Of a DNA stretch of 64,000 nucleotides, positions 1-64,000 are shown in pieces (position 1 is the first letter of the stretch; each line of letters begins with the position of its first letter). The position numbers and the translations under genes were made by a program. Source of the stretch: Sediminicoccus rosea (GTDB taxonomy: Bacteria > Pseudomonadota > Alphaproteobacteria > Acetobacterales > Acetobacteraceae); NCBI RefSeq assembly GCF_033547095.1, contig NZ_CP137852.1, positions 2,969,501 through 3,033,500 on the forward strand. The letters are read 5' to 3'. The notes beneath the pieces are model-generated. The model was not told the DNA's origin, searched no databases, and saw nothing but the letters and a program-made list of their open reading frames with translations.

Positions 1-112
1 CCGTGCCGAGCAGGACGAAGCCGAGCAGCGCGCGCGGCAGGTCGCGCGCCAGCAGCAGGTAGGCGGCCGCGGCGACGAGCAGACCGATGGTGAGGGCAAG
101 GGCGGCTTCCAT
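1..112 (-). CDS. mnhC: Na+/H+ antiporter subunit MnhC/MrpC, N-terminal part (cut by window edge)
   Basis: Only the first 37 codons are in the window; the gene continues past position 1. The ATG is at 112, five bases after the mnhB stop. The visible residues form one hydrophobic segment (MEAALALTIGLLVAAAAYLL) followed by a short basic stretch and a second hydrophobic start. This fits the first helices of MrpC, the NuoK-like subunit of the multisubunit cation/proton antiporter in the inner membrane. The assignment rests mainly on position directly after mnhA and mnhB, the conserved order of Mrp operons. Confidence 0.75.
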   Translation of the reverse strand, partial: MEAALALTIGLLVAAAAYLLLARDLPRALLGFVLLGT

Positions 113-117
113 CCTGC

Positions 118-534
118 TCACTCCTCCGCCACGAGGGCGAAGACCATCGCCGTGACGGTGCCGATCACCACGAGATAGACGCCCACATCGAAGACGAAGG
201 CGGTGTTCAGCGGCAGCGTCAGCGGGATCTGCGGGAACCACCAACGATGCGTCAGGTAGCCGGCCGAGGGATCGAGCCAGGCGAGCAGGCCGCTGCCCGC
301 CGCGACCAGCAGGCCCACGCCGCACCAGGCGGCAGGCGGCGCGCGCATCACCGCGAGTGCGGCCGCCTGCCCACGCGAGATGGCGAAGAAGACCAGTCCC
401 GCCGAGGCGACGAGCCCGCCCACGAAGCCGCCGCCCGGCGCGTTGTGGCCGCGCACGAGGAGGTAGAGCGAGACGACCATCGGCACCCAGAGCAGCAGCG
501 GCGCCGAAACGCGGAGAATGAGGGAGGATGGCAT
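118..534 (-). CDS. mnhB: Na+/H+ antiporter subunit MnhB/MrpB
   Basis: A 138-residue integral membrane protein with about four hydrophobic segments and the family motif RGHNAPGGGFVGGL near residue 22, typical of MnhB. It is part of the Mrp antiporter that exchanges cytoplasmic Na+ for external H+ and supports pH and salt homeostasis. I chose the ATG at 534, four bases after the mnhA stop, because it gives the usual MPSSLILR-like N-terminus. An upstream in-frame start at 555 would overlap mnhA and add seven non-conserved residues. It lies between mnhA and mnhC in one operon. Confidence 0.88.
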   Translation of the reverse strand: MPSSLILRVSAPLLLWVPMVVSLYLLVRGHNAPGGGFVGGLVASAGLVFFAISRGQAAALAVMRAPPAAWCGVGLLVAAGSGLLAWLDPSAGYLTHRWWFPQIPLTLPLNTAFVFDVGVYLVVIGTVTAMVFALVAEE

Positions 535-538
535 CGTC

Positions 539-2845
539 TCAATTCCTGGGCGCAAGGGGGCGTGCCGCGCCGCGCAGCAGCGCGAGGACCGCGAAGGCGG
601 CGATGGCGAGCACGGCGATCTCGCCCAGCGTGTCCAGCGCGCGGAAATCCACGAGGATGACGTTCACCACGTTCCGCCCATGCCCGGCCGGCACGCTGTT
701 CTCGCCGAACCAGGAGCCGAGCCTCGGGTCGAAGGGAGAGGCCAGCACGGCCAGCAGCAGCGAAGCGACGGAGCCGCCGAGCGCCAGCGCCACCGCGGCG
801 TCACCGGTGCGTTGGCGGGGCGTGCGCGCATCGCGGCCGCGGAGCGGCAGGCGCAGCAGCACGGTGGCGAGGATGACCACCAGCAGCACCTCGACCGTGA
901 ACTGCGTGAGCGCGACATCGGGCGCGCCGAAGCTCAGGAAGACCAGGGCCGTGCCGAAGCCGACCAGCCCGGTGGAGAGGACGGCGGCCAAGGTGCTGCG
1001 CGCCAGCGCCGTGGCGAGCGCACCGACGGCGATGAGCAGGAAGGCGAAGGCGCGCGGATCGAGCGTGCCGCCCATGGGCCGGTCGAAGCCGCCACGGATC
1101 GCCAGCACCGCGAGCGGCGCCAGCGCCGTCACCAGCAGCAGGGTGCGCATGTAGCCGCGCAGGCTGCCGTGCTGCACGGCGCGCGTCGTCCCCTCGGCCC
1201 AGCCGATCACGCCCGCCAGCGCCCGCTCATAGCCGCGCGAGGGACCGAGGCGGTCCAGCAGGACCAGGCCACGCAGCCGCGGCATCAGCCGCTCCCAGCC
1301 GAGCAGGATCAGCAGACCGAGCCCGACCGTGGCCGCGCTCAGGGCGAGGACGGGGGTGAAGCCGTGCCAGAGCTTCAGCGGCACATCGGCCGGGTGACCC
1401 AGGATGGCGGCGGCGGCGCCGTTCACCAGCCATTCGCCCGGCAGGGAGGGCGCGATGCCGGCCAGCAGCCCGAGGCACGCCAGCAGCACGGGGCCGGCCA
1501 GCATGGAAATCGGCGGATCATGCGGCTCGCGCGGGGTGGGCCGCACCGACCCGAAGAAGATGCGCCAGGAAAGCAGCCCGGCCACCGCCACCATCGCCGC
1601 GTTCACCGCGAAGCCGATGACCGCGACGACGGGCGCCATGCCGCCGGCGGCGAGCTTCGCCTCATAGACGATCTCCTTCGCCACGAAGCCGACGAAGGGC
1701 GGCAGCCCCGCCATGGACAAGGCCGCCAGCACCGCCGCTCCGGCGGTCCATGGCATGGCGCCGCGCAGACCGCCCAGGGCGGAGGCGTCGCGCGTGCCCG
1801 TCTCGTGGTCGAGGACGCCCGCGATGAGGAACAGCGCCGCCTTGTAGAGCGCATGCACCAGCAGGAAGGTCACCGCCGCCGTCGCCGAGAGGTCCGGCGC
1901 GATGCCGATGAGCATGACGAGCGTGCCCAGGGCGGTGACGGTGGTATAGGCGAGCACGCGCTTGAGGTCCGTCTCGCGCAGTGCCAGCAGGGCGCCGGTC
2001 GCCGCCGTCAGCAGCCCCGCCCAGGTCAGCAGGTCATGCCACAGCGCCTCCGTCGCGTAGAGCGGGTTCAACCGCGCCAGCAGGTAGACGCCGAGCTTCA
2101 CCATCGTCGCGGAGTGCAGATAGGCGCTGACGGGGGTCGGCGCCGCCATCGCATTCGGCAGCCAGAAGTGGAAGGGGAACTGCGCCGACTTCGTGAAGCA
2201 GCCCAGCACGATCAGCAGCATGGCCGGCACCGAAGCCGGGTGCGCCAGCACCACCTCCCGCGCGGCGATGATGCCCGAGAGGCTGGTGGTGCCCGCCGCC
2301 ATCGCCACCAGGATCAGGCCAGCCAGCAGCGCGAGGCCGCCGCCACCCGTCACCAGCAGCGCCTGCAGCGCGGCCTTGCGCGCGGCCGGCTTCTCATGAT
2401 CGTGGCCGACCAAAAAGAAGGAAGCGAGGCTGGTCAGCTCCCAGAAGATGAAAAGCGTGACGACATCATCCGCGGTGACCGCACCGAGCATCGCCACCAT
2501 GAACAGCAGCAGCAGGACGATGAGGCGACGCAGCCTCGGATCGCCCTCCAGGTAGCGCCCGGCATAGAGCAGCACGAGCGCGCCGATGCCGGTGATGAGC
2601 AGGGTGAAAAGCAGCGAGAGCCCATCGAGCCGCAACCCTCCCGCCACGCCGAGCGAGGGGACGGACCAGAAGCCGACCGAGAGCGGCGCCGCCGCGGCAA
2701 GCAGCAGGTAGCCGCTGAAGGCGCAGGTGGCCGCGGCGGCGCCGACCATGGCCGCCCGCCTGGCGGGAAGTGCTGCCGCCAGCGCAGCGGCGGCCAGGCC
2801 GACGAGCAAGGGGAGCTGCAGGGCGGAATCCGGTGCGGGCATCAT
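539..2845 (-). CDS. mnhA: Na+/H+ antiporter subunit MnhA/MrpA
   Basis: A 768-residue polytopic membrane protein. The first two thirds match the NuoL-like proton-channel family, with the helix motif FIFWELTSLASFFLVG carrying the conserved membrane glutamate and LHSATMVKLGVYLLARL carrying the conserved lysine. The C-terminal third contains the extra helices typical of MrpA (DUF4040/MbhE-like region, ending around GAPDVALTQFTVE). It is the large core subunit of the multisubunit antiporter and heads the operon mnhA-mnhB-mnhC. Start codons at 2845 and 2842 are both possible. The upstream 188 bases hold palindromes and a -35-like box. Confidence 0.92.
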   Translation of the reverse strand: MMPAPDSALQLPLLVGLAAAALAAALPARRAAMVGAAAATCAFSGYLLLAAAAPLSVGFWSVPSLGVAGGLRLDGLSLLFTLLITGIGALVLLYAGRYLEGDPRLRRLIVLLLLFMVAMLGAVTADDVVTLFIFWELTSLASFFLVGHDHEKPAARKAALQALLVTGGGGLALLAGLILVAMAAGTTSLSGIIAAREVVLAHPASVPAMLLIVLGCFTKSAQFPFHFWLPNAMAAPTPVSAYLHSATMVKLGVYLLARLNPLYATEALWHDLLTWAGLLTAATGALLALRETDLKRVLAYTTVTALGTLVMLIGIAPDLSATAAVTFLLVHALYKAALFLIAGVLDHETGTRDASALGGLRGAMPWTAGAAVLAALSMAGLPPFVGFVAKEIVYEAKLAAGGMAPVVAVIGFAVNAAMVAVAGLLSWRIFFGSVRPTPREPHDPPISMLAGPVLLACLGLLAGIAPSLPGEWLVNGAAAAILGHPADVPLKLWHGFTPVLALSAATVGLGLLILLGWERLMPRLRGLVLLDRLGPSRGYERALAGVIGWAEGTTRAVQHGSLRGYMRTLLLVTALAPLAVLAIRGGFDRPMGGTLDPRAFAFLLIAVGALATALARSTLAAVLSTGLVGFGTALVFLSFGAPDVALTQFTVEVLLVVILATVLLRLPLRGRDARTPRQRTGDAAVALALGGSVASLLLAVLASPFDPRLGSWFGENSVPAGHGRNVVNVILVDFRALDTLGEIAVLAIAAFAVLALLRGAARPLAPRN

Positions 2846-2885
2846 CGCCCCCGGCGAGGCAAGGCCCGTGCCAGCACCAATATTT

Positions 2886-2963
2886 CTCTGAATCAGAGTG
2901 TTAGGTGCATCGAACTCTAAGCGCGGTCACGCCACGTCAACGCCCGTGAACGTGAATGTTCAC
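2886..2963 (-). promoter_or_regulatory. Candidate mnhA promoter/operator region with two palindromes
   Basis: Within the 188-base gap upstream of mnhA, the minus strand carries TTGACG at 2940-2935, a good -35 hexamer, with only a weak -10 (TAGAGT, 15-base spacing). A perfect palindrome CTCTGA-A-TCAGAG lies at 2886-2898. The inverted repeat GTGAAC-N6-GTTCAC lies at 2946-2963, just upstream of the -35. The repeats suggest one or two regulator sites; the regulator is unknown. Confidence 0.35.
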
Positions 2964-2977
2964 ATCCCTGAACAGCC

Positions 2978-3008
2978 GGCCAGGCCCGCCGGGAGGTCGG
3001 GCCTGGCC
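2978..3008 (-). terminator. Stem-loop after the TPP-enzyme gene
   Basis: Perfect 11-bp inverted repeat GGCCAGGCCCG / CGGGCCTGGCC with a nine-base loop, starting about 25 bases past the stop codon of the TPP-dependent enzyme. There is no T-run, so it may act as a GC-rich transcription end or mRNA 3' stabiliser. Confidence 0.6.
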
Positions 3009-3033
3009 GTCGCTCCCACCCGTCCCGTGACGC

Positions 3034-4713
3034 CTAGCGCCGCGCGCGTTCCGCGTGTTTGCCCATCGTGTTGTAGGGCGCATAGGGCGGGAATTCGCCG
3101 ATCGCGGTCATGTCCACCTCGATCAGGGTGGGCCCATCCACCGCCAGCGCGCGGGCGACCACGGGCCCGAATTCCTCCGCCGCGCCGACGCGGAAGTAGG
3201 GCAGACCCGCCAGCGCGGCCAAGGGCTCCAGCGCCGGGCCCTGCAGCTCATCGCCGAAGCGGCGGCCATCCACCACCGCGTCCTGGATGTGCCGGATCAC
3301 GCCATAGCCGCGGTCGTTCATCACGATGGTGCAGAGCCGCGCGCGCTCCTGCACGGCGGTCCAGAGCTCGGTCAGGTTCATGGCGAAGCCGCCATCGCCC
3401 ACCATCGCGACGGTCTTGCGCCCGCCCGCCCCCATCGCCGCCCCGATGCCCAGCGGCAGGCCCGGCCCGATGGCAGCCCCCACCGGATGGACGGCATCAC
3501 GCGGGCCATAGACCTCGAAGGTGCGGTTGCCCCAGGTGGAATTGCTGATGGTGATGTCCCGCACCCAGAGCGCGTCGCGCGGCATCGCGGCACGCAACTG
3601 GCGCGCGAAGGAGGCATAGGGACCAAGCGTCGCCTCGTATTCCTCGATGGCCAGCGCCTTGGTGCGCGCCACATCCGCGGCATAGCCCGGCTCGACCGCG
3701 ATGCGGCCCTTGAGGCGCCGCGCGAGCCCCTGCGCCACCAGCTCCGCATCGCCCTGGAGGAAATAGCGGTTGGGATAGGTGCGCCCATTGGCCGCCGAAT
3801 CCACATCCACATGGATGAGGTTGTCCGGCAGCTTCATGGAGAATTCCATCATCTCATGCCCGCGCAGCCGCGAGCCGAGCACGAGCATGGCATCCACGCC
3901 CTCGTAGAAGCCCAGGATGCGCGGCGCGCCATTGCCGTGCAGCGCGCCGAAGGTCATCGGGTGATCCTCCGGGATGATGCCGCGGCCGTTCCAGGAGGAA
4001 ACGGCGGCGAAGCCGAGATCGAGCAGCGCCCGCGCCCCCTGCCCCGCCTCGCGCGCGCCATTGCCGAGCCAGATCATGGGCCGCTTCGCGCGTGCCAGGA
4101 TCTCGGCCACCTCGTCCAGCGCGGCCTCGCTCGGCGGCAGCGGCGGCGGCGGCGCGAGAGCGAGCGAATCCAGCTCGGCCGGGCGCGGGATGACGGCGCG
4201 CTGGAGGTCGATCGGGATCTCGACCGAGACCGGGCCGCGCGGCGGCGTCATCGCCTCGGCCGCCGCGCGCATCAGCACGCCCAGCGCCTCGCCGGCGGCC
4301 CGCACGCGATAGGCGGCCTTGCCGGAGGCGGCGAGGATCGCGGTCTGGCCCGGCACGTCATGCACCGTGCCCATGTCGCGATCCACGAATCTGGTGGCCG
4401 TCTGCCCGGTGATGTGCAGCACGGGCGAGCCCGCGAAGCGCGCCTCGACCAGGCCGCCGATGCTGTTGGCCATGCCGGGGCCGGTGCTGGTGAACAGTAC
4501 GCCGAGGCCACCTGTCACGCGCGCATAGGCATCGGCCATGTGCGCGCCCCCCATTTCGCCGCGGCACATGACGTAGCGGATGGCGTTGCGCCGGCCGATG
4601 GCATCCAGCATCGGAATATTGTGGACGGAGACGATGCCAAAGACCGTGCTCACGCCGATGCGTGAGAGGAATTCGGCGACCAGGTCGCCCACGGTGTAGG
4701 GGGTTTGGGTCAT
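3034..4713 (-). CDS. Thiamine pyrophosphate-dependent enzyme, acetolactate synthase-like
   Basis: A 559-residue member of the TPP-binding family (acetolactate synthase / benzoylformate decarboxylase type). The N-terminal Pyr domain has the catalytic glutamate in CRGEMGGAHMADAYAR (about E53). A central domain follows. The C-terminal PP domain has the Mg/TPP motif GDGGFAMNL to MNDRGYG (about 439-470). The usual GVPG near the N-terminus is replaced by FGIVSVHN, so it is not a standard IlvB and no small regulatory subunit is adjacent. Substrate is unknown; a decarboxylase or carboligase of a 2-oxo acid is likely. It lies downstream of the acyl-CoA dehydrogenase operon but behind a strong hairpin. 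SD GAGGAAG precedes the ATG. Confidence 0.8.
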   Translation of the reverse strand: MTQTPYTVGDLVAEFLSRIGVSTVFGIVSVHNIPMLDAIGRRNAIRYVMCRGEMGGAHMADAYARVTGGLGVLFTSTGPGMANSIGGLVEARFAGSPVLHITGQTATRFVDRDMGTVHDVPGQTAILAASGKAAYRVRAAGEALGVLMRAAAEAMTPPRGPVSVEIPIDLQRAVIPRPAELDSLALAPPPPLPPSEAALDEVAEILARAKRPMIWLGNGAREAGQGARALLDLGFAAVSSWNGRGIIPEDHPMTFGALHGNGAPRILGFYEGVDAMLVLGSRLRGHEMMEFSMKLPDNLIHVDVDSAANGRTYPNRYFLQGDAELVAQGLARRLKGRIAVEPGYAADVARTKALAIEEYEATLGPYASFARQLRAAMPRDALWVRDITISNSTWGNRTFEVYGPRDAVHPVGAAIGPGLPLGIGAAMGAGGRKTVAMVGDGGFAMNLTELWTAVQERARLCTIVMNDRGYGVIRHIQDAVVDGRRFGDELQGPALEPLAALAGLPYFRVGAAEEFGPVVARALAVDGPTLIEVDMTAIGEFPPYAPYNTMGKHAERARR

Positions 4714-4733
4714 GGCGCTTCCTCAGGGTTCTT

Positions 4734-4760
4734 GGCGCGCATCGTGTCACGATGCGCGCC
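4734..4760 (-). terminator. Strong hairpin between the SMP-30 gene and the TPP-enzyme gene
   Basis: Perfect 11-bp stem GGCGCGCATCG / CGATGCGCGCC with the five-base loop TGTCA. It sits 14 bases after the SMP-30 stop and 21 bases before the TPP-enzyme start, so it may end the upstream operon or attenuate read-through into the last gene. Confidence 0.6.
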
Positions 4761-4773
4761 GCGCGCCAGCCCC

Positions 4774-5712
4774 TCAGCCGCCCGGCGCTCCCTGGGTGCT
4801 CGTGTAGATCGCGTAGAGCGACTTGCTGGCCGCCATGAAGAGGCGGTTTCGGTGGCGCCCGCCAAAGGCGAGGTTGGCGCAGCGCTCCGGCAGATCAATG
4901 AAGCCGATGGGCTGGCCGGCAGGGTTGAACACCTTCACGCCATCCAGCCCCGGCGCGCCCATGCCCCAGCCGCACCAGAGGTTGCCCGCCACATCGACGC
5001 GGAAGCCATCCGGCGTCTCGCCCGGCTCGCAGCGCACCAGGACGCGGCGGTTGCGCAGCCTGGCGCCGTCCACGTCATAGGCCAGGATATTGCGCGGCTC
5101 GCTCCGGCTTTCGATGACGTAGAGGATGCGCTCATCCGGGCTGAAGGCCAGCCCGTTCGGATGGTCCACGTCATCGGCCACGCAGGTGATGGCGCCGGTC
5201 TGCCCATCCACCCGGTAAAGGTTGGTGTGCGGCAATTCCGGCGCGCGCTTCTCGCCCTCGTAGAAGCCGAGCAGGCCGAAGGGGGGGTCGGTGAACCAGA
5301 TGCTGCCATCGGACTTCACCACCACGTCGTTCGGGCTGTTCAGCCGCTTGCCCTGATAATGCTCGGCGATGACGGTGATGCGCCCGTCATGCTCGGTGCG
5401 GACGACGCGGCCGGTCAGGTGCTCACAGGTGACGAGGCGGCCTTCGCGGTCCCGCGTATTGCCATTCGCGTTGTTCGACGGCTTGCGGAACTCATCCACC
5501 AGGCCCGTGCTTTCGGACCAGCGCAGCATCCGGTTGTTCGGGATGTCGGACCAGATGAGGCAGCGATGATCGCCGAACCAGACGGGCCCCTCCCCCCAGC
5601 GGCCGCCGGTCCAGAGGCGCTCCAGCCCCGCCAGCGGCAGGCGCAGTGCGTTGAAGGCCGGGTCCAGCACGCGCACCGCCGGGTCGGGGTAGCGCTCGAT
5701 CATGCCGCTCAT
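4774..5712 (-). CDS. SMP-30/gluconolactonase/LRE family protein
   Basis: A 312-residue six-bladed beta-propeller of the SMP-30 family, which hydrolyses lactones with a divalent metal. Expected metal-ligand motifs are visible: WGEGPVWF (Glu near 41), LNSPNDVVV (Asn near 130) and DHPNGLAFSPDE (Asp near 195). No signal peptide is seen, so it is probably cytoplasmic. It starts inside the upstream crotonase gene with an ATGA overlap, indicating translational coupling. An internal ATG at 5703 is an alternative. Together with the acyl-CoA dehydrogenases and crotonase it suggests a catabolic route passing through a lactone, but the substrate cannot be read from sequence. Confidence 0.82.
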   Translation of the reverse strand: MSGMIERYPDPAVRVLDPAFNALRLPLAGLERLWTGGRWGEGPVWFGDHRCLIWSDIPNNRMLRWSESTGLVDEFRKPSNNANGNTRDREGRLVTCEHLTGRVVRTEHDGRITVIAEHYQGKRLNSPNDVVVKSDGSIWFTDPPFGLLGFYEGEKRAPELPHTNLYRVDGQTGAITCVADDVDHPNGLAFSPDERILYVIESRSEPRNILAYDVDGARLRNRRVLVRCEPGETPDGFRVDVAGNLWCGWGMGAPGLDGVKVFNPAGQPIGFIDLPERCANLAFGGRHRNRLFMAASKSLYAIYTSTQGAPGG

Positions 5713-6512
5713 CTCCCGTAAAACACGCCCTGGCGCTTCTCGATCATCGCGTTCACGGCTTCCTTGTGATCCTCCGTCTCATGCGCGATGGCCTGGAAGG
5801 CCGCGGAGAGCTCGAGCAGCGAGGGCAATGACATGTGCTGCCCCTCGCGCAGCAGGCGCTTGGTCATGCGCAGCACCTGCGGCGGGTTCTTCGCCACGCG
5901 CGCGGCGAGTTCGCGCGCCGCGCCCAGCAATTCCCCATGCGGCACGACGCGGCTGACGAGGCGCGCGGCCAGCGCCTGCTCGGCATTCAGCGGGTCCCCC
6001 GTGAAGGACATCTCGGCCGCCATCGCGAGGCCGACGGCGCGCGGCAGCAGCCAGGCGCCACCATCGCCCGGCACGATGCCGACGCGCACGAAGCTCTCGG
6101 CGAAGATCGCCTTGTCGGAGGCGATCCGCATGTCGCACATGCAGGCGAGATCGAGCCCCGCGCCGATGGCCGCGCCATTCACGGCGGCGATGGTCGGCAC
6201 GTCCAGCTCCCAGAGCGCCAACGGGATGCGCTGGATGCCGCGCCGGTAGTTCTCGCGCATCACGGCCGGGCTGTCGGCCGCCATGATGCCCTTGCGGTCG
6301 CGCATGCCCTTGAGGTCGCCGCCCGCGCAGAAGGCCGGGTCCGCACCGGTCACGACGACGCAGCGGATGGCGTCGTCGCGCGCGATACGCTTGCAGGCGG
6401 CCTCCACCTCGTCGCAATCCTCGAAGCCGGAGATGGCGTTGCGTCGCTCGGGCGCGTTCAGCGTGAGGGTGACGACCGGGCCGTCCTGCTCGATCTTGAG
6501 GAAGTCACTCAT
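5709..6512 (-). CDS. Enoyl-CoA hydratase/isomerase (crotonase) family protein
   Basis: A 267-residue crotonase-fold enzyme. The oxyanion-hole segments are FCAGGDLKGM (about 60-70) and NGAAIGAGLDLA (about 110-121). The loop GIVPGDGGAWLLPR follows. By eye, the position of the first catalytic glutamate of rat crotonase (Glu144) is a phenylalanine, while the second (Glu164) seems kept in AEMSFTG. Simple enoyl-CoA hydration is therefore uncertain and isomerase, hydrolase or another crotonase reaction is possible. It follows the acyl-CoA dehydrogenase pair by 30 bases and overlaps the lactonase start. Confidence 0.82.
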   Translation of the reverse strand: MSDFLKIEQDGPVVTLTLNAPERRNAISGFEDCDEVEAACKRIARDDAIRCVVVTGADPAFCAGGDLKGMRDRKGIMAADSPAVMRENYRRGIQRIPLALWELDVPTIAAVNGAAIGAGLDLACMCDMRIASDKAIFAESFVRVGIVPGDGGAWLLPRAVGLAMAAEMSFTGDPLNAEQALAARLVSRVVPHGELLGAARELAARVAKNPPQVLRMTKRLLREGQHMSLPSLLELSAAFQAIAHETEDHKEAVNAMIEKRQGVFYGR

Positions 6513-6542
6513 TCATCGGTTCCTTGTTGTGGGGCGGCCGGT

Positions 6543-7544
6543 TCAAGCCTGCGCGCCCGCGGCGTCGCGCGCCGTGATGTCGGGCCAGAGATTGGCGCCG
6601 CCGCGCGCCAGCACGGCGCGGCCGATCTCGCTGGACCAGGTGACCGCGCTGCCCGCCTCGTCCCGCCAGGCCCAGAGGCGGCGCGTGAGGTGGTGCAACT
6701 CATGATCCTCGGTGATGCCGATCGCGGCGAAGACCTGGTGCACCTTGGCGGCGACGCTTTCGGCCGTCTCGCCGGCGATGATCTTGGCACAGCCGATCTC
6801 GAAGGCGGCGCCGTCCAGGCCATGCGCGTCCACCGCACGCGCGGCCGAGGCCACCGCCACATCAAGCGCGGCCACATCGCCCGCCACCATCGCGAGGGAT
6901 TGCTGCACCGCCTGGAACTTGCCGATGGCACGACCGAACTGGACGCGGGTATTGGCCCAATCCACCGCCAGCGTCAGGGCTTGCCGCGCCGCCCCGGAGA
7001 TCTGCGCGGCCCGCACGAGCGCGAGGCCGAGTCGCGTGGCCCGCGTGCCCCAGCCATTGGGCAGGAGGCCCTCCAGCAGGGCTGCCCCCGGCTCCACCAT
7101 GTCGCGCGGTTCGCGCGCCAGGTTGCCAGAGGGGAAATAGCTGTCGCGCGGCCGCAGCGCGATGCGCCCGGGCCCCTCCTCCGTCACCACATGCAGCGCA
7201 AAGCGGCCAAAGGGCGTGGCGCGCGTGCCGAGGCTGATGAAGCCGATCTGCGGCTCAAGCCCGGCCGCGGCCAGCAGGGCATTGGCCAGCATCGCCTCGG
7301 CCAGGGGCGCGGGCGCGCCGAAGCGGCCCAGCACCTGCCAGACCGCCGCGGCATCCCCCCAGCCCAGGCCGACGCCTGAGGCGGCCTCAGGCACCAGGGC
7401 CAGGGGAAGGCCCAGCTCGACCATCTCGGCCCAGAGCCCGGCCGGCCATTCGCCCGCCTCGACGCGCCGCAGCAGGGCCACGCCCGCCTGGTCGGCCAGC
7501 AGGCGCTCGACCTGCTCCAGGATGATGTCGCGCATCTCGCTCAT
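6543..7544 (-). CDS. Acyl-CoA dehydrogenase, small partner subunit
   Basis: A 333-residue acyl-CoA dehydrogenase-like flavoprotein, shorter and more divergent than its neighbour. It has the N-terminal helical domain, a degenerate middle beta domain and the C-terminal segment RVQFGRAIGKFQAVQQSLAM that is diagnostic of the family. Its start overlaps the stop of the upstream acyl-CoA dehydrogenase by four bases (ATGA). Adjacent, unequal acyl-CoA dehydrogenase genes are known to make alpha2beta2 heterotetramers (for example ChsE1-ChsE2 of Mycobacterium), and that is my inference here. The two would oxidise an unusual, perhaps bulky, acyl-CoA. Confidence 0.82.
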   Translation of the reverse strand: MSEMRDIILEQVERLLADQAGVALLRRVEAGEWPAGLWAEMVELGLPLALVPEAASGVGLGWGDAAAVWQVLGRFGAPAPLAEAMLANALLAAAGLEPQIGFISLGTRATPFGRFALHVVTEEGPGRIALRPRDSYFPSGNLAREPRDMVEPGAALLEGLLPNGWGTRATRLGLALVRAAQISGAARQALTLAVDWANTRVQFGRAIGKFQAVQQSLAMVAGDVAALDVAVASAARAVDAHGLDGAAFEIGCAKIIAGETAESVAAKVHQVFAAIGITEDHELHHLTRRLWAWRDEAGSAVTWSSEIGRAVLARGGANLWPDITARDAAGAQA

Positions 7545-8677
7545 CGCAGTCCCAGCTCCCGCGCGATGATGCCGCGCAAAATCTCCCGCGTGCCGCCACG
7601 CAGGCTGAAGGTGGGCGCCAGCTGCACCAGGTCGTCCAGCAGCAGGCGCAAATCGGGCGGCATGTCCTCGGGGTCCATCAGGCTGCGGATCTGCTCGGGC
7701 AGCGCCTGTTCGAAGACATTGCCGACATCCTTCACCAGTGCCGCCTCCACCGCCGGAGATTCGCCGCGTTCCAGCATGCCGCCCACCGAGAGCGACATGC
7801 CGCGCAGCGTGTTCAGCCGCGCCACCATGCGGCCGATCGTGGCTTCGGCCCCCGGCACGGGCGCCGCGTTGAGCGCATCAATGCCCGCCGCCAGCGCCGG
7901 GTAGGAGGAGAGGTAGCGGTCCGGCCCACTGCGCTCGAAGGCGAGTTCGGAGGTGGCCTGGGCCCAGCCCGCACCCTCCTCGCCCAGCAGGTCATCCTCG
8001 CGCAGCATCACGTCGTCGAAGGTGACCTCGTTGAAGCTCTCCTCGCCCACGAGATCCCGGATCGGGCGGATGGAAATGCCCGAGAGGCGCAGGTCCACCA
8101 GGAATTGCGAAAGCCCCGCATGGCGCGAGCGGCCCTCCGGCGCGGGGGAGGTCCGCACGAGGGCGATCATGTAGTCGCTCTTGTGGGCGAAGGTGGTCCA
8201 GATCTTTCGGCCGTTCAGCTTCCAGCCATTCGGCACGCGCTCCGCCTTGGTGCGGAGGTTGGCGAGATCGCTGCCCGCCTCCGGCTCTGAGAGGCCGATG
8301 CAGAAAGCGAGTTCGCCCCGGGCGATACCGGGGAGGATGCGCCGCCGCTGCTCCTCCGTGCCGAGCCTGAGGATGAGCGGGCCCGACTGCCGGTCGCCGA
8401 TCCAGTGGGCGCCGACCGGCGCGCCGGCGGCCAGCATCTCCTCCAGCACCACGATTCGCTCGAGTCCCGACTTCTCGTGCCCGCCATAGGCGGCGGGCCA
8501 GGTCATGCCGATCCAGCCGCGGGCGCCCACCGCCCGGGAAAATCCACGGTCGAAGCCCATCCAGGAGCGCGCGCGGATGTCGGGGGTCCAGTCGCGCCCG
8601 GCCTCGGCCAGGAAGTCGCGCAACTCGCGGCGCAACTCGGCCGCGCGCGGCGGGGCATCGGGCAGGTCGAAACGCAT
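7541..8677 (-). CDS. Acyl-CoA dehydrogenase, larger subunit
   Basis: A 378-residue acyl-CoA dehydrogenase and the first gene of the catabolic operon. FAD/substrate motifs are visible: FCIGLSEPEAGSDLANLRT and LNGRKIWTTFAHKSDY in the middle domain, and GGTREILRGIIARELG at the C-terminus. The position of the MCAD catalytic glutamate (YEGT) is glycine here, as in the YGGT subgroup. I chose the ATG at 8677 because GGAGG stands seven bases upstream; an in-frame start at 8731 adds a proline-rich tail without homology. It is divergent from hemP. Confidence 0.88.
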   Translation of the reverse strand: MRFDLPDAPPRAAELRRELRDFLAEAGRDWTPDIRARSWMGFDRGFSRAVGARGWIGMTWPAAYGGHEKSGLERIVVLEEMLAAGAPVGAHWIGDRQSGPLILRLGTEEQRRRILPGIARGELAFCIGLSEPEAGSDLANLRTKAERVPNGWKLNGRKIWTTFAHKSDYMIALVRTSPAPEGRSRHAGLSQFLVDLRLSGISIRPIRDLVGEESFNEVTFDDVMLREDDLLGEEGAGWAQATSELAFERSGPDRYLSSYPALAAGIDALNAAPVPGAEATIGRMVARLNTLRGMSLSVGGMLERGESPAVEAALVKDVGNVFEQALPEQIRSLMDPEDMPPDLRLLLDDLVQLAPTFSLRGGTREILRGIIARELGLR

Positions 8678-8751
8678 GATTTTTCCTCCGTGCGGGAGGC
8701 TAGCAGGGGGTGGGGGAAGCCGGAACTCCACCCTCTGGCCTCAACTGCACT

Positions 8752-8766
8752 TGCGAGTCATTCTCA
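8752..8766 (+). promoter_or_regulatory. Fur-box-like operator upstream of hemP
   Basis: The 7-1-7 element TGCGAGT-C-ATTCTCA matches the Fur consensus TGATAAT-N-ATTATCA at 10 of 14 positions and lies 21 bases before the hemP ATG. It most plausibly represses the heme-uptake operon when iron is plentiful. It also lies near the start of the divergent acyl-CoA dehydrogenase operon. Confidence 0.6.
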
Positions 8767-8787
8767 TTTACGGTATCGCATCAGCCC

Positions 8788-8970
8788 ATGGTGAACACCG
8801 ATGACCCCACGCCCTTCCGCCCGCCCAGACCGACGGACCGCGACTCCCGCCGCCGCTGCCTCGACGCCGAGGTGCTGTTCCGCGACGGCCCCGAAGTCGA
8901 GATCCATCACAAGGAGGACATCTATCGCCTGCGCCTGACGCGCGGCGGAAAGCTCATCCTGACCAAGTAG
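8788..8970 (+). CDS. hemP: Hemin uptake protein HemP/HmuP
   Basis: A 60-residue protein with the HemP signature at the C-terminus (DIYRLRLTRGGKLILTK) and the preceding DSRRRC segment. I chose the ATG at 8788; the longer frame from 8710 would run through the Fur-like box. HemP/HmuP proteins accompany bacterial heme receptors. In rhizobia (Bradyrhizobium, Sinorhizobium) HmuP is reported as a co-activator needed for expression of the heme receptor gene. By analogy it may help control the TonB-dependent receptor that follows 151 bases downstream. Confidence 0.88.
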   Translation: MVNTDDPTPFRPPRPTDRDSRRRCLDAEVLFRDGPEVEIHHKEDIYRLRLTRGGKLILTK

Positions 8971-8974
8971 TTGC

Positions 8975-9019
8975 TGTCTCTTTCTCTCCCGCCTCTCCCT
9001 CTCCCCTTCCCTCCGTCTC
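8975..9019 (+). other. Pyrimidine-rich tract between hemP and the heme receptor
   Basis: About 45 bases made almost only of C and T, in the 5' leader of the receptor gene. No gene is seen. It would give an unstructured CU-rich RNA, a possible Rho loading site or small-RNA/protein target between the abundant hemP and receptor mRNAs. Confidence 0.4.
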
Positions 9020-9121
9020 ACCGCGTCAGCCAGCCCCGGATCCGCCCCGCAGAGCGGGCGTCCCGCAAGCCAGCGCGCCATCCCCCTGCCGGGCGATGGC
9101 ACCCACCCGCAAGGCCTTGCC

Positions 9122-11161
9122 GTGTTCCGTTTCCCATCCGCCCTGATGCTGACCACCGCCCTGGTCCTGCCGGCCTTCGCGCAGGAGGCCGGAGCGCCCG
9201 CGCCCGCCACGGCAAGCCCCGCCGCCACGAACCCAGCAACGGCCCCGGCCGCCACGCCGCTCGACACGGTCACCTCCACCGCGACGCGCACGCCGCAGGT
9301 GGCGGGCGATTCGGCCGTCTCCATCTCTGTCATCACCCGGGAGGAAATCCTCCAGCGCCAGCCGCGCTCCCCGGTGGATCTGCTGGGCGACGTGCCGGGC
9401 GTGGAAATCTCGGGCGCGCCGCGCACCAGCGCGCTGCAGCCCACCATCCGCGGCCTGGGCGATGAGCGCATCGTCCTGCGGATCGACGGCGTGCGGAACA
9501 ACTTCAACGCGGGCCATCGCGGCCGCACCTTCATCGACCCCGAATTGCTGCGCCAGGTGGACGTGCTGCGCGGCCCCTCCTCCTCGCTCTACGGCTCGGG
9601 CGCGCTGGGCGGCGTCATCTCCTTCCGCACGATCGAACCTGAGGACGTGATCCTCGGCTCCCAGCCGGTGGGCGGCTTCTTCTCGGCCGGCTACCAGTCG
9701 CAGGGCGCCTCGGCGCGCGGCCTCGGCGTCATGGCCGCCCGCGCGGGGGACTTCTCGACCCTCGTCGCCTCCTCCGGCTTCCGCAACGGCCAGTACCGGG
9801 ACGGCGCCGATCGCATCATCCAGTTCAGCGGCGACAATGTGCTGAACATGCTGGGCAAGCTGAACTGGAACCCGGGCTTCCACCGCTTCCAGCTCAATGC
9901 GAGCCGCTACGAGAACGCGAACCAGATCCCCATCGCGGCCAACACGGCCACCACCACCGGCATCGCCGAGCGCACGACGCTGCAGGAGAGCGTCTCGCTC
10001 CGCTACGGCTACGCCAATCCGGCGATGCCGCTGCTGGAGCCGAGCGTCACGATCTACAACAACTATGTCGAGCTGAACGAGGCGCGCATCGCCGCCCCCT
10101 TCGCGCAGGATCGCACCCGGCTGAACACCAAGGGCATCGAGGCGCAGAACACCTCGCGCTTCACCCTGTTTGGGCCCGAACGCCACACGCTGGTGGCCGG
10201 CATAGAAGCCTATCAGGACGAACAGCGCGGCTACCAGAACGGCCTGCCCCGCCTGCAATTCCCGAGCGCAAACCAGGATGTCATGGGCCTCTTCCTGCAG
10301 GACGAGATCCGCCTCGGCACCTGGACGCTGCTGCCCGGCGTGCGCTTCGACCGCTTCCAGCAGGAGCGCGGCAGCGGCGCACAGTCGCAGGACAACAGCC
10401 GCGTCTCGCCCCGCGTCAGCCTGGCTTGGCAGGCCACGCCCTGGGCGCAGCCCTATGTCTCCTATTCGGAGGCCTTCCGCGCGCCCTCGCTGACCGAGCT
10501 CTATGTCGGCGGGCAGCACTTCCCGGGCAATTTCTTCGTCCCCAACCCCAACCTCCAGCCCGAGACGGCGAAGAACATCGAAGCGGGCGTGGACCTGCGC
10601 TTCCGCGACGTGCTGAACGCGAATGACCGCATCCGCGGCCGCCTCGCCATCTTCCGCAACAACATCCAGAACTTCATCGAGCAGACGGTCGGCCGCACCA
10701 CCACGACCAGCGCGAATATCGGCGAGGCGCGGATCGAGGGCATCGAGGCGGAACTGCAATACGACACGCCCTTCTGGTTCGCCCGCCTCGCCGCCTCCGC
10801 GCTGCGCGGCACGAACCTGGAGACGAACGCGCCGCTCGCCTCCATCCCTGCCCATCGCCTCACGCTCAATGGCGGATACCGCTTCCTGGAGCAGGGGCTG
10901 ACGCTCGGCACGCGCCTCGCGCTGAACGACGCGCAGGACCGCCTGCCCAATACGGTGAGCTACCGGGTCACCGCCGCGTCGGCCGTATGGGACCTCTATG
11001 CCACCTGGCAGCCGGAATTCGCGCCGGCGCTGCGGCTCGATGTCGGTGTGAACAATGTGCTGGACGCAACCTACCGGCGGTCCAACTGGAACGGCGTGCC
11101 CACGCCCGCCTATGCCGAGGTGGGGCGCAACTTCCGCGTGGCGCTGCGGGCCAGCTTCTGA
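9122..11161 (+). CDS. hmuR: TonB-dependent heme/hemoglobin receptor
   Basis: A 679-residue outer-membrane receptor that imports heme using TonB energy. It has a signal peptide (about 1-21, ending PAFAQ) and a plug domain (about 45-170) with TIRGLGDERIVLRIDGVRNN and VDVLRGPSSSLYGSGALGGV. A 22-stranded barrel ends in the aromatic residue of LRASF. The plug motifs are those of the hemoglobin/heme/transferrin receptor family. The start is GTG at 9122 after AAGG; an ATG at 9146 would shorten the signal peptide. The next gene begins immediately after its stop. Confidence 0.9.
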   Translation: MFRFPSALMLTTALVLPAFAQEAGAPAPATASPAATNPATAPAATPLDTVTSTATRTPQVAGDSAVSISVITREEILQRQPRSPVDLLGDVPGVEISGAPRTSALQPTIRGLGDERIVLRIDGVRNNFNAGHRGRTFIDPELLRQVDVLRGPSSSLYGSGALGGVISFRTIEPEDVILGSQPVGGFFSAGYQSQGASARGLGVMAARAGDFSTLVASSGFRNGQYRDGADRIIQFSGDNVLNMLGKLNWNPGFHRFQLNASRYENANQIPIAANTATTTGIAERTTLQESVSLRYGYANPAMPLLEPSVTIYNNYVELNEARIAAPFAQDRTRLNTKGIEAQNTSRFTLFGPERHTLVAGIEAYQDEQRGYQNGLPRLQFPSANQDVMGLFLQDEIRLGTWTLLPGVRFDRFQQERGSGAQSQDNSRVSPRVSLAWQATPWAQPYVSYSEAFRAPSLTELYVGGQHFPGNFFVPNPNLQPETAKNIEAGVDLRFRDVLNANDRIRGRLAIFRNNIQNFIEQTVGRTTTTSANIGEARIEGIEAELQYDTPFWFARLAASALRGTNLETNAPLASIPAHRLTLNGGYRFLEQGLTLGTRLALNDAQDRLPNTVSYRVTAASAVWDLYATWQPEFAPALRLDVGVNNVLDATYRRSNWNGVPTPAYAEVGRNFRVALRASF

Positions 11162-12052
11162 ATGCGCGCGGCGCGGCCCGAGCGGCTGCCCGGCGGGGCG
11201 GCCGGCGCCTCGCTGGCGCTGCATCTGGGCGCGGGCCTCTGGCTCGCGCTCGGCGCCACGCCCGGCGGCCCGCCTGGCCGGGAGGCGGTGCGCGAGGTCC
11301 CGGTCGCCTTCGCGATGCTCTCCGCGGGCGAGGCGGAGCCGCCGCCGGGCCTGCCGGAATTGGAGGAACCCGCCCTCGCCGAGGCCGCGCCGGACGCGGA
11401 GCAGCCACCCGCCGAACCCATCGCCGAGCCCCCTCCCTTGGCCGAAGCGCCGCCCGAGCCCGCGCCGCCGCCCATCGCCGCGCCCGCCGAACCCATTCCC
11501 GAAGCACCGGCCCTTGCGGAAGCACCACCGCAACCGCCCCCGCCGGCCGCCGAGCCGATCCCGGAGGAACCGCCCCTGGCCGAGCCACCGCCGCCCGTCC
11601 GCAGCGAGGCTCCGCGCCCGCCCACGCCCCCCGCAGCCGCGCCGCGCCGGCCCCCGCCACGCCCGGCGCAGGCCATGGGCCGTGGCGTCCCGCGCGAGGC
11701 CACGACGCTGGCCGGACCCGCGGCCGCCGCCATTCCCGTCGCCGCCGCCGCGCCCAACCCGGGGCCGCCCCCCCTCATCACCCAGGCGCGCTACCGGCAC
11801 CCGCCGACGCCGCCTGCGTATCCGCCGCGAGCCATCGCCTTGCGCATGGCCGGCACCGCGCTGATCCGCGCGCTGGTCGGGCCCGATGGCCAGACGCGCG
11901 AGGTTCGGCTGCACCGGTCCTCCGGCTTTGGCGAATTGGACAACGCCGCGCTGGCCGCGGTGCGCGGCTGGGCCTTCGCCGCCGCCACCGAAGGCGGACG
12001 CCCCATCGAGGCCTGGGTGGAGGTGCCCGTGCGCTTCCGCCTCGACGACTGA
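11162..12052 (+). CDS. tonB: Energy transducer TonB
   Basis: A 296-residue TonB-like protein. One N-terminal membrane helix (about 15-35) is followed by a long Pro/Glu/Ala-rich periplasmic linker with repeated EPPPLAE-type units (about 60-185). The C-terminal TonB domain has RYRHPPTPPAYPPRAIALRMAGTA and a final VRFRLDD strand. It couples the proton motive force to the heme receptor. Its ATG directly abuts the receptor stop codon. No exbB or exbD is present here, so it must use a motor encoded elsewhere. Confidence 0.88.
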   Translation: MRAARPERLPGGAAGASLALHLGAGLWLALGATPGGPPGREAVREVPVAFAMLSAGEAEPPPGLPELEEPALAEAAPDAEQPPAEPIAEPPPLAEAPPEPAPPPIAAPAEPIPEAPALAEAPPQPPPPAAEPIPEEPPLAEPPPPVRSEAPRPPTPPAAAPRRPPPRPAQAMGRGVPREATTLAGPAAAAIPVAAAAPNPGPPPLITQARYRHPPTPPAYPPRAIALRMAGTALIRALVGPDGQTREVRLHRSSGFGELDNAALAAVRGWAFAAATEGGRPIEAWVEVPVRFRLDD

Positions 12053-12074
12053 ACAACCCCACAGGAGCAAGACC

Positions 12075-13091
12075 ATGAATCTCAGCGCCCGCCATGCCGA
12101 ATTGATGTACCAGGAGCCGCGCCTGCGCATCCGCGACGCCGCGCAACGCCTCGGCACCACGGAGGCCGCGCTGGTCGCGCTCCAGGGCGGCACGACGCTC
12201 CGGCCCGACTGGCCCGCCCTCTTCGCCGCCCTGCCCGCGCTCGGCGGCATCATGGCGCTCACCCGCAACGAGCATGCGGTGCATGAGCGGCATGGCCGCT
12301 TCGAGGAGGTCTCGGCCGGACCCGGCCATATCCTGGTGACGGGGCCCGACATCGACCTGCGGCTCTTCACCCGGCGCTGGGCGCATGCTTTCGCCGTGGC
12401 GGGTGAGCGCCCCTCGCTGCAGATCTTCGACGTGGATGGCGAGGCGGCGCACAAGATCTTCGCGACCGAGCACACCGACCGCGCCGCCTGGGCCGCGCTG
12501 GTGGAGCGCTTCACCTGCCTGGCCGCGGCAGCACCTCCGCAAGCCGCGCCCGCCCCGGCCACGGCCAAGGCGGAGGCAGAGGTGGATGGCCGCGCGTTGC
12601 GCTCGGATTGGCTGGCGCTGCGTGACACGCATGACTTCTTCGGGCTGCTGAACCGCCACAAGGCGAGCCGTCGCCAGGCCTTCCGCCTGGCCGGCGAGGA
12701 CCTGGCCCTGCCGCTGGCGCCCGAGGCCGCGCGCACCACGCTGCAACTGGCTGCGGCGCGCGAAGTGCCGATCATGGTCTTCGTTGGCAACCGCAACGCC
12801 ATCCAGATCCACACCGGCCCGGTGCGCCGGCTGGCTGCGACCCCCGGCTGGTTCAACGTGCTGGACCCCGCCTTCAACCTGCATCTGCGCGAGGCCGGCG
12901 TGGCGGAGGCCTGGCGTGTCGTGAAGCCCACCGAAGATGGCGCGGTCACCAGCATCGAGTTGCTGGACGCGGCGGGCGAGACGGTCGCGATGTTGTTCGG
13001 CGCGCGCAAGCCCGGCCAGGCCGAGCGCGAGGACTGGCGCCGCCTGGCGAGCGACGTGGCGCAGACGCATGCGCGGGAGGAAGCGGCTTGA
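12075..13091 (+). CDS. hemS: Hemin-degrading factor HemS/HmuS
   Basis: A 338-residue cytoplasmic heme-handling protein of the HemS/ChuS family, built of two homologous halves (about 10-155 and 185-330). The N-terminal part has RHAELMYQEPRLRIRDAAQRLG and the C-terminal half has the family-like segment FNVLDPAFNLHLREAGVAEAW. It accepts imported heme and stores or degrades it. AGGAG stands eight bases before the ATG at 12075. Its stop overlaps the start of hmuT. Confidence 0.9.
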   Translation: MNLSARHAELMYQEPRLRIRDAAQRLGTTEAALVALQGGTTLRPDWPALFAALPALGGIMALTRNEHAVHERHGRFEEVSAGPGHILVTGPDIDLRLFTRRWAHAFAVAGERPSLQIFDVDGEAAHKIFATEHTDRAAWAALVERFTCLAAAAPPQAAPAPATAKAEAEVDGRALRSDWLALRDTHDFFGLLNRHKASRRQAFRLAGEDLALPLAPEAARTTLQLAAAREVPIMVFVGNRNAIQIHTGPVRRLAATPGWFNVLDPAFNLHLREAGVAEAWRVVKPTEDGAVTSIELLDAAGETVAMLFGARKPGQAEREDWRRLASDVAQTHAREEAA

Positions 13092-13948
13092 TCACCCGGC
13101 GGCTTCTTGCAAGCGGCCTGCTGGCCGCGCCCGTGCTCGCGCATGCCACGACCCCGCGCATCGCCGTCGCCGGCGGCGGGGTCGCGGAGATGCTCTGCGC
13201 GCTGGGGCTGGAGGGGCGGATCTGCGGCGTGGATTCCACCGCGCTGCACCCCACCCGGCTGCGGGCCCTGCCGCAGCTCGGCTACCAGCGAGCGCTCTCG
13301 GCCGAGGGCGTCCTCTCGCTCCGGCCCGACATGCTGGTGCACGCGCATGAGGCGGGGCCGCCCTCGGTGCTGGCACAGCTGCGCGCGGCGGGGTTGCCGC
13401 TGATCGGCGTGCCGCGCGTCACCGATGCGGAGGGGCTGATCGCCGCCATCACCGCCCTGGGCGAGACGCTGGGGGCCGACCCCGACCCGGTCGTGGCGGC
13501 GATGGCCGCGGATTTCGCGGCGCTGGACACGATGCTGCCGAGTGGCCCGCCGCCGCGCGCGCTTTTCCTGCTCTCGGCCGGGAATGGCGCGCCGCAGGCC
13601 TCGGGGCGCGGCACGGCGGCGGCGGCAATGTTCCGCCTCGCGCGCATCCGCAACGTCATCGAGGGCTATGAGGGGTATCGCCCGCTCTCGCCCGAGGCGG
13701 CGCTGACGCTCGGCGCCGATTGGCTGGTGGCGCCGCAGCACAGTGTGGAGGCGCGCGGCGGTCCCTCGGCCTTCCTGGCGCAGCCGCAGCTCGCCCTGCT
13801 GCCCGCCGCCCGCGCCGGGCGGCTCTATACGCAGGACAGCCTCTATCTGCTGGGCTTTGGCCCGCGCAGCGCCCATGCGGCGCGCGACATGGCCTCTGCC
13901 CTGCGCGGCGTTCCCCTTCCCCCCTTGCCGGAGCGCCCCTGGCTGTGA
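13088..13948 (+). CDS. hmuT: Heme ABC transporter substrate-binding protein HmuT
   Basis: A 286-residue periplasmic binding protein. The N-terminus MITRRLLASGLLAAPVLAHA is a signal peptide with a twin-arginine. The segment GVDSTALHPTRLRALPQLGY, followed by LSAEGVLSLRPDMLVHAHEAGPP, is the hallmark of HmuT/ShuT. The only reasonable start is TTG at 13088, overlapping the hemS stop (TTGA), so translation is coupled. It delivers heme to HmuUV. Confidence 0.88.
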   Translation: MITRRLLASGLLAAPVLAHATTPRIAVAGGGVAEMLCALGLEGRICGVDSTALHPTRLRALPQLGYQRALSAEGVLSLRPDMLVHAHEAGPPSVLAQLRAAGLPLIGVPRVTDAEGLIAAITALGETLGADPDPVVAAMAADFAALDTMLPSGPPPRALFLLSAGNGAPQASGRGTAAAAMFRLARIRNVIEGYEGYRPLSPEAALTLGADWLVAPQHSVEARGGPSAFLAQPQLALLPAARAGRLYTQDSLYLLGFGPRSAHAARDMASALRGVPLPPLPERPWL

Positions 13949-14946
13949 CCCTCTGGCGCCTGCCGCTGCTGGCAGCCCTCACCCTGATGATCCTTGCACT
14001 GCTGCTCGGCGTGGGCGCCGTGCCCATCCCGCCCTGGCGCGTTGTGGGCGCCGTCTTTGGCGCGGGCCTTGGGGCGGATGGCGCCATCATCTGGGGTTTG
14101 CGGCTGCCGCGCACCTTGCTGGCGGCGCTGGCCGGGGCGGCGCTCGGGCTGTCGGGCGCGGTGATGCAGGGGCTGTTCCGCAACCCGCTGGCCGATCCCG
14201 GGCTGCTCGGCGTCTCGGCGGGCGGGGCCTTCGGGGCGGTCACGATGATCGTCCTGCTGCTGCCGCATGTGCCTGCCCCGCTGCGGCCGCACGCCGTGGC
14301 GATGGCCGCCTTTGCGGGCGCGCTGCTGGTCACCGCCCTCGTCCTGCTGCTGGCGCTGCGCGAGCGGCAGGTGGGCGTCGCTGGCCTGCTGCTGGCGGGC
14401 ATCGTGCTCAATGCCTTCGCGGGTGCCGGCACCTCGGCGATGATCTACGCGGCCGACGACATGCAGCTGCGCGACGTCACCTTCTGGACCATGGGCTCGG
14501 CCGCCGGCGCCACCTGGCCGGTGCTGGGCGCGACCCTGCTGGCCGGGCTGCCGCTGCTGCTGGCCGCGCCCCTGCTGGCGCGCGGCCTCGATGCCTTGAT
14601 CCTGGGCGAGCGCGAGGCGGCGAGCCTCGGCATCCGCGTCGAGTGGCTGAAATGGGGGGCGGTTGGCCTCGTCGCCCTCGCCGTGGGTGGGGCGGTGGCG
14701 GCGACGGGGCTGATCGGCTTCGTGGGCATGGTGGCGCCGCATCTGGTGCGGCTGGCCGGGGGGGCCGGCCATCGCTGGGTGCTGCCGGCCTCGGCCCTGA
14801 TGGGCGCGCTGCTGCTGGCTGCCGCCGATGGGCTGGCGCGCACCGCGGTGGCGCCGGCCGAATTGCCGATCGGCCTCGTGACCGCATTGCTGGGCGCGCC
14901 GGTCTTCCTCTTTCTGCTGCTGCGCAGCGAGAGGGCGACGCGATGA
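13945..14946 (+). CDS. hmuU: Heme ABC transporter permease HmuU
   Basis: A 333-residue inner-membrane permease of the FecCD/BtuC family with about nine to ten helices. Typical motifs are LRLPRTLLAALAGAALGLSGAVMQ, FRNPLADPGLLGVSAGGAFG and GLIGFVGMVAPHLVRLAGG. The start is GTG at 13945, overlapping the hmuT stop (GTGA). It forms the heme channel with HmuV as ATPase. Confidence 0.9.
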   Translation: MTLWRLPLLAALTLMILALLLGVGAVPIPPWRVVGAVFGAGLGADGAIIWGLRLPRTLLAALAGAALGLSGAVMQGLFRNPLADPGLLGVSAGGAFGAVTMIVLLLPHVPAPLRPHAVAMAAFAGALLVTALVLLLALRERQVGVAGLLLAGIVLNAFAGAGTSAMIYAADDMQLRDVTFWTMGSAAGATWPVLGATLLAGLPLLLAAPLLARGLDALILGEREAASLGIRVEWLKWGAVGLVALAVGGAVAATGLIGFVGMVAPHLVRLAGGAGHRWVLPASALMGALLLAAADGLARTAVAPAELPIGLVTALLGAPVFLFLLLRSERATR

Positions 14947-15704
14947 TCCTCTCCGCCGAAGGGCTACGCGTGACCCGCGCCGGGCGCGTTCTGCTGCAGG
15001 TACCGCATCTCGTCGTGGCGCCGGGCGAGGTGCTGGCCGTGCTGGGGGCGAATGGCGCGGGCAAGTCCACCCTGCTGCGCTGCCTCTCGGGCGAGTTGCG
15101 GCCCGATGGCGGCGAGGTCCGGCTGCTCGGCCGCCCGCTGCCGCAATGGCCGGCGCGCGGCATGGCCCGCCACCGCGCCGTCATGCCCCAGGCCAGCGCG
15201 CTGGCCTTTCCGCTCCGTGCGCGGGAGGTGGCGGCACTCGGCCGCATCCCCTGGGGCGGCGGCGACGCAGGGGTGGAGGCCGCGCTGGCGGCGGCGGGGG
15301 CCGAGCATCTGGCGGAGCGCTGGTACGGAACGCTCTCGGGCGGCGAGGCGCAGCGCGTGCAGCTGGCGCGCGTGCTGGCCCAGCTGCACGGCACGCCGCC
15401 CGGGCGGAGCCTGCTCATGCTCGACGAGCCGACGGCCAGCCTCGACCTCCGGCACCAGCATCGGATCCTGGAGGTGGCCCGCGCGCGCGCGGCAGAGGGT
15501 GCCGCCGTGGTGATGGTGCTGCATGACCTGCACCTCGCCGCGCGGCACGCGACGCATGTGCTCCTGCTGCGGGAGGGCGTGCCGCTGGCCGCGGGCCCGG
15601 CGCGCGAGATGCTGGACGCGGCGCTGCTCAGCGCCACCTATGGGGTACGGCTCAGGCGCGTGCCGGATGCGGTGGGGGGCGCCACCATCTTCGTGCCGGG
15701 GTGA
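14943..15704 (+). CDS. hmuV: Heme ABC transporter ATP-binding protein HmuV
   Basis: A 253-residue ABC ATPase. Walker A is GANGAGKST (about 36-44), the Q-loop is VMPQASALAFP, the signature is LSGGEAQRVQLARVLAQL, and Walker B is LLMLDEPTASLD with the switch histidine in LHDLHLAARHA. It overlaps hmuU by ATGA and is the last gene of the heme operon; a strong terminator follows. Confidence 0.92.
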   Translation: MILSAEGLRVTRAGRVLLQVPHLVVAPGEVLAVLGANGAGKSTLLRCLSGELRPDGGEVRLLGRPLPQWPARGMARHRAVMPQASALAFPLRAREVAALGRIPWGGGDAGVEAALAAAGAEHLAERWYGTLSGGEAQRVQLARVLAQLHGTPPGRSLLMLDEPTASLDLRHQHRILEVARARAAEGAAVVMVLHDLHLAARHATHVLLLREGVPLAAGPAREMLDAALLSATYGVRLRRVPDAVGGATIFVPG

Positions 15705-15709
15705 ATCGC

Positions 15710-15733
15710 CGGCCGGGTGGTTCCACCCGGCCG
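15710..15733 (+). terminator. Terminator of the heme operon
   Basis: Inverted repeat CGGCCGGGTGG-TT-CCACCCGGCCG directly after the hmuV stop; it forms a 10-bp stem with a GTTC tetraloop. The downstream bases are only weakly T-rich. Confidence 0.7.
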
Positions 15734-15774
15734 CTTCCGCCAGTAGTTTGAGCGGAACCCCAGGAGAGAGACGG

Positions 15775-18087
15775 ATGGACAAGTTCGGAATTGGCCAATC
15801 GGTGCGGCGCAAGGAAGATGTGCGGCTGCTGACGGGCACCGGCCTCTACACGGACGACATCAACCGCGACAACCAGGCCTGGATGGTGGTGCTGCGCAGC
15901 CCGCACGCGCACGCGAAGATCCTCTCCATCAACACCGAGGCCGCGAAGGCCGCCCCGGGCGTCATCGAGGTGCTGACCGGCCATGACGCCAAGGCCGATG
16001 GCCTCGGCCTGTTTCCCGTCATGGTCGAGGTGCCGGGCAAGGACGGCAAGCCGCTCTGGTGCCCGGACCGCCACATCCTGCAGACGGAGGCGGTGCGCTT
16101 CGTGGGCGACCCCGTCGCCATCGTCATGGCCGAGACGCGCGCAGAGGCGCAGGACGCGGCCGAGCTGATCGAGGTGGATTACGACATCCTGCCCAGCATC
16201 ACCGACACGGCGACGGCGCTGGATGCGGGCGCGCCCGTGATCTGGCCCGAGCGCGGCTCCAACCTCTGCGTGCATTGGTCGAACGGACGCGAGGCCCAGG
16301 CCGAGGCCGCGTTCGCCAAGGCGGCCAAGACCGTCAGCGTGGACCTGGTGAACAACCGCCTGGTCGGCAACCCGATGGAGCCGCGTGTCGCGCTGGGCGA
16401 GTACGACCCGGCGGAGAACCACTTTACCCTGCACAGCCCGACCCAGGGCGTGGTGCGCGTGCGCGAGAGCCTGGCCAAGTTCATCTTCAAGCTGCCGAAG
16501 GAGCAGGTGCGCGTCATCAGCCCGGACGTGGGCGGCGGCTTCGGCCTGCGCGGCAAGCTCTTCCCCGAGAGCGCGATGGTGCTCTGGGCGGCCAAGCGCA
16601 TCGGCCGCCCGGTGAAATGGCGCGCCGACCGCACCGAGACCTTCCTCTGCGATCCGCACGGCCGCGACCATGTGACCCATGCCGAGATGGCCTTCGATGC
16701 CGGGGGGAAGATCCTCGGCATGAAGGTCGAGACGGTCGCCGCCATGGGCGCCTATCTGTTCGACTTCGGCCCGCGCATCCCGACCGTCGCCGGCGGGCGC
16801 ATCCAGGGCACGGTCTATGACATGCAGGATGTCAGCATCAACGTCCGCTGCGCCTTCACCAACACGGCGCCGACCGACGCCTACCGCGGCGCCGGCCGGC
16901 CCGAGACCGCCTATGTGATCGAACGGCTGCTGGACCAGGGGGCCAAGGCCTTCGGCATCACGCCCGCCGAGATCCGCAACCGCAACTATGTGAAGCCGGA
17001 GCAGATCCCCTACATCAACTGCGCGGGCAACGAGATCGACAGCGGCCGCTTCGAGGAGACGCAGGCCCAGGCGCTGGCGCTGATGGACTGGCAGGGCTTC
17101 GACACCCGCCGCGCCCAGAGCCAGGCGCAGGGCAAGCTGCGCGGGCGGGGCATCGGCTACTTCATCGAGGCCTCAGGCGGGCAGCCGGCCGAATGGGCCC
17201 GAGTCCGCATCACCGAGGCGGGCGAGGCGCTGGTGCATGTGGGCACCTTCAGCCATGGACAGGGGCATGAGACGGCCTTCGCCCAGGTGCTGCATGCGCG
17301 CCTCGGCATTCCCTTCGAGAAGGTGAAGCTGGTCCAGGGCGACAGCGACGTGGTGCCCGCCGGTGGCGGCACGGGCGGCAGCCGCTCCTCGCAGATGGGC
17401 GGCGTCGCCGTCTCCCGCGCCTCTGAGATGGTGCTGGCCAAGGCGCGGCGCCTCGCCGCCCACCTGCTGGAAGCGGCCGAGGCGGATATCGAGCATGAGG
17501 GCGAGGTGTTCCGCATCGCCGGCACCGACCGCACCATCAGCTGGGCGCAGCTCGCTTCCGCCGAGGGCATCCCGAACGAGACGCCAGGCCTCGATGAGGA
17601 GCTGCTCTACAAGCGCAATACCGAGTGCAACTTCCCCAATGGCTGCCACGTGGCCGAGGTCGAGGTGGACCCCGACACCGGGATGGTGAGCGTGGTGCGC
17701 TACGCCGCGGTGGATGATGTGGGCGTGCCGCTGAACCCCATGCTGGTGCATGGCCAGTGCCATGGCGGCATCGTCTCCGGCATCGGCCAGGCGCTCTACG
17801 AGCATGCCCGCTATGATGACGAGAGCGGCCAGTTCCTGACCGCCACCTTCCAGGACTACTGCATGCCGCGCGCCGCTGACCTGCCGCACCTGGAGGTCGG
17901 GCTCAACGTCGTCCCCTGCCCGTCCAATGACCTCGGCGTGAAGGGTGCTGGCGAAGGCGGCTCCTGCGGGGCGCCGCCAGCGGTGGTGAGCGCCGTCTGC
18001 GATGCGCTCGGCATCGCGCATATCGACATGCCGGTGACGCCCGAGAAGGTGTGGCGCGCGCTCGCGATGCGGCAGGCGGCGGAGTGA
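15775..18087 (+). CDS. Xanthine dehydrogenase-family molybdopterin-binding subunit (CoxL-like), alone
   Basis: A 770-residue large subunit of the molybdenum hydroxylase family. The N-terminal ald_Xan_dh_C-type domain starts [18 protein letters not shown]. The molybdopterin domain has GGGFGLRGK, then [20 protein letters not shown], and the C-terminal catalytic glutamate is in [12 protein letters not shown]. The active-site loop is AYRGAGR, not AYXCSFR of form I CO dehydrogenase, so it is a form II-type or other hydroxylase of unknown substrate. GAGAG lies before the ATG at 15775. No FAD (CoxM) or 2Fe-2S (CoxS) subunit is adjacent, which is unusual. It converges on the next gene with only four bases between stops. 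Confidence 0.88.
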
Positions 18088-18091
18088 TCCG

Positions 18092-19066
18092 CTAGCCGGC
18101 CGTAATCCCCAGCGCGCGGATCATCCCGCCAATCTCGTTCACATCGCGCTGGGCGAAGGCCGTGAACTCCACGGGGCCGAGCGGCGTGGGCGAGATGGCG
18201 TGCTCCAGCAGGCGGCGCTGCACGATCTCGGTGCGCAGCCCGGCCTGGGTCTCGGCATTGAGCTTCTCCACGACCGCAGGCGGCAGGCCCGCCGGGCCGG
18301 ACATGCCGACCCAGTTCAGCGCGATCAGCGCCGGATAGCCGCCCTCGCCTGTCGTGGGCACATTGGGCGCCATGGGGTTGCGCTGGGGGGCGCTGATGGC
18401 GATGCCGCGCAGACGGTTCGCCGCGAAGTGCTCGACATATTGCGGCATGGTGTCGAAGGCGAGCGGCACCTGGCCGTTCAGCAGGTCGGGCAGGAGCGGC
18501 GCGCTGCCGCGATAGGGCACATGGGTGAGCTGCACGCCGGCCGCCCGCTGGAACATCTCGCCCAGGATATGGCCGACCGAGCCGGTGCCCGAGCTGCCGA
18601 AGCTCGCCGGGCTCGGCTGCGCCTTCATCCAGGCCACCAGCGAGGGCAGGTCCGTCGCCGGGATGAAGCGCGGGTTGGTGACGATCGCGACCGGGGCCGC
18701 CCCGATGTAGGTGACATGGGTGAAGCTGCGGATCGGGTCATAGCCCGCCTGCGGGTAGAGCGGCGGCGACGTGGTGATGGGCGCCGAGTTCGAGAGGAAG
18801 AGCGTGTAGCCATCCGCCGGCTGCTGCGCGACATGCAGCGCGGAGAGCGTGCCGCCCGCGCCGGGCCGGTTGTCCACCACGAAGCGCTGGTTCATCGCGG
18901 CGGAATAATGCTCGGCCATCACGCGCGCCGTGATGTCGGAGGACCCTCCCGGCGGGAAGGAGACGACGATACGCACCGGCCGCGTGGGCCAGGCGGCCTG
19001 CGCGCGGGCCTGCACAGCGGGCAGGCAGAGCGGTGCCGCAAGCAGGGGCAATTGACGACGACGCAT
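18092..19066 (-). CDS. Tripartite tricarboxylate transporter substrate-binding protein (Bug/TctC family)
   Basis: A 324-residue periplasmic binding protein. The N-terminus [22 protein letters not shown] is a signal peptide. Family motifs are [42 protein letters not shown] and [20 protein letters not shown] chose the ATG at 19066, preceded by GGAGG; the longer frame from 19108 adds residues before the signal peptide. Such proteins bind carboxylates for TctAB transporters or act as sensors, but no tctA/tctB lies nearby. It is the last gene of the run starting with the molybdoenzyme at 23500. Confidence 0.88.
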
Positions 19067-19114
19067 GGGCCAATCCTCCAACAACGAGGATGGTCCTGCA
19101 TCAATCATGCCGCA

Positions 19115-19783
19115 TTACGCGTCGATCATCTTCAGGGCGGCGCGCAGGCCCAGCAGCGTGGCATCCCAGACCGGCTTGCCCGCGCATTCCTCGCCGATCA
19201 GCGGCACCGGGTAGTTGGTGCACCAGCCGAGCAGCACATCGCAATGCGGCGCCACGCGCGCGGCCTGCGCCGCGATCACCTCGCGCGGGGTCGCCGCATA
19301 GGAGAGGTTGTCGGAGAGGCCCAGATGGTCCTCGGCCGTCACGTTCCAGCCGCGCGCGGCAAAGGCGGCGATGAGCTTCGCCTGGTAGGCGTCATTGTAG
19401 GGCGTGACGAGGCCGATCCGCACAGGCCCGTGTGCCGCCAATGCGGCCTCAAGCGCCAGGCACGAAGTGGTGGCCGGAATCCCCGTGGCCGCCGTGATGC
19501 GCCGGGCGAGGTCCCGGTCATGTTCCAGGCCGATGGCGCCGCCCTTGCTGCCATTCCAGAGGATCACGCCGGGCTTGGCGTGGCTCAGCAGTTCGGCGGC
19601 GCGCAGCATGCCCTCCAGGTCATAGCTGTCCGGGAAGGGGTCGCTCGTCCCATGCACCGGGATGCGCGCGAAGATGGGCAGCACCCCCGGCACATCGCGC
19701 AGCGAGGCCTGGGTCACCGCCTCCACCACCGTGTTGCCCGAGGGCGTGATGGTGCCCAGCACCTTCGGGCCATTCAGGAGCAT
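19115..19783 (-). CDS. Asp/Glu racemase-superfamily protein, arylmalonate decarboxylase/maleate isomerase-like
   Basis: A 222-residue protein with LGTITPSGNTVVE at the N-terminus, GIPATTSCLALEAAL and IGLVTPYND in the middle, and the catalytic cysteine motif LLGWCTNYP (C188). This pattern fits the maleate cis-trans isomerase/arylmalonate decarboxylase branch of the Asp/Glu racemase fold. The position of the first catalytic cysteine is occupied by WNGS (about 76-79), so a two-cysteine racemase mechanism is unlikely and a one-cysteine decarboxylase-type reaction is more plausible. The start is ATG 19783 or GTG 19789. A longer frame exists upstream but would overlap the PhoX-like gene. Confidence 0.72.
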   Translation of the reverse strand: MLLNGPKVLGTITPSGNTVVEAVTQASLRDVPGVLPIFARIPVHGTSDPFPDSYDLEGMLRAAELLSHAKPGVILWNGSKGGAIGLEHDRDLARRITAATGIPATTSCLALEAALAAHGPVRIGLVTPYNDAYQAKLIAAFAARGWNVTAEDHLGLSDNLSYAATPREVIAAQAARVAPHCDVLLGWCTNYPVPLIGEECAGKPVWDATLLGLRAALKMIDA

Positions 19784-19793
19784 GGGCACAGCA

Positions 19794-21215
19794 TCATCGG
19801 CCGAGCGAAAGCAGCGCCGAGCGCGGCGGCATCCCGGGCTCGAATTCCGGCCAGCGGGTGGAGGGACGGTTGAAGGTGGCGCCCGGCTCGGCGCCTGGGC
19901 GGCGTGCCACGGTGAAGATGGTGCCGCCGTCGGGCGATGCGACCGCATTGCCGATGCCCGCCGCCCGCGCCGCGCCATAGAGTGCGGTGGCATTGCCGCC
20001 CGGGTCCACGGCCCAGAGCGTCTGCGCCCGCGTGCCCACCGGCCCGCCGGTGTCGGTGCCGATCAGCAGGCGCCCGCGCGCGTCGGCCGTGGCCGTCTGC
20101 ACAGCGCCCAGGCCCTGGGTGTTGATCATGTTGCCCGCCATGCCGGCGGCGGCTGGGTCGCCGCCATCGGGGGTGAAGCTCAGCACGCCGAAGCCGCCGC
20201 AGAAGAGGAGCCGATTGCCGCGCGGGTCCCAATAGAGGCTGGAGGGCGCATCGAAGGCCATGCCGCCAGCCGCGCGCGCCGCATCCACCGGATTGGCCGC
20301 GGCCCCCTGGGGCAGCGGCACCCAGGTGATGCGGGCATTCTGCAACTGGGCGACGCTGAGCGTGCCGCTGTCCAGCGCATCCGGCCCGCTGGCCGGCCCG
20401 GCCGAGACGAAGCGGAAGAGGTAGCCCCCTGCCCCGCGCTCGGCCACGTAGACCACCGCCTGGCCGCCGCGCGCCTGCGCCGCCGCCGCATCCGCCTTGC
20501 CGAAGCGGCCGATGGCGGTGCGCTTCTCCGGGATGGATTGCGGATCGAGCGGATCGAGCTCGACGAGCCAGCCAAAGCCTTCGCCGCGCTGGAAGCGCCG
20601 ATCCAGGCCGCCCAGGCGGCTGGACCAGAGAGCTGGGTCGCCTTCGGCCAGCAGCAGCGAGCCCCAGGGGGTCGCCGCCCCGCCATTCACGCCCAGCACG
20701 CCGAGCACGGACGAACCGACCTGATCGGCCAAGGGGCCCGAGACGCGGCAGAGGGTGGAGGCCGTCAGCCGGCGCGACTGGAAGCCGCCATCCACCACGA
20801 TCCAGCGCCCGGCCTGCAATTCGAGGTTGAGCAGCGAGGCGCCCTGCATCTGCGCCGCCACCGCCGGCCGGTCCACGCCGCCCGGGAAGGCCATGGCGGC
20901 CTCCACCGTTGGGTGCGCGATGGCGAGGATGCAGCGCGTCACGCCATCGGCCGCCATGGGCGGGACGACCTGCGCCGCGATGCGCGCATCCCAGCCGAAC
21001 TGCGCGGAAGCGCCCTCGGCATCCACATTGTTCGGGTCGAAGGGCGGCGCGTCGAAGGTCACGCGGTCCCCCCAACGGATCAGCACGCCGCGGCGCAGGC
21101 CGGCACCGACCGTGTCATCCTGTTTCACCAGGGGCGCGGTCTGCGCCGCCGCCCCGAAGGACGCGATCGCCGGGAGGAGTGCAGGGGCGGCCAGGAGTGT
21201 TCGGCGGTGGATCAT
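19794..21215 (-). CDS. PhoX-like (DUF839) protein, possibly inactive phosphatase
   Basis: A 473-residue secreted protein. The N-terminus MIHRRTLLAAPALLPAIASFGAAA is a signal peptide. PhoX-family features are GFGWLVELDPLDPQSIPEKRTAIGRF and TPWGSLLLAE (about 182-191), plus repeated beta-propeller strands ending GNAVASPDGGTIF. In PhoX alkaline phosphatases I recall a cysteine metal ligand just before TPWGT (N-C-[AS]-G-G); here the sequence is GVNGGAATPWGS without cysteine, and the following Cys-Glu-Glu is Ala-Glu-Gly. Phosphatase activity is therefore doubtful. It overlaps the molybdoenzyme stop by ATGA. Confidence 0.75.
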   Translation of the reverse strand: MIHRRTLLAAPALLPAIASFGAAAQTAPLVKQDDTVGAGLRRGVLIRWGDRVTFDAPPFDPNNVDAEGASAQFGWDARIAAQVVPPMAADGVTRCILAIAHPTVEAAMAFPGGVDRPAVAAQMQGASLLNLELQAGRWIVVDGGFQSRRLTASTLCRVSGPLADQVGSSVLGVLGVNGGAATPWGSLLLAEGDPALWSSRLGGLDRRFQRGEGFGWLVELDPLDPQSIPEKRTAIGRFGKADAAAAQARGGQAVVYVAERGAGGYLFRFVSAGPASGPDALDSGTLSVAQLQNARITWVPLPQGAAANPVDAARAAGGMAFDAPSSLYWDPRGNRLLFCGGFGVLSFTPDGGDPAAAGMAGNMINTQGLGAVQTATADARGRLLIGTDTGGPVGTRAQTLWAVDPGGNATALYGAARAAGIGNAVASPDGGTIFTVARRPGAEPGATFNRPSTRWPEFEPGMPPRSALLSLGR

Positions 21216-23500
21216 GCGGGCATCTCCTCGATCACCGGAGGATGGAAGGAACGCACGGGCGGCAGCGGCCCGCTCCAGGCCTCCACGCGCACCAGGCAGG
21301 ATTGGGCCGAGGGGCCCTGGGTGAGGCTGGAGGTGCCGATATCCGCGGTCAGCACATTCGGGTTGCCATGCACGCAGAGGCTGCCAGGCACGCCCGGCTC
21401 CAGCGGGTCGAACCAGGCGCCGGTGGCGAGGAGGACGACGCCGCGCGTCAGATTGGGATCAAGCCGCACGCCCGCGAGGCAGGCGCCGCGCGCGTTGAAG
21501 ACGCGCACCACCTGGCCGGCGGCCAGGCCGCGCACGGCGGCATCCTCGGGGTGCATGCGGATCGGCTCGCGGCCCTCGATCTTGTCCGCCGCCGCGATGG
21601 GCCCGGGGTCGAGCTGCGAGTGCAGGCGCGTCGGCGGCTGCTGGCTCAACAGGTGCAGTTCATCCGCCGCCGCCGCGCCCAGCCACTCGCGAGGCGTGAG
21701 CCAGGTCGGGTGGCCCGGGCAATCGGGGCGGTTGAAGCCCGCGATGGTCTCGGAGAAGAGCTCCACCTTGCCCGAGGGCGTGTCGAGCGGGTTCGCCTCG
21801 GGGTCGGCCGCGAAATCGCTGAACTGGGTGAAGGCCTCGTGCGGCTCGATCGGCGGCATCTCGACATGGCCCTCGGCCCAGAAGCTGTCAAAATCGGGTG
21901 CCTGGAAGCCCTGGCGGGCGCAGGCGGTGCGCCACTTGTCGTAGAGGAAGCGCAGCCAGGCGCCCTCATCCCGCTGCTCGGTGAAGCGGGCACGGAAGCC
22001 CTGCGCATCGGCGAGATCGGCCAGGATGTCGTGATCGTGGCGCGCGAGGCCTTGCGGCGGGATCGCCTGGTGCATGGCGCGCACGAAGCGGTCGCGCGAG
22101 GAATGGGCGATGTCGTTGCGCTCGAGCGTGGTGGTGGCGGGCAGCACGATGTCGGCATGGCGGGCGAGCGCGGTCCACCAGGGCTCCTGCACCACGATGG
22201 TCTCTGGCTTCGCCCAGGCGCGCAGCAGGCGGTTGAGGTCCTGGTGGTGATGGAAGGGGTTGCCGCCGGCCCACCAGACCATGCGGATATCGGGCAGGGT
22301 GAGGTCTCGCCCATTGTAGTGCAGCGTGCCGCCGGGCCGTTCCAGCAGTTCCGTGACGCGGCCGACGGGGATGAAGTGCGAGACCGGGTTGCGCGTGGCG
22401 GGCAGCGAGATGCCGGGCATCTCCCGCCGCGGATTGCCGATGCCGCCGGAGGAGCCGTAGCCGAAGGCCACGCCCTGTCCTGGCTTGCCGACATTGCCGA
22501 GTGCCGCGGCCAGCGCGATCAGCGCCCAATAGGGCTGCTCGCCGTAGTCGGCGCGCTGCAGCGACCAGGCGGCGGTGAGCATGGTGGGCTGTGCCAGGCA
22601 TTGTTCGGCGAGCGCCTGGATGGTGGCGGCCGGCACGCCGGTGATGCCCTCGGCCCATTCGGGCGTCCTGTCGGTCAGCGTCGGTGCCAGCTTGTCCCAA
22701 CCGACGCAATGCGTGGCGAGGAAGGCGCGATCCTCACGGCCGAGGGCCACGATGTGCTGGACCATGGCCAGGATCATCGCCGCATCGGTCCCGGGGCGGA
22801 TCGGCACCCATTCCGCCGCCAGGGCATCCTCGGTGTCGCCGCGATAGGGCGAGATGTTGACGAAGCGCAGCCCCGCCGCGCGGGCCGCGCGCATGTTGGG
22901 CCCATAGGTCATGGCGGCGCCGCCCGAGGTGACATAGCCGTTCTTGGCGGCGAGCCCGCCGAAGCAGAGCATGAGCTTCGCATGCTGCGCGATGGCCGCC
23001 CAATCCGTCATACGGCCCAGCACCACCTCATTGGTGCCGACCACATGCGGGATGAGCGCCTGCGCCGTCGCGTAGGAATAGGCGTTGATCGAGGTGGTGT
23101 AGCCGCCGCCCAGGCCGAGATAGCGCTGCAGCTGGCTCTTCGCGTGATGGAACCGGCCGGCCGAGGACCAGCCATAGGAGCCGCCATAGATCGCGGCATC
23201 GCCATGCTCGGCCCGCACGCGCGCGGTCTCCTCGGCCAGCAGGCGCGTCACGCGGTCCCAACTCATCGGAACGAAGGCATCGCCGCCGCGGGCATGGCCG
23301 GCGCGGCGGCCCTCCAGCCAGCCCTTGCGGACATAGGGCTGGTCCACCCGGGCCGCGCTGTGGACCGTGGCCGGCATGGAGTCGATGAGAGAGGCCGGCA
23401 CCGGATCCCGCGCGAAGGGCCGCACAGCAACGAGGCGCCCGCCCTCCGTCACGGCGTCGAAGAAGCCCCAATGGGCGGCATGCGGCTTGATCTCGGTCAT
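21212..23500 (-). CDS. Molybdopterin-dependent reductase, BisC/TorA/DMSO-reductase type
   Basis: A 763-residue bis-molybdopterin enzyme. There is no N-terminal Cys motif for an Fe-S cluster and no signal peptide, as in biotin sulfoxide reductase. The segment GGSYGWSSAGRFHHAKSQLQ carries the Mo-ligand serine of the DMSO/TMAO reductase group. Later motifs are MVWWAGGNPFHHHQDLNRL and NDIAHSSRD. The C-terminal molydop-binding domain is about 640-750. I chose ATG 23500 (MTEIKPHAAHWG); an in-frame start at 23569 adds a non-conserved tail. It may reduce an S- or N-oxide in the cytoplasm. It is the first gene of an operon with PhoX-like, AMDase-like and Bug proteins. Confidence 0.85.
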   Translation of the reverse strand: MTEIKPHAAHWGFFDAVTEGGRLVAVRPFARDPVPASLIDSMPATVHSAARVDQPYVRKGWLEGRRAGHARGGDAFVPMSWDRVTRLLAEETARVRAEHGDAAIYGGSYGWSSAGRFHHAKSQLQRYLGLGGGYTTSINAYSYATAQALIPHVVGTNEVVLGRMTDWAAIAQHAKLMLCFGGLAAKNGYVTSGGAAMTYGPNMRAARAAGLRFVNISPYRGDTEDALAAEWVPIRPGTDAAMILAMVQHIVALGREDRAFLATHCVGWDKLAPTLTDRTPEWAEGITGVPAATIQALAEQCLAQPTMLTAAWSLQRADYGEQPYWALIALAAALGNVGKPGQGVAFGYGSSGGIGNPRREMPGISLPATRNPVSHFIPVGRVTELLERPGGTLHYNGRDLTLPDIRMVWWAGGNPFHHHQDLNRLLRAWAKPETIVVQEPWWTALARHADIVLPATTTLERNDIAHSSRDRFVRAMHQAIPPQGLARHDHDILADLADAQGFRARFTEQRDEGAWLRFLYDKWRTACARQGFQAPDFDSFWAEGHVEMPPIEPHEAFTQFSDFAADPEANPLDTPSGKVELFSETIAGFNRPDCPGHPTWLTPREWLGAAAADELHLLSQQPPTRLHSQLDPGPIAAADKIEGREPIRMHPEDAAVRGLAAGQVVRVFNARGACLAGVRLDPNLTRGVVLLATGAWFDPLEPGVPGSLCVHGNPNVLTADIGTSSLTQGPSAQSCLVRVEAWSGPLPPVRSFHPPVIEEMPA

Positions 23501-23580
23501 GAGACGGATATTGCCCCCTTTCTCCCCTTCCGCGAAGCGCCGGGAGGGATAGACTGCGGCGAAGCACAAAGGATGCCTCC

Positions 23581-24975
23581 ATGACCCCGCCGCGCAATTC
23601 CAACGCCGCCCGCGACATCGCCAACGTCCTGCATCCCTACACGGATGCCCGCGCCCACCAGAAGAACGGGCCGCTGGTCATCACCCGCGGCGAGGGCGTG
23701 CGCGTCTTCGACGAGCAGGGCAATGCCTATATCGAGACGGTGGCCGGCCTCTGGTGCGCCTCGCTCGGCTTCGACAATGAGCGCCTGGTGCAGGCCGCGC
23801 TGAAGCAGATGCGCCAGCTACCCTTCTACCACGCCTTCACCGGCCGCAGCCACGAGCCGGCGATCGACCTCGCCGAGATGCTGATCGAGCGCGCGCCGGT
23901 GCCGATGAGCAAGGTGTTCTTCTGCAACTCGGGCTCCGAGGCGAACGACACCGCCGTGAAGATGATCTGGTACTTCAACAACGCCATCGGGCGGCCGGAG
24001 AAGAAGAAGATCATCGCCCGCATCAAGGGCTATCATGGCGTGACGGTGGCCTCCGCCTCGCTCACCGGCCTGCCCTACAACCACAAGCTCTTCGACCTGC
24101 CGATCCAGGGCATTCTTCATGCCGGCACGCCGCACTACTACCACTGCGCGCTGCCGGGTGAGAGCGAGGACCAGTTCACCACGCGCCTCGCGAACGAGCT
24201 GGAGGAGATGATCGTGCGGGAAGGCCCCGAGACGGTGGCCGCCTTCTTCGCCGAGCCGATCATGGGGGCCGGCGGCGTCATCGTTCCGCCGGCTGGCTAC
24301 TTCGAGAAGATCCAGGCGGTGCTGCGCCGGCATGACGTGCTGTTTGTCGCCGACGAGGTGATCTGCGGCTTCGGGCGCACCGGCAGCTACTGGGGCAGCC
24401 AGACCTTCAACATGCAGCCCGACATCCTGACCTGCGCCAAGGCGCTGAGCAGCAGCTTCCTGCCGATCTCGGCCGTGATGGTGAATGACCGCGTCTTCCA
24501 GGGCCTGGCCGATGGCTCGGCGGGCCTGGGCACTTTCGGCCATGGCTACACCTACTCAGGCCACCCGGTGCCGGCCGCCGTCGCGGTCGAGACGCTGAAG
24601 ATCTATGACGAGATGGACTTGGTGGGCCATGTGCGGAAGGTCGGGCCCGTGATGCAGGAGGGGCTGCGCCGCCGCTTCAGCGACCACCCGCTGGTGGGCG
24701 AGATCCGCGGCGTCGGCATGATCGGCGCCGTCGAATTCGTCTCCAACAAGGAAACGCGCGCCAATTTCGACCCCGCCGTGAAGATCGGGCCGCGCCTCGT
24801 GAAGATCGCCGAGGGCCATGGCCTGATCATGCGCGCCCTGCCGGGCGACGGCATCGCCTTCTCGCCGCCGCTCATCATCACGGCGGAAGAGGTGAACGAC
24901 ATGCTGGACCGCTTCGGCCGCGCGCTGGATGACCTCACGGTGCAGCTGCGCCGCGAGAGCATCACGGCGGTTTGA
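23581..24975 (+). CDS. Class III aminotransferase (omega-amino acid/pyruvate type)
   Basis: A 464-residue PLP enzyme of the class III (omega) aminotransferases. Visible motifs are FCNSGSEANDTAVKMIWYF (phosphate binding), KGYHGVTVASASLTG, FVADEVICGFGRTG with the PLP-contacting aspartate, and the lysine K287 in DILTCAKALSSSFLP. It likely moves an amino group from a primary amine or beta-amino acid to pyruvate. The ATG is at 23581, divergent from the molybdoenzyme gene by 80 bases. Its stop overlaps the TTG start of the next membrane protein, which is an odd coupling. Confidence 0.88.
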   Translation: MTPPRNSNAARDIANVLHPYTDARAHQKNGPLVITRGEGVRVFDEQGNAYIETVAGLWCASLGFDNERLVQAALKQMRQLPFYHAFTGRSHEPAIDLAEMLIERAPVPMSKVFFCNSGSEANDTAVKMIWYFNNAIGRPEKKKIIARIKGYHGVTVASASLTGLPYNHKLFDLPIQGILHAGTPHYYHCALPGESEDQFTTRLANELEEMIVREGPETVAAFFAEPIMGAGGVIVPPAGYFEKIQAVLRRHDVLFVADEVICGFGRTGSYWGSQTFNMQPDILTCAKALSSSFLPISAVMVNDRVFQGLADGSAGLGTFGHGYTYSGHPVPAAVAVETLKIYDEMDLVGHVRKVGPVMQEGLRRRFSDHPLVGEIRGVGMIGAVEFVSNKETRANFDPAVKIGPRLVKIAEGHGLIMRALPGDGIAFSPPLIITAEEVNDMLDRFGRALDDLTVQLRRESITAV

Positions 24976-26153
24976 GCAGCCGGCTCTGGCCGCTGGCGGT
25001 GGCGCTGGCGGCCGCACCCTTCATCATCGTGCTGCAGAACCGCACGCTGGCCCCGATCACGCTGCTGGCCTTTGGCGGCGTGATCCTGGCAGGCTGGCGC
25101 GCGGGCTGGCGCCCCTCGGTGCCGCCCATGCTGGTCTGGCCCGCCATGGCGTTGCTGGGCTGGGCGGCGGTCTCCATCCTCTGGGCGCCCGAGCCTGGGC
25201 GTGTGGCGGACGGCGTGCTGCGCCTTGGTGCCACGCTGGCGCTGGCCGTGCTGGCCGCGGACGCGCTGCGCGGCGTGCCCTTGACGCCCCTCATCCCGCG
25301 CGCGGCAGCGATCGGGCTCGCGATCGGTATCGCGGCGGCGCTGTTCGACGACCTCTCGGGCCATATGCTGCGCGCGGCCGTGCGCGGCATCCGCGAGGCG
25401 CCGCTGACCCTCTCCTTCGGGCTGAAGAACGCGGCGTCGGTGATCGCCCTGCTGCTGCCGCTTGCCGTCTTCGCCCCCAGCCTGCCGCTCAGGCTGCGCG
25501 TGGCGCTCGGTGTCTCCGGCGCCGTGGTGGCGCTGCTGCTGCCGGGCGAGAGCGCCAAGCTCGCCGTCATCGCGGGCCTTGCGGTGGGACTCGCCGCCAG
25601 CATCGCGCCGCGCGCCACGCGGCTTGGCCTCGCAGGCCTGGTCGCGGTGCTGGTGCTGGCGCTGCCCTGGATGCTGGGCGCCGCCCTGCCCCGCGATGTC
25701 AGCGGCGTTCCCTTCTCCGCCGCGCACCGCCTGCTGATCTGGGACTTCACGGCCGAACGTATCGCAGAGCGCCCTGTTCTGGGCTGGGGCATGGACAGCA
25801 GCCGCGCCATCCCGGGCGGCACCGAGCGCACCAGCCAGGAGACGCGCAGCGCCTTCGGGCTGACCGCGCATGACGCGCATCACTGGTTCATCCATCAGCA
25901 GATGCTGCCGCTGCATCCGCACAACCTGCCCCTGCAGATCTGGCTGGAGCTGGGCGCGGTGGGGGCCGCGCTGATGGCGCTGCTGCTGGCGCTGGTCGCG
26001 CTCGCCTGCCGCAACCCGGCCGCCTGCGGCGCCTTCGCCGCCGGGCTGGTCATCGCCATGCTCAGCTATGGCGTCTGGCAGTATTGGTGGGTTGCGGGGC
26101 TGCTGCTGGCGGCGGTGACGGCACCGCTGGTGGGCGGGCGCAAGCCGGCCTAG
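24972..26153 (+). CDS. O-antigen ligase/polymerase-like membrane protein (Wzy/WaaL superfamily)
   Basis: A 393-residue protein with about ten membrane helices and one large periplasmic loop. The segment HPHNLPLQIWLELGAVGAALM matches the conserved His-containing motif of the O-antigen ligase domain, and HRLLIWDFTAERIAERPVLGWG precedes it. It probably ligates or polymerises surface glycans. The start is TTG at 24972, overlapping the aminotransferase stop (TTGA); a GTG at 24999 is an alternative. No other glycan-assembly genes are adjacent. Confidence 0.75.
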   Translation: MSSRLWPLAVALAAAPFIIVLQNRTLAPITLLAFGGVILAGWRAGWRPSVPPMLVWPAMALLGWAAVSILWAPEPGRVADGVLRLGATLALAVLAADALRGVPLTPLIPRAAAIGLAIGIAAALFDDLSGHMLRAAVRGIREAPLTLSFGLKNAASVIALLLPLAVFAPSLPLRLRVALGVSGAVVALLLPGESAKLAVIAGLAVGLAASIAPRATRLGLAGLVAVLVLALPWMLGAALPRDVSGVPFSAAHRLLIWDFTAERIAERPVLGWGMDSSRAIPGGTERTSQETRSAFGLTAHDAHHWFIHQQMLPLHPHNLPLQIWLELGAVGAALMALLLALVALACRNPAACGAFAAGLVIAMLSYGVWQYWWVAGLLLAAVTAPLVGGRKPA

Positions 26154-26162
26154 CTTCACGCC

Positions 26163-26495
26163 ATGCAACGCTTCTGGTTCAGCGCGGCGGGGCTCCTTGG
26201 CGCCCTCGCCGTGGGTCTCGCCGCCATCGCCGCCCATGTCGCCCTCGATTCGCGCAGCATGGTGCAGAACGTCGCCATGCTGCTGGGCTGGCATGCGCCG
26301 GCCTTCATCGGCCTCGCCCTCTGGCCGCGCGGCGGGCCGGTGGCGGCCACCCTGCTTCTGGGCCTCACGCTGTTCAGCGGCGCGGTGCTGCTGCGCGCCT
26401 TCACGGGCGTCTCGCTCGGGCCGGTCGCGCCCATCGGCGGCATGACGATGATCGGGGGGTGGCTGCTGCTCGCCGTGCTGGCGTGGCGGCGATGA
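26163..26495 (+). CDS. DUF423 family small membrane protein (YgdD-like)
   Basis: A 110-residue protein with four predicted membrane helices. It has the DUF423 layout: an N-terminal FWFSAAGLLGALAVGLAAIAAH, a central LLGWHAPAFIGLAL and a C-terminal GGMTMIGGWLLLAVLAWRR. Function is unknown for the family. It starts nine bases after the O-antigen-ligase-like gene and overlaps the next gene by ATGA. In gammaproteobacteria ygdD also sits beside rlmM, which supports both calls. Confidence 0.8.
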   Translation: MQRFWFSAAGLLGALAVGLAAIAAHVALDSRSMVQNVAMLLGWHAPAFIGLALWPRGGPVAATLLLGLTLFSGAVLLRAFTGVSLGPVAPIGGMTMIGGWLLLAVLAWRR

Positions 26496-27397
26496 TCCGC
26501 GCGGCCTATCTCGCCGACGAGGGGTTGGAACGCCCGCTGGCCGAGGAGCTGGAGCTCTCCGGCCGGCGCGTCACCGCCTGGCATGGCCGCCTCGCCCTCT
26601 CGCCCGACCCGCCGGCGCCGGCCGCCTGGGCGCTCGATATCTGGGACGACCCGCGTGAGATCCCGGCCCCTTCGGTGAAGCTCGCGGCTGATGGGCTGCG
26701 CGCCATCCAGCGCAACTGGTCCCTCGTGCCCGCGTTGCACCATCGCCGCGCGGCCCTGATCGAGGAGCGGCTGCCTCCCGTGAAGGCGCGGCCCCTCGTC
26801 TTCCCCGAACCCGCGCCCACCGGGCATCTCGGCGGCTGGACGCTGCTGACGCAGGAGACGATCCTCGCCTCGCCCACCAAATCCTCGCCCTTCCCCGGCG
26901 GCGCGCCGCGCTTCGTCGAGGACCGCGAGGGCCCGCCGTCGCGCGCCTATCTCAAGCTCTGGGAGGGGCTGACGCGCATCGGCCGCCACCCCGGCCCGGG
27001 CGAGACCTGCCTCGACCTCGGCGCCTCGCCGGGTGGCTGGAGCTGGGCGCTGGCGCAGCTCGGCGCCACCGTCATGGCGGTGGACAAGGCCCCGCTGGAG
27101 GATCGCGTCATGGCCATGCCCAACGTGACCTGGCGGCAGGAGAGCGCCTTCGCCCTCGCGCCCGAGCCGGTGGATTGGCTGTTCAGCGACGTGATCTGCT
27201 ACCCGGCGCGGCTCTACGCGCTGGTGACGCGCTGGCAGGAGGTGGCGCGCAACATGGTCTGCTCGGTGAAGTTCCAGGGCGAGACGGACCATGCGGCGGC
27301 GGCGCAATTCGCGGCCATTCCCGGCGCGCGGCTGTTCCATTCGGCCCACAACAAGCATGAGCTGACCTTCGTGCGGCTCGCGGAGGAGACCCCATGA
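26492..27397 (+). CDS. RlmM-like 23S rRNA 2'-O-ribose methyltransferase
   Basis: A 301-residue FtsJ/RrmJ-fold methyltransferase. The SAM motif is CLDLGASPGGWSWALAQLG. The K-D-K-E tetrad of 2'-O-methyltransferases is visible: lysine in SRAYLKLWEG, aspartate in FSDVICYP, lysine in SVKFQGE and glutamate in NKHELTF. The N-terminal third looks like a shortened THUMP-type region. RlmM modifies C2498 of 23S rRNA in E. coli, and the DUF423 neighbour mirrors the E. coli ygdD-rlmM pair. The ATG at 26492 overlaps the DUF423 stop. Confidence 0.82.
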   Translation: MIRAAYLADEGLERPLAEELELSGRRVTAWHGRLALSPDPPAPAAWALDIWDDPREIPAPSVKLAADGLRAIQRNWSLVPALHHRRAALIEERLPPVKARPLVFPEPAPTGHLGGWTLLTQETILASPTKSSPFPGGAPRFVEDREGPPSRAYLKLWEGLTRIGRHPGPGETCLDLGASPGGWSWALAQLGATVMAVDKAPLEDRVMAMPNVTWRQESAFALAPEPVDWLFSDVICYPARLYALVTRWQEVARNMVCSVKFQGETDHAAAAQFAAIPGARLFHSAHNKHELTFVRLAEETP

Positions 27398-28482
27398 CCG
27401 CGCTCACCATCCGCTCCATCACCATCCGCGCCGTGGATGCGCCCATTGATCCGCCGCTGCGCAACAGCCTGAACGTCATTCCGCGCGCACCGCTGGTCAT
27501 CGCCGAAGTGCAGACGGAACAGGGGCCGCTCGGCACCGCCTATGCCTTCGCCTATGCGCCGGCCGCCCTCGGCCCGCTGGCCGCGCTGGCGCGCAACCTC
27601 GGCGCCGGGCTGGTGGGGCGCGAGGTGGCGCCGCAGAAGCTCTGGGACGAGATGCTGAACGCCAACCGCCTGCTCGGCGCGGAAGGCCTCGTGATGATGG
27701 CGATCTCCGTGCTCGACATGGCGCTGTGGGATGCGCTGGCGAAGAGCGTGGGGCTGCCCCTCGCGCGGCTCTGGGGCGGCGATCTCTCGCCCATCCCGGC
27801 CTATGGCAGCCTGCGCGGCTGGGGCCCGGCCATGCTGGCCGAGGAAGGCGGTCGCGCCGTGGCCGAACACGGCTTCCGCGCGGTGAAGTGCAAGCTGGGT
27901 GCGCCAACAGTCGCTGGCGACATCGAGACGGTGCGCGCCCTGCGCGACGCTGTGGGCCCCGCCGTCGAGATCCTGGTGGACTACAACCAGGGCCTCGACC
28001 GGCCGGAGGCGCTGAAGCGCGGCCTCGCCCTCCAGGCCGAGGGCGTGCGCTGGATGGAGGAACCGCTGCATGTGACGGATGACGAGGGCCTGGCCTGGCT
28101 TGCCGGCCAGCTCGAGATGCCGGTCCAGGGCGGCGAGAACTGGTGGGGTGTGACGGGCATGGCGCGCAGCCTGGCGGCGCGTGCGACCGACCTCTGCATG
28201 CCGGATGTGATGAAGATGGGCGGCGCCACGGGCTTCCTGCGCGGCATGGCGCTGGCCGCCGCACATCGCGTGCCGCTCTCGTCGCACATCTTCATCGAGG
28301 CGAGCGCGCATCTGCTCAGCGTGTGCCCGCTCAGGCATTACCTGGAGCATCTCGACATCGCCGGCGCCCTGCTGCGCGAGCCGCTGAGGGTCGAGAATGG
28401 CAACGCATTGCCGCCCGACCGGCCTGGCCTGGGCCTGGAATGGGATGAAGCCGCGCTCAAGCATCACGCCGCAGACGCCTGA
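27394..28482 (+). CDS. Mandelate racemase/muconate lactonizing enzyme family protein
   Basis: A 362-residue enolase-superfamily enzyme. It has an N-terminal capping domain (about 1-125) and a TIM barrel. Active-site residues are visible: the K-x-K pair in AVKCKLG, metal ligands in VDYNQ, MEEPLH and GGENWWG, then PDVMKMGG and the distal base region SSHIFIEASAH. Having both KxK and a histidine is typical of mandelate-racemase-type members acting on alpha-hydroxy or sugar acids by dehydration or epimerisation. It overlaps the rRNA methyltransferase stop by ATGA and precedes an esterase gene. Confidence 0.85.
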   Translation: MTALTIRSITIRAVDAPIDPPLRNSLNVIPRAPLVIAEVQTEQGPLGTAYAFAYAPAALGPLAALARNLGAGLVGREVAPQKLWDEMLNANRLLGAEGLVMMAISVLDMALWDALAKSVGLPLARLWGGDLSPIPAYGSLRGWGPAMLAEEGGRAVAEHGFRAVKCKLGAPTVAGDIETVRALRDAVGPAVEILVDYNQGLDRPEALKRGLALQAEGVRWMEEPLHVTDDEGLAWLAGQLEMPVQGGENWWGVTGMARSLAARATDLCMPDVMKMGGATGFLRGMALAAAHRVPLSSHIFIEASAHLLSVCPLRHYLEHLDIAGALLREPLRVENGNALPPDRPGLGLEWDEAALKHHAADA

Positions 28483-28505
28483 ACCAACAAGAGGAAGCGA
28501 AAGCC

Positions 28506-29477
28506 ATGGCCGAAGACCCGCGCATGGACCCCGAGATGGCGGCCTTCACCGCCTATATGGCGCAGCAGATGGCGGGCTACCCGCCCATCGTGCTGCCCAA
28601 CCCGCCGCGCAGCGCGCCCTTCGACGAGCCGCGCCGCATCAATGACGGGCCGCAGGTGCCTCTCTCCGAGGGTGGACCGGTCATGGCCGAAAGCCGCGAC
28701 CTGCTGCTGCCCATCCGCGGCCGCCGCATGCAGGTGCGTTTCCACCGCCCGAGCAACGACCCCAACCTGCCGGTGCTGATCTACATGCATGGCGGCGGCT
28801 GGGTCTGGGGCAGCATTGATACCCATGACCGGCTGATGCGGAGCTACGCCGCGGCCAGCGGCTGCGCCGTGCTCGGCCCCGACTACGCGCTGAGCCCGGA
28901 AGCCATCTTCCCCCAGGCCATCGAGGAATGCCACGCCGTGCTGCGCCATGTGGCGACGCGCGGCGCCGAACTGGGCCTCGATCCCAGCCGCATCATCCTG
29001 GGCGGCGACAGCGCGGGTGCGAACCTCGCTTCTGGCCTCGCCTTGCTCAACGCTGAGCAGGCCGAGCCCATCCCGCTTGCCGGCCTGCTGCTGAACTACG
29101 GCGTCTTCGACCACCGGCTGGACACGGCGAGCTACGAGGAATTCGCCGATGGCTACGGGCTGACACTCGCCAAGATGCGCTTCTACTGGGACGCCTATTG
29201 CCCGGACCTCGTTGCCCGCGCCTCGGCCTTCGCCTCGCCCATGCGCGGCAATCTCGCCCTGCTGCCGCCGACGCTGCTGCACATCGCGGAGCTGGACGTG
29301 CTCTGCGCCGAAAACCTGGCCTTCGCGGAGAAGCTGCGCGCGGCGGGCGTGCCACTGGAGACGGAGATCTTCCGCGGCACGGTGCATGGGTTCCTGCGCG
29401 CGCTGGGCCGGGTCGGCGCGGCCGATCGCGCGGTGGAGCTGGCGGGCGCCTGGCTCAAGGCCCGGTTCCGGTCGTGA
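28506..29477 (+). CDS. Alpha/beta hydrolase, hormone-sensitive-lipase-like esterase
   Basis: A 323-residue esterase of the HSL family. The oxyanion-hole motif HGGGWVWGSIDTHD, the nucleophile elbow GGDSAGANLA, the acid ELDVLC and the base GTVHGFLR are all present in order. No signal peptide is seen. It follows the enolase-superfamily enzyme by 23 bases after an AAGAGGAAG ribosome site and may release an acid or alcohol used by it. It converges on a Bug-protein gene 42 bases away. Confidence 0.88.
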   Translation: MAEDPRMDPEMAAFTAYMAQQMAGYPPIVLPNPPRSAPFDEPRRINDGPQVPLSEGGPVMAESRDLLLPIRGRRMQVRFHRPSNDPNLPVLIYMHGGGWVWGSIDTHDRLMRSYAAASGCAVLGPDYALSPEAIFPQAIEECHAVLRHVATRGAELGLDPSRIILGGDSAGANLASGLALLNAEQAEPIPLAGLLLNYGVFDHRLDTASYEEFADGYGLTLAKMRFYWDAYCPDLVARASAFASPMRGNLALLPPTLLHIAELDVLCAENLAFAEKLRAAGVPLETEIFRGTVHGFLRALGRVGAADRAVELAGAWLKARFRS

Positions 29478-29519
29478 CCAGCCCGCACCGGGTCATGACC
29501 TGACCGCCGCTGGCATCCC

Positions 29520-30470
29520 CTACCCGGTGATGTTCATCCGCCGGAGCAGGGCACCCCAGCGCTCGCCTTCCACGCGCATGAAGGCCGCGCATTCCTCGGG
29601 GCTGCTGCCGATGGCGAAGCTGCCCTCGGCCAGCAGACGCGTGCGGAAATCATCGGTGCGGATCGCCTGCACCGCGGCGGCGTTCAAGCGCTGGATCATG
29701 GCGGCTGGCGTGCGGGCCGGGACCAGCAGGGCGAAATAGGTCTGCGCCACCGTGCCTGGGCGGAAATCCGCCACCAGCGGCACCTCCTCATTGCCGGGCA
29801 TGCGCCGGTCCCCGGTCCAGGCCAGGATGCGCCCCGACCCCGCGCGATGCTGCGCGAGGCCGGTGCTGCCGCCCACCATCAGGAGATCGAGCCGCCCGCC
29901 CAGGAAATCGGCCACCTGTGCGGCATCGCCGCGATAGGTCACATCCTGCATGCGGACGCCAAAGGCCTCGTTCACCAGCAGCATCGCGATGTTGTTGAAG
30001 CTCGACGGGCCGTTGGTGCCATAGGTGATGCTGCCCGGATTGGCGCGGGCGCGCTCCATCAGCGCCTCCAGGCTCGCGGGCCCGTCGGGGCGCGCCACGA
30101 TCGCGAAGGGCAGCGTGGAGATCAGCGTGACCGGCGCGAAATCCGTGTCCCGGTAGGGGATGTTGCGGACAATGTGCGGGTTGATCGTCAGCGTGGAGCC
30201 GGAGGCGATCAGCACCGTGTGCCCATCAGCCGCCGAGCGCGCCACGAATTCGGCGCCGATCACCGTGGCGGCGCCGGGCCGGTTCTCCACCTGCACCGGC
30301 AGGCCGAGCGGGCCCGCCATTCGCTCGGCCAGGATCCGGGCGGTGACGTCGGTCGAGCCGCCCGGCGGGAAGGGCACGGTGATCGTCACCGGGCGCGTGG
30401 CTTGCGTCCCCTGGGCCAGGGCTGCGCCCGGCAGCAGCGCGGGCGCGGCGAGCAGGGCGCGGCGCTTCAC
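29520..30470 (-). CDS. Tripartite tricarboxylate transporter substrate-binding protein (Bug/TctC family)
   Basis: A 316-residue periplasmic binding protein with a signal peptide (MKRRALLAAPALLPGAALAQ). Motifs are VTITVPFPPGGSTDVTARI, VENRPGAATVIGAEF, AADGHTVLIA and DVTYRGDAAQVADFLGGRL. Its ATG overlaps the stop of the upstream alcohol dehydrogenase (ATGA), so the two are co-translated. No TctA/TctB gene is nearby. Confidence 0.88.
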   Translation of the reverse strand: MKRRALLAAPALLPGAALAQGTQATRPVTITVPFPPGGSTDVTARILAERMAGPLGLPVQVENRPGAATVIGAEFVARSAADGHTVLIASGSTLTINPHIVRNIPYRDTDFAPVTLISTLPFAIVARPDGPASLEALMERARANPGSITYGTNGPSSFNNIAMLLVNEAFGVRMQDVTYRGDAAQVADFLGGRLDLLMVGGSTGLAQHRAGSGRILAWTGDRRMPGNEEVPLVADFRPGTVAQTYFALLVPARTPAAMIQRLNAAAVQAIRTDDFRTRLLAEGSFAIGSSPEECAAFMRVEGERWGALLRRMNITG

Positions 30471-31528
30471 GACGCGACCAGAATCGTGCGGCCGGTCACC
30501 TTGCCGTCGCGCAGCCGCATCAGCGCGGCATTGGCGTTCTCCCGCTTCTCGAGCGTGATCGGAATGCCCGGCACCTTGCCCTTCTGCGCCAGGGCCACCA
30601 GCGCCTTCAGCTCCTTCAGGCTGCCCACATAGCTGCCCTGGATGGTCAGCGCCTTGATCGGCATGAGCGGCAGCGGCACGCGCATCTCGCCGCCGAAAAG
30701 GCCCACCTGGATCAGCTTGCCGCCCTTGGCCAGCGCGTCGAAGGCGGCCATGGCGGTCTTGTTGCCGTTCACCAGGTCAATGATGCCCAGCACCGGCCCG
30801 CCGCAGGCCTGCACGATATGCTGCGCCGTGTCGCCACCGGCCAGCACCGTCTCGGTGGCGCCCTGCTCACGCGCGGCGGCGAGCTTCGCCTCGTCCACAT
30901 CCACCGCGCAGATGCGCTTGTGGCCCATGGCCTTGAGGATCGCGATGGCGTTCAGCCCGAGCCCGCCAGCCCCGATGATCACGATCGGGTCCGTCTTGCC
31001 GATGGGAGCAAGCTTGCGGATCGCCGAATAGACGGTGACGCCCGAGCAGGCATAGGTCGCGGCCAGTGCGGGGTCGAGCCCGTCAATCGGCACCAGGTGC
31101 TTCCAATGCGTGGCCAGCACATGGGTGGCGTAACCGCCATTCTGGTACACGCCGAGCGCGCGCGGCTTCACCGCGCAGAGGTTCTCCTCATCCGCCTTGC
31201 AACGCGCGCATTGCCCGCAGCCGACCCAGGGGAAAACGAGGCGGATCTGCCCCTTCTTCAAACCCTGCCCCTTGGCGCCCGGCCCCCATTTCACCACCCG
31301 GCCGACGATCTCATGCCCCGGCGCCAGCGGCAGCTTCAGGCCGCGATCGGCCATGCGCAGCTTGCCCCGCGTGCCGAGGTCATACTCGCCCTCCCAGATG
31401 TGCAGGTCGGAGTGGCAGACGCCAGCATGCGTCACTTCCAGCAGCACCTCGTCGCCCTGCGGCTCGGGGGTGGGCAGTTCGATCTCCTGCAAGGGCTGGC
31501 CCATCTCGGTGATCGCCCAGGCGCGCAT
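30467..31528 (-). CDS. Zinc-dependent alcohol dehydrogenase
   Basis: A 353-residue medium-chain dehydrogenase. Catalytic zinc ligands are in GVCHSD and APGHEIVG. The structural zinc cysteines are in GCGQCARCKADEENLC, and the nucleotide-binding motif is IIGAGGLGLNA. It oxidises an alcohol or reduces an aldehyde with NAD(P). The start at 31528 (MRAWAITEMG) is preceded by GGGAG; an in-frame start at 31591 adds a tail without homology. It shares an operon with the Bug binding protein and is divergent from the MFS/spermidine-synthase fusion. Confidence 0.9.
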   Translation of the reverse strand: MRAWAITEMGQPLQEIELPTPEPQGDEVLLEVTHAGVCHSDLHIWEGEYDLGTRGKLRMADRGLKLPLAPGHEIVGRVVKWGPGAKGQGLKKGQIRLVFPWVGCGQCARCKADEENLCAVKPRALGVYQNGGYATHVLATHWKHLVPIDGLDPALAATYACSGVTVYSAIRKLAPIGKTDPIVIIGAGGLGLNAIAILKAMGHKRICAVDVDEAKLAAAREQGATETVLAGGDTAQHIVQACGGPVLGIIDLVNGNKTAMAAFDALAKGGKLIQVGLFGGEMRVPLPLMPIKALTIQGSYVGSLKELKALVALAQKGKVPGIPITLEKRENANAALMRLRDGKVTGRTILVAS

Positions 31529-31651
31529 CTTCGTCTCTCCCTCGGTGTTTTCCGTTGCCCGCATGGGAAACCCTCGCCGGCCCGCGGTCAATCATCCCGT
31601 GGGGCGGGCCCGGGATGGCGGGGCTGACATGAAGCGGCCATATTGCCGCCG

Positions 31652-31666
31652 CCTGCCCCGGGCAGG
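31652..31666. promoter_or_regulatory. Perfect 15-base palindrome in a divergent promoter region
   Basis: CCTGCCC-C-GGGCAGG lies in the 168-base gap between the divergent alcohol dehydrogenase (ATG 31528) and the MFS/spermidine-synthase fusion (ATG 31697). It could be an operator serving both genes. No clear -10/-35 pair was identified beside it. Confidence 0.35.
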
Positions 31667-31696
31667 TGCGGATGGTTTTCTGGAGTTCGCCCGCCG

Positions 31697-33925
31697 ATGA
31701 CACGGCTGATGGTCGCCTTCTTCTGTTCGGGCTTCGCCGCCCTGCTCTGCCAGATCATCTGGCAGCGCATGCTGGGCGTCTTCGCGGGGTCCGACACCGT
31801 TTCGGCCGCGCTGGTGGTGGGTGCCTTCCTGGCGGGGCTCGGCCTTGGCTCCATCATCGGCGCGAAGCTGGCGGACCGGCTCTCGCCGCACCGGGCGCTG
31901 CTGGGCTTCGCGCTGTGCGAGGCCGGCGTGGCCGTCTGCGCGCTGCTCTCCAAGTTCTTCCTGTACGACCTGATCGCGATCGGCCTCTCGGACGCGGTGG
32001 AGCAGCCGGCGGCGATCTTCGCGCTCTGCTTCGCTGGCCTCGTCATTCCGACCACGCTGATGGGTGCCTCCCTTCCCTTCCTGGCCCGGGCGGTCGCGAC
32101 GGATCTCGCCAGCGTGGCCACGCGGATCGGCACGCTCTACAGCCTGAACACCCTGGGCGCGGGGCTCGGCGCCCTGATCGGCGGCTGGTTCATCGTGGGC
32201 AGCCTCGGTTTCGTGGCCGCCCTGATCTTTGCCGCAGGGCTCGACCTGGTCGCCGCGGCACTCGCGCTCACCCTGCTGCCCGGCCTCTCGCGCGAGGCGC
32301 CGCCGCCGCCCACCCGGGAGGCCACGGCCCCGGCCGAACCCTTCGGCGGCCTCGCGCTGTGGTGCCTGCTGGTCTTCCTCTCGGGCTACGTGATCGTGGC
32401 GCTGGAGATCATCTGGGTCCGCATGCTGGGCCAGGTGGGGCAGTATCATGCCTATCTGTTCCCGACCGTGCTGGGCGTCTTCCTGCTGGCCGATGGCCTC
32501 GGCATGTCGCTCGCGGCCCGCATGGTCCGCAACATGCCGGACCCCCGCCCCGCCTTCTTCCTGACCCAGGGCGCGGGCTTCGTCCTCGGCGTGGCGCTGC
32601 TCGGCCTGCTCTGGTGGCTGATGGGCCTGTCGCCGCTGAAGGACGTGATGGCGGTGGATTTCGACCGCTTCAACCCGCGCGAGATCGCCATCTCGACCGC
32701 CATCATCGTGGCGGTGGTCGCCCCGCCCTCCTTCATCATCGGCATGACCTTCCCCTTCGTGCAGCGCGCCGTGCAGCAGGATCTCGCCAGCGTCGGCGCC
32801 CGCGTGGGCTGGGTGCAGCTCGCCAACATCCTGGGCAATGCGGCGGGCTCCATCGCGACCGGGCTGCTGACCTTCCACCTCTTCGGCACCATGGGCACGC
32901 TGCTGCTGCTGGCCATCCTATCGCTGGCCCTGCTGGGCTTCTGGGTGATGAAGGCGCAGGCATCCCGCCCAGCCACGCTGGCGCTGGCCGGCCTCACCGC
33001 GCTGATCGCCGTCGCCGTGCCGAGCAACCAGGCATTCTGGTCGCGCATGCATGGCCTGCCGCCGCAGGTGGAATCCGCCTGGGGCGAGGACCGCTCGGGC
33101 ATCGCCTTCTGGCGAGAACGTGGCGAGGGCGAGGGCCGCGCGCCCGGTCGCTTCTTCATCATGGGCCATGGCCAGGGCTTCGTGCCCTTCCTCGACACGC
33201 ACATTCTGCTCGGCATGCTCGGCCCGCTGATCCACCCCGACCCGCAGCGCGTGCTCGCCATCGGCGTGGGCTCGGGCGGCACGCCCTATGGCGCCACGGT
33301 GAACCCCGCCACGCGGGAGATCCGCGCGATCGAGCTGATCAAGCCCGTGCTGGACGCGCTGGAGGAGATCGCGCGCGAGCGGCCGCAATCCGGCGTGGCC
33401 GCGCTGATGGCCGACCCGCGCGTGCGGCTGGAATATGGCGATGGCCGCCGCGCGCTGACCCGCGGCACGGGCCTCTATGACGTGATCGAGGCGGATGCCA
33501 TCCGGCCGCAATCCTCGCATTCCGGCCTGCTCTACAGCGCGGAATTCCTGGAGCAGGTGCGCGGCCGCCTCGCGCCGGGCGGGCTCTATGTGCAATGGGC
33601 GCCGACCTGGCGCGTGGTGGATACCTTCGCCGCCGCCTTCCCCCATGCCGTGCTGCTGCGCCCGGTGAATGTGATGATCGGCAGCGACCAGCCCATCCCG
33701 CTCGACCAGGCGGCGCTGCTCGAGGCGCTCCGCCAGCCGGAGGTCGTGGCCTTCGCCCGGCGCGGCAATCCAGACGCGGCGGACCTCACGAAGCTGGTGG
33801 ATGGCGAGGTGACGGTCTGGACGCCCGAGACGCCCCGCGTGGCACCCCCGCTGACCGACATGTTCCCGCGCGACGAGTTCTTCCTGAACCACGCGCAGCT
33901 GCACAGCTGGTGGCCGCGCCCCTGA
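31697..33925 (+). CDS. Fused MFS-type transporter/spermidine synthase-like protein
   Basis: A 742-residue fusion. Residues about 1-430 form twelve or more membrane helices, with a repeat visible in TLMGASLPFLARAV and IIGMTFPFVQRAV. Residues about 470-742 form a spermidine-synthase-like Rossmann domain with VLAIGVGSGGTPYGATV, RAIELIKPVLDAL and YGDGRRALTRG. Such fusions are widespread and their reaction is mostly unknown. I chose ATG 31697 over an in-frame start at 31643. It is followed 16 bases later by marC-like. Confidence 0.85.
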   Translation: MTRLMVAFFCSGFAALLCQIIWQRMLGVFAGSDTVSAALVVGAFLAGLGLGSIIGAKLADRLSPHRALLGFALCEAGVAVCALLSKFFLYDLIAIGLSDAVEQPAAIFALCFAGLVIPTTLMGASLPFLARAVATDLASVATRIGTLYSLNTLGAGLGALIGGWFIVGSLGFVAALIFAAGLDLVAAALALTLLPGLSREAPPPPTREATAPAEPFGGLALWCLLVFLSGYVIVALEIIWVRMLGQVGQYHAYLFPTVLGVFLLADGLGMSLAARMVRNMPDPRPAFFLTQGAGFVLGVALLGLLWWLMGLSPLKDVMAVDFDRFNPREIAISTAIIVAVVAPPSFIIGMTFPFVQRAVQQDLASVGARVGWVQLANILGNAAGSIATGLLTFHLFGTMGTLLLLAILSLALLGFWVMKAQASRPATLALAGLTALIAVAVPSNQAFWSRMHGLPPQVESAWGEDRSGIAFWRERGEGEGRAPGRFFIMGHGQGFVPFLDTHILLGMLGPLIHPDPQRVLAIGVGSGGTPYGATVNPATREIRAIELIKPVLDALEEIARERPQSGVAALMADPRVRLEYGDGRRALTRGTGLYDVIEADAIRPQSSHSGLLYSAEFLEQVRGRLAPGGLYVQWAPTWRVVDTFAAAFPHAVLLRPVNVMIGSDQPIPLDQAALLEALRQPEVVAFARRGNPDAADLTKLVDGEVTVWTPETPRVAPPLTDMFPRDEFFLNHAQLHSWWPRP

Positions 33926-33941
33926 TGGGCGAGGCTGCGTG

Positions 33942-34649
33942 ATGACCTGGCGCCTCCTGCTCCTCGGCCTGCTGCTGGCGGGGCCGGCCTCGGCCGCCCC
34001 GGATGCCGGGGCCAGCTTCACCCATGCTGTGCCGGCGCAGCGCATCTTCGCGCTGCTCTTCCTGATGATCGGGCCGCTGAAGATCCTGGGCCCCTTCGTG
34101 GCGATGACGCGCGGCACGGAGCCAGCCTTCCGCCGCCAGCTCGCGACGCGCGCCATCCTCTTCTCGGCCGCGGCGCTGGTGCTGGCGGGCAGCATCGGCC
34201 ACCAGATGCTGCGCAACTTCAATATCCCGATCCCCATCCTCGCGCTGACCGGCGGGCTCGTGCTCTTCCTCGTGGCGCTACAGACGCTGCTCGAGCAGTT
34301 CAAGCGGCCCGATGGCGCGCGTGCCGAGGCGCCCCGGCCCGACCTCGCGCTGGCCATCAACCCGCTGGCCTTCCCGACCATCGTCACGCCCTATGGCATC
34401 GCGGCCGTCATCATCTTCGTGAGCCTGGCGGAGGGCGACCATGCGGCGCAGCTCGTCATCGCGGGCCTGGTCGGGCTGATCCTGCTGCTGAACTGGCTCG
34501 CCATGCTGGCCGCGCACACCATCCTGAAGCATGCGGGGACGGCGCTGCAGATCTTCGCGATCGTGCTGGGCGTGACGCAGGTAGCGCTGGGCCTGCTCAT
34601 CATGCTGCAGGCGCTTTCGGCCACGGGGCTCTTCACCCTCAACCTCTGA
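33942..34649 (+). CDS. MarC family integral membrane protein
   Basis: A 235-residue membrane protein of the MarC/UPF0056 family with about six helices. Diagnostic segments are FLMIGPLKILGPFVAMTRG, the helix IPILALTGGLVLFLVALQ and INPLAFPTIVTPYGIAAVI. The family is called NAAT-like but the substrate is unproven. An N-terminal hydrophobic stretch (WRLLLLGLLLAGPASA) resembles a cleavable signal, which is not typical. The start is ATG 33942 or the GTG at 33939 next to it. Confidence 0.85.
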   Translation: MTWRLLLLGLLLAGPASAAPDAGASFTHAVPAQRIFALLFLMIGPLKILGPFVAMTRGTEPAFRRQLATRAILFSAAALVLAGSIGHQMLRNFNIPIPILALTGGLVLFLVALQTLLEQFKRPDGARAEAPRPDLALAINPLAFPTIVTPYGIAAVIIFVSLAEGDHAAQLVIAGLVGLILLLNWLAMLAAHTILKHAGTALQIFAIVLGVTQVALGLLIMLQALSATGLFTLNL

Positions 34650-34714
34650 GCGCCTTGCCTCGCCTCGGGCGCCCTCCTAGCCTTCCCCCAACAACACCCA
34701 GGGGAAACGGCCGC

Positions 34715-35854
34715 ATGAAGGTCACCGATGTCATTTGCCACGTGGTGCAATCCAAGGTGGAGAAGCCCTTCACCTCGGCGCGCGGCTGGCTCTACACCAC
34801 CCGCGCCTCCTGTCTCGTCGAGATCCGCACCGATGAGGGCGTGACCGGCTGGGGCGAGTGCTACGGCCCGGCCATGGTCAACAAGACCATCATCGAGACG
34901 CAGTATCGCAGCCGCGTCATCGGCCGCGATCCCTTCGACGTGGAGGTGATCTGGGAGGACCTCTACAACCGGATCAAGGATTACGGCCTGACCGGCATGA
35001 CCATCTGCGCGCTCTCGGGCATCGACATCGCGCTGTGGGACGTGATGGGCCGCGCGGTGAACAAGCCAATCCACAAGCTCATCGGCGGCGCGCATCGCAA
35101 GGAACTCGTGGCCTACGCCACGGGCCTCTACTTCATCGACATGAACCGCCTGGTGGAAGAGGCGGTGGAGGAGGCGCTGGCCTACAAGGAACAGGGCTTC
35201 CGCGCGGTGAAGATGAAGATCGGCCTGGGCGATCCCAAGCTCGACATCCGCCGGATCGCCGCCGTGCGCGAGGCGCTGGGCGATGGCGTGCAGCTCGCCG
35301 TGGATGCCAACCACTGCTTCACCGTGCCCCAGGCCATCAAGCTCGGCCGCGAGATGGAGAAGCTCGACCTCCTCTGGTTCGAGGAGCCGATCAGCCCCGA
35401 GGATCACGAGGGCTATGTCGAGGTCTCGCGCGCGCTCGACCTCGCTGTCGCGGGCGGCGAGAACGACTTCACCCGCTGGGGGTTCCGCGACGTGATCGCG
35501 AAGAAGGCGATGGACATCGTGCAGCCCGATGCCTGTGCGGCCGGCGGCATCAGCGAGTGCCGGAAGATCGCCGCCCTTGCCAGCGCGCATGGCGTGGAAT
35601 GCGTGCCGCATGCCTGGGGCTCGGCCATCGGTCTCGCCGCCACGGTGCAGTTCCTGGCCGCCCTGCCCGATACGCCCCCCGCCTTCCGCCCCATGCCGCC
35701 CATGCTGGAATTTGAGCAGACGCCGAACCCGCTGCGCGACCACCTGGCGAAGGAACCCATCGTGCAGGTGAACGGCATCGTCCGCGTGCCGGACGGGCCG
35801 GGCCTTGGCATCGAGGTGGATCTCGCCGTGCTGGAAAAATATCGCGTGGCCTGA
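34715..35854 (+). CDS. Mandelate racemase/muconate lactonizing enzyme family protein (second copy)
   Basis: A 379-residue enolase-superfamily enzyme, clearly different from the one at 27394. The K-x-K motif is AVKMKIG, metal ligands are in VDANHCF, FEEPISPED and GGENDFTRWG, followed by QPDACAAGGISECRK and the base region VPHAWGSAIG. The pattern resembles D-galactarate/glucarate- or mandelate-type members acting on hydroxy acids. AGGGGAAA precedes the ATG at 34715. A palindrome and a Bug binding-protein gene follow, suggesting an uptake-plus-catabolism pair. Confidence 0.87.
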   Translation: MKVTDVICHVVQSKVEKPFTSARGWLYTTRASCLVEIRTDEGVTGWGECYGPAMVNKTIIETQYRSRVIGRDPFDVEVIWEDLYNRIKDYGLTGMTICALSGIDIALWDVMGRAVNKPIHKLIGGAHRKELVAYATGLYFIDMNRLVEEAVEEALAYKEQGFRAVKMKIGLGDPKLDIRRIAAVREALGDGVQLAVDANHCFTVPQAIKLGREMEKLDLLWFEEPISPEDHEGYVEVSRALDLAVAGGENDFTRWGFRDVIAKKAMDIVQPDACAAGGISECRKIAALASAHGVECVPHAWGSAIGLAATVQFLAALPDTPPAFRPMPPMLEFEQTPNPLRDHLAKEPIVQVNGIVRVPDGPGLGIEVDLAVLEKYRVA

Positions 35855-35857
35855 CAA

Positions 35858-35871
35858 GCTGTCCGGACAGC
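35858..35871. promoter_or_regulatory. Perfect 14-base palindrome between enolase-superfamily gene and Bug gene
   Basis: GCTGTCC-GGACAGC begins right after the stop at 35854 and ends 43 bases before the Bug start. It may be an operator or a small hairpin. Its core TGTCC/GGACA recurs in the palindrome upstream of urtA (47316-47330). Confidence 0.35.
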
Positions 35872-35913
35872 CATCCCGGAGCAACCGGGGGGTATCTTCA
35901 GGGAGGAATGATG

Positions 35914-36864
35914 ATGCGGCGAATCCTGCTGCTTCTGCTCGCGCTGGCCGCACCCGCGGCCGCGCAGGACTATCCGACGCGGGATATCCGCTTCCTCAAC
36001 GCCTTCGCGCCCGGCGGCACGTCCGACCTGCTGGGCCGCGTGCTGGCGGAACAGCTCTCGCAACAGATGGGCCGGCGCGTGGTGGTGGACAACCGCACGG
36101 GGGCGAGCGGCGCGATCGCCGCGGCGGAACTCGCGCGCAGCGCGCCCGATGGCTACACGCTGCTGCTCGTCTCGATGAGCATGATGGCGGTGCTGCCGCA
36201 GATGCAGCGGCTGCCCTATGACACGGACCGCGACATCACGCCCATCGTGAATGTCGCCAATGTCTACAACATCCTCGTCGCCTCGCCCGCCTCGGGCATC
36301 CAGACCTGGCAGGATGTGCGGCGCATGGCCCAGGAGCGGCCGGGCGCGCTGCGCTGTGCCACGGTCGGCCCCGGCTCCAGCCAGCAGCTCTCCTGCGCGC
36401 TCTTCATGTCGCTCACCAACACGCGGCTGGAGCAGGTGGGCTATCGCGGCGGCGCACCCGCCATCCTCGACATCGTGGCGGGCCGCGTCGAGGTGATGTG
36501 GGGCAACATGCCGGAGTATCTGGCGCAGATCCGCGCGGGCGGCTTGCGGCCCATCGCCTATGGCGCGGCCAGCGCCTCGCCGCTGCTGCCCCAGCTTCCG
36601 GTGATGTCGCAGACCGGCCTGCCGGACTTCGTGATCCCCAACTGGTTCGGCGTGGCGGGCCCGGGCGGCATGCCGCCGGCGCTGGTCCAGCGCATCAATG
36701 CCGAGGTGAACCGCGCGATGATGGCGCCCGAGGTGCAGCGCCGCTTCGAGGAGAACGCGATGCTGCGCGTCGGCGGCTCACCGGCCGACATGATCCGCCA
36801 GATCTCGCAGGACCGCGAGCGCTGGGGGCGGGTGATCCGCGACCACGACATCAAGCCGGAATAG
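35914..36864 (+). CDS. Tripartite tricarboxylate transporter substrate-binding protein (Bug/TctC family)
   Basis: A 316-residue periplasmic binding protein with signal peptide MRRILLLLLALAAPAAAQ. Motifs are IRFLNAFAPGGTSDLLGRV, VVDNRTGASGAIAA, PDGYTLLLVS and QVGYRGGAPAILDIVAGRV. Three ATGs stand in a row at 35908, 35911 and 35914; GGAGG at 35902-35906 is best spaced (seven bases) for the third, so I chose 35914. It follows the enolase-superfamily enzyme. TctA/TctB are absent from the window. Confidence 0.88.
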   Translation: MRRILLLLLALAAPAAAQDYPTRDIRFLNAFAPGGTSDLLGRVLAEQLSQQMGRRVVVDNRTGASGAIAAAELARSAPDGYTLLLVSMSMMAVLPQMQRLPYDTDRDITPIVNVANVYNILVASPASGIQTWQDVRRMAQERPGALRCATVGPGSSQQLSCALFMSLTNTRLEQVGYRGGAPAILDIVAGRVEVMWGNMPEYLAQIRAGGLRPIAYGAASASPLLPQLPVMSQTGLPDFVIPNWFGVAGPGGMPPALVQRINAEVNRAMMAPEVQRRFEENAMLRVGGSPADMIRQISQDRERWGRVIRDHDIKPE

Positions 36865-36873
36865 GTGCCTGAT

Positions 36874-36901
36874 CGCCCTTGGCGGAATGCCGCCAAGGGC
36901 G
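36874..36901. terminator. Bidirectional terminator between convergent genes
   Basis: Perfect 12-bp stem CGCCCTTGGCGG / CCGCCAAGGGCG with the loop AATG, filling the 41-base gap between the Bug gene and the convergent CNNM-type gene. Confidence 0.75.
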
Positions 36902-36905
36902 TCCA

Positions 36906-38225
36906 TCAGCCCTCCGCCGGGATGGCCGGCGCCGCTTCCTCGCGCACCGCCAGCACCTTGTCTACGCGGCGGCCATCCATGTCCACGATCTCGAAGCGCC
37001 AGCCGGCATGGGCGATGCGGTCGCCCTCGCGCGGGATGCGCTGCAGCAGGGCGAGCATCAGCCCGCCCACGGTGTGATAGGCGCCCGATTGCGGCGGCAG
37101 CTCGAAGGCATCCAGCCGGTCGCGCAGCTCGTCCAGCGCCATCATGCCATCCAGCAGGAAGGAGCCGTCATGCCGCTGCACGGCGGAGGGCTTCTCCGAG
37201 GCCGGCGCCGGGCCCAGCTCGCCCACGATCGCCTCCAGCAGATCGGAGGCCGTGACCACGCCCTCGAAGCTGCCATATTCGTCGAGCACCAGCGCCATGC
37301 CGAGGCTGTCGGTGCGCAGCCGTTCCAGTGCGTCGAGCGCGGAGAGGCTGTCGGGCATCACGATGGGCTGGCGCAGCGCCGCGGCGATGTCGAGCGGCCC
37401 GCCCTCCAGCACCTGGTCCAGCAGGTCCTTCGCGGCGACGACGCCCACCACATTGTCCACGCGGCCATCGGCCACGACGAAGCGCGTCAGCGGCTCGGCC
37501 TTCAACGCGGTCGCGATCTCGTTGGGCGCTGCGTTGCGGTCGAGCCAGGCGACCTCGGGGCGCGGCGTCATCAGCGCGCGCACCGGGCGGTCGGCGAGGC
37601 GAAGGACGCGCTCAATCATCTGCCGCTCGTGATGCACCAGGGCGCCGGCCTCCACGCCCTCGGCGACGACGGCCTTCACCTCCTCTTCCGTCACGCTCTG
37701 GTCCGACGGCGTGTAGGCCCCGAAGATCCGCAGGATCAGCGCGGAGGAGCGCGAGAGGAACCAGATGAAGGGCGCGGTGAAGCGCGCCAGCGCCGTCAGC
37801 GGCAGGGCCAGCGCCGAGGCGACCTGCTCGGGGTTGCGCAGCGCCAGCTGCTTCGGAACCAGTTCGCCCAGGATCAGATTCAGGTAGGTGATGGTCATGA
37901 CGACCAGGAAGAAGGCCAGCTCATGGCCCAGGTTCACCATGAAGGGCCAGGTCTCCAGCCAGTCGCCGAAGGGCCCCGCGATGGCGGCGCCGCCGAACAC
38001 GCCGGCCAGGATGCCGACCAGCGTGATGCCGACCTGCACGGTGGGCAGGAAGCGCTGCGGGTCCTCCTGCAGGGCGATGGCCGCGGCGGCACCCCGGCTG
38101 CCCTGGCGCTCCATGGCGAGCAGCCGCCCCTTTCGGGAGGAGACGACCGCCAGCTCGCTCATGGCAAAGACGCCGTTGAGCAGCGTGAGGAAGAGGACGA
38201 AGATGATTTCGAGACTGACACCCAT
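36906..38225 (-). CDS. CNNM/CorC (HlyC) family transporter-associated protein with CBS domains
   Basis: A 439-residue membrane protein often annotated hemolysin. The N-terminal CNNM domain (about 1-190) has four helices with FAMSELAVVSSRKGRLL and ILGELVPKQLAL. Two CBS domains follow (about 205-335) with RPVRALMTPRPEVAWLD and VLDEYGSFEGVVTASDLL. A CorC/HlyC C-terminal domain ends at VREEAAPAIPAEG. Relatives function in Mg2+/Co2+ export or homeostasis. It is divergent from the DUF3429 gene. Confidence 0.9.
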   Translation of the reverse strand: MGVSLEIIFVLFLTLLNGVFAMSELAVVSSRKGRLLAMERQGSRGAAAAIALQEDPQRFLPTVQVGITLVGILAGVFGGAAIAGPFGDWLETWPFMVNLGHELAFFLVVMTITYLNLILGELVPKQLALRNPEQVASALALPLTALARFTAPFIWFLSRSSALILRIFGAYTPSDQSVTEEEVKAVVAEGVEAGALVHHERQMIERVLRLADRPVRALMTPRPEVAWLDRNAAPNEIATALKAEPLTRFVVADGRVDNVVGVVAAKDLLDQVLEGGPLDIAAALRQPIVMPDSLSALDALERLRTDSLGMALVLDEYGSFEGVVTASDLLEAIVGELGPAPASEKPSAVQRHDGSFLLDGMMALDELRDRLDAFELPPQSGAYHTVGGLMLALLQRIPREGDRIAHAGWRFEIVDMDGRRVDKVLAVREEAAPAIPAEG

Positions 38226-38332
38226 GGGGCTGCATGTAGGGCAGAAAGCCTCCCACTGTCAGTGGCGGCCCGGAAATTGGCGGCGCGGAGGATTCACTTG
38301 CGCCGCCGGCCGGGCGCGGTAGTTCTGGGCCC

Positions 38333-38773
38333 ATGGACACGACGACTCGCCGCACCGCCTGGCTGCTCGGCCTGGCTGGCCTCCTGCCCTTCGCCGGCTG
38401 CGCGCTGGCCTTCTTCGCCGCCCCCGATTCCTGGTCGGGCTTCGCCGAGGGGGCGCTGATCGCCTATGGCGCCGTCATCCTGAGCTTCCTGGGCGCCGTG
38501 CATTGGGGCCTCGCCCTGCGCGCGCCGGTTGAGGAAGCGGCCCATGGTCCGGCGCGCCTGCTGCTGGGCGTCATCCCCGCCCTGCTCGGCTGGGTTGCAT
38601 TGCTGCTGCCCGACGTCTTCGCGCTGCCCCTGCTGGCGCTGGCGATTCTGGGCACGGCGGGCATGGAACAATGGGCGCGCGGCCTCGGCCTGGTGCCGGG
38701 GGATTATCTGGTTCTGCGCTGGGTGCTCTCGATCAGCGCGGCGCTTTGCCTGATGGCGCCGATTACCGGCTGA
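38333..38773 (+). CDS. DUF3429 domain-containing membrane protein
   Basis: A 146-residue protein with four to five hydrophobic helices. The segment YGAVILSFLGAVHWGLAL and the C-terminal LGLVPGDYLVLRWVLS are the conserved parts of DUF3429. No function is known. It is the first gene right of the divergent CNNM-type gene; the 107-base gap between them contains an 8-bp hairpin GGCGGCGC / GCGCCGCC at 38279-38307. Confidence 0.78.
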   Translation: MDTTTRRTAWLLGLAGLLPFAGCALAFFAAPDSWSGFAEGALIAYGAVILSFLGAVHWGLALRAPVEEAAHGPARLLLGVIPALLGWVALLLPDVFALPLLALAILGTAGMEQWARGLGLVPGDYLVLRWVLSISAALCLMAPITG

Positions 38774-38846
38774 GTTCCACGCAACCAGGGATTGATGGGC
38801 GGGTTTCCGCCATCACCCAGGGCTGTCCTGGCGGTGAAAGTAAAGC

Positions 38847-38887
38847 TTGTCTTAAAATCGCGACGGTGTTATAAAATTGTTAACACC
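38847..38887 (+). promoter_or_regulatory. Sigma-70 promoter overlapped by an inverted repeat
   Basis: TTGTCT (38847-38852), 17 bases, TATAAA (38870-38875): one of the clearest vegetative-type promoters in the window, in an unusually AT-rich patch. The inverted repeat GGTGTTA-N9-TAACACC (38865-38871/38881-38887) covers the -10 and expected start site (about 38882), a classic repressor position. The target gene starts at 38907. Confidence 0.6.
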
Positions 38888-38906
38888 TGGACCGTGGAGA
38901 CCCCCG

Positions 38907-39179
38907 ATGGCCGAGATCCTCGCCTTCCCCCAGAAGCCGGAAGACCGCCTGCGCGCCGCCCTGCGCCGGCTGGATGACGCACTGGCCGAACAGAAGCTCG
39001 CCTTCACGGAGTTCCGGACAAATCTGGCGGCGCTGGGCGGCGCCGTCTCGGGGCTGGAGGGGAGCCTGAACCAGTATCGCGCCAATCTCGCCGCCACGCA
39101 GCAGGATGTGGCCCGCAGCCAGGAAGCCGCGAAGCGCCTGGAGAAGACGGCCGACATCTGGCTGCAGACCGCGCGCTGA
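38907..39179 (+). CDS. Small alpha-helical hypothetical protein
   Basis: A 90-residue protein not recognised as a named family. After the N-terminal MAEILAFPQKPEDRLRAAL it is almost wholly helical, with heptad-like repeats of Leu/Ala and charged residues (about 15-85), so a coiled coil is likely. It has no signal peptide and no cysteine. It is transcribed from the strong-looking promoter at 38847 and lies nine bases before the SRAP gene, so the two are probably one operon. I chose ATG 38907 after GGAGAC; an upstream in-frame start at 38877 would lie in the promoter. Confidence 0.7.
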   Translation: MAEILAFPQKPEDRLRAALRRLDDALAEQKLAFTEFRTNLAALGGAVSGLEGSLNQYRANLAATQQDVARSQEAAKRLEKTADIWLQTAR

Positions 39180-39188
39180 ACCGCCGCC

Positions 39189-39938
39189 ATGTGCGGCCGC
39201 TACGTCCTCCAGCGCGACCCGGCCGGCCTCGTCCGCTATTTCGGCGCGGCGCCGCCCGTGCCGAACCATCCGGCCAGCTGGAACATGGCGCCGACGCAGC
39301 CCGGCCTCGTCCTTCGCCACAATCCGCTGACCGGGACGCGGCACCTCGATGTGTTGCGCTGGGGCCTCGTGCCGCACTGGTCGCGCGATGCGACGGGGGG
39401 CGCACGGATGATCAATGCGCGCGGTGAGACCCTGCTGGAAAAGCCCAGCTTCCGTGACGCCTTCCGCAGGCGCCGCTGTCTCGTGCCCATGGATGCCTTC
39501 TATGAATGGGCGCAGGATTCCACGCCCAAGCAGCCCTTCGCCGTTGCGCTGCGGAACGGCGCGCCCATGGCGGCGGCGGGGCTCTGGGAAGGCTGGAAGC
39601 AGCCCGATGGAAGCTGGCTCAAGACCTACAGCATCATCACCTGCGCCTCAGCCGGGCGGCAGGCGCGGCTGCACCCGCGCATCCCCGCCATCCTCGACCC
39701 GGAGGACTGGCCGGCCTGGCTGGGTGAGGGAACGGCCGATGACACCGCGCTGATGGCGCTGCTCCGGCCGCTGGAAGATGAGAAACTGGCCTTCTGGCCG
39801 GTCGCGGCGCGGGTGGGACGCGTCGCGGAAAATGACGCGGGGCTATTGGCCCCGATTCCGGCCGAGGCTTGGCCGGAGATGCAGGACGCACCACCCGATT
39901 GGGGGCGCGACCTCGCGCTGGCCCGGCCGGCGTCCTGA
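39189..39938 (+). CDS. SOS response-associated peptidase (SRAP/YedK/HMCES family)
   Basis: A 249-residue SRAP protein. The catalytic Cys2 is exposed after Met removal (MCGRYVLQ). Other active-site residues are N32 in WNMAPTQ, E106 in DAFYEWAQ and H162 in RLHPRIPAIL. The family forms covalent thiazolidine crosslinks with abasic sites in single-stranded DNA and protects replication forks. It is nine bases downstream of the coiled-coil gene. Its stop codon lies in the loop of a terminator hairpin. Confidence 0.93.
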   Translation: MCGRYVLQRDPAGLVRYFGAAPPVPNHPASWNMAPTQPGLVLRHNPLTGTRHLDVLRWGLVPHWSRDATGGARMINARGETLLEKPSFRDAFRRRRCLVPMDAFYEWAQDSTPKQPFAVALRNGAPMAAAGLWEGWKQPDGSWLKTYSIITCASAGRQARLHPRIPAILDPEDWPAWLGEGTADDTALMALLRPLEDEKLAFWPVAARVGRVAENDAGLLAPIPAEAWPEMQDAPPDWGRDLALARPAS

Positions 39939-39946
39939 GACGCCGG
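39927..39946. terminator. Terminator hairpin enclosing the SRAP stop codon
   Basis: Perfect 8-bp stem CCGGCGTC / GACGCCGG with the loop CTGA. The loop contains the SRAP stop TGA (39936-39938). It lies between SRAP and the convergent dksA and could serve both. Confidence 0.6.
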
Positions 39947-39951
39947 GCGGC

Positions 39952-40368
39952 TCAGTCGTCCCGGTGCACCTTCTCCATCCGCTCGTGGCGCTCCTGCGCC
40001 TCGATGGACAGGGTGGCGATGGGGCGGGCTTCCAGGCGGCGCAGGCCGATCGGCTCGAAGGTTTCCTCGCAATAGCCGTAGGTGCCATTGGCGATGCGCT
40101 CGAGCGCCTGATCGATCTTGCTGATGAGCTTGCGGGCGCGGTCCCGAGTGCGCAGTTCCAGCGCCCGGTCGGTTTCGACACTGGCGCGGTCGGTCAGGTC
40201 GGCTTCGGTGATACCCCCGGCGGAGAGGGAGTTCAGTGTGGCACCCGCCTCGCGGAGCAATTCGTGGCGCCAGCGCAGCAACTTCTGGCGAAAATACTCC
40301 TGCTGCAAAGCATTCATGAACTCTTCGTCTTCTGATGGACGATAATCGGACGGCAGGGTGACGACCAT
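39952..40368 (-). CDS. dksA: RNA polymerase-binding protein DksA (alphaproteobacterial, zinc-site-poor)
   Basis: A 138-residue DksA. It has an N-terminal coiled-coil hairpin, then GTYGYCEETFEPIGLRRL and the C-terminal RPIATLSIEAQERHER typical of the family. Only one cysteine (C100) remains of the four that bind zinc in E. coli DksA; the single-cysteine form is known from Rhodobacter sphaeroides and other alphaproteobacteria. DksA binds the RNA polymerase secondary channel and, with ppGpp, adjusts rRNA and amino-acid gene transcription. I chose ATG 40368; an upstream in-frame start at 40416 adds a non-conserved tail. Confidence 0.92.
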   Translation of the reverse strand: MVVTLPSDYRPSEDEEFMNALQQEYFRQKLLRWRHELLREAGATLNSLSAGGITEADLTDRASVETDRALELRTRDRARKLISKIDQALERIANGTYGYCEETFEPIGLRRLEARPIATLSIEAQERHERMEKVHRDD

Positions 40369-40518
40369 GAGCCTGTACCTCACCTCGTGGCGCGCCCGGC
40401 CCGACGCCGGATGCATTCCCGAGGCGTCCGGACCATAGGGAAAGCCGATCGCCGCGCCAAGGGGTTAATCGGGCCAAGTGCATGTCCGGCCACCGATTTC
40501 ACCGGATTGTCCCAGGTT

Positions 40519-40899
40519 TCATGCGCCCTGGCGGGCGAGTTCCACCTGGGCGCGGAGCGAGATCTCGCCCAGGATTTCGCGCAGCACGGGGTCGGCACCC
40601 GCCTCGCCCTCCGCCAGCAGCGCGAGTCGGGAAAGGCGCGCCGGATCCGCTGCGCCCCCCAGCAGGGTGAGTTGCAGACCCTCCAATTCCTTGAGGATCG
40701 CCTGACCCCGGCGCTGGGCCGCGGCATCGGCGTCGGCCGGGCTCCAGCCCGCCTGCAGCGCCAGGATTCCCGGGGCCTGGAGGCTAGCCGCCGGCTGCGC
40801 CTCGGCCGCGGCGGCGGGGAGCTGGAAGCGGCCCGGCGCGGCACGGCGCGGCGCAGCCGGCTGGCTCTGTGGGAGATGTCCTCGGATCGGCGGCAACAT
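40519..40899 (-). CDS. fliX: Flagellar assembly regulator FliX
   Basis: A 126-residue protein whose C-terminal half, from ILKELEGLQLTLLGG through LREILGEISLRAQVELARQ, matches the FliX family. The N-terminal third is a Pro/Ala-rich linker. In Caulobacter, FliX couples flagellar basal-body assembly to the sigma-54 activator FlbD and is divergent from flgI, exactly as here. AGGGTG stands before the ATG at 40899. Confidence 0.85.
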   Translation of the reverse strand: MLPPIRGHLPQSQPAAPRRAAPGRFQLPAAAAEAQPAASLQAPGILALQAGWSPADADAAAQRRGQAILKELEGLQLTLLGGAADPARLSRLALLAEGEAGADPVLREILGEISLRAQVELARQGA

Positions 40900-40927
40900 T
40901 CTTCACCCTTTCCTCATCACGGCGCTT

Positions 40928-40969
40928 TCTGCCGGGACCGGCCGGCGGCCCCCGCCTTCGCCCGGCAGA
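40928..40969. promoter_or_regulatory. Inverted repeat between fliX and flgI, possible activator site
   Basis: Perfect 9-base arms TCTGCCGGG (40928-40936) and CCCGGCAGA (40961-40969), centre-to-centre 33 bases (about three helical turns). They lie roughly 55-95 bases upstream of the expected flgI start site, where FlbD-type sigma-54 activators bind in Caulobacter. The CGGC core resembles described ftr sites, but this match is from memory. Confidence 0.45.
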
Positions 40970-40996
40970 TCCTGCCACCGCCGGGCCGCCCCGGGC

Positions 40997-41012
40997 TGGC
41001 ATGCCGGTTGCC
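40997..41012 (+). promoter_or_regulatory. Sigma-54 promoter of flgI
   Basis: TGGCATG-CCGG-TTGCC matches the -24/-12 consensus TGGCACG-N4-TTGCA except at two positions, with the invariant GG and GC correctly spaced. The expected start site is about 41023, 45-66 bases before the flgI start. Confidence 0.75.
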
Positions 41013-41067
41013 CTGTGGCGTGAGGGCGAACTCGTTACGGCAACAGCGCGGAGTGCCAGGGAAAGTG

Positions 41068-42189
41068 GTGGCAATTTCTTTCGGCCTGATGAAGATCCCG
41101 GGGCTTCTGCTCGGCCTTGGGCTGCTGCTCTGGCCGGCCCTCGCGGCCGCTCAGCCGGTGCGCATCAAGGACATCGCGGATGTCGAGGGCGTGCGCGACA
41201 ACCAGCTGGTCGGCTATGGCCTGGTCGTCGGCCTGCCCGGCACGGGCGATCGCCTCCGCACCGCGATCTTCACGCGGCAATCCCTCGTCGGCATGCTCGA
41301 GCGCCTCGGCGTCAACACGCGCGACAACGAGGCGCGGCTGGACACGCGCAACATCGCGGCGGTGATGGTGACAGCGAACCTGCCCGCCTTCGCGCAGCCG
41401 GGCAGCCGCATCGACGTTGCCGTCTCCTCGCTCGGCGATGCCTCTAACCTGACGGGCGGCACGCTGCTGGTCACGCCCCTGCTGGGGGCTGATGGCGCCG
41501 TCTATGCCGTGGCACAGGGCGCGGTGGCGACGGGCGCGATCGCGGCGCGGGGCGCCGGCGCCTCCATCGCGCGCGGCGTGCCGACCTCCGCGCGCATCTC
41601 CTCGGGCGCCATCGTCGAGCGCGCGGTGCCGTATACCCTCGCCGGGCGGGACCATATTCGCCTCGCTCTCCGCAACCCCGACTTCACCACGGCCCAGCGC
41701 ATCGCCGCCGCCATCAATGGCCGCGGTGGCAACGTGGCCCGCGCGGTGGACCCGCGCACCGTCCTGCTCACGCTGGGCGGGCGCGACCCGATGAACTTCA
41801 TCACGCAGATCGAACAGCTGCGGGTCACGCCCGACCAGGTGGCGCGCGTCATCATCGAGGAGGCCTCCGGCACCATCGTGATGGGCGAGCAGGTGCGCGT
41901 CTCCACCGTCGCCATCGCGCAGGGCAACCTCACCATCCGCATCACCGAGACGCCGCAGGTCAGCCAGCCCAATGCCCTCGGCCAGGGCGAGACGGTGGTG
42001 GTGCCGCGCACGCAGATCGAGGTGGATGACCAGGCGGAGCGCCGCATGGGCGTGCTGCGCGGCGGCGTGACACTGGCCGAGCTGGTGCGCGGGCTGAACA
42101 GCCTGGGCGTCGGCCCGCGCGACCTGATCACCATCCTGCAGAGCATCAAGGCCGCGGGTGCGCTCCAGGCCGAGCTGGAGGTGCGTTGA
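41068..42189 (+). CDS. flgI: Flagellar basal-body P-ring protein FlgI
   Basis: A P-ring subunit of about 366-373 residues, exported to the periplasm where it surrounds the rod in the peptidoglycan. The signal peptide ends WPALAAAQ. The family segments RIKDIADVEGVRDNQLVGYG, NIAAVMVTANLPAF, SSLGDASNLTGGTLL and the C-terminal GVGPRDLITILQSIKAAGAL are all present. The start is either GTG 41068, well spaced from AGGGA, or ATG 41089, which gives a more compact signal peptide; I list the former but am unsure. Expression is likely from the sigma-54 promoter at 40997. Its last codons are partly duplicated just downstream. Confidence 0.93.
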   Translation: MAISFGLMKIPGLLLGLGLLLWPALAAAQPVRIKDIADVEGVRDNQLVGYGLVVGLPGTGDRLRTAIFTRQSLVGMLERLGVNTRDNEARLDTRNIAAVMVTANLPAFAQPGSRIDVAVSSLGDASNLTGGTLLVTPLLGADGAVYAVAQGAVATGAIAARGAGASIARGVPTSARISSGAIVERAVPYTLAGRDHIRLALRNPDFTTAQRIAAAINGRGGNVARAVDPRTVLLTLGGRDPMNFITQIEQLRVTPDQVARVIIEEASGTIVMGEQVRVSTVAIAQGNLTIRITETPQVSQPNALGQGETVVVPRTQIEVDDQAERRMGVLRGGVTLAELVRGLNSLGVGPRDLITILQSIKAAGALQAELEVR

Positions 42190-42190
42190 G

Positions 42191-42268
42191 ATGCGGCTGC
42201 ACTGCCTGAAGCGCCCTGGCCGTCCGCGGCGCCGCCGCGCGGGTCAGGCCGAATTGGAGGTCCGATAG
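42191..42268 (+). CDS. 25-codon ORF carrying a duplicated FlgI tail
   Basis: A tiny ORF that fits exactly between flgI and the rod-binding gene. It starts ten bases after the GGAGG inside the flgI tail and ends in AGQAELEVR, a near copy of the FlgI C-terminus (QAELEVR). The DNA CAGGCCGARYTGGAGGTSCG occurs at 42166-42185 and again at 42245-42264 with 17 of 20 bases identical. The second copy also supplies GGAGG for the next gene. It may be a translated leader or only a duplication scar. Confidence 0.35.
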   Translation: MRLHCLKRPGRPRRRRAGQAELEVR

Positions 42269-42592
42269 ATGATCCCCCTCACCTCCCTGCCGCCCTCCGG
42301 CGGCACGCAGACGCCCGCGCGCATGCGGCAGGCGGCCCAGGCCTTCGAGGCGCAGGTGCTGGCACAGCTCATGCAGCCCGCCTTCGACACGGTGGATTCG
42401 TCGAAATCCGCCTTCGGCGGCGGCGCGGCCGAGGCGCAATGGCGCCCCATGCTGGTCGAGGCCTTCGCCACCCATGCCGCGCGCTCGGGCCAGGGCATCG
42501 GCCTGCAGGACATGGTGCTGCGCCACATGCTCCGCCTCCAGGAGGCGGCCCGCCATCCCACCCCCAGCACTGAACAGGAGACCCGCCCATGA
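42269..42592 (+). CDS. Rod-binding protein (FlgJ N-terminal domain only)
   Basis: A 107-residue protein equal to the rod-binding half of FlgJ, without the muramidase half found in Salmonella. The core AAQAFEAQVLAQLMQPAFDTV and the C-terminal GIGLQDMVLRHMLRLQ are typical. It caps or scaffolds rod assembly in the periplasm. The stand-alone version next to flgI is the usual alphaproteobacterial arrangement. It starts directly after the stop of the 25-codon ORF and overlaps the next gene by ATGA. Confidence 0.82.
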   Translation: MIPLTSLPPSGGTQTPARMRQAAQAFEAQVLAQLMQPAFDTVDSSKSAFGGGAAEAQWRPMLVEAFATHAARSGQGIGLQDMVLRHMLRLQEAARHPTPSTEQETRP

Positions 42593-42990
42593 TGGACGCC
42601 GTCATCGCCGCCGGAGAGCGCCTGGCCGAGGCGCTGCGCGCCGAGAACGAGGCGCTGGCCGCCCTCGACCTGACGCGCGCGGCCGCACTCGCCACCCGCA
42701 AGATGCAGGCGACCGATGCCTTCGCCGCCGCGACGGCGGCGGCGAGCCGCACCCAGGCCCGGGCCGAGGGCCCGCTGCGCGCGGCGGCGGAAACCCTGGC
42801 CGCCGACCTCTCCACCCTCGGGCAGGAGAACCGGAAACTGCTGGAGGCGGCGATCGCGCTGCAATCGCGCGTGATCGAGACCATCGCGGGCGCGGCCCGG
42901 CCGCTGGCGGCCGCCCCCGGCTATGGGCGCGCCGGGCGCAGCCGCCCGCCGGTGCAGGCCGCCGCCATGGCGCTCGCCACCCGGGTCTGA
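42589..42990 (+). CDS. FlgN-like flagellar protein
   Basis: A 133-residue, nearly all-helical protein (about 1-105) with heptad patterns such as ENEALAALDLTRAAALATRK and LGQENRKLLEAAIALQSRVIETI, then a basic Gly/Pro tail. The layout and position after the rod-binding gene fit a FlgN-type chaperone for hook-associated proteins, but sequence conservation is weak, so the call leans on context. AGGAG precedes the ATG at 42589. Confidence 0.55.
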   Translation: MMDAVIAAGERLAEALRAENEALAALDLTRAAALATRKMQATDAFAAATAAASRTQARAEGPLRAAAETLAADLSTLGQENRKLLEAAIALQSRVIETIAGAARPLAAAPGYGRAGRSRPPVQAAAMALATRV

Positions 42991-43033
42991 GGCCGCCTGA
43001 CAGCGGGCGCGCGCTGCGCTATGCGCTGCGACG

Positions 43034-43783
43034 ATGGAGCCCGCTCAGGACGACCCCGAATGGACCGCGCTGCGCGAAGGGCGGGCCAGCACGCTTGCCG
43101 CGCTCTTCGGCCCGCTGCTGGCGCCGCCCGCGCGGGGCCTCGTGATCGGCCGTCTCGCGCAGACGCTGGACGGGCGGATCGCGACGCGCTCGGGCAACAG
43201 CAAATGGATCGGCGGCGCGGGGGACCTGCGCCACACCCACCGGCTGCGTGCGCTGTGCGACGCGGTGATCGTGGGTGCAGGCACGGTGCGGGCGGATGAC
43301 CCGCTGCTGACCACGCGGCTCTGCGCCGGCCCCTCGCCCGTGCGGGTGGTGATTGATGCGGGACGGCGGCTCGGGGCGGATTACGGCCTGTTCCGCGAGG
43401 GACCGCCGACGCTGCTGGCGACGGTCGAGCCCGGCCCCGCGCGCCATGGCACGGCCGAGGCCTTGCTGCTGCCGCGTGCGCCGGATGGTGGCCTGGATCT
43501 CGCCGCCCTGCTGGACGCCCTGACCGCGCGGGGCCTCAGGACGATCTTCGTGGAGGGCGGCGGGCAGACCGTCTCGGGTTTCCTGCGCGCCGGGCTGCTG
43601 GACCGGCTGCATGTGACCGTGGCGCCCATGATCCTGGGCTCCGGCCGGCCTGCCTTTGATTTGCCCGAAGTGGGGCGCATCGAGCAGGGCATGCGCTTCA
43701 CCTGGACCGTCCACGACATCGCCCCCGATGTGCTCTTCGACATCGCCCTCGACCGCCGCACGCCGAGCGAGGCCGCGCCATGA
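43034..43783 (+). CDS. RibD C-terminal-type pyrimidine reductase
   Basis: A 249-residue protein matching the reductase half of RibD (DHFR-like fold) without the deaminase half. Visible motifs are LVIGRLAQTLDGRIATRSG, NSKWIGGAGDLRHTHRLR, DAVIVGAGTVRADDPLLTTR and the C-terminal FVEGGGQTVSGFLRAGLLDRL. This family reduces the ribose of 5-amino-6-ribosylaminouracil phosphate with NADPH. As the first gene of a block with PTPS-like, glycosyltransferase and methyltransferase genes it probably works in a specialised pathway and not in riboflavin synthesis. It overlaps the next gene by ATGA. Confidence 0.83.
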   Translation: MEPAQDDPEWTALREGRASTLAALFGPLLAPPARGLVIGRLAQTLDGRIATRSGNSKWIGGAGDLRHTHRLRALCDAVIVGAGTVRADDPLLTTRLCAGPSPVRVVIDAGRRLGADYGLFREGPPTLLATVEPGPARHGTAEALLLPRAPDGGLDLAALLDALTARGLRTIFVEGGGQTVSGFLRAGLLDRLHVTVAPMILGSGRPAFDLPEVGRIEQGMRFTWTVHDIAPDVLFDIALDRRTPSEAAP

Positions 43784-44775
43784 GTGACCGGCGCGAGAGC
43801 ATGGCCCAGGCGCTCTGGCACACTGCGCCCGGAGCTGCGGAGCTGCGCGCGGCGCGCCTGCCGGGCCCCGCCGCGGGTGAGCTTCTGGTGCAGGCGCTGG
43901 CCTCGGGCATTTCGCGCGGCACCGAGCGTCTGGTGCATCACGGCCGCGTGCCGGCCTCCCAGCACGCGGCGATGCGCTGCCCGATGCAGGAGGGCGAATT
44001 CAACTTCCCGGTGAAATACGGCTACGCGGCGGTGGGCCGCGTCGAGCAAGGGCCGACGGAATGGCTGGGCCGCCGCGTCTTCGCGCTGCATCCGCACCAG
44101 TCGCGCTTCACCATCCCCGTGCATTTCTGCGCGCTGGTCCCCGATGGCGTGAGCGATGCGCGCGCCTGTCTCGGCGCCAACATGGAAACCGCGCTGAATG
44201 TCATGTGGGATGCGGCCCCCCGCCTGGGCGAACGCGCGATGGTGATCGGCGCGGGCGTGGTCGGCCTGCTCTGCGCCTTCCTGTTGGCCCGCCTGCCCGG
44301 TGTCGCGGTGACGGTGGTGGATCGCGACCCGGCCAAGGCCGCCCTGGCCCGCGGCTTCGGCGCCGATTTCGCCCCGCCCGAGGCCGCGCCGCGCGACCAG
44401 GAACTCATCATCCACGCCAGCGCCAGCGCCGCCGGCCTGCGCCTCGCCCTCGACTGCGCCGCCTTCGAAGGCCGCATCCTGGAGGCAAGCTGGTTCGGCG
44501 ATTCCGAGCCCGCGCTGCCGCTCGGCGCCGCCTTCCACCAGAAGCGGCTGCAGCTGATCTCCACGCAGGTGGGCAGCGTCTCCCCCGCCATGCGCGGCCG
44601 CCGCAGCCATGGCGAGCGGATGGCGCTGGCCTTGGCGCTGCTGGAGGATGCGCGGCTCGATGCGCTGCTCGGCCCCTTCGTGCCCTTTGAAGATCTGCCC
44701 GCCGCCCTACCTGCCCTGCTCGACCCGCCGCCCGGCGCGCCGCAGCCGCTCTGCCCCGTCATTCGCTACACCTGA
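43780..44775 (+). CDS. MDR-family dehydrogenase, BchC-like, lacking zinc cysteines
   Basis: A 331-residue medium-chain dehydrogenase/reductase. The segment ASGISRGTERLVHHGRVP followed by KYGYAAVGRV resembles the GTE-containing group that includes BchC, and the nucleotide fold is MVIGAGVVGLLCAFLLARLP. The four structural-zinc cysteines and the usual catalytic Cys are absent, so it is probably zinc-independent or atypical. It overlaps the RibD-like gene (ATGA) and precedes the PTPS-like gene by 14 bases. It likely oxidises or reduces an intermediate of the same pathway. Confidence 0.75.
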   Translation: MSDRRESMAQALWHTAPGAAELRAARLPGPAAGELLVQALASGISRGTERLVHHGRVPASQHAAMRCPMQEGEFNFPVKYGYAAVGRVEQGPTEWLGRRVFALHPHQSRFTIPVHFCALVPDGVSDARACLGANMETALNVMWDAAPRLGERAMVIGAGVVGLLCAFLLARLPGVAVTVVDRDPAKAALARGFGADFAPPEAAPRDQELIIHASASAAGLRLALDCAAFEGRILEASWFGDSEPALPLGAAFHQKRLQLISTQVGSVSPAMRGRRSHGERMALALALLEDARLDALLGPFVPFEDLPAALPALLDPPPGAPQPLCPVIRYT

Positions 44776-44789
44776 AGGATCGCCGCCCC

Positions 44790-45191
44790 ATGTTCAGCCT
44801 CACCGTCGTGGACCACATCATGGTCGCGCATTCCTTCCGCGGCGCGGAGTTCGGCCCGGCGCAGCGCCTGCACGGCGCGACCTTCGTGGTGGAGGCGGAG
44901 TTCCGGGCGCCGAAGCTGGATGACCTGCACCTGTTGATCGACATCGGCCTCGCCAAGGATGAGCTGCGCAAGATCCTGAGCGCGCTGGACTACCGCAACC
45001 TGGACGAGGAGCCGGTCTTCGCCGGCAAGAACACCACCACCGAATATCTCTGTCTGCACATCCATGGGTTGCTGGCCGCCGCCTGCAAGGATGGGCGCAT
45101 GGGGCCGGGTGGCGCCGGCGTCTCGGGCATCAAGGTGCTGCTGCGCGAAAGCCATGTGGCCTGGGCCGCCTTCGAGGGGCCGGTCGGCTGA
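44790..45191 (+). CDS. 6-pyruvoyl-tetrahydropterin synthase/QueD-like protein with altered active site
   Basis: A 133-residue PTPS/6-carboxytetrahydropterin synthase homologue with the expected T-fold length. Compared with E. coli QueD: the first two zinc histidines are kept (H14 in VAHSF, H28 in RLHGAT), the third (HGH) is A30, the catalytic cysteine position is A24, and the histidine of the LDH dyad is Y68 (ALDYRNLD). The substrate-binding glutamate is kept (E120 in LLRESHV). The fold is clear but normal QueD or PTPS chemistry is unlikely. It sits between the dehydrogenase and the glycosyltransferase. Confidence 0.8.
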   Translation: MFSLTVVDHIMVAHSFRGAEFGPAQRLHGATFVVEAEFRAPKLDDLHLLIDIGLAKDELRKILSALDYRNLDEEPVFAGKNTTTEYLCLHIHGLLAAACKDGRMGPGGAGVSGIKVLLRESHVAWAAFEGPVG

Positions 45192-45193
45192 TC

Positions 45194-46228
45194 ATGCGGA
45201 TCGCGCTGCTGGTTCCCGGGCCCTTCGACACCGTCTCGGGCGGTTATCTCTACGACCGGCGGATGGTGGAGGGGCTGCGCGGGCTGGGTCATGCCGTGCG
45301 CGTGGTGGAACTCGCCGGGCGCTTCCCCATGCCGGATGAGGCGGCCATGACCGCGGCACGCGAAGCCTGGGCGGGCCTTGGCGCGGATGAAACCGCCGTG
45401 ATCGACGGGCTCGCCCTGCCCGCCTTCGCGCCGCTGGCGTCCGGGCTTGCCGCGCGGCGCGCGGTCGGGCTGATCCACCACCCCACCTCCATCGAGCCCG
45501 GCCCGAACCAGGCGGAACTCGCGGCACTGGAGCGCGAGCTCTTCGCGGCCTGTGGCCGCCTCGTCGCCACCTCGCCCTACACCGCCAAGGGCCTGCCGCC
45601 GCTGGGCGCCGACCCGGCCCGCATCGGCGTGGTGGAGCCCGGGACCGACCGCGCACCACGCGCCCAAGGCTCGGGCGGGCCGGGGGCGCGCATCCTGGCC
45701 GTGGGTTCGCTCATTCCGCGCAAGGGGCACGACGTGCTGCTGCGCGCCCTGTCGCGCCTCACCGACCTTGACTGGGCCCTGCGCATCGCGGGCCCGGCGG
45801 CGGACCCCGTGCATGCCGATGGGCTGCGGGCGCTCGCCGAGGAGTTGGGCCTCGCGGGCCGCGTCACCTTCCTCGGCGCCGTCACGGATGCGGCGCTGGA
45901 GGCGGAATACGCGGCGGCCGACCTCTTCGCGCTCGCCACCTGGTTCGAGGGCTATGGCATGGCCGCCGCCGAGGCCCAGGCGCGCGGCTTGCCGCTGATC
46001 CTCTGCACCGGCGGTGCCATCGCCGACCTCGTCGGGCCAGGCGCCGCGATCCTGGCGGCGCCGGGCGATGCCAACAGCCTCTCCCGCGGGATGCGCCGGC
46101 CGATCTACGACCCGGCGTTGCGCGCGCAGATGGCCGAGGCGAGCTGGCTGGCCGGCCAGGCCCTGCCTAGCTGGGAGGACCGCGCCCAGCGCTTCGCGGC
46201 CGAGCTGGAGGCCGCTTCGCGTGGATGA
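45194..46228 (+). CDS. Glycosyltransferase family 4 (group 1) protein
   Basis: A 344-residue GT-B glycosyltransferase. The N-terminal domain begins MRIALLVPGPFDTVSGGYLYDRRM. The C-terminal donor domain has ILAVGSLIPRKGHDVLLRAL and the EX7E-type motif WFEGYGMAAAEAQARGLP that contacts the nucleotide sugar. It is cytoplasmic with no membrane helix. It starts two bases after the PTPS-like stop. Its acceptor is likely the product of the neighbouring pterin-like enzymes, not a cell-surface lipid; this is inference from context. Confidence 0.85.
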   Translation: MRIALLVPGPFDTVSGGYLYDRRMVEGLRGLGHAVRVVELAGRFPMPDEAAMTAAREAWAGLGADETAVIDGLALPAFAPLASGLAARRAVGLIHHPTSIEPGPNQAELAALERELFAACGRLVATSPYTAKGLPPLGADPARIGVVEPGTDRAPRAQGSGGPGARILAVGSLIPRKGHDVLLRALSRLTDLDWALRIAGPAADPVHADGLRALAEELGLAGRVTFLGAVTDAALEAEYAAADLFALATWFEGYGMAAAEAQARGLPLILCTGGAIADLVGPGAAILAAPGDANSLSRGMRRPIYDPALRAQMAEASWLAGQALPSWEDRAQRFAAELEAASRG

Positions 46229-47111
46229 GGCAATGGAAACCGAGCAGTTCGACGGCGACTGGCTCTCGCTGCGCGAACCCTTCGACGCGCGGGCCCGCAA
46301 CGCGGATCTGGCCCGCGCCCTGATGGAGCACCTGGACGAGAAGGGCCGCCCGCGCTTCCTCGACCTCGGCGCGGGCACGGGCAGCCTCACCCGCTGGCTA
46401 GGCCATTATGTCGGCCGTGCGCATGCCTGGGTCATGGCCGATGCCGATGCGGCGCTGATGGCGCGCGCCTTTGACACGATGATGGATGCGGCCGATGCCA
46501 TCGGCTGGCGGGCTACCTGGCCGCAGCGCAAGGTGCTGCTGCTGCACGCGCCCGAGGGCGCCTGGCGCATCGAGGGCGTGCTGACCAACCTCGCCGAGGC
46601 ACCCGAGGGCCTGCCGCTGCAGAACGTGGATGCGGTGACCTGCAGCGCGCTTTGCGACCTCGTCTCCGAGGCCTGGGTGGTGCGTCTCGCGGCTGGGCTC
46701 GCCCGGCGCAAGCTGCCCTTCTACGCCGCGCTGAACGTGACGGGGCGCGAGCGCTTCATGCCCCCCTGCCCCGGCGATGCCCTGGTGGCGCGCGGCTTCG
46801 CCCGGGACCAGCGCCGCGCGAAGGGCTTCGGCGGGATGGCGCTGGGGGCGGCGGCGACGGACACCATCGCGCGGATCTTCGCGAGCCATGGCTATCGCGT
46901 GCTGCGCGGCGCGAGCCCCTGGGTGATCCCGCGCCAGGCGCGCGAGATGGCGCTGGAACTCGCCCTCGGCCATGCCGAGGCGGCGCTGCGGCATGAGCGG
47001 CGCGGGGCCGGGCAGATCAACGCCTGGGCCGAGACGCGGGCCGACCAGGCCGAGGCCGGGCTGCTCTCGGCGCGGGTGGAGCACCAGGACATTCTCTGCC
47101 TCCCGGGCTAG
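46221..47111 (+). CDS. Class I SAM-dependent methyltransferase
   Basis: A methyltransferase of about 292-296 residues. Motif I is FLDLGAGTGSLTRWLG, the acidic loop is WVMADADAALMARAFD, and the post-motif region VDAVTCSALCDLVSEAWV follows. The start is GTG 46221 (GGAGG nine bases upstream, 8-base overlap with the glycosyltransferase) or ATG 46233. It is the last gene of the five-gene block and probably methylates the product or its sugar. Confidence 0.8.
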   Translation: MDEAMETEQFDGDWLSLREPFDARARNADLARALMEHLDEKGRPRFLDLGAGTGSLTRWLGHYVGRAHAWVMADADAALMARAFDTMMDAADAIGWRATWPQRKVLLLHAPEGAWRIEGVLTNLAEAPEGLPLQNVDAVTCSALCDLVSEAWVVRLAAGLARRKLPFYAALNVTGRERFMPPCPGDALVARGFARDQRRAKGFGGMALGAAATDTIARIFASHGYRVLRGASPWVIPRQAREMALELALGHAEAALRHERRGAGQINAWAETRADQAEAGLLSARVEHQDILCLPG

Positions 47112-47195
47112 GAGAGCGTCGTCCTTGGTGGGCAAACCGCAGCGGCGGGTCAGCCTCCCAGCCATTGACGGGGCTGTCGTCACCCCCTCTTGAAC

Positions 47196-47216
47196 GCGGC
47201 CTTGGCACGGCCGCGC
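47196..47216 (+). terminator. Hairpin after the pterin-like block
   Basis: Perfect 7-bp stem CGCGGCC / GGCCGCG with a seven-base loop (TTGGCAC), 85 bases after the methyltransferase stop. The surrounding 279-base gap (47112-47390) holds no gene; it contains this hairpin and the urtA palindrome. Confidence 0.4.
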
Positions 47217-47315
47217 AAGGAAGCACGCCGCTGATCGTGCATTGGGCAGTTCCGCGCCTCATGCACGGACATTCGGCATTTCGCTGCCTGATCGGGTCAT
47301 TTCTCTCCTGGGAGT

Positions 47316-47330
47316 CATGTCCAGGACATG
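47316..47330. promoter_or_regulatory. Perfect 15-base palindrome upstream of urtA
   Basis: CATGTCC-A-GGACATG lies 60 bases before the urtA start codon, a good operator position. The half-site TGTCC/GGACA also forms the palindrome at 35858. The regulator is unknown; it is not an NtrC-type site. Confidence 0.45.
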
Positions 47331-47390
47331 GAATTGGGGGATCGGCCCTCCCTAGGTTCCAGGGCGTTTCCACGTCCCCTGGAGGATGCC

Positions 47391-48626
47391 TTGTCCAAGA
47401 ACCTGCCCCCGATCTCCCGCCGCGCGCTGCTGGCCGCCCCCATGGTCGGGGCCTTGGCCGCGCCCGCGATCGGCCAGACCGCGCCCATCCGCGTGGGTGT
47501 GCTGCACTCCCTCTCCGGCACCATGGCCATCTCCGAGACCGCGCTGCGCGACACCGCGCTGATGATGATCGAGTGGCAGAATGCGCGTGGCGGCCTGCTT
47601 GGCCGGCGGCTCGAGCCGGTGGTGGTGGACCCCGCCTCCAACTGGCCGCTCTTCGCCGAGAAGGCGCGCGAACTGCTCGCCGTCTCCCGCGTGGACGTCA
47701 CCTTCGGCTGTTGGACCTCGGTCTCCCGCAAGTCGGTGCTGCCGGTCTTCGAGGAGCTGAACGGCCTGCTTTTCTATCCCGTCCAGTATGAGGGCGAGGA
47801 AGAGAGCCGCAACATCTTCTACACCGGCGCCGCGCCGAACCAGCAGGCGATCCCGGCGGTCGAATACCTGCTCGGCCCGGATGGCGGCGAGGCGAAGCGC
47901 ATCGCGCTGCTCGGCACGGATTATGTCTATCCGCGCACGACCAACCGCATCCTGCGCGGCTTCCTGAACTCCAAGGGCATTCCCGATGCCGACATCATGG
48001 AGGAATACACGCCCTTCGGTCACAGCGACTGGCAGGGCATCGTGGCGCGCGTGAAGCGCTTCGCGTCCGAGGGCAAGAAGACCGCCATCGTCTCCACCAT
48101 CAATGGCGACGCCAACGTCCCCTTCTACCGCGAGCTGGGCAACCAGGGCATCAAGGCGGAGGACATCCCCTCGGTCGCCTTCTCGGTGGGCGAGGAAGAG
48201 CTGGCCGGCATCGACACCCGCCCGCTGGTCGGTCACCTGGCCGCCTGGAACTACTTCATGTCGGTGCAGTCGCCCGCGAACACCGAGTTCGTGACGATGT
48301 GGCGCAACTACATCCGCAACCCGCGCCGGGTGACGAACGACCCGATGGAAGCGACGCTGATCGGCTTCAAGATGTGGGCCCAGGCCGTGGCCGCTGCCCG
48401 CACCACCAATGTGGACGCGGTGCGGACCGCGCTCTACGGCCAGAAGGTGAATGCGCCCTCCGGCTATGAGGTGGAGATGTTCCGCAATCATCACCTCTCC
48501 AAGCCCGTGATGATCGGCGAGATCCAGGCCGACGGCCAGTTCAACATCGTGAGCAAGACGCCGACCGCGATCCAGGCCGAGAACTGGAGCCGGTTCATCC
48601 CGGAAAACGCCAACCGCCGGCGGTGA
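47391..48626 (+). CDS. urtA: Urea ABC transporter substrate-binding protein UrtA
   Basis: A 411-residue periplasmic binding protein of the branched-chain amino acid/urea type. The N-terminus has a twin-arginine signal (ISRRALLAAPMVGALAAPA). UrtA-specific segments are LLFYPVQYEGEEESRNIFYTG followed by AAPNQQAIPAVEYLL, and GDANVPFYRELGNQGI. The start is TTG 47391, five bases after GGAGG; no in-frame ATG fits. It captures urea for UrtBCDE. No urease genes are in the window. Confidence 0.9.
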   Translation: MSKNLPPISRRALLAAPMVGALAAPAIGQTAPIRVGVLHSLSGTMAISETALRDTALMMIEWQNARGGLLGRRLEPVVVDPASNWPLFAEKARELLAVSRVDVTFGCWTSVSRKSVLPVFEELNGLLFYPVQYEGEEESRNIFYTGAAPNQQAIPAVEYLLGPDGGEAKRIALLGTDYVYPRTTNRILRGFLNSKGIPDADIMEEYTPFGHSDWQGIVARVKRFASEGKKTAIVSTINGDANVPFYRELGNQGIKAEDIPSVAFSVGEEELAGIDTRPLVGHLAAWNYFMSVQSPANTEFVTMWRNYIRNPRRVTNDPMEATLIGFKMWAQAVAAARTTNVDAVRTALYGQKVNAPSGYEVEMFRNHHLSKPVMIGEIQADGQFNIVSKTPTAIQAENWSRFIPENANRRR

Positions 48627-48649
48627 TGTCTTGACGCCCTCAAGCACCG

Positions 48650-48667
48650 GGCGGCGGTTCCGCCGCC
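48650..48667 (+). terminator. Intercistronic hairpin between urtA and urtB
   Basis: GGCGGCGG-TT-CCGCCGCC forms a stem of seven to eight bp just after urtA. Such hairpins typically protect the binding-protein mRNA and lower expression of the downstream permeases. Confidence 0.5.
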
Positions 48668-48704
48668 TGGGCTACGCCGCGCCGCTGGAACACCCGGCGG
48701 CGCG

Positions 48705-50312
48705 GTGGGTTTGGCGGCGCCGACTGCGTTGCGGCCGGATTCTCGAAGGGCACCCCTGATCTTGCTTCCGTCACTTCTTCTTCGCTGCCTGGGGCTATTC
48801 TTCGGGCTCGTCCTGCTCCTCTCACCCGCCCGCGCGCAGGATTTCGACGCGCTGCTACCGGGGCTGGCCGGCGGCTTCGCGCAGCAGGCGGAGACGGTGG
48901 AGCGGTTGGGCGCCCTGGGCGATCCGCGCGCCATCCCCCTGCTCCAGGCGCTGGCCGATGCGCGCCTGCTGCGCATGGCCGATGGCCGCATCGTGGCGCA
49001 GGAGGGCGCCGCGCCGCCCGAAGGGGCCTCGCTGATCCGCATCAACAACCGCGTCCGTGTCGCACTCCGCGGCGCGCTGGGCCGACTGCAACTTGTCTCG
49101 CCCGAGCCGGCCGAGCGTCTGCGCGCAGCCGATGCCATCCTGCGCAACCGCAGCGCCGACGACATTCCCCTGCTCGAAGCCGCCTTGGCCCGGGAACCGC
49201 GCGCCGATATCCGCGCGCGCATGGAACTCGCCCTGGGCGGCGCGCGCCTCGCCTCGGCCGAACAGGCGGCCAAGCGCGCCGGCATCGCGACCCTCGGCGC
49301 CTCCTCCTCGCCCGAGGCGCGCAACCTGCTGCTCGCCGCCCGCGCCGCCAATCCTGACCTCACCGCCGAGATCGAGACGGCCGTCGCCGCCATTGACCGC
49401 CGCCTGCAGATGCGGCGCGCGGCGGAGACCTTCTTTCAGGGGCTCTCGCTCGGTTCCGTGCTGCTGCTGGCCGCGCTCGGCCTCGCCATCACCTTCGGCG
49501 TGATGGGCGTGATCAACATGGCGCATGGCGAATTCGTGATGATCGGCGCCTATGTGACGGTCGTCGTGCAGGAGATCTGCCGGGACATCCCGGCCCTGCA
49601 GCCCTATGCGCTGCCGCTCGCCATCCCCGCCGCCTTCCTCGTGACGGCGGCCATCGGCGCCGCGATGGAACGCGGCCTGATCCGCCACCTCTATGGCCGC
49701 CCGCTGGAGACGCTGCTGCTCACCTTCGGCGTCGGCATGGTGCTGCAGCAGGTCGTCCGCCTCACCTTCGGCGCGCAGAACCGCGAGGTGATCAGCCCCG
49801 ACTGGATGATGGGCACGCTGATCCTGCCCGGCGGTGTCGCCATCACGCAGAACCGCGCCTGGATCATCCTCTTCTCCATCGCCGTGCTGCTGGCCACACT
49901 CGCCGCCATCCGCCTCACGCGCTTCGGCCTCGAGATGCGCGCCGTGGTGCAGAACCGGCGGATTGCCGCCACCATGGGCATCCGCACCGGGCGCGTGGAT
50001 GCGATGACCTTCGCCTTCGGATCCGGCATCGCGGGGCTGGCCGGCGTGGCGCTCAGCCAGATCGACAATGTCTCGCCCAACCTCGGCACGGGCTACATCA
50101 TCGACAGCTTCATGGTGGTGGTCTTCGGCGGCGTGGGCTCGCTGATGGGCACGCTCATCGGGGCCTTCACCCTAGGCCTCGTGAACAAGGTGCTGGAGCC
50201 CTATGCGGGCGTGGTGCTGGCCAAGGTGTTGCTGCTGGTGGGTATCATGCTCTTCATCCAGCGGCGGCCGAAGGGTCTCTTCGCGCTGAAGGGACGCGCG
50301 GCCGACCAATGA
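48705..50312 (+). CDS. urtB: Urea ABC transporter permease UrtB
   Basis: A LivH-type permease of up to 535 residues. After a signal-like helix ending SPARAQ there is a periplasmic helical-repeat domain (about 45-240, e.g. LGALGDPRAIPLLQALADAR), then the permease (about 245-530) with NMAHGEFVMIGAYVTVVVQ and the EAA-like region GVGSLMGTLIGAFTLG. The extra N-terminal domain is common in UrtB. The start is uncertain: GTG 48705 or TTG 48762. It overlaps urtC by ATGA. Confidence 0.9.
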   Translation: MGLAAPTALRPDSRRAPLILLPSLLLRCLGLFFGLVLLLSPARAQDFDALLPGLAGGFAQQAETVERLGALGDPRAIPLLQALADARLLRMADGRIVAQEGAAPPEGASLIRINNRVRVALRGALGRLQLVSPEPAERLRAADAILRNRSADDIPLLEAALAREPRADIRARMELALGGARLASAEQAAKRAGIATLGASSSPEARNLLLAARAANPDLTAEIETAVAAIDRRLQMRRAAETFFQGLSLGSVLLLAALGLAITFGVMGVINMAHGEFVMIGAYVTVVVQEICRDIPALQPYALPLAIPAAFLVTAAIGAAMERGLIRHLYGRPLETLLLTFGVGMVLQQVVRLTFGAQNREVISPDWMMGTLILPGGVAITQNRAWIILFSIAVLLATLAAIRLTRFGLEMRAVVQNRRIAATMGIRTGRVDAMTFAFGSGIAGLAGVALSQIDNVSPNLGTGYIIDSFMVVVFGGVGSLMGTLIGAFTLGLVNKVLEPYAGVVLAKVLLLVGIMLFIQRRPKGLFALKGRAADQ

Positions 50313-51370
50313 ACACGCGCCGTCTCATCCTGCTCGGCTTCATCGCGGTGCTGGCCGCGCTGCCGCTGCTGAACCTGCTGCCCGAGGAACATCCGCTGCA
50401 TGTCTCGGACTTCCTGGTTAGCATCATCGGCAAGTGGATCTGCTACGCGATCCTGGCCTTGGCGCTCGATCTCGCCTGGGGTTATGCGGGCATCCTCTCG
50501 CTCGGCCATGGCGCCTTCTTCGCGCTGGGCGGCTATGCCATCGGCATGCACCTGATGCGGCTGATCGGGCCGCGCGGCGTCTATGGCCATCCGGTGCTGC
50601 CGGACTTCATGGTCTTCCTCGGCTACACCGAACTGCCCTGGTATTGGCTGGGCTTCGACTGGTTCATCTTCGCCTTCGCGATGGCGCTGATCGTGCCCGG
50701 CCTGCTGGCCGGCATCGTGGGCTACCTGGCCTTCCGCAGCCGCATCACCGGCGTCTATCTCTCCATCATCACCCAGGCGCTCACCTATGCGCTCATGCTC
50801 GCCTTCTTCCGCAACGACATGGGCTTCGGCGGCAATAATGGCTTCACCGACTTCAAGGAGCTGCTCGGCATGCCGCTCAACAGCGGGCATACGCGGGCCA
50901 TCCTGTTCTATGCCTCGCTGGTCGCGCTGATCCTGGTCTTCCTCATGTGCGGCGCGCTGACCCGCACCAAATACGGCCGCGTGCTGACCGCGATCCGCGA
51001 CGCCGAGAGCCGCGTGCGCTTCCTGGGCTACGACACCACGCGCCACAAGCTCTTCGTCTTCGTGCTCTCGGCGATGATCGCGGGGCTCGCCGGCGCGCTC
51101 TACGTGCCACAGGTGGGCATCATCAACCCGAGCGAATTCAGCCCGGGCAACTCCATCGAGGCGGTGGTCTGGGTCGCCTTCGGCGGCCGCGGCACGCTGG
51201 TGGGCGCGGTGCTGGGCGCCTTCTCGGTCAATGCGTTGAAGACCTGGCTCACCTCGGTCGCGCCCGATCTCTGGCTGATCGTGCTGGGCTGCCTCTTCAT
51301 CGCCGTGCCGCTGCTGCTGCCCAAGGGCCTGATCGGCCTGATCCGCCGCCGCGGGGGGGCCAAGCCATGA
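50309..51370 (+). CDS. urtC: Urea ABC transporter permease UrtC
   Basis: A 353-residue LivM-type permease with eight to ten helices. Conserved parts are DLAWGYAGILSLGHGAFFALG, SRITGVYLSIITQALTYA, GNNGFTDFKELLG and AVVWVAFGGRGTLVGAVLGA. The GNNGLTDF-like motif is typical of UrtC. It pairs with UrtB to form the urea channel. Its ATG overlaps the urtB stop and its stop overlaps urtD. Confidence 0.92.
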   Translation: MNTRRLILLGFIAVLAALPLLNLLPEEHPLHVSDFLVSIIGKWICYAILALALDLAWGYAGILSLGHGAFFALGGYAIGMHLMRLIGPRGVYGHPVLPDFMVFLGYTELPWYWLGFDWFIFAFAMALIVPGLLAGIVGYLAFRSRITGVYLSIITQALTYALMLAFFRNDMGFGGNNGFTDFKELLGMPLNSGHTRAILFYASLVALILVFLMCGALTRTKYGRVLTAIRDAESRVRFLGYDTTRHKLFVFVLSAMIAGLAGALYVPQVGIINPSEFSPGNSIEAVVWVAFGGRGTLVGAVLGAFSVNALKTWLTSVAPDLWLIVLGCLFIAVPLLLPKGLIGLIRRRGGAKP

Positions 51371-52131
51371 ACGCCGTCGCCCTGCCCGAGGGGGATTCCA
51401 CCACGGGCCTCTATCTGGACGGCGTCTCCGTCGTCTTCGACGGGTTCCGCGCGCTGAACAACCTTTCCCTCATCGTCGAGCCCGGCGAGCTGCGGGCCGT
51501 GATCGGCCCGAATGGCGCGGGCAAGACAACGATGATGGACGTGATCACCGGCAAGACGCGCCCTGGCTCCGGCATCGTCCGCTTCGGCGGGCGCGACCTG
51601 ACGCGGATGGATGAGGCCGCCATTGCCAATCTCGGCATCGGCCGGAAATTCCAGAAGCCCACCGTGTTCGACGCGCTGACCGTCTTCGAGAACCTGGAGC
51701 TGGCGCTGAAGGCCCCGCGCGGGCCTATCGCCTGCCTGCGCTGGGTGCTGCGTGGCGAAGCGCGGACGCGGATCGAGCGTACCATGGCGGAGATCGGCCT
51801 GACCGAGCGTGCCGCCGATCTCGCGGGTCTGCTGAGCCACGGCCAGCGGCAATGGCTGGAGATCGGCATGCTGCTGATGCAGGACCCGCGCCTCCTCCTG
51901 GTGGATGAGCCCGTCGCCGGCATGACCGACCACGAGACGGAGCAGACGGCCGCGCTGCTGGTCGGCATCGCGGGCACGCGCAGCGTCGTCGTCGTCGAGC
52001 ATGACCTGGAATTCGTGAAGGCGCTCGGCAGCCGCGTCACCGTGCTGCATGAGGGCAGCGTGCTCTCGGAGGGCTCCATCACCCATGTGCAGAATGATCC
52101 GCGCGTGATCGAAGTGTATCTGGGGCGGTAG
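51367..52131 (+). CDS. urtD: Urea ABC transporter ATP-binding protein UrtD
   Basis: A 254-residue LivG-type ATPase. Walker A is GPNGAGKTT, the Q-loop region is GIGRKFQKPTVFDALTVFEN (FQKPTVF is typical of UrtD), the signature is LSHGQRQWLEIGMLLMQ, and Walker B is LLLVDEPVAGMT. It overlaps urtC by ATGA and lies six bases before urtE. Confidence 0.92.
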   Translation: MNAVALPEGDSTTGLYLDGVSVVFDGFRALNNLSLIVEPGELRAVIGPNGAGKTTMMDVITGKTRPGSGIVRFGGRDLTRMDEAAIANLGIGRKFQKPTVFDALTVFENLELALKAPRGPIACLRWVLRGEARTRIERTMAEIGLTERAADLAGLLSHGQRQWLEIGMLLMQDPRLLLVDEPVAGMTDHETEQTAALLVGIAGTRSVVVVEHDLEFVKALGSRVTVLHEGSVLSEGSITHVQNDPRVIEVYLGR

Positions 52132-52137
52132 CGGCAG

Positions 52138-52830
52138 ATGCTCCAAGTCACCGATATTGATCTCTCCTACGGGGCCAGCCGCTGCCTGCGGGGTGTCTCG
52201 CTCTCGGTCGGGCCTGGCCAGGTTGCGGCCGTGCTGGGCCGCAACGGCGTGGGCAAATCCTCGCTGCTGCGCTCCATCATCGGGCTGGAAAAGATCCAGG
52301 GCGGCTCCATCCTCTGGGAGGGGAATGAGATGCGCGGCCTGGGCCCGGCCGAGCGCGCCCGCGCCGGCATCGGCTATGTGCCGCAGGGGCGCGAGATCTT
52401 CCCCTTCCTCACCGTGCAGGAAAATCTCGAGACCGCGCTGGCCGCGGCGCCACGCGGCAGCGCCGTGCCCGACGAGGTCTTCGACCTCTTCCCCATCCTG
52501 CGGCAGTTCCTGCGCCGCCGCGGTGGCGACCTCTCGGGCGGGCAGCAGCAGCAGCTCGCCATCGGCCGCGCACTGACGGCACGCCCACGCCTGCTCATCC
52601 TCGACGAGCCGACCGAGGGCATCCAGCCCAATGTCATCAAGGACATCGCGAAGGTGATCCATCACCTGGCGCATGATCGCAACTTCGCCATCGTGCTGGT
52701 CGAGCAGTATTTCGAATTCGCTCGGGACCTGGCGGACACCATCACCGTGATGGTGCGCGGCGAGGTGGCGCTCTCCGGCAGGACAAGCGAGCTGGACGAG
52801 GCCGAGGTCCGCAAGCTGCTGACGGTCTGA
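52138..52830 (+). CDS. urtE: Urea ABC transporter ATP-binding protein UrtE
   Basis: A 230-residue LivF-type ATPase. Walker A is GRNGVGKSSLLRSIIG, the signature is LSGGQQQQLAIGRALTARP and Walker B is LLILDEPTEGIQPNVI. The phrase GIQPNVIKDI is typical of UrtE. It completes urtABCDE. A hairpin array follows its stop directly. Confidence 0.93.
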   Translation: MLQVTDIDLSYGASRCLRGVSLSVGPGQVAAVLGRNGVGKSSLLRSIIGLEKIQGGSILWEGNEMRGLGPAERARAGIGYVPQGREIFPFLTVQENLETALAAAPRGSAVPDEVFDLFPILRQFLRRRGGDLSGGQQQQLAIGRALTARPRLLILDEPTEGIQPNVIKDIAKVIHHLAHDRNFAIVLVEQYFEFARDLADTITVMVRGEVALSGRTSELDEAEVRKLLTV

Positions 52831-52936
52831 GGGGGGCTGCCCCTCAAGCCCCCCGGAAAGAACCTCTGGTTCTTGCATCTCCGATAAGCCAACTTGCAGG
52901 AAGTTGGCCTCCCGCCGGAGGTCCTAGGGGGGCAAA
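52831..52936 (+). repeat. Array of consecutive stem-loops after urtE
   Basis: Four perfect inverted repeats in a row: GGGGGGCT/AGCCCCCC (52831-52854), AAGAACC/GGTTCTT (52858-52874), GCCAACTT/AAGTTGGC (52888-52908) and CCTCC/GGAGG (52908-52921); a fifth, GGGC-AAA-GCCC, follows at about 52929-52939. The first starts immediately after the urtE stop and can terminate the operon. The regular array looks like a dispersed palindromic (REP-type) element, but no second copy is in this window. Confidence 0.55.
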
Positions 52937-52993
52937 GCCCTCTCGTCCTGCCCCCGCAACGGCGCTAGCCTCCCCCGCTCCAAGGGGAAGGAC

Positions 52994-54058
52994 ATGCACA
53001 TGGGTCATCGCATCGCCATCATCGGCGCAGGCGCCGTCGGCTGCTATGCCGGCGCCTATATGGCGCAGGCGGGTGAGGACGTGACCTTCGTGGACATGTG
53101 GCCCGAGCATGTCGAGACGATGCGCCGCGAAGGCCTTCGCATCAGCCATCTCCGCGACGTGCCCGAGTTCACCACGCCGGTGACGGCGGTCCACCTCACC
53201 GAGTTGCAGGCGGTGGCACGCAGGCCCTTCGACATCGCGTTCATCTGCGTGAAATCCTACGATACCGCCTGGGCCACGATGATGATCCAGCAATATCTCT
53301 CGCCCGGCGGCTTCGTGGTCTCGCTGCAGAACTGCATGAACGAGGAGACGATCGCGGGCATCGTGGGCTGGGGCCGCACGCTCGGCGCCATCGCGAGCTC
53401 CATCACGGTCGAGCTCTGCGAGCCCGGCCATGTCCGCCGAGCCTCGGGCAAGGGCGGTGCCGCGCACACCGTCTATCGCGTGGGCGAGGTGCATGGCCGG
53501 ATCACCGACCGCGCGACGGAAGTGGGCCGCCTGACGGCGCTTTCCGACAGCACGACCGTGACGAACAACCTCTGGGGCGAGCGCTGGTCCAAGCTCGTCG
53601 CGAACGGCATGGGCAATGGCATGTCGGCCTGCACGGGCCTCATCAGCAAGGACATCCTGCTGGATGACACGCTGCGCCACTTCACCGCGCGGCTGGGTGC
53701 CGAGGCGATCCGCGTGGGCCAGGCGCTCGGCTATGCGCTGGAGGAGATCCTGCATTTCGACCCTGAGATCATCGCCCGCGCCGGCGAGGGCGATGCGGAG
53801 GCGCAGAAGCTCTACGACGCGCAGCGCATCGCCGAGGCACAGAAGGGCGGCGGCGCGCATCGCCCCTCCATGGGCCAGGACATGGTGAAGGGCCGCCGCA
53901 CGGAGATCGAGTTCATCAACGGCTTCATCGTGGAGAAGGCCGCGCCGCTCGGCATTGCCACGCCCGCCAATGCCGCGCTGACCGAAATCGTGAAGCGCGT
54001 GGAGCGGGGCGAGCTGCAACCCGACCCGCGGCACATTTTGGAACTGCGCCTGAACTGA
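52994..54058 (+). CDS. Ketopantoate reductase (PanE/ApbA)-like protein
   Basis: A 354-residue NAD(P)-binding enzyme. The N-terminal Rossmann motif is RIAIIGAGAVGCYAGAYMAQAG. The segments FICVKSYDT and VVSLQNCMNEE follow the ApbA pattern, and the C-terminal ApbA_C domain has NNLWGERWSKLVANGMGNGMSACTGL and TEIEFINGFIVEKAAPLGIATP. It is longer than PanE (about 300), so it probably acts on another 2-oxo acid. The start is ATG 52994 or 53000. It stands alone between the hairpin array and a convergent gene. Confidence 0.85.
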   Translation: MHMGHRIAIIGAGAVGCYAGAYMAQAGEDVTFVDMWPEHVETMRREGLRISHLRDVPEFTTPVTAVHLTELQAVARRPFDIAFICVKSYDTAWATMMIQQYLSPGGFVVSLQNCMNEETIAGIVGWGRTLGAIASSITVELCEPGHVRRASGKGGAAHTVYRVGEVHGRITDRATEVGRLTALSDSTTVTNNLWGERWSKLVANGMGNGMSACTGLISKDILLDDTLRHFTARLGAEAIRVGQALGYALEEILHFDPEIIARAGEGDAEAQKLYDAQRIAEAQKGGGAHRPSMGQDMVKGRRTEIEFINGFIVEKAAPLGIATPANAALTEIVKRVERGELQPDPRHILELRLN

Positions 54059-54082
54059 GCCAGGAGCGGCCCCGCCCCGCTT

Positions 54083-55627
54083 CTAGCCCTGCAACTCGAT
54101 GTCGCCCGGCTTCCAGCTCTGGTCGAACCAGGGCTGCAACGGGCCATAGAGCCGGAGGATGACGAACCAGGACTTGCCCGGGATGGTCTGCACCCAGTTG
54201 CTCTCGCGCCCGGGCGGCGGCGTCGGGCCGAACCAGACATCCACCGAACGGTCCGGGTTCACCTGCAGATCGGGCTTCTGGCTGCTCACCGAGGGGAAAC
54301 GGTTGTCGGTCTGCAGCATCGAGCGCGTCTGCGTGTCATAGACGATGGTGGACCAGAAGGTCCGTACCGGCACCGGCCCGGGCAGGCGCAGGCGATAGGT
54401 CTTGCCGCCGTCGAAGGCGTTGCCGTTGGCGTCCTCGGCCGTCCAGGGATAGGTCGAGCCCTCGCCCACCACCTTCGTGTCCATCGCGGGCGTCACGCCG
54501 GTCGCGGCGAAGAAGTAGAAGGAGCGCGCGTTCAGATTCGGCACGCCGGGCTGGCGCTCGAACTTGTAGCCACCGACGAAGGCGTATTTCCAGCGGCGGT
54601 CGTTGAAGATGATCCCCTCGGGATCGCGCATCCGGTAGAAGAGCGCGCGCGCCGTGGCATCGCCCGTGGCGGCGGCCTCGGCCAGGATGCGGCGCATGCG
54701 CTCATCGGGCTGGAAGGGCTGGCCCTTGCGGATGCCGATGGCGGCGAAATAGCCGAGGCTCGTGGAATCCGTCGCCTCCAGCGGCTCCTCCTGCACGACG
54801 GTGTTGAGCAGGTCCCAGAAGCGGGAATCGGCCGGGCCCACCATGTTGAAGGGGCGCGTCGAGCCATCCACGAAAGTCAGGCGCGGCGGATTGGCGGCGC
54901 GCGAGAGCGGGTAGACCTTGGTGCGCTGCTTCACCACCGCGACGCCCGGACGCGGGTCGCCATTTTCGAGGAAGCTGCGCCAGATGACGAGGTTGCCGAA
55001 GGTCCTGGGCCGAACCACGGTGTAGCCCTGCGGCACCTGCCCGCGCCAGCCGGGCGGCAGGATCAGATACTTCCCGCCCCGCCCGCGATCGGCGCCCGTC
55101 AGGCCGACATCGGCCACCCAGAAATAATACATGTCGTTGATGATGCCGAGGACGCGCGGCGGCACCTCGATGACCAGCGGCCCGCCGCGCAGGTCGATCC
55201 AGAACCAGGTATAGGGCGTGTTGTCGTTCGCGGTGAGCTCGACGGTTCGGCTGTCCACCAGCTGCTCCCAGATCGGGATGGTGGTGTTGTCGGGACCGAA
55301 GCTGCGGATCGCCTCACGGTTGAAGGCCTGGTTCACCGCCGGGATGCCGAGCAGATAGGCCTGCACCGCCTGCTGAAAGATCAGATTGTCGTAGAGCGCA
55401 TCCGTGCTCGGGCCGTCCGGCACGCCATCGAAGAAGTTCAGCCGGCCGAAGCGCGTCTCGACCGTGGCAGGCGAGGCGACGCCCGGGGGCATCGGGGTGG
55501 TGTAGCGAAACGCCGGCGGGGTGGGCGTGCCGGTGAGCGGCTGCGCCTGAGCGCTGCCCAGGCCGAAACTGCCGCGCAACGCGGCGGCGGCGGCGGCCAG
55601 CGCCGCAAGATCACGTCGTTTTGTCAT
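54083..55627 (-). CDS. DUF1254/DUF1214 domain-containing exported protein
   Basis: A 514-residue protein. The N-terminal signal peptide (about 1-28) has MTKRRDLAALAAAAAALRG and ends SAQAQ. A DUF1254 domain (about 60-200) with LYDNLIFQQAVQAYLLGIPA and NDNTPYTWFWIDLRGGPLVIEVP is followed by DUF1214 (about 380-500) with RTFWSTIVYDTQTRSML and NWVQTIPGKSWFVILRLYGP. The function is unknown; the pair is common in soil and water bacteria as a secreted protein. It converges on the PanE-like gene and has no same-strand partner close by except the Bug gene at 55718. Confidence 0.9.
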   Translation of the reverse strand: MTKRRDLAALAAAAAALRGSFGLGSAQAQPLTGTPTPPAFRYTTPMPPGVASPATVETRFGRLNFFDGVPDGPSTDALYDNLIFQQAVQAYLLGIPAVNQAFNREAIRSFGPDNTTIPIWEQLVDSRTVELTANDNTPYTWFWIDLRGGPLVIEVPPRVLGIINDMYYFWVADVGLTGADRGRGGKYLILPPGWRGQVPQGYTVVRPRTFGNLVIWRSFLENGDPRPGVAVVKQRTKVYPLSRAANPPRLTFVDGSTRPFNMVGPADSRFWDLLNTVVQEEPLEATDSTSLGYFAAIGIRKGQPFQPDERMRRILAEAAATGDATARALFYRMRDPEGIIFNDRRWKYAFVGGYKFERQPGVPNLNARSFYFFAATGVTPAMDTKVVGEGSTYPWTAEDANGNAFDGGKTYRLRLPGPVPVRTFWSTIVYDTQTRSMLQTDNRFPSVSSQKPDLQVNPDRSVDVWFGPTPPPGRESNWVQTIPGKSWFVILRLYGPLQPWFDQSWKPGDIELQG

Positions 55628-55717
55628 TCCTGGCCGAACCTCAACCGAACCCCGGACGATCCCGGATTCATTTTTTGAGACTAGGCCAGCGTCCGATCGC
55701 GCAACACTGCGGGCGGA

Positions 55718-56695
55718 TTAATCAATCGAAACGCGCGCCGCCCGCGCGATGGCCTGCCAGCGCGCCGCGCTGGCCTGGATGAAGGCCTCGTTCTGGGCGA
55801 AGGGCAGCGCCATCGGCTCGACGAAGGCGGTGCGCAGGCGCTCATGCGTGGCGGGCGCGCTGCGGGCGCGGTCCAGCGCCTCGGCCAGGCGGGCCACGAC
55901 CGGGGCGGGCGTGCGACGCGGCACGCCGAGGTTGAACCAGATGCCGAGGTCGTAGCCGGCCAGGCCCGCCTCCTGCATGGTCGGCACATCGGGCAGCGCG
56001 GTCGCGCGCGTCGTCGTCGTCACGGCCAGCGGGCGCAGCGCGCCGGCGCGGACATGCGCGGTCGAGGTCGCGGTGGTGTCGAAGCCGAAGTCCACCTCGC
56101 GCGCCAGCATGGCCGCGACCAGCGGCGAGGAGCCGCGATAGGGCACATGCGTCGCCTCGATGCCCGTCATGCTGAGGAACAGCGCGGCCGAGAGATGCGA
56201 GGAGGAGCCATTGCCGACCGAGCCGAAGATCAGGGGCCGGCGCTTCGCCTCGGCGATGAAGCCCGCCATGTCGGTCGCCTGCACACGGCCGGGGATGACG
56301 GAGAGGATGTTCGCCACCTCCCCGATCATGCCGAGGCTCGTGAAGTCGCGCACCGCATCCACGCCGGACGACGCCGCATAGAGCAGCGGGTTCACGCCGA
56401 AGAGCGCGGTGGTGCCGAAGAGGATGGTGTGGCCATCGGGCTCGGCCTGGGCGGCCGCGACGGTGCCGATATTGCCCCCCGCCCCTGCGCGGTTCTCGAT
56501 CAGCACGGGCTGGCCCAATTCGCGCGAAAGCGGCTCGGCGATGATGCGGCCCACGATGTCGTTCACGCCGCCGGGCGGGTAGGTGACGATGATGCGGATG
56601 GGCCGGCTGGGCTGCCAGGGCTGCGCGCGCAGCGCGGGGGACGCCAGCAGCGTGCCGAGCCCGGCCAGCGCCAGGCGCCGTGTGGTGTGTGCCAT
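55718..56695 (-). CDS. Tripartite tricarboxylate transporter substrate-binding protein (Bug/TctC family)
   Basis: A 325-residue periplasmic binding protein with signal peptide MAHTTRRLALAGLGTLLASPALRAQ. Motifs are IRIIVTYPPGGVNDIVGRI, IENRAGAGGNIGTVA, PDGHTILFGT and HVPYRGSSPLVAAMLAREV. GGGAGGAG lies six bases before the ATG at 56695, which I prefer over TTG 56701. It is the fourth such protein in the window and again lacks TctA/TctB. It is separated from ispB by a hairpin. Confidence 0.88.
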   Translation of the reverse strand: MAHTTRRLALAGLGTLLASPALRAQPWQPSRPIRIIVTYPPGGVNDIVGRIIAEPLSRELGQPVLIENRAGAGGNIGTVAAAQAEPDGHTILFGTTALFGVNPLLYAASSGVDAVRDFTSLGMIGEVANILSVIPGRVQATDMAGFIAEAKRRPLIFGSVGNGSSSHLSAALFLSMTGIEATHVPYRGSSPLVAAMLAREVDFGFDTTATSTAHVRAGALRPLAVTTTTRATALPDVPTMQEAGLAGYDLGIWFNLGVPRRTPAPVVARLAEALDRARSAPATHERLRTAFVEPMALPFAQNEAFIQASAARWQAIARAARVSID

Positions 56696-56714
56696 CTTCA
56701 ACTCCTCCCTGTGC

Positions 56715-56743
56715 GGCCGGCCCGTTGTCTCCCGGGCCTGGCC
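56715..56743 (-). terminator. Hairpin between ispB and the Bug gene
   Basis: GGCCGGCCCG (56715-56724) pairs with CGGGCC-T-GGCC (56733-56743) with one bulged base; it lies 13 bases past the ispB stop on the minus strand. Confidence 0.45.
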
Positions 56744-56755
56744 TGATGCGCGCCC

Positions 56756-57751
56756 CTAGCGGGCGCGCTCGATGCAGAACCGAACGACATCGGCCAGCGC
56801 CGCGCGGGCCTCGCCATTCGGGAAGATCTCCAGGGCCTTGAGCGCGGCGTTGCCGTAGAGCTCGGCCCGCTCGATGGTGCGCTCGATCCCGCGATGCCGG
56901 GCGATCAGGCGCTGCGCCTCGGCGAAGTCATCGTCATTCTGCTCGCCCGCTTCCAGCGTGCGGCGCCAGAACTCCTGCTCCGCCGCGTCGCCGGCGTGGA
57001 AGGCGGTCAGCACCGGCAGCGTGATCTTGCCCTCGCGGAAATCGTCGCCCACCGTCTTGCCGAGGCGCGCCTGCTCGGCCGAGTAGTCGAGCGCGTCATC
57101 CACCAGCTGGAAGGCGATGCCGAGATTGTTACCGTAGGCGTCGAGCGCCTCGGCCTCGGCCTGCGGGCGGTCCCCCACCACGGCGCCGAGGCGGGCGGCG
57201 GCGGCGAAGAGGGCCGCGGTCTTGCCCTGGATGACCTCCAGATACTGCGCCTCGGTGCTGGAGAGGTCATTCTGGGTGATGAGCTGCAGCACCTCGCCCT
57301 CGGCGATGGTGGCGGATGCGCCGGCCAGGATGCGCAGCACCTCGAGGTTCTTGTCCTCGATCATCAGCTGGAAGGCGCGGGCGAAGAGGAAATCGCCCAC
57401 CAGGACGGACGCCTTGTTGCCAAAGAGTGCATTGGCGCTGGCCTGGCCGCGGCGCAGCGCGCTCTCATCCACCACGTCGTCATGCAGGAGTGTGGCCGTG
57501 TGGATGAACTCGACGCAGGCAGCGAGAGCCACATGGCGCGCGCCCTCATAGCCGCAGAGGCGCGAGGTCGCGAGGGTGAGCAGCGGGCGCAGGCGCTTGC
57601 CGCCGGCCGCGATGATATGGGCCGCGAGCTGCGGGATCAGCGCCACCGGGCTCTGCATGCGCTGGATGATGAGGGTGTTGCAGGCCTGGAGGTCCTGCGC
57701 GACCAGCCGGTTCAGCCGCGCCAGCGCGTCCTCGCCGCGGTCGGCGCCCAT
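56756..57751 (-). CDS. ispB: Polyprenyl (octaprenyl/decaprenyl) diphosphate synthase
   Basis: A 331-residue trans-prenyltransferase that makes the ubiquinone side chain. The first aspartate-rich motif is HDDVVDESALRRG (D91-D95) and the second is FQLVDDALDYSAE (about 216-228). The substrate-binding GGKRLRPLLTLA is near residue 50, and QGKTAALFAAAARLGA is typical of long-chain synthases. Product length cannot be read safely; Q-10 is usual in Acetobacteraceae. I chose ATG 57751; the open frame upstream to 58750 has no homology. Confidence 0.92.
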   Translation of the reverse strand: MGADRGEDALARLNRLVAQDLQACNTLIIQRMQSPVALIPQLAAHIIAAGGKRLRPLLTLATSRLCGYEGARHVALAACVEFIHTATLLHDDVVDESALRRGQASANALFGNKASVLVGDFLFARAFQLMIEDKNLEVLRILAGASATIAEGEVLQLITQNDLSSTEAQYLEVIQGKTAALFAAAARLGAVVGDRPQAEAEALDAYGNNLGIAFQLVDDALDYSAEQARLGKTVGDDFREGKITLPVLTAFHAGDAAEQEFWRRTLEAGEQNDDDFAEAQRLIARHRGIERTIERAELYGNAALKALEIFPNGEARAALADVVRFCIERAR

Positions 57752-57909
57752 CGCGCCCTCTTCCCTCACCTGCACCACACCCGCCACGCGCACATTCCCT
57801 GTCTCTTTGGCCCAGCCCCCGAGGTCGAAACTTGACCCCGGCCCGGGCTGTGCAGGATACCGAGAGGGCGACATGGCGGCAAGGCAAGGGAAATCAAGGA
57901 TTTCAGCGG

Positions 57910-58107
57910 ATGGAAGTGGTGGCGGCCGATCCCGATCCGATCCGGATGCAGTTCCTGGCCTCGCTCCTGCGGGATGCGGGGATCGAGGCGGTGCTGCTGG
58001 ACCGCAACCTGGCGGGGCTCGGCCTCGCCATCTTTCCGCAGCGGCTGGCCGTCCGCGCCGAGGATGCGGCCCGCGCGCAGCGGCTGCTGAAGGAAGCCGG
58101 TGTATAG
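57910..58107 (+). CDS. DUF2007 family small protein
   Basis: A 65-residue protein, MEVVAADPDPIRMQFLASLL at the start and LAVRAEDAARAQRLLKEAGV at the end. This matches DUF2007, a ferredoxin-like fold resembling GlnB-type signalling proteins, with unknown role. It is divergent from ispB and overlaps the following methyltransferase by eight bases. I chose ATG 57910; an in-frame start at 57832 adds a non-conserved tail. Confidence 0.75.
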   Translation: MEVVAADPDPIRMQFLASLLRDAGIEAVLLDRNLAGLGLAIFPQRLAVRAEDAARAQRLLKEAGV

Positions 58108-58816
58108 CAACCTGAGCGAGGACGCCCTGCTGGGCGGAAGGGTCAAGCTGCTGCAGCCGCGCGACGGCTTCCGCGCGGCGCTGGACCCGGTGCTGCTGGC
58201 GGCCTTCGTCCCGGCCCGGCCGGGCGACTCCGTGCTGGAACTGGGCTGCGGCACGGGTGCGGCCTTCCTCTGCCTCGCGGCCCGCGTCGGTGGGCTCGCC
58301 ATCACCGCGGTGGATCGCGACCCGGCTCTGGTGGACATCGCGCAGCGCAATGCCGGGCTGAACCTGCGGCCGGCCGAGATCCGCAGCGCCGATGCGCGGG
58401 AACTGCGCCACCTGCCGCCCATGCACCACGCCTTTGCCAACCCGCCCTACTGGGCGGGCGGCACCCCCTCCCCCATCCCCGGGCGCCGCCAGGCGGCGCA
58501 TGAGGACGCGCCGCTGGGCGAGTGGATCCAGGCCATGGCGCGGCCGCTGCGGCACAAGGGCACGCTCAGCCTGGTGCTGCCCGCCGCGCGCTTTGCCGAG
58601 GCGGCGGCCGAGCTGCGGGAAGCCGGGTGCGGGGCCGTGCGTCTCTTCCCGCTCTGGCCGCGGCTCGGGACGGCCGCCAAGCGCATCCTGATCCAGGCTC
58701 GGCGCGGGGGCGCGGGGCCGGACGAAGTGCTGCCCGGGCTCATCCTGCACGAAGCGGATGGCCGCTACACGGCGGCGGCGGAAGCCGTGCTGCGCGACGC
58801 ATCCGCGTTGACATAG
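58100..58816 (+). CDS. TrmN6/YfiC-like N6-adenine methyltransferase
   Basis: A 238-residue methyltransferase. The start LLGGRVKLLQPRDGFRAALD, the SAM motif VLELGCGTGAAFLCLAAR and the amino-methyltransferase motif ANPPYWAGG define the COG4123 family, whose E. coli member makes m6A37 in tRNA1-Val. The start is GTG 58100, six bases after AAGGA. Substrate is likely tRNA but unproven. Confidence 0.82.
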   Translation: MYSNLSEDALLGGRVKLLQPRDGFRAALDPVLLAAFVPARPGDSVLELGCGTGAAFLCLAARVGGLAITAVDRDPALVDIAQRNAGLNLRPAEIRSADARELRHLPPMHHAFANPPYWAGGTPSPIPGRRQAAHEDAPLGEWIQAMARPLRHKGTLSLVLPAARFAEAAAELREAGCGAVRLFPLWPRLGTAAKRILIQARRGGAGPDEVLPGLILHEADGRYTAAAEAVLRDASALT

Positions 58817-58862
58817 CGACCCCCCGGGGGTGCATCATCGCGCCCAACACAGGGAGGCGCGG

Positions 58863-60497
58863 ATGGCTGGGAACACGGAGCCGGAGCGGATCGAGGCGCT
58901 GGTGATCGGCGCGGGCTTCGCGGGGCTCTACCTGCTGCACAAGCTGCGCGGCCTTGGCATCCCGGCCATGGCGCTGGAGGCCGGCGATGGCGTCGGCGGC
59001 ACCTGGTACTGGAACCGCTATCCCGGCGCGCGCTGCGATGTGGAGAGCATGCAGTATTCCTTTGGCTTCTCGGAGGAATTGCAGCAGGCGTGGAACTGGT
59101 CCGAGCGCTTCGCCGCACAGCCCGAGATCCTCCGCTATGCCAACCATGTGGCGGACCGGCTGGACCTCCGGCGGGACATCTCCTTCAAGACCCGCGCCGT
59201 CGCGGCGGCCTGGGATGCGGCGGCGGCGCGCTGGCTGGTCGAGACCGATACAGGCCGGCGGATCAGCGCGCGGCATCTGATCCTCGCCACCGGCTGCCTC
59301 TCGGCGGCGCGGCTGCCGGACATCCCGGGCATCGCGGATTTTGCGGGGCGCATCTACCACACCGGCCAATGGCCGCATGAGGGTGTGGATTTCACCGGCC
59401 AGCGCGTCGCGATCATCGGCACCGGCTCCTCGGCGATCCAGGCCATTCCGGTCATCGCGCAGCAGGCGGCGCAGCTGACGGTGTTCCAGCGCACGCCCAA
59501 TTTCAGCATCCCCTCGCGCAACGGGCCGATGACGGAGGATTACGCCGAGAGCTGGAAGCGCGATTACCCGGCGAAGCGCGCGGCGGCACGGCGTATGCGG
59601 ACCGGCATCCTCTACAACCTCAGCCAGACGCCGGCGATGAGTGTCTCCGAGGCGGAGCGCCGCGCGGAATATGAGCGGCGCTGGGCGGCGGGCGGCACCG
59701 CCTTCATGGCCGCCTTCAGCGACCTGCTGACGAACAGGGAAGCCAACGACACGGCGGCGGATTTCGTGCGCGAGAAGATCCGCGGTCTGGTGCATGACCC
59801 GGAGGTGGCGGAGATCCTGCTCCCCCGGAACCATCCGATCGGCACCAAGCGCATCTGCGTGGACACCGCCTATTACGAGACCTTCAACCTGCCGCATGTG
59901 AAGCTGGTGGATGTGCGGAACCACCCCATCACCCGCATCACGCCCGAGGGCGTGGAGGCGGGCGGCGCGGCGCACGCGGTGGACTGCATCGTCTTCGCCA
60001 CCGGCTTCGATGCGATGACTGGCACCATCCTCGCCATCGACATCCGCGGGCGCGATGGCGTTGCGATGCGCGAGGCCTGGGCGGATGGGCCGCGCACCCA
60101 TCTGGGGCTGATGGTGGCGGGTTTCCCGAACCTCTTCCTGATCACTGGCCCGGGCAGCCCCTCGGTGCTGTCCAACATGATCGTCTCGATCGAGCAGCAT
60201 GTGGACTGGGTGTGCGACGCGCTGGCGCATCTGGGCCGCCAGGGCCAGGGCGTCATGGAGACCACCCTGAAGGCGCAGGAGGATTGGGTCGCGCATGTGA
60301 ACGAGGTGGCGCACCGCACGCTCTATCCGCAGGCGAACAGCTGGTACATGGGCGCCAATATCCCAGGCAAGCCGCAGCTCTTCATGCCCTATGTGGGCGG
60401 CGTGGGCACCTACCGGCAGATCTGCGACGACATTGCCGCCCAGGGCTATCCGGGCTTCGCCTTCACACCCGCCGCGCAGGTGCGGGCGGCCGAGTAA
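58863..60497 (+). CDS. Baeyer-Villiger-type flavin monooxygenase
   Basis: A 544-residue FAD/NADPH enzyme. The FAD motif is VIGAGFAGLYLLHKLRG, the segment GVGGTWYWNRYPGARCD is typical of cyclohexanone monooxygenases, the fingerprint is FAGRIYHTGQWP (FxGxxxHTxxWP) and the NADPH motif is IIGTGSSAIQAIP. It inserts oxygen into a ketone to give an ester or lactone. AGGGAGG precedes ATG 58863. It faces an operon of two SDRs and an esterase, which could make the ketone and cleave the ester. Confidence 0.92.
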   Translation: MAGNTEPERIEALVIGAGFAGLYLLHKLRGLGIPAMALEAGDGVGGTWYWNRYPGARCDVESMQYSFGFSEELQQAWNWSERFAAQPEILRYANHVADRLDLRRDISFKTRAVAAAWDAAAARWLVETDTGRRISARHLILATGCLSAARLPDIPGIADFAGRIYHTGQWPHEGVDFTGQRVAIIGTGSSAIQAIPVIAQQAAQLTVFQRTPNFSIPSRNGPMTEDYAESWKRDYPAKRAAARRMRTGILYNLSQTPAMSVSEAERRAEYERRWAAGGTAFMAAFSDLLTNREANDTAADFVREKIRGLVHDPEVAEILLPRNHPIGTKRICVDTAYYETFNLPHVKLVDVRNHPITRITPEGVEAGGAAHAVDCIVFATGFDAMTGTILAIDIRGRDGVAMREAWADGPRTHLGLMVAGFPNLFLITGPGSPSVLSNMIVSIEQHVDWVCDALAHLGRQGQGVMETTLKAQEDWVAHVNEVAHRTLYPQANSWYMGANIPGKPQLFMPYVGGVGTYRQICDDIAAQGYPGFAFTPAAQVRAAE

Positions 60498-60517
60498 GCG
60501 CCCGACATCACGGGCGC
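60498..60517 (+). terminator. Terminator of the Baeyer-Villiger gene
   Basis: Perfect 7-bp stem GCGCCCG / CGGGCGC with a six-base loop, starting at the base after the TAA stop. Confidence 0.65.
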
Positions 60518-60581
60518 GCCCAAGCTTATCCGGCCGCAAGGCGGCGGACGCGCCCAAACCACCCTCGCGGCAGGCGCGCCC

Positions 60582-60612
60582 GCGCCGGCGCGAAGCCAAG
60601 CGCGCCCGGCGC
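60582..60612 (-). terminator. Terminator of the SDR/esterase operon
   Basis: GCGCCGGCGCG (60582-60592) pairs with CGCGCCCGGCGC (60601-60612) with one bulged C, 16 bases past the last SDR stop on the minus strand. Confidence 0.55.
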
Positions 60613-60627
60613 TTGAGGGCGTAGAAA

Positions 60628-61413
60628 TCAGCGCAGCGCGCCCGCAGGGCAGGCCGTGCGGCCGCCATCCACCTGGAACTGCCCGCCGGTGACGCCCGAG
60701 GCCTCGTCGGAGCAGAGGAAGAGCACCATCGCCGTCACCTCGGCCGGCGTGCAGTAGCGGCCGAGCGGGATGGAGGCCATGTACTTCTCCGGCACGTCAT
60801 TCGCGCCACGCGCCGTCGCCTGCTCCTCCAGCGAGTGGATCATGCGCGTGTCGGTGGGCCCGGGGCAGAGCGCGTTCACACGCACGCCGCCACGCGCCAC
60901 CTCGCCCGCCGCGGTCTTGGTCATGCCGAGCACGGCATGCTTGGACGCCACATAGGGGCCAAGCCCGGCCGAGCCGACCAGCGCCGCGGTGGAAGCGGTG
61001 TTCACCACGGCGCCCTTGCCCTGCGCCAGCATCACCGGCAGCACGTGCTTCATGCCGAGGAAGACGCCCTTCACATTGACGGCGATGACGGCGTCGAAGA
61101 CCGCCTCCTCCTGCTCGACAATGGGGCGGACATGGCCCTCGATGCCGGCATTGTTGAAGAAGCAGTCGATCCGGCCCCAGGCCTCCATGGCGGCGGCGAC
61201 ATAGCCGCGCACCTCCGCATCCTGCGTCACATCGGCCTGGCGGAAGCGCACGTCATGGCCCTGGGCGGCAAGTGCGGCGGCCCCCTCCGCGCCGCGCGGG
61301 TCGCGGTCCACCATCAGCACCTTGGCGCCTTCGCGCGCGAAGCCGCCCGCCGCGTCGAGCCCCAGCCCGTTCGCGGCACCCGTGATGATGACGACCTTGT
61401 TCTCGAAGCGCAT
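60628..61413 (-). CDS. Short-chain dehydrogenase/reductase (SDR)
   Basis: A 261-residue SDR. Cofactor motif TGAANGLGLDAAGGF with D37 in VLMVDRD suggests NAD preference; NNAG at about 90; the catalytic set is Ser in VVNTASTAALVG, then YVASKHAVLG. A C-terminal GGQFQVDGGRTA completes the fold. It likely oxidises an alcohol to the ketone used by the Baeyer-Villiger enzyme. AGGGAG lies before the ATG at 61413. It is the last gene of a three-gene operon. Confidence 0.9.
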   Translation of the reverse strand: MRFENKVVIITGAANGLGLDAAGGFAREGAKVLMVDRDPRGAEGAAALAAQGHDVRFRQADVTQDAEVRGYVAAAMEAWGRIDCFFNNAGIEGHVRPIVEQEEAVFDAVIAVNVKGVFLGMKHVLPVMLAQGKGAVVNTASTAALVGSAGLGPYVASKHAVLGMTKTAAGEVARGGVRVNALCPGPTDTRMIHSLEEQATARGANDVPEKYMASIPLGRYCTPAEVTAMVLFLCSDEASGVTGGQFQVDGGRTACPAGALR

Positions 61414-61436
61414 GCTCAACTCCCTTGTCCCGTTGT

Positions 61437-62177
61437 TCAATTGGCCGTGTGGCCGCCATCCACGGCGATGGCCTCGCCCGTCACGAAGCCAGCGCGGTCC
61501 GAGCAGAGCCAGACCACCATCTCGGCAATCTCCTCCACCGTCCCGATGCGCCCGAGCGGCACGCGGGCGAGGATCGCCTCGCGCCGGCGCTCGATGCCGC
61601 GGCTGGCAAGCGGCGTCTCGACATAGCCGGGGCAGATGGCGTTCACCCGGATGCCGTCCTTCGCGTGATCCAGCGCCGCGACCTTGGTGAGGCCGATCAC
61701 GCCATGCTTGGCCGCGACATAGGCGCCCGCCTTGGGCAGCGCGATGCGGCCCGCGATGGAGGCGGTGTTGACGATGGCGCCGCCCGTCGTCATGGCGGCG
61801 ATCTCGTGCTTCATGCAGAGGAAGACGCCGGTCAGGTTCACGCCCAGTACGCGCGCCCATTCCTCGGGTGCGATCTCGGCCAGCGGCTGCGCCTCGGCCG
61901 GGGCGACGCCCGCATTGTTGAAGGCGCAATCGAGCCGGCCGAAGCTCTCCACGGCGGCCCGCACCATGGCGGCGACCGCGGCTTCGTCGGTCACGTCGGC
62001 CGCGATGCCCCGCGCGGCGCCACCGGCCTGGACGATGGCCCCGGCGGTGCGTTCCGCCCCCGCGCCATCGCGGTCGGCGATCAGCACGCGCGCCCCCTCG
62101 CCTGCCATGCGCAGCGCGGTGGCGCGGCCGATGCCGGAGGCGCCGCCCGTCACCAGCGCCACCTTGGCGGCCAGCAT
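61437..62177 (-). CDS. Short-chain dehydrogenase/reductase (SDR)
   Basis: A 246-residue SDR, similar in layout to but distinct from its downstream neighbour. Motifs are TGGASGIGRATAL, VLIADRDG, NNAGVAP, the serine in IVNTASIAGRIAL and YVAAKHGVIGLTK, ending EAIAVDGGHTAN. Its ATG shares one base with the esterase stop (TGATG); an adjacent GTG at 62180 is also possible. It is probably NAD-dependent and part of the same alcohol/ketone route. Confidence 0.9.
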   Translation of the reverse strand: MLAAKVALVTGGASGIGRATALRMAGEGARVLIADRDGAGAERTAGAIVQAGGAARGIAADVTDEAAVAAMVRAAVESFGRLDCAFNNAGVAPAEAQPLAEIAPEEWARVLGVNLTGVFLCMKHEIAAMTTGGAIVNTASIAGRIALPKAGAYVAAKHGVIGLTKVAALDHAKDGIRVNAICPGYVETPLASRGIERRREAILARVPLGRIGTVEEIAEMVVWLCSDRAGFVTGEAIAVDGGHTAN

Positions 62178-63118
62178 CACGCGCGCAGACCCTCCTTCAG
62201 CGCGCGCGCCGCGGTCTCGATCAGCTCCAGCGCAGGCTTGACGATGGCGCACATGGTGAGCGCGCCGTGCAGGATATCGGCGGCATGCAGATGCGTGACG
62301 CGCACGCCCTCGCGCTCCAGCCGGGCCGCATAGTCGCGCCCCTCATCGCAGAGCGGGTCATGGCCCACGGTCAGCACGAAGGCGGGCGGCGTGCCGGCGA
62401 GCGAGGCGGCGCGCAGCGGCGAGGCGCGCCAGTCGGTCCATTGCGCCGCATCGGGGATGTAGAGGTTGCGGAACCAGTACATCCCGGCCGCCACCAGCGG
62501 CAGGCCGTCGGTGAAGCGCTCGTAGCTCTCATGCGTGGCCGTCATGTCGGTGGCCGGATACATCAGCAGCTGGAAGCGGAGCGGCGGCAGCGCGCCGTCG
62601 CGCGACATCAGCGCCATCACGGCCGCGAGGTTGCCGCCCGCGCTGTCCCCGCCCACCGCCAGGCGCGCCGGATCCATGCCGAGGGCGGCAGCATTCGCGG
62701 CGGCGTAGCGCACCGCCTCGGCCACATCCTCCACGGCCGCCGGGAAAGGGTGCTCGGGCGCCATGCGGTAATCCACGGCCAGCACGGCGCAGCCCGAGCC
62801 ATTGGCCAGGCTGCGCGCCAGGTGGTCATGCGTGTCGAGGTCGCCGAAGACCCAGCCGCCGCCATGGGCGAAGACCAGACCGGGCAGGACCTCGCCGGGC
62901 TTGCTGCCCAGCGGACGATAGAGGCGCGCGGCCACGCCGCTCGGCAGGCGCAGGTCACGCGCCTCCGCCACATCCGGCGAGGGCGGCTGCACGACGTTGC
63001 GGCCGGCCGCATACTGGGCGCGGGCAGCGAGCGGCTCCATCGTGTCGAAGCGCGGGCGGCCGCTTGCCTTCACCAGTTCGAGCAGGGCGATGCAATCGGG
63101 GTGCAGGGGCGCGGTCAT
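62177..63118 (-). CDS. Alpha/beta hydrolase, hormone-sensitive-lipase-like esterase
   Basis: A 313-residue HSL-type esterase. Motifs in order are AHGGGWVFGDLDTHDH (oxyanion hole), GGDSAGGNLAAVM (nucleophile), GHDPLCDEG (acid) and DILHGAL (histidine). It has no signal peptide. It is the first gene of the operon with two SDRs and faces the Baeyer-Villiger gene, fitting hydrolysis of the ester that enzyme makes. It differs clearly from the esterase at 28506. Confidence 0.9.
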   Translation of the reverse strand: MTAPLHPDCIALLELVKASGRPRFDTMEPLAARAQYAAGRNVVQPPSPDVAEARDLRLPSGVAARLYRPLGSKPGEVLPGLVFAHGGGWVFGDLDTHDHLARSLANGSGCAVLAVDYRMAPEHPFPAAVEDVAEAVRYAAANAAALGMDPARLAVGGDSAGGNLAAVMALMSRDGALPPLRFQLLMYPATDMTATHESYERFTDGLPLVAAGMYWFRNLYIPDAAQWTDWRASPLRAASLAGTPPAFVLTVGHDPLCDEGRDYAARLEREGVRVTHLHAADILHGALTMCAIVKPALELIETAARALKEGLRA

Positions 63119-63224
63119 GGGTGCGCCTTGCCGTTCTGGAACATGCCTCGTCTCCCTCCGAAGGTCTTGGGCGCAGCATGGACCCGGGCGGCGCGGCGGG
63201 GCAACCGGGTGGCTGCGGTCCGCC

Positions 63225-63253
63225 TTGCAGCGCCCGGGTGGCTGGCCTAATTA
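63225..63253 (+). promoter_or_regulatory. Candidate promoter of the methyltransferase at 63288
   Basis: TTGCAG (63225-63230), 17 bases, TAATTA (63248-63253). An 11-base direct repeat CCGGGTGGCTG occurs at 63205-63215 and 63234-63244, the second copy inside the spacer, suggesting a regulator site. Confidence 0.4.
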
Positions 63254-63287
63254 CGCGCGCATTGGCTGCTGACGGGCGAAACACTCG

Positions 63288-64000
63288 ATGAATGAGGAAG
63301 AACGCCGGCAGGCCAGGGCTTTCGCGGATCTCAGCTACGAGGGCTTCCGCGAACTCGCCGGGCGCGCCGATCTCAGCCGTTACCAGCGCATCGGCTTCCC
63401 AGACAGCCTGCGGGCCGGGCGCGAGGGCGCGATCTTCGACGACATCCGCGCCAAGCTGCCTGCGCTGGAGGCCAGGCGCGGGCTGACCGTGCTCGACATC
63501 GGCCCTGGCTGCAGCGATCTGCCGGCCCACATCATCGAGGCCTGCCGCGCGCAGGGCCACGAGATCATCCTGGTGGACTCGCCCGAGATGCTGGCGGCGC
63601 TGCCTGATGCCCCGTTCATCCGCAAGATCGAGGGCCCCTTCCCGGATTGCGCCCCGGCCCTCGCCGGGCTTAGCGGGCAGGTGGACGTGGTCGTCTGTTA
63701 TTCCGTGCTGCACTACGTCTTCGCGGCCGGCCCGCTCTTCGGCTTCCTGGATGCGGCTATGGGGCTGCTGCGGCCGGGCGGCGGAGCCATGCTGATCGGG
63801 GACGTGCCCAATGCCTCGATGCGGCGGCGCTTCCTCGCCAGCGCCGCGGGCGCCGCCTTCCACCGGCACTACACGGGCCGCGACGAGGACCCGGTGCCAG
63901 GATTCAACCAGCCGAGCGAGGGCGAGATGGATGACGCCGTCCTGCTCTCCCTCGTCGCGCGCGCCCGGGCTGCCGGGGTGGATGCCTGGGTCCTGCCGCA
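63288..64000 (+). CDS. Class I SAM-dependent methyltransferase, N-terminal part (cut by window edge)
   Basis: An open frame of 237 codons that runs off the right edge. It starts MNEEERRQARAFADLSYEGF. The SAM motif is TVLDIGPGCSDLPAHIIEA, the acidic loop is EIILVDSPEML, motif IV is VDVVVCYSVLHYVF and GLLRPGGGAMLIGDVPNA follows, a typical class I order. The substrate is unknown. A 170-base gap separates it from the divergent esterase and contains a plausible promoter. The ATG at 63288 has no strong SD. Confidence 0.8.
   Translation, partial: MNEEERRQARAFADLSYEGFRELAGRADLSRYQRIGFPDSLRAGREGAIFDDIRAKLPALEARRGLTVLDIGPGCSDLPAHIIEACRAQGHEIILVDSPEMLAALPDAPFIRKIEGPFPDCAPALAGLSGQVDVVVCYSVLHYVFAAGPLFGFLDAAMGLLRPGGGAMLIGDVPNASMRRRFLASAAGAAFHRHYTGRDEDPVPGFNQPSEGEMDDAVLLSLVARARAAGVDAWVLP

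Follow-up and report, generated by a model that had tools for sequence, protein, structure and literature searches.

A five-gene block of Sediminicoccus rosea, with a core recurring in four phyla, that may direct synthesis of a glycosylated, methylated pterin-like or ribityl-pyrimidine molecule

The 64,000-nucleotide stretch of the Sediminicoccus rosea genome analyzed here (the window) contains five contiguous plus-strand genes (positions 43034 to 47111) encoding a RibD C-terminal-domain (RibD_C) protein, an MDR protein, a PTPS-fold protein, a GT4 protein, and a methyltransferase (Table 1). The RibD_C and MDR genes overlap by 4 bases, 14 bases separate the MDR and PTPS genes, and 2 bases separate the PTPS and GT4 genes. 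The methyltransferase start codon was picked by eye: the mechanically called reading frame opens with a GTG at 46014, while the ATG at 46233 (4-base gap) or a GTG at 46221 (overlap) gives a better fit. The first-pass annotation had described a one-strand block of five genes with gaps of at most 14 bases or overlaps, and both its coordinates and its contiguity were confirmed. The flanking genes look unrelated (upstream, flagellar FlgI and a rod-binding protein; downstream, a periplasmic binding protein and a branched-chain-type permease).

Table 1. Genes of the block, with positions in the window
Gene product	Position	Strand	Length and best evidence
RibD C-terminal-domain reductase	43034..43783	+	249 aa, PF01872 E 4.3e-42
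BchC-related MDR dehydrogenase	43780..44775	+	331 aa, TIGR01202 52.6 bits (under cut-off)
PTPS/QueD-fold protein, SCO6650 subfamily	44790..45191	+	133 aa, PF01242 E 2.7e-20
GT4 glycosyltransferase	45194..46228	+	344 aa, PF00534 E 1.2e-26
Class I SAM-dependent methyltransferase	46233..47111	+	292 aa, fold match; Pfam sub-threshold only

The RibD_C protein has PF01872 as its sole Pfam match at an E value of 0.01; it carries no deaminase domain and does not have the deaminase-plus-reductase architecture of the bifunctional riboflavin RibD. Although the solved chains most similar to it are stand-alone RibD-type reductases (6p8c, E = 1.6e-27; 2azn, E = 9.5e-23), it scores below the cut-off of TIGR01508 (113.7 versus 186.45 bits), the equivalog model for archaeal reductases of APy (i.e., 2,5-diamino-6-ribosylamino-4(3H)-pyrimidinone 5'-phosphate, the product of GTP cyclohydrolase II). 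The MDR protein is weakly matched: it falls under the ADH_zinc_N cut-off (28.3 versus 31.8 bits), slightly exceeds the cut-offs of two general nucleotide-binding models, and lies outside BchC proper, for which the TIGR01202 cut-off is 291.25 bits. Its structural model (pLDDT 92.7) is closest in fold to butanediol and idonate dehydrogenases, with other MDRs close behind; quinone oxidoreductases rank near these polyol dehydrogenases, which counts against the route proposed below. The usual zinc Cys is apparently replaced, as judged from GVSRGTE lying opposite GIC-GSD of 4ilk in a weak stretch of the alignment.

The PTPS-fold protein exceeds the curated cut-off of PF01242 (73.0 versus 22.4 bits) and resembles Streptomyces coelicolor SCO6650, labelled uncharacterised in the PDB (3d7j), over nearly its full length (E = 1.3e-44 with a single sequence; 1.6e-62 by profile). 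In alignments to PTPS chains 2g64, 3i2b, and 1b66 and to QueD 4ntk, the catalytic Cys and His of PTPS chains and one zinc-binding His are replaced; HGA stands where relatives have HGH, and Ala occupies the Cys position, both invariantly in 39 sequences. The 18 invariant columns of these sequences include H14, A24, H28, G29, A30, T31, D51, D72, E85, and E120. SCO6650, which reportedly lacks PTPS activity, has the same residues at the lost positions, and these shared losses, together with the high similarity, place the protein in the SCO6650 subfamily. It lies outside QueD and PTPS-I, with 39.5 bits against a QueD cut-off of 89.25 and with the zinc motif and the Cys absent. The function of PTPS-V is described as unclear in PMC5041015, and it is a guess on our part that the SCO6650 subfamily corresponds to that group.

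The PDB relatives of the GT4 protein include D-inositol 3-phosphate and phosphatidylinositol glycosyltransferases, and its residues G16, G17, R176, K177, G178, E252, G255, M256, and E260 are kept in at least 90% of 112 sequences. For the methyltransferase, the best of the sub-threshold Pfam matches reaches 20.6 bits, and no sequence relative in the PDB was better than E = 0.89. Its AlphaFold model (pLDDT 96.9) matched class I methyltransferases in Foldseek (best, 3mgg; E = 2.9e-10), all of them general small-molecule methyltransferases.

We compared 121 loci from Proteobacteria, Actinomycetota, Acidobacteriota, and Gemmatimonadota, a set that contains near-copies (L049 equals L128, and L048 is close to L076). 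The gene maps relied on a PTPS profile built with trimmed envelopes, and 11 of 20 plasmid records were read. PTPS and MDR genes occur together in 116 loci, of which 83 entered the tree of the two proteins, with close relatives of the window reduced to 12 rows. Linkage was counted where the PTPS gene has 5 kb or more of sequence on both of its sides, a condition that leaves 98 loci. MDR, GT4, and methyltransferase genes accompany the PTPS gene on the same strand in 85 of these 98 loci, and this core quartet is joined by RibD within 5 kb in 67; across all 121 loci, RibD is present in 90 (by profile), MDR in 116, and the methyltransferase in 104. The conserved linkage in relatives that the first-pass annotation had proposed as a check is thus present, and it extends to several phyla. 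Since 30 of 240 genomes of the class (S. rosea included) were found by the PTPS protein alone, they are unselected for linkage, and their neighboring genes encode MDR (29 genomes), GT4 (28), methyltransferase (28), and RibD (23) proteins. Recurrence in distant phyla makes an accidental linkage of the five genes very unlikely. The full quartet near the PTPS gene and on its strand is missing from 13 of the 98 loci. Two Streptomyces plasmids (L043 and L044) carry the PTPS gene without the block, L074 offers just an MDR-type gene on the opposite strand and, farther away, an FkbM gene, GT4 is the sole quartet partner in L121 and L124, and several further loci lack GT4 or the methyltransferase.

Fuller versions of the cluster add GTP cyclohydrolase II, a creatininase-family hydrolase, a CDP-alcohol phosphatidyltransferase, and a flippase-like protein. 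The first two, anticipated as partners from the window alone, occur in 39 and 25 of the 121 loci, respectively. Within Actinomycetota, a creatininase-family gene is present in all 16 clusters with Met or His at the switch position of GTP cyclohydrolase II and in none of the 7 with Tyr; this rule is not general, because 5 of 15 loci elsewhere combine a Tyr-type cyclohydrolase with a creatininase gene. For 14 of the 16 Met/His loci, the stretch contains no RibD. The one creatininase-family protein scored (L037) is nearer to MftE (141 bits; cut-off, 172) than to the FAPy deformylase ArfB, in which it does not belong (37 bits; cut-off, 180). In the creatininase tree, two of the three creatininase genes of the S. 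rosea genome group by themselves and the remaining one is a long outlier; with no orthologue of the cluster gene found among them, they were rejected as partners. Two CDP-alcohol phosphatidyltransferases from relatives belong to PF01066 (67.4 and 50 bits; cut-off, 22), and the residues of D..DG..AR....G...D...D, the motif of this enzyme family, are kept in at least 90% of 46 sequences. The S. rosea genome holds four PF01066 proteins; one Rhizobium query, run without a positive control, retrieved no cluster-type CDP-alcohol gene elsewhere in it.

We consider it probable that the block encodes the central part of a dedicated pathway, which would start from the product of GTP cyclohydrolase II and end in a pterin or ribityl-pyrimidine carrying a sugar and a methyl group. 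APy would be diverted from riboflavin synthesis, supplied in S. rosea by a stand-alone RibA encoded elsewhere in the genome. To judge from its family and closest solved relatives, the RibD_C protein would reduce the ribosyl side chain before any deamination, in the archaeal manner, and the BchC-related MDR may then oxidize a side-chain hydroxyl. The PTPS-fold protein, whose conserved Glu would bind the pyrimidine or pterin, may work independently of the customary zinc and Cys/His machinery, given the residue losses observed; ring closure is a conceivable role for it. The GT4 protein and the methyltransferase would attach a sugar and a methyl group, in either order. In many other lineages, the added CDP-alcohol phosphatidyltransferase and flippase-like genes suggest that the product is lipid-linked or exported. 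The first-pass view of a dedicated glycosylated, methylated pterin-like small molecule is supported in part: the linkage is strongly conserved, and the pterin nature of the product, its sugar and methyl group, and its free state are predicted features.

A more specific version of this route, which we put forward tentatively as a possibility of rather low probability, is a pterin pathway independent of GTP cyclohydrolase I. RibD_C would take APy to its ribityl compound, and the MDR, resembling BchC and polyol dehydrogenases, would oxidize C2' to give a 1-deoxy-pentulosyl (Amadori) intermediate. GTP cyclohydrolase I makes the same intermediate by rearrangement; here, reduction and oxidation would lead to it. 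The zinc-less T-fold protein would close the dihydropterin ring to yield dihydroneopterin monophosphate, which would be glycosylated and methylated and, through lipid linkage in several phyla, become a membrane pterin. For Actinomycetota, this version would pair a GTP cyclohydrolase II that retains the formyl group (Met/His switch) with a creatininase-fold deformylase.

Retention of the ribityl chain on nitrogen, giving a 2-amino-lumazine or deazaflavin-like chromophore rather than a classical pterin, is unlikely, although not negligibly so: RibD would produce such a chain, and a membrane cytochrome b561 gene is present in 10 of the 121 loci, but the PTPS-fold protein points to a pterin or dihydropterin substrate. 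We regard as improbable a cell-surface or lipid-linked glycan whose sugar is modified by pterin-like enzymes. The GT4 gene and the CDP-alcohol, flippase-like, FkbM, and sulfatase-fold genes that co-occur with clusters outside the near relatives of the window would fit a glycan, whereas none of the 35 loci of those near relatives has CDP-alcohol or flippase-like genes near the block, and the characterized GTP cyclohydrolase II, RibD_C, and PTPS-fold enzymes known to us use GTP-derived heterocycles as substrates.

Riboflavin synthesis was rejected as the role of the block: the genome has three RibD_C matches, and because another region carries a riboflavin operon that includes a separate RibD (gene names assigned by eye from N-termini), the RibD_C gene of the block is additional. 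That the PTPS-fold protein is simply the QueD of the genome, with the other genes as chance neighbors, is very improbable. S. rosea has QueC (5.1e-67), no PF01242 protein besides this one was found in its genome, and 6 of the 15 class genomes with a strong QueC match (among the 30 above) have a single PTPS match; against this stand the second PTPS in the other 9, the low QueD score, and the replaced residues. The counts in 80 family genomes (kept from 588 relatives in the named-genome scan) also argue against queuosine as the common function. QueC occurs without a PTPS protein in 9 (6 of them at least 90% complete), and a PTPS protein without a QueC match at 1e-30 occurs in 6, of which 5 have MDR and GT4 genes adjoining a cluster-type PTPS gene; one of these five is only 82% complete. 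The earlier separation of the block from riboflavin and queuosine synthesis is borne out for riboflavin by the separate operon and for queuosine, as a common function, by these five genomes; a queuosine side role in S. rosea itself keeps some residual chance, since the genome has QueC and yielded just this one PTPS. An antibiotic route of the toxoflavin or fervenulin kind is the least credible alternative, although toxoflavin synthesis has similar GTP cyclohydrolase II, RibD-type, and methyltransferase steps, given that conservation over several phyla is unusual for an antibiotic and that the core has PTPS, MDR, and GT4 genes, which to our knowledge are not part of toxoflavin clusters.

The dedicated route from APy shares features with several known systems. 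Archaeal-type riboflavin synthesis proceeds through FAPy, the deformylase ArfB, and a stand-alone RibD_C reductase. It has the last in common with our block, and a creatininase-fold hydrolase and a GTP cyclohydrolase in common with the clusters of relatives, but the cluster cyclohydrolase is of type II and the tested creatininase is not closest to ArfB; we know of no counterpart there for the rest of the cluster. Chlamydia reportedly by-passes folate synthesis with RibA and TrpF (Adams 2014), forming a pterin from the GTP cyclohydrolase II product with isomerization by TrpF; the same starting compound is proposed here, with a reductase and a dehydrogenase in place of TrpF. Tetrahydrobiopterin is made through GTP cyclohydrolase I. 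The Chlorobium pteridine glycosyltransferase, which acts on tetrahydrobiopterin (PMC5683033), adds a sugar to a pterin as we propose, whereas our block is linked to GTP cyclohydrolase II and RibD instead.

A search of the open-licence literature returned no description of the cluster, and its retention in four phyla points to a new pterin-like or ribityl-pyrimidine molecule. If a pterin is formed from the GTP cyclohydrolase II product, pterin chemistry would gain a further entry route and, together with the CDP-alcohol and flippase genes, possibly one to a membrane-bound pterin, a cofactor class of which we know of no description. The proposal also offers a candidate function for the orphan PTPS subfamily, as well as for the GTP cyclohydrolase II that Streptomyces clusters carry. 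In S. coelicolor, the GTP cyclohydrolase II homologue SCO6655 reportedly makes FAPy and has Met as its switch residue. SCO6655 is mentioned once in PMC2853524. Relative to the SCO6650 system, the window differs in having RibD and no adjacent GTP cyclohydrolase II, creatininase, CDP-alcohol, or flippase genes; in other Streptomyces, clusters combine the same core with GTP cyclohydrolase II.

The five genes of the block lie on the + strand of the window, either overlapping slightly or separated by 2 to 14 bases, as the first-pass annotation had described. They encode a RibD_C reductase (with no deaminase domain), an MDR dehydrogenase related to BchC, a protein of the PTPS fold, a glycosyltransferase of family GT4, and a class I methyltransferase. 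Since the block is flanked by flagellar genes upstream and by genes for a periplasmic binding protein and a branched-chain-type permease downstream, it looks self-contained. The proposal that it represents a dedicated pathway is supported: the linkage recurs across phyla, is separate from the riboflavin operon, and is not tied to queuosine. We found no description of the gene cluster in searches of open-licence papers.

Relatives of the PTPS protein came from a class-wide search with this protein alone (E value, 1e-8; matches in 30 of 240 alphaproteobacterial genomes, including the window's own), annotated plasmids (11 of the 20 matching records), and a named-genome scan (at least 588 relatives confirmed, best 80 used), the last being biased toward near relatives of the window. 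Among those best 80, the closest PTPS was from Roseococcus thiosulfatophilus (95% identity). Across 121 loci, the core genes were frequent (MDR, 116; GT4, 112; methyltransferase, 104; RibD, 90). The gene neighborhood expected to be conserved was indeed recovered: MDR, GT4, and methyltransferase genes lay within 4 kb of the PTPS gene on the same strand in 85 of the 98 loci with at least 5 kb on both sides, and 67 of the 98 additionally had RibD within 5 kb on either strand. For the 30 class genomes, where some stretches end at contig ends, the counts were 29 (MDR), 28 (GT4), 28 (methyltransferase), and 23 (RibD). Exceptions included two Streptomyces plasmids (L043 and L044) with PTPS without the rest of the block, L074 (only an MDR-type gene on the opposite strand and a distant FkbM gene), L121 and L124 (PTPS and GT4 only), L105 (GT4 and methyltransferase both absent), and several other loci lacking the methyltransferase; the L057 and L065 stretches end at contig ends. 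The orphan plasmid PTPS genes, of the SCO6650 subfamily, lie near MEKHLA-domain, cupin, and BTAD-regulator genes. The proteobacterial loci come from the alpha, beta (a single Thauera MAG), and gamma classes; others are from Actinomycetota, with Acidobacteriota and Gemmatimonadota represented solely by MAG contigs. When PTPS and MDR from 83 loci were combined in one tree, the loci of Actinomycetota (100/99) and those of the window's near relatives (100/100) each formed one side of a branch.

A GTP cyclohydrolase or creatininase-like partner had also been anticipated, and both occur (GTP cyclohydrolase II, 39 of 121 loci; creatininase family, 25), along with CDP-alcohol phosphatidyltransferase (46), flippase-like LPG synthase TM (35), sulfatase-fold (14), FkbM methyltransferase (13), and cytochrome b561 (10) genes; these names rest on a Pfam check of ten example proteins, the sulfatase scoring slightly below its cut-off. 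The switch residue of canonical GTP cyclohydrolase II is Tyr, while the Streptomyces coelicolor homologue SCO6655 reportedly has Met there and yields a formylated product. The 23 actinobacterial cluster cyclohydrolases carry Met (11), His (5; L127, L133, L138, L143, and L147, all five clusters also carrying a creatininase-family gene), or Tyr (7). In this phylum, a creatininase-family gene accompanied 16 of 16 Met/His clusters and 0 of 7 Tyr clusters; RibD was within the stretch in 2 of 16 and 7 of 7, respectively. If the rows were independent, the creatininase split would arise by chance about 4 times in a million; they are not, yet the Tyr type occupies two separate places in the tree (Micromonospora and Actinoplanes). 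Outside Actinomycetota, 15 of 16 cyclohydrolases have Tyr, 5 of them accompanied by a creatininase gene; the remaining one, in L050, has Arg, lies 6.8 kb away from the block, and seems to have nothing to do with it. In four further loci (L052, L063, L069, and L149), the stretch contains a creatininase gene but no cyclohydrolase. The pairing is therefore well defined in a single phylum but does not hold generally. Since the single cluster creatininase tested was not the archaeal FAPy deformylase ArfB by score, we only infer deformylation by this family.

The window genome has QueC and, when a second PTPS was looked for, yielded none, with no QueD above its cut-off, so a QueD role for the block PTPS needed testing. 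Among 80 family genomes, including the window's own (QueC threshold, 1e-30), 9 have QueC without any PTPS protein (6 of them with a completeness of 90% or more); in these, as in the window genome, no enzyme is assigned to the queuosine step that QueD usually performs. Another 6 of the 80 possess a PTPS protein but no QueC match. In five of these six (one only 82% complete), MDR and GT4 adjoin a cluster-type PTPS, and four of the five also have RibD and the methyltransferase; in the fifth (L173), no methyltransferase was found and RibD would fall past the end of the contig. Cluster profiles gave no match in the sixth. Strong QueC matches (E < 1e-60) occurred in 15 of the 30 class genomes, 9 of which have a second PTPS. 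On this distribution, the cluster PTPS is neither required for queuosine nor confined to it, and we reject the QueD reading as the common function, in line with the earlier claim of a separate product route; in the window genome itself, the protein may still have a QueD side role.

The riboflavin reading falls likewise, as earlier claimed, because the window genome has its own operon elsewhere, whose gene order by eye is nrdR-ribD-ribE-ribBA-ribH-nusB and whose RibD is 370 aa long. Of its two PF00925 proteins, RibBA lacks by eye the usual zinc Cys ligands in its GTP cyclohydrolase half, still scoring over the Pfam cut-off, and the stand-alone RibA has CFTGDLLGSLRCDC intact; the latter therefore probably supplies riboflavin and the block alike.

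The nearest solved relative of the window PTPS is SCO6650 of S. coelicolor (3d7j; E value, 1.3e-44), listed as uncharacterised and reportedly without PTPS activity. Across 39 sequences, 18 alignment columns do not vary, including H14, A24, H28, G29, A30, T31, D72, and E120. Aligned with PTPS chains 2g64, 3i2b, and 1b66, HGH (also present in E. coli QueD, 4ntk) becomes HGA, the Cys becomes Ala24, and the His of LDHKNLD or VDHRNLD becomes Tyr68, positions we take to be zinc and catalytic residues. Because of these replacements and a score below the QueD cut-off, any catalytic role must differ from those of QueD and PTPS. PMC5041015 describes PTPS-V function as unclear; PTPS-V may be the SCO6650 subfamily.

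Among solved structures, RibD_C is closest to stand-alone riboflavin-type pyrimidine reductases. For the MDR, butanediol and idonate dehydrogenases gave the best fold matches, closely followed by sorbitol and xylitol dehydrogenases and also quinone oxidoreductases; the enzyme could plausibly oxidize a polyol side chain. In a weak alignment, however, the usual zinc Cys is seemingly replaced, which points to an unusual active site or a different reaction. Oxidation of the ribityl C2' by the MDR would give the same intermediate as is made by GTP cyclohydrolase I, and ring closure would then yield a dihydropterin; we regard this boldest reading, drawn from chemical logic, as unlikely. Most biological pterins begin at GTP cyclohydrolase I, according to PMC13259868. 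Inositol and phosphatidylinositol glycosyltransferases are among the relatives of the GT4 protein, but they do not pin down its acceptor.

Close to the block, 33 of 47 near-relative loci have an SBD_N/NBD_C (sugar-acid kinase-like) gene and 23 a class II aldolase-like gene (both families verified on L083 alone), which may be plain synteny. A family of ~620 aa recurs close to the block in 9 loci, including L039. Two creatininase-family genes of the window genome adjoin photolyase genes, possibly by chance.

Coordinates of features in the window genome (G000, L077, L079, and L080) and in stretches around PTPS genes of relatives
Feature	Location	Strand	Annotation
QueC	G000:C1:2229726-2230379		
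RibBA	L077:5832-6950		
Creatininase/photolyase place 1	L079:2411-3961, 6106-6906, 7658-9073		DPRP (PF04244) and DNA photolyase
Creatininase/photolyase place 2	L080:4680-6248, 6239-7060		Second DNA photolyase/cryptochrome
Orphan PTPS	L043:9001-9399		
Orphan PTPS	L044:9001-9426		
Kinase-like and class II aldolase-like genes	L083:12322-14206		SBD_N/NBD_C
~620-aa family member	L039:7082-8950		MdoH-type glucosyltransferase
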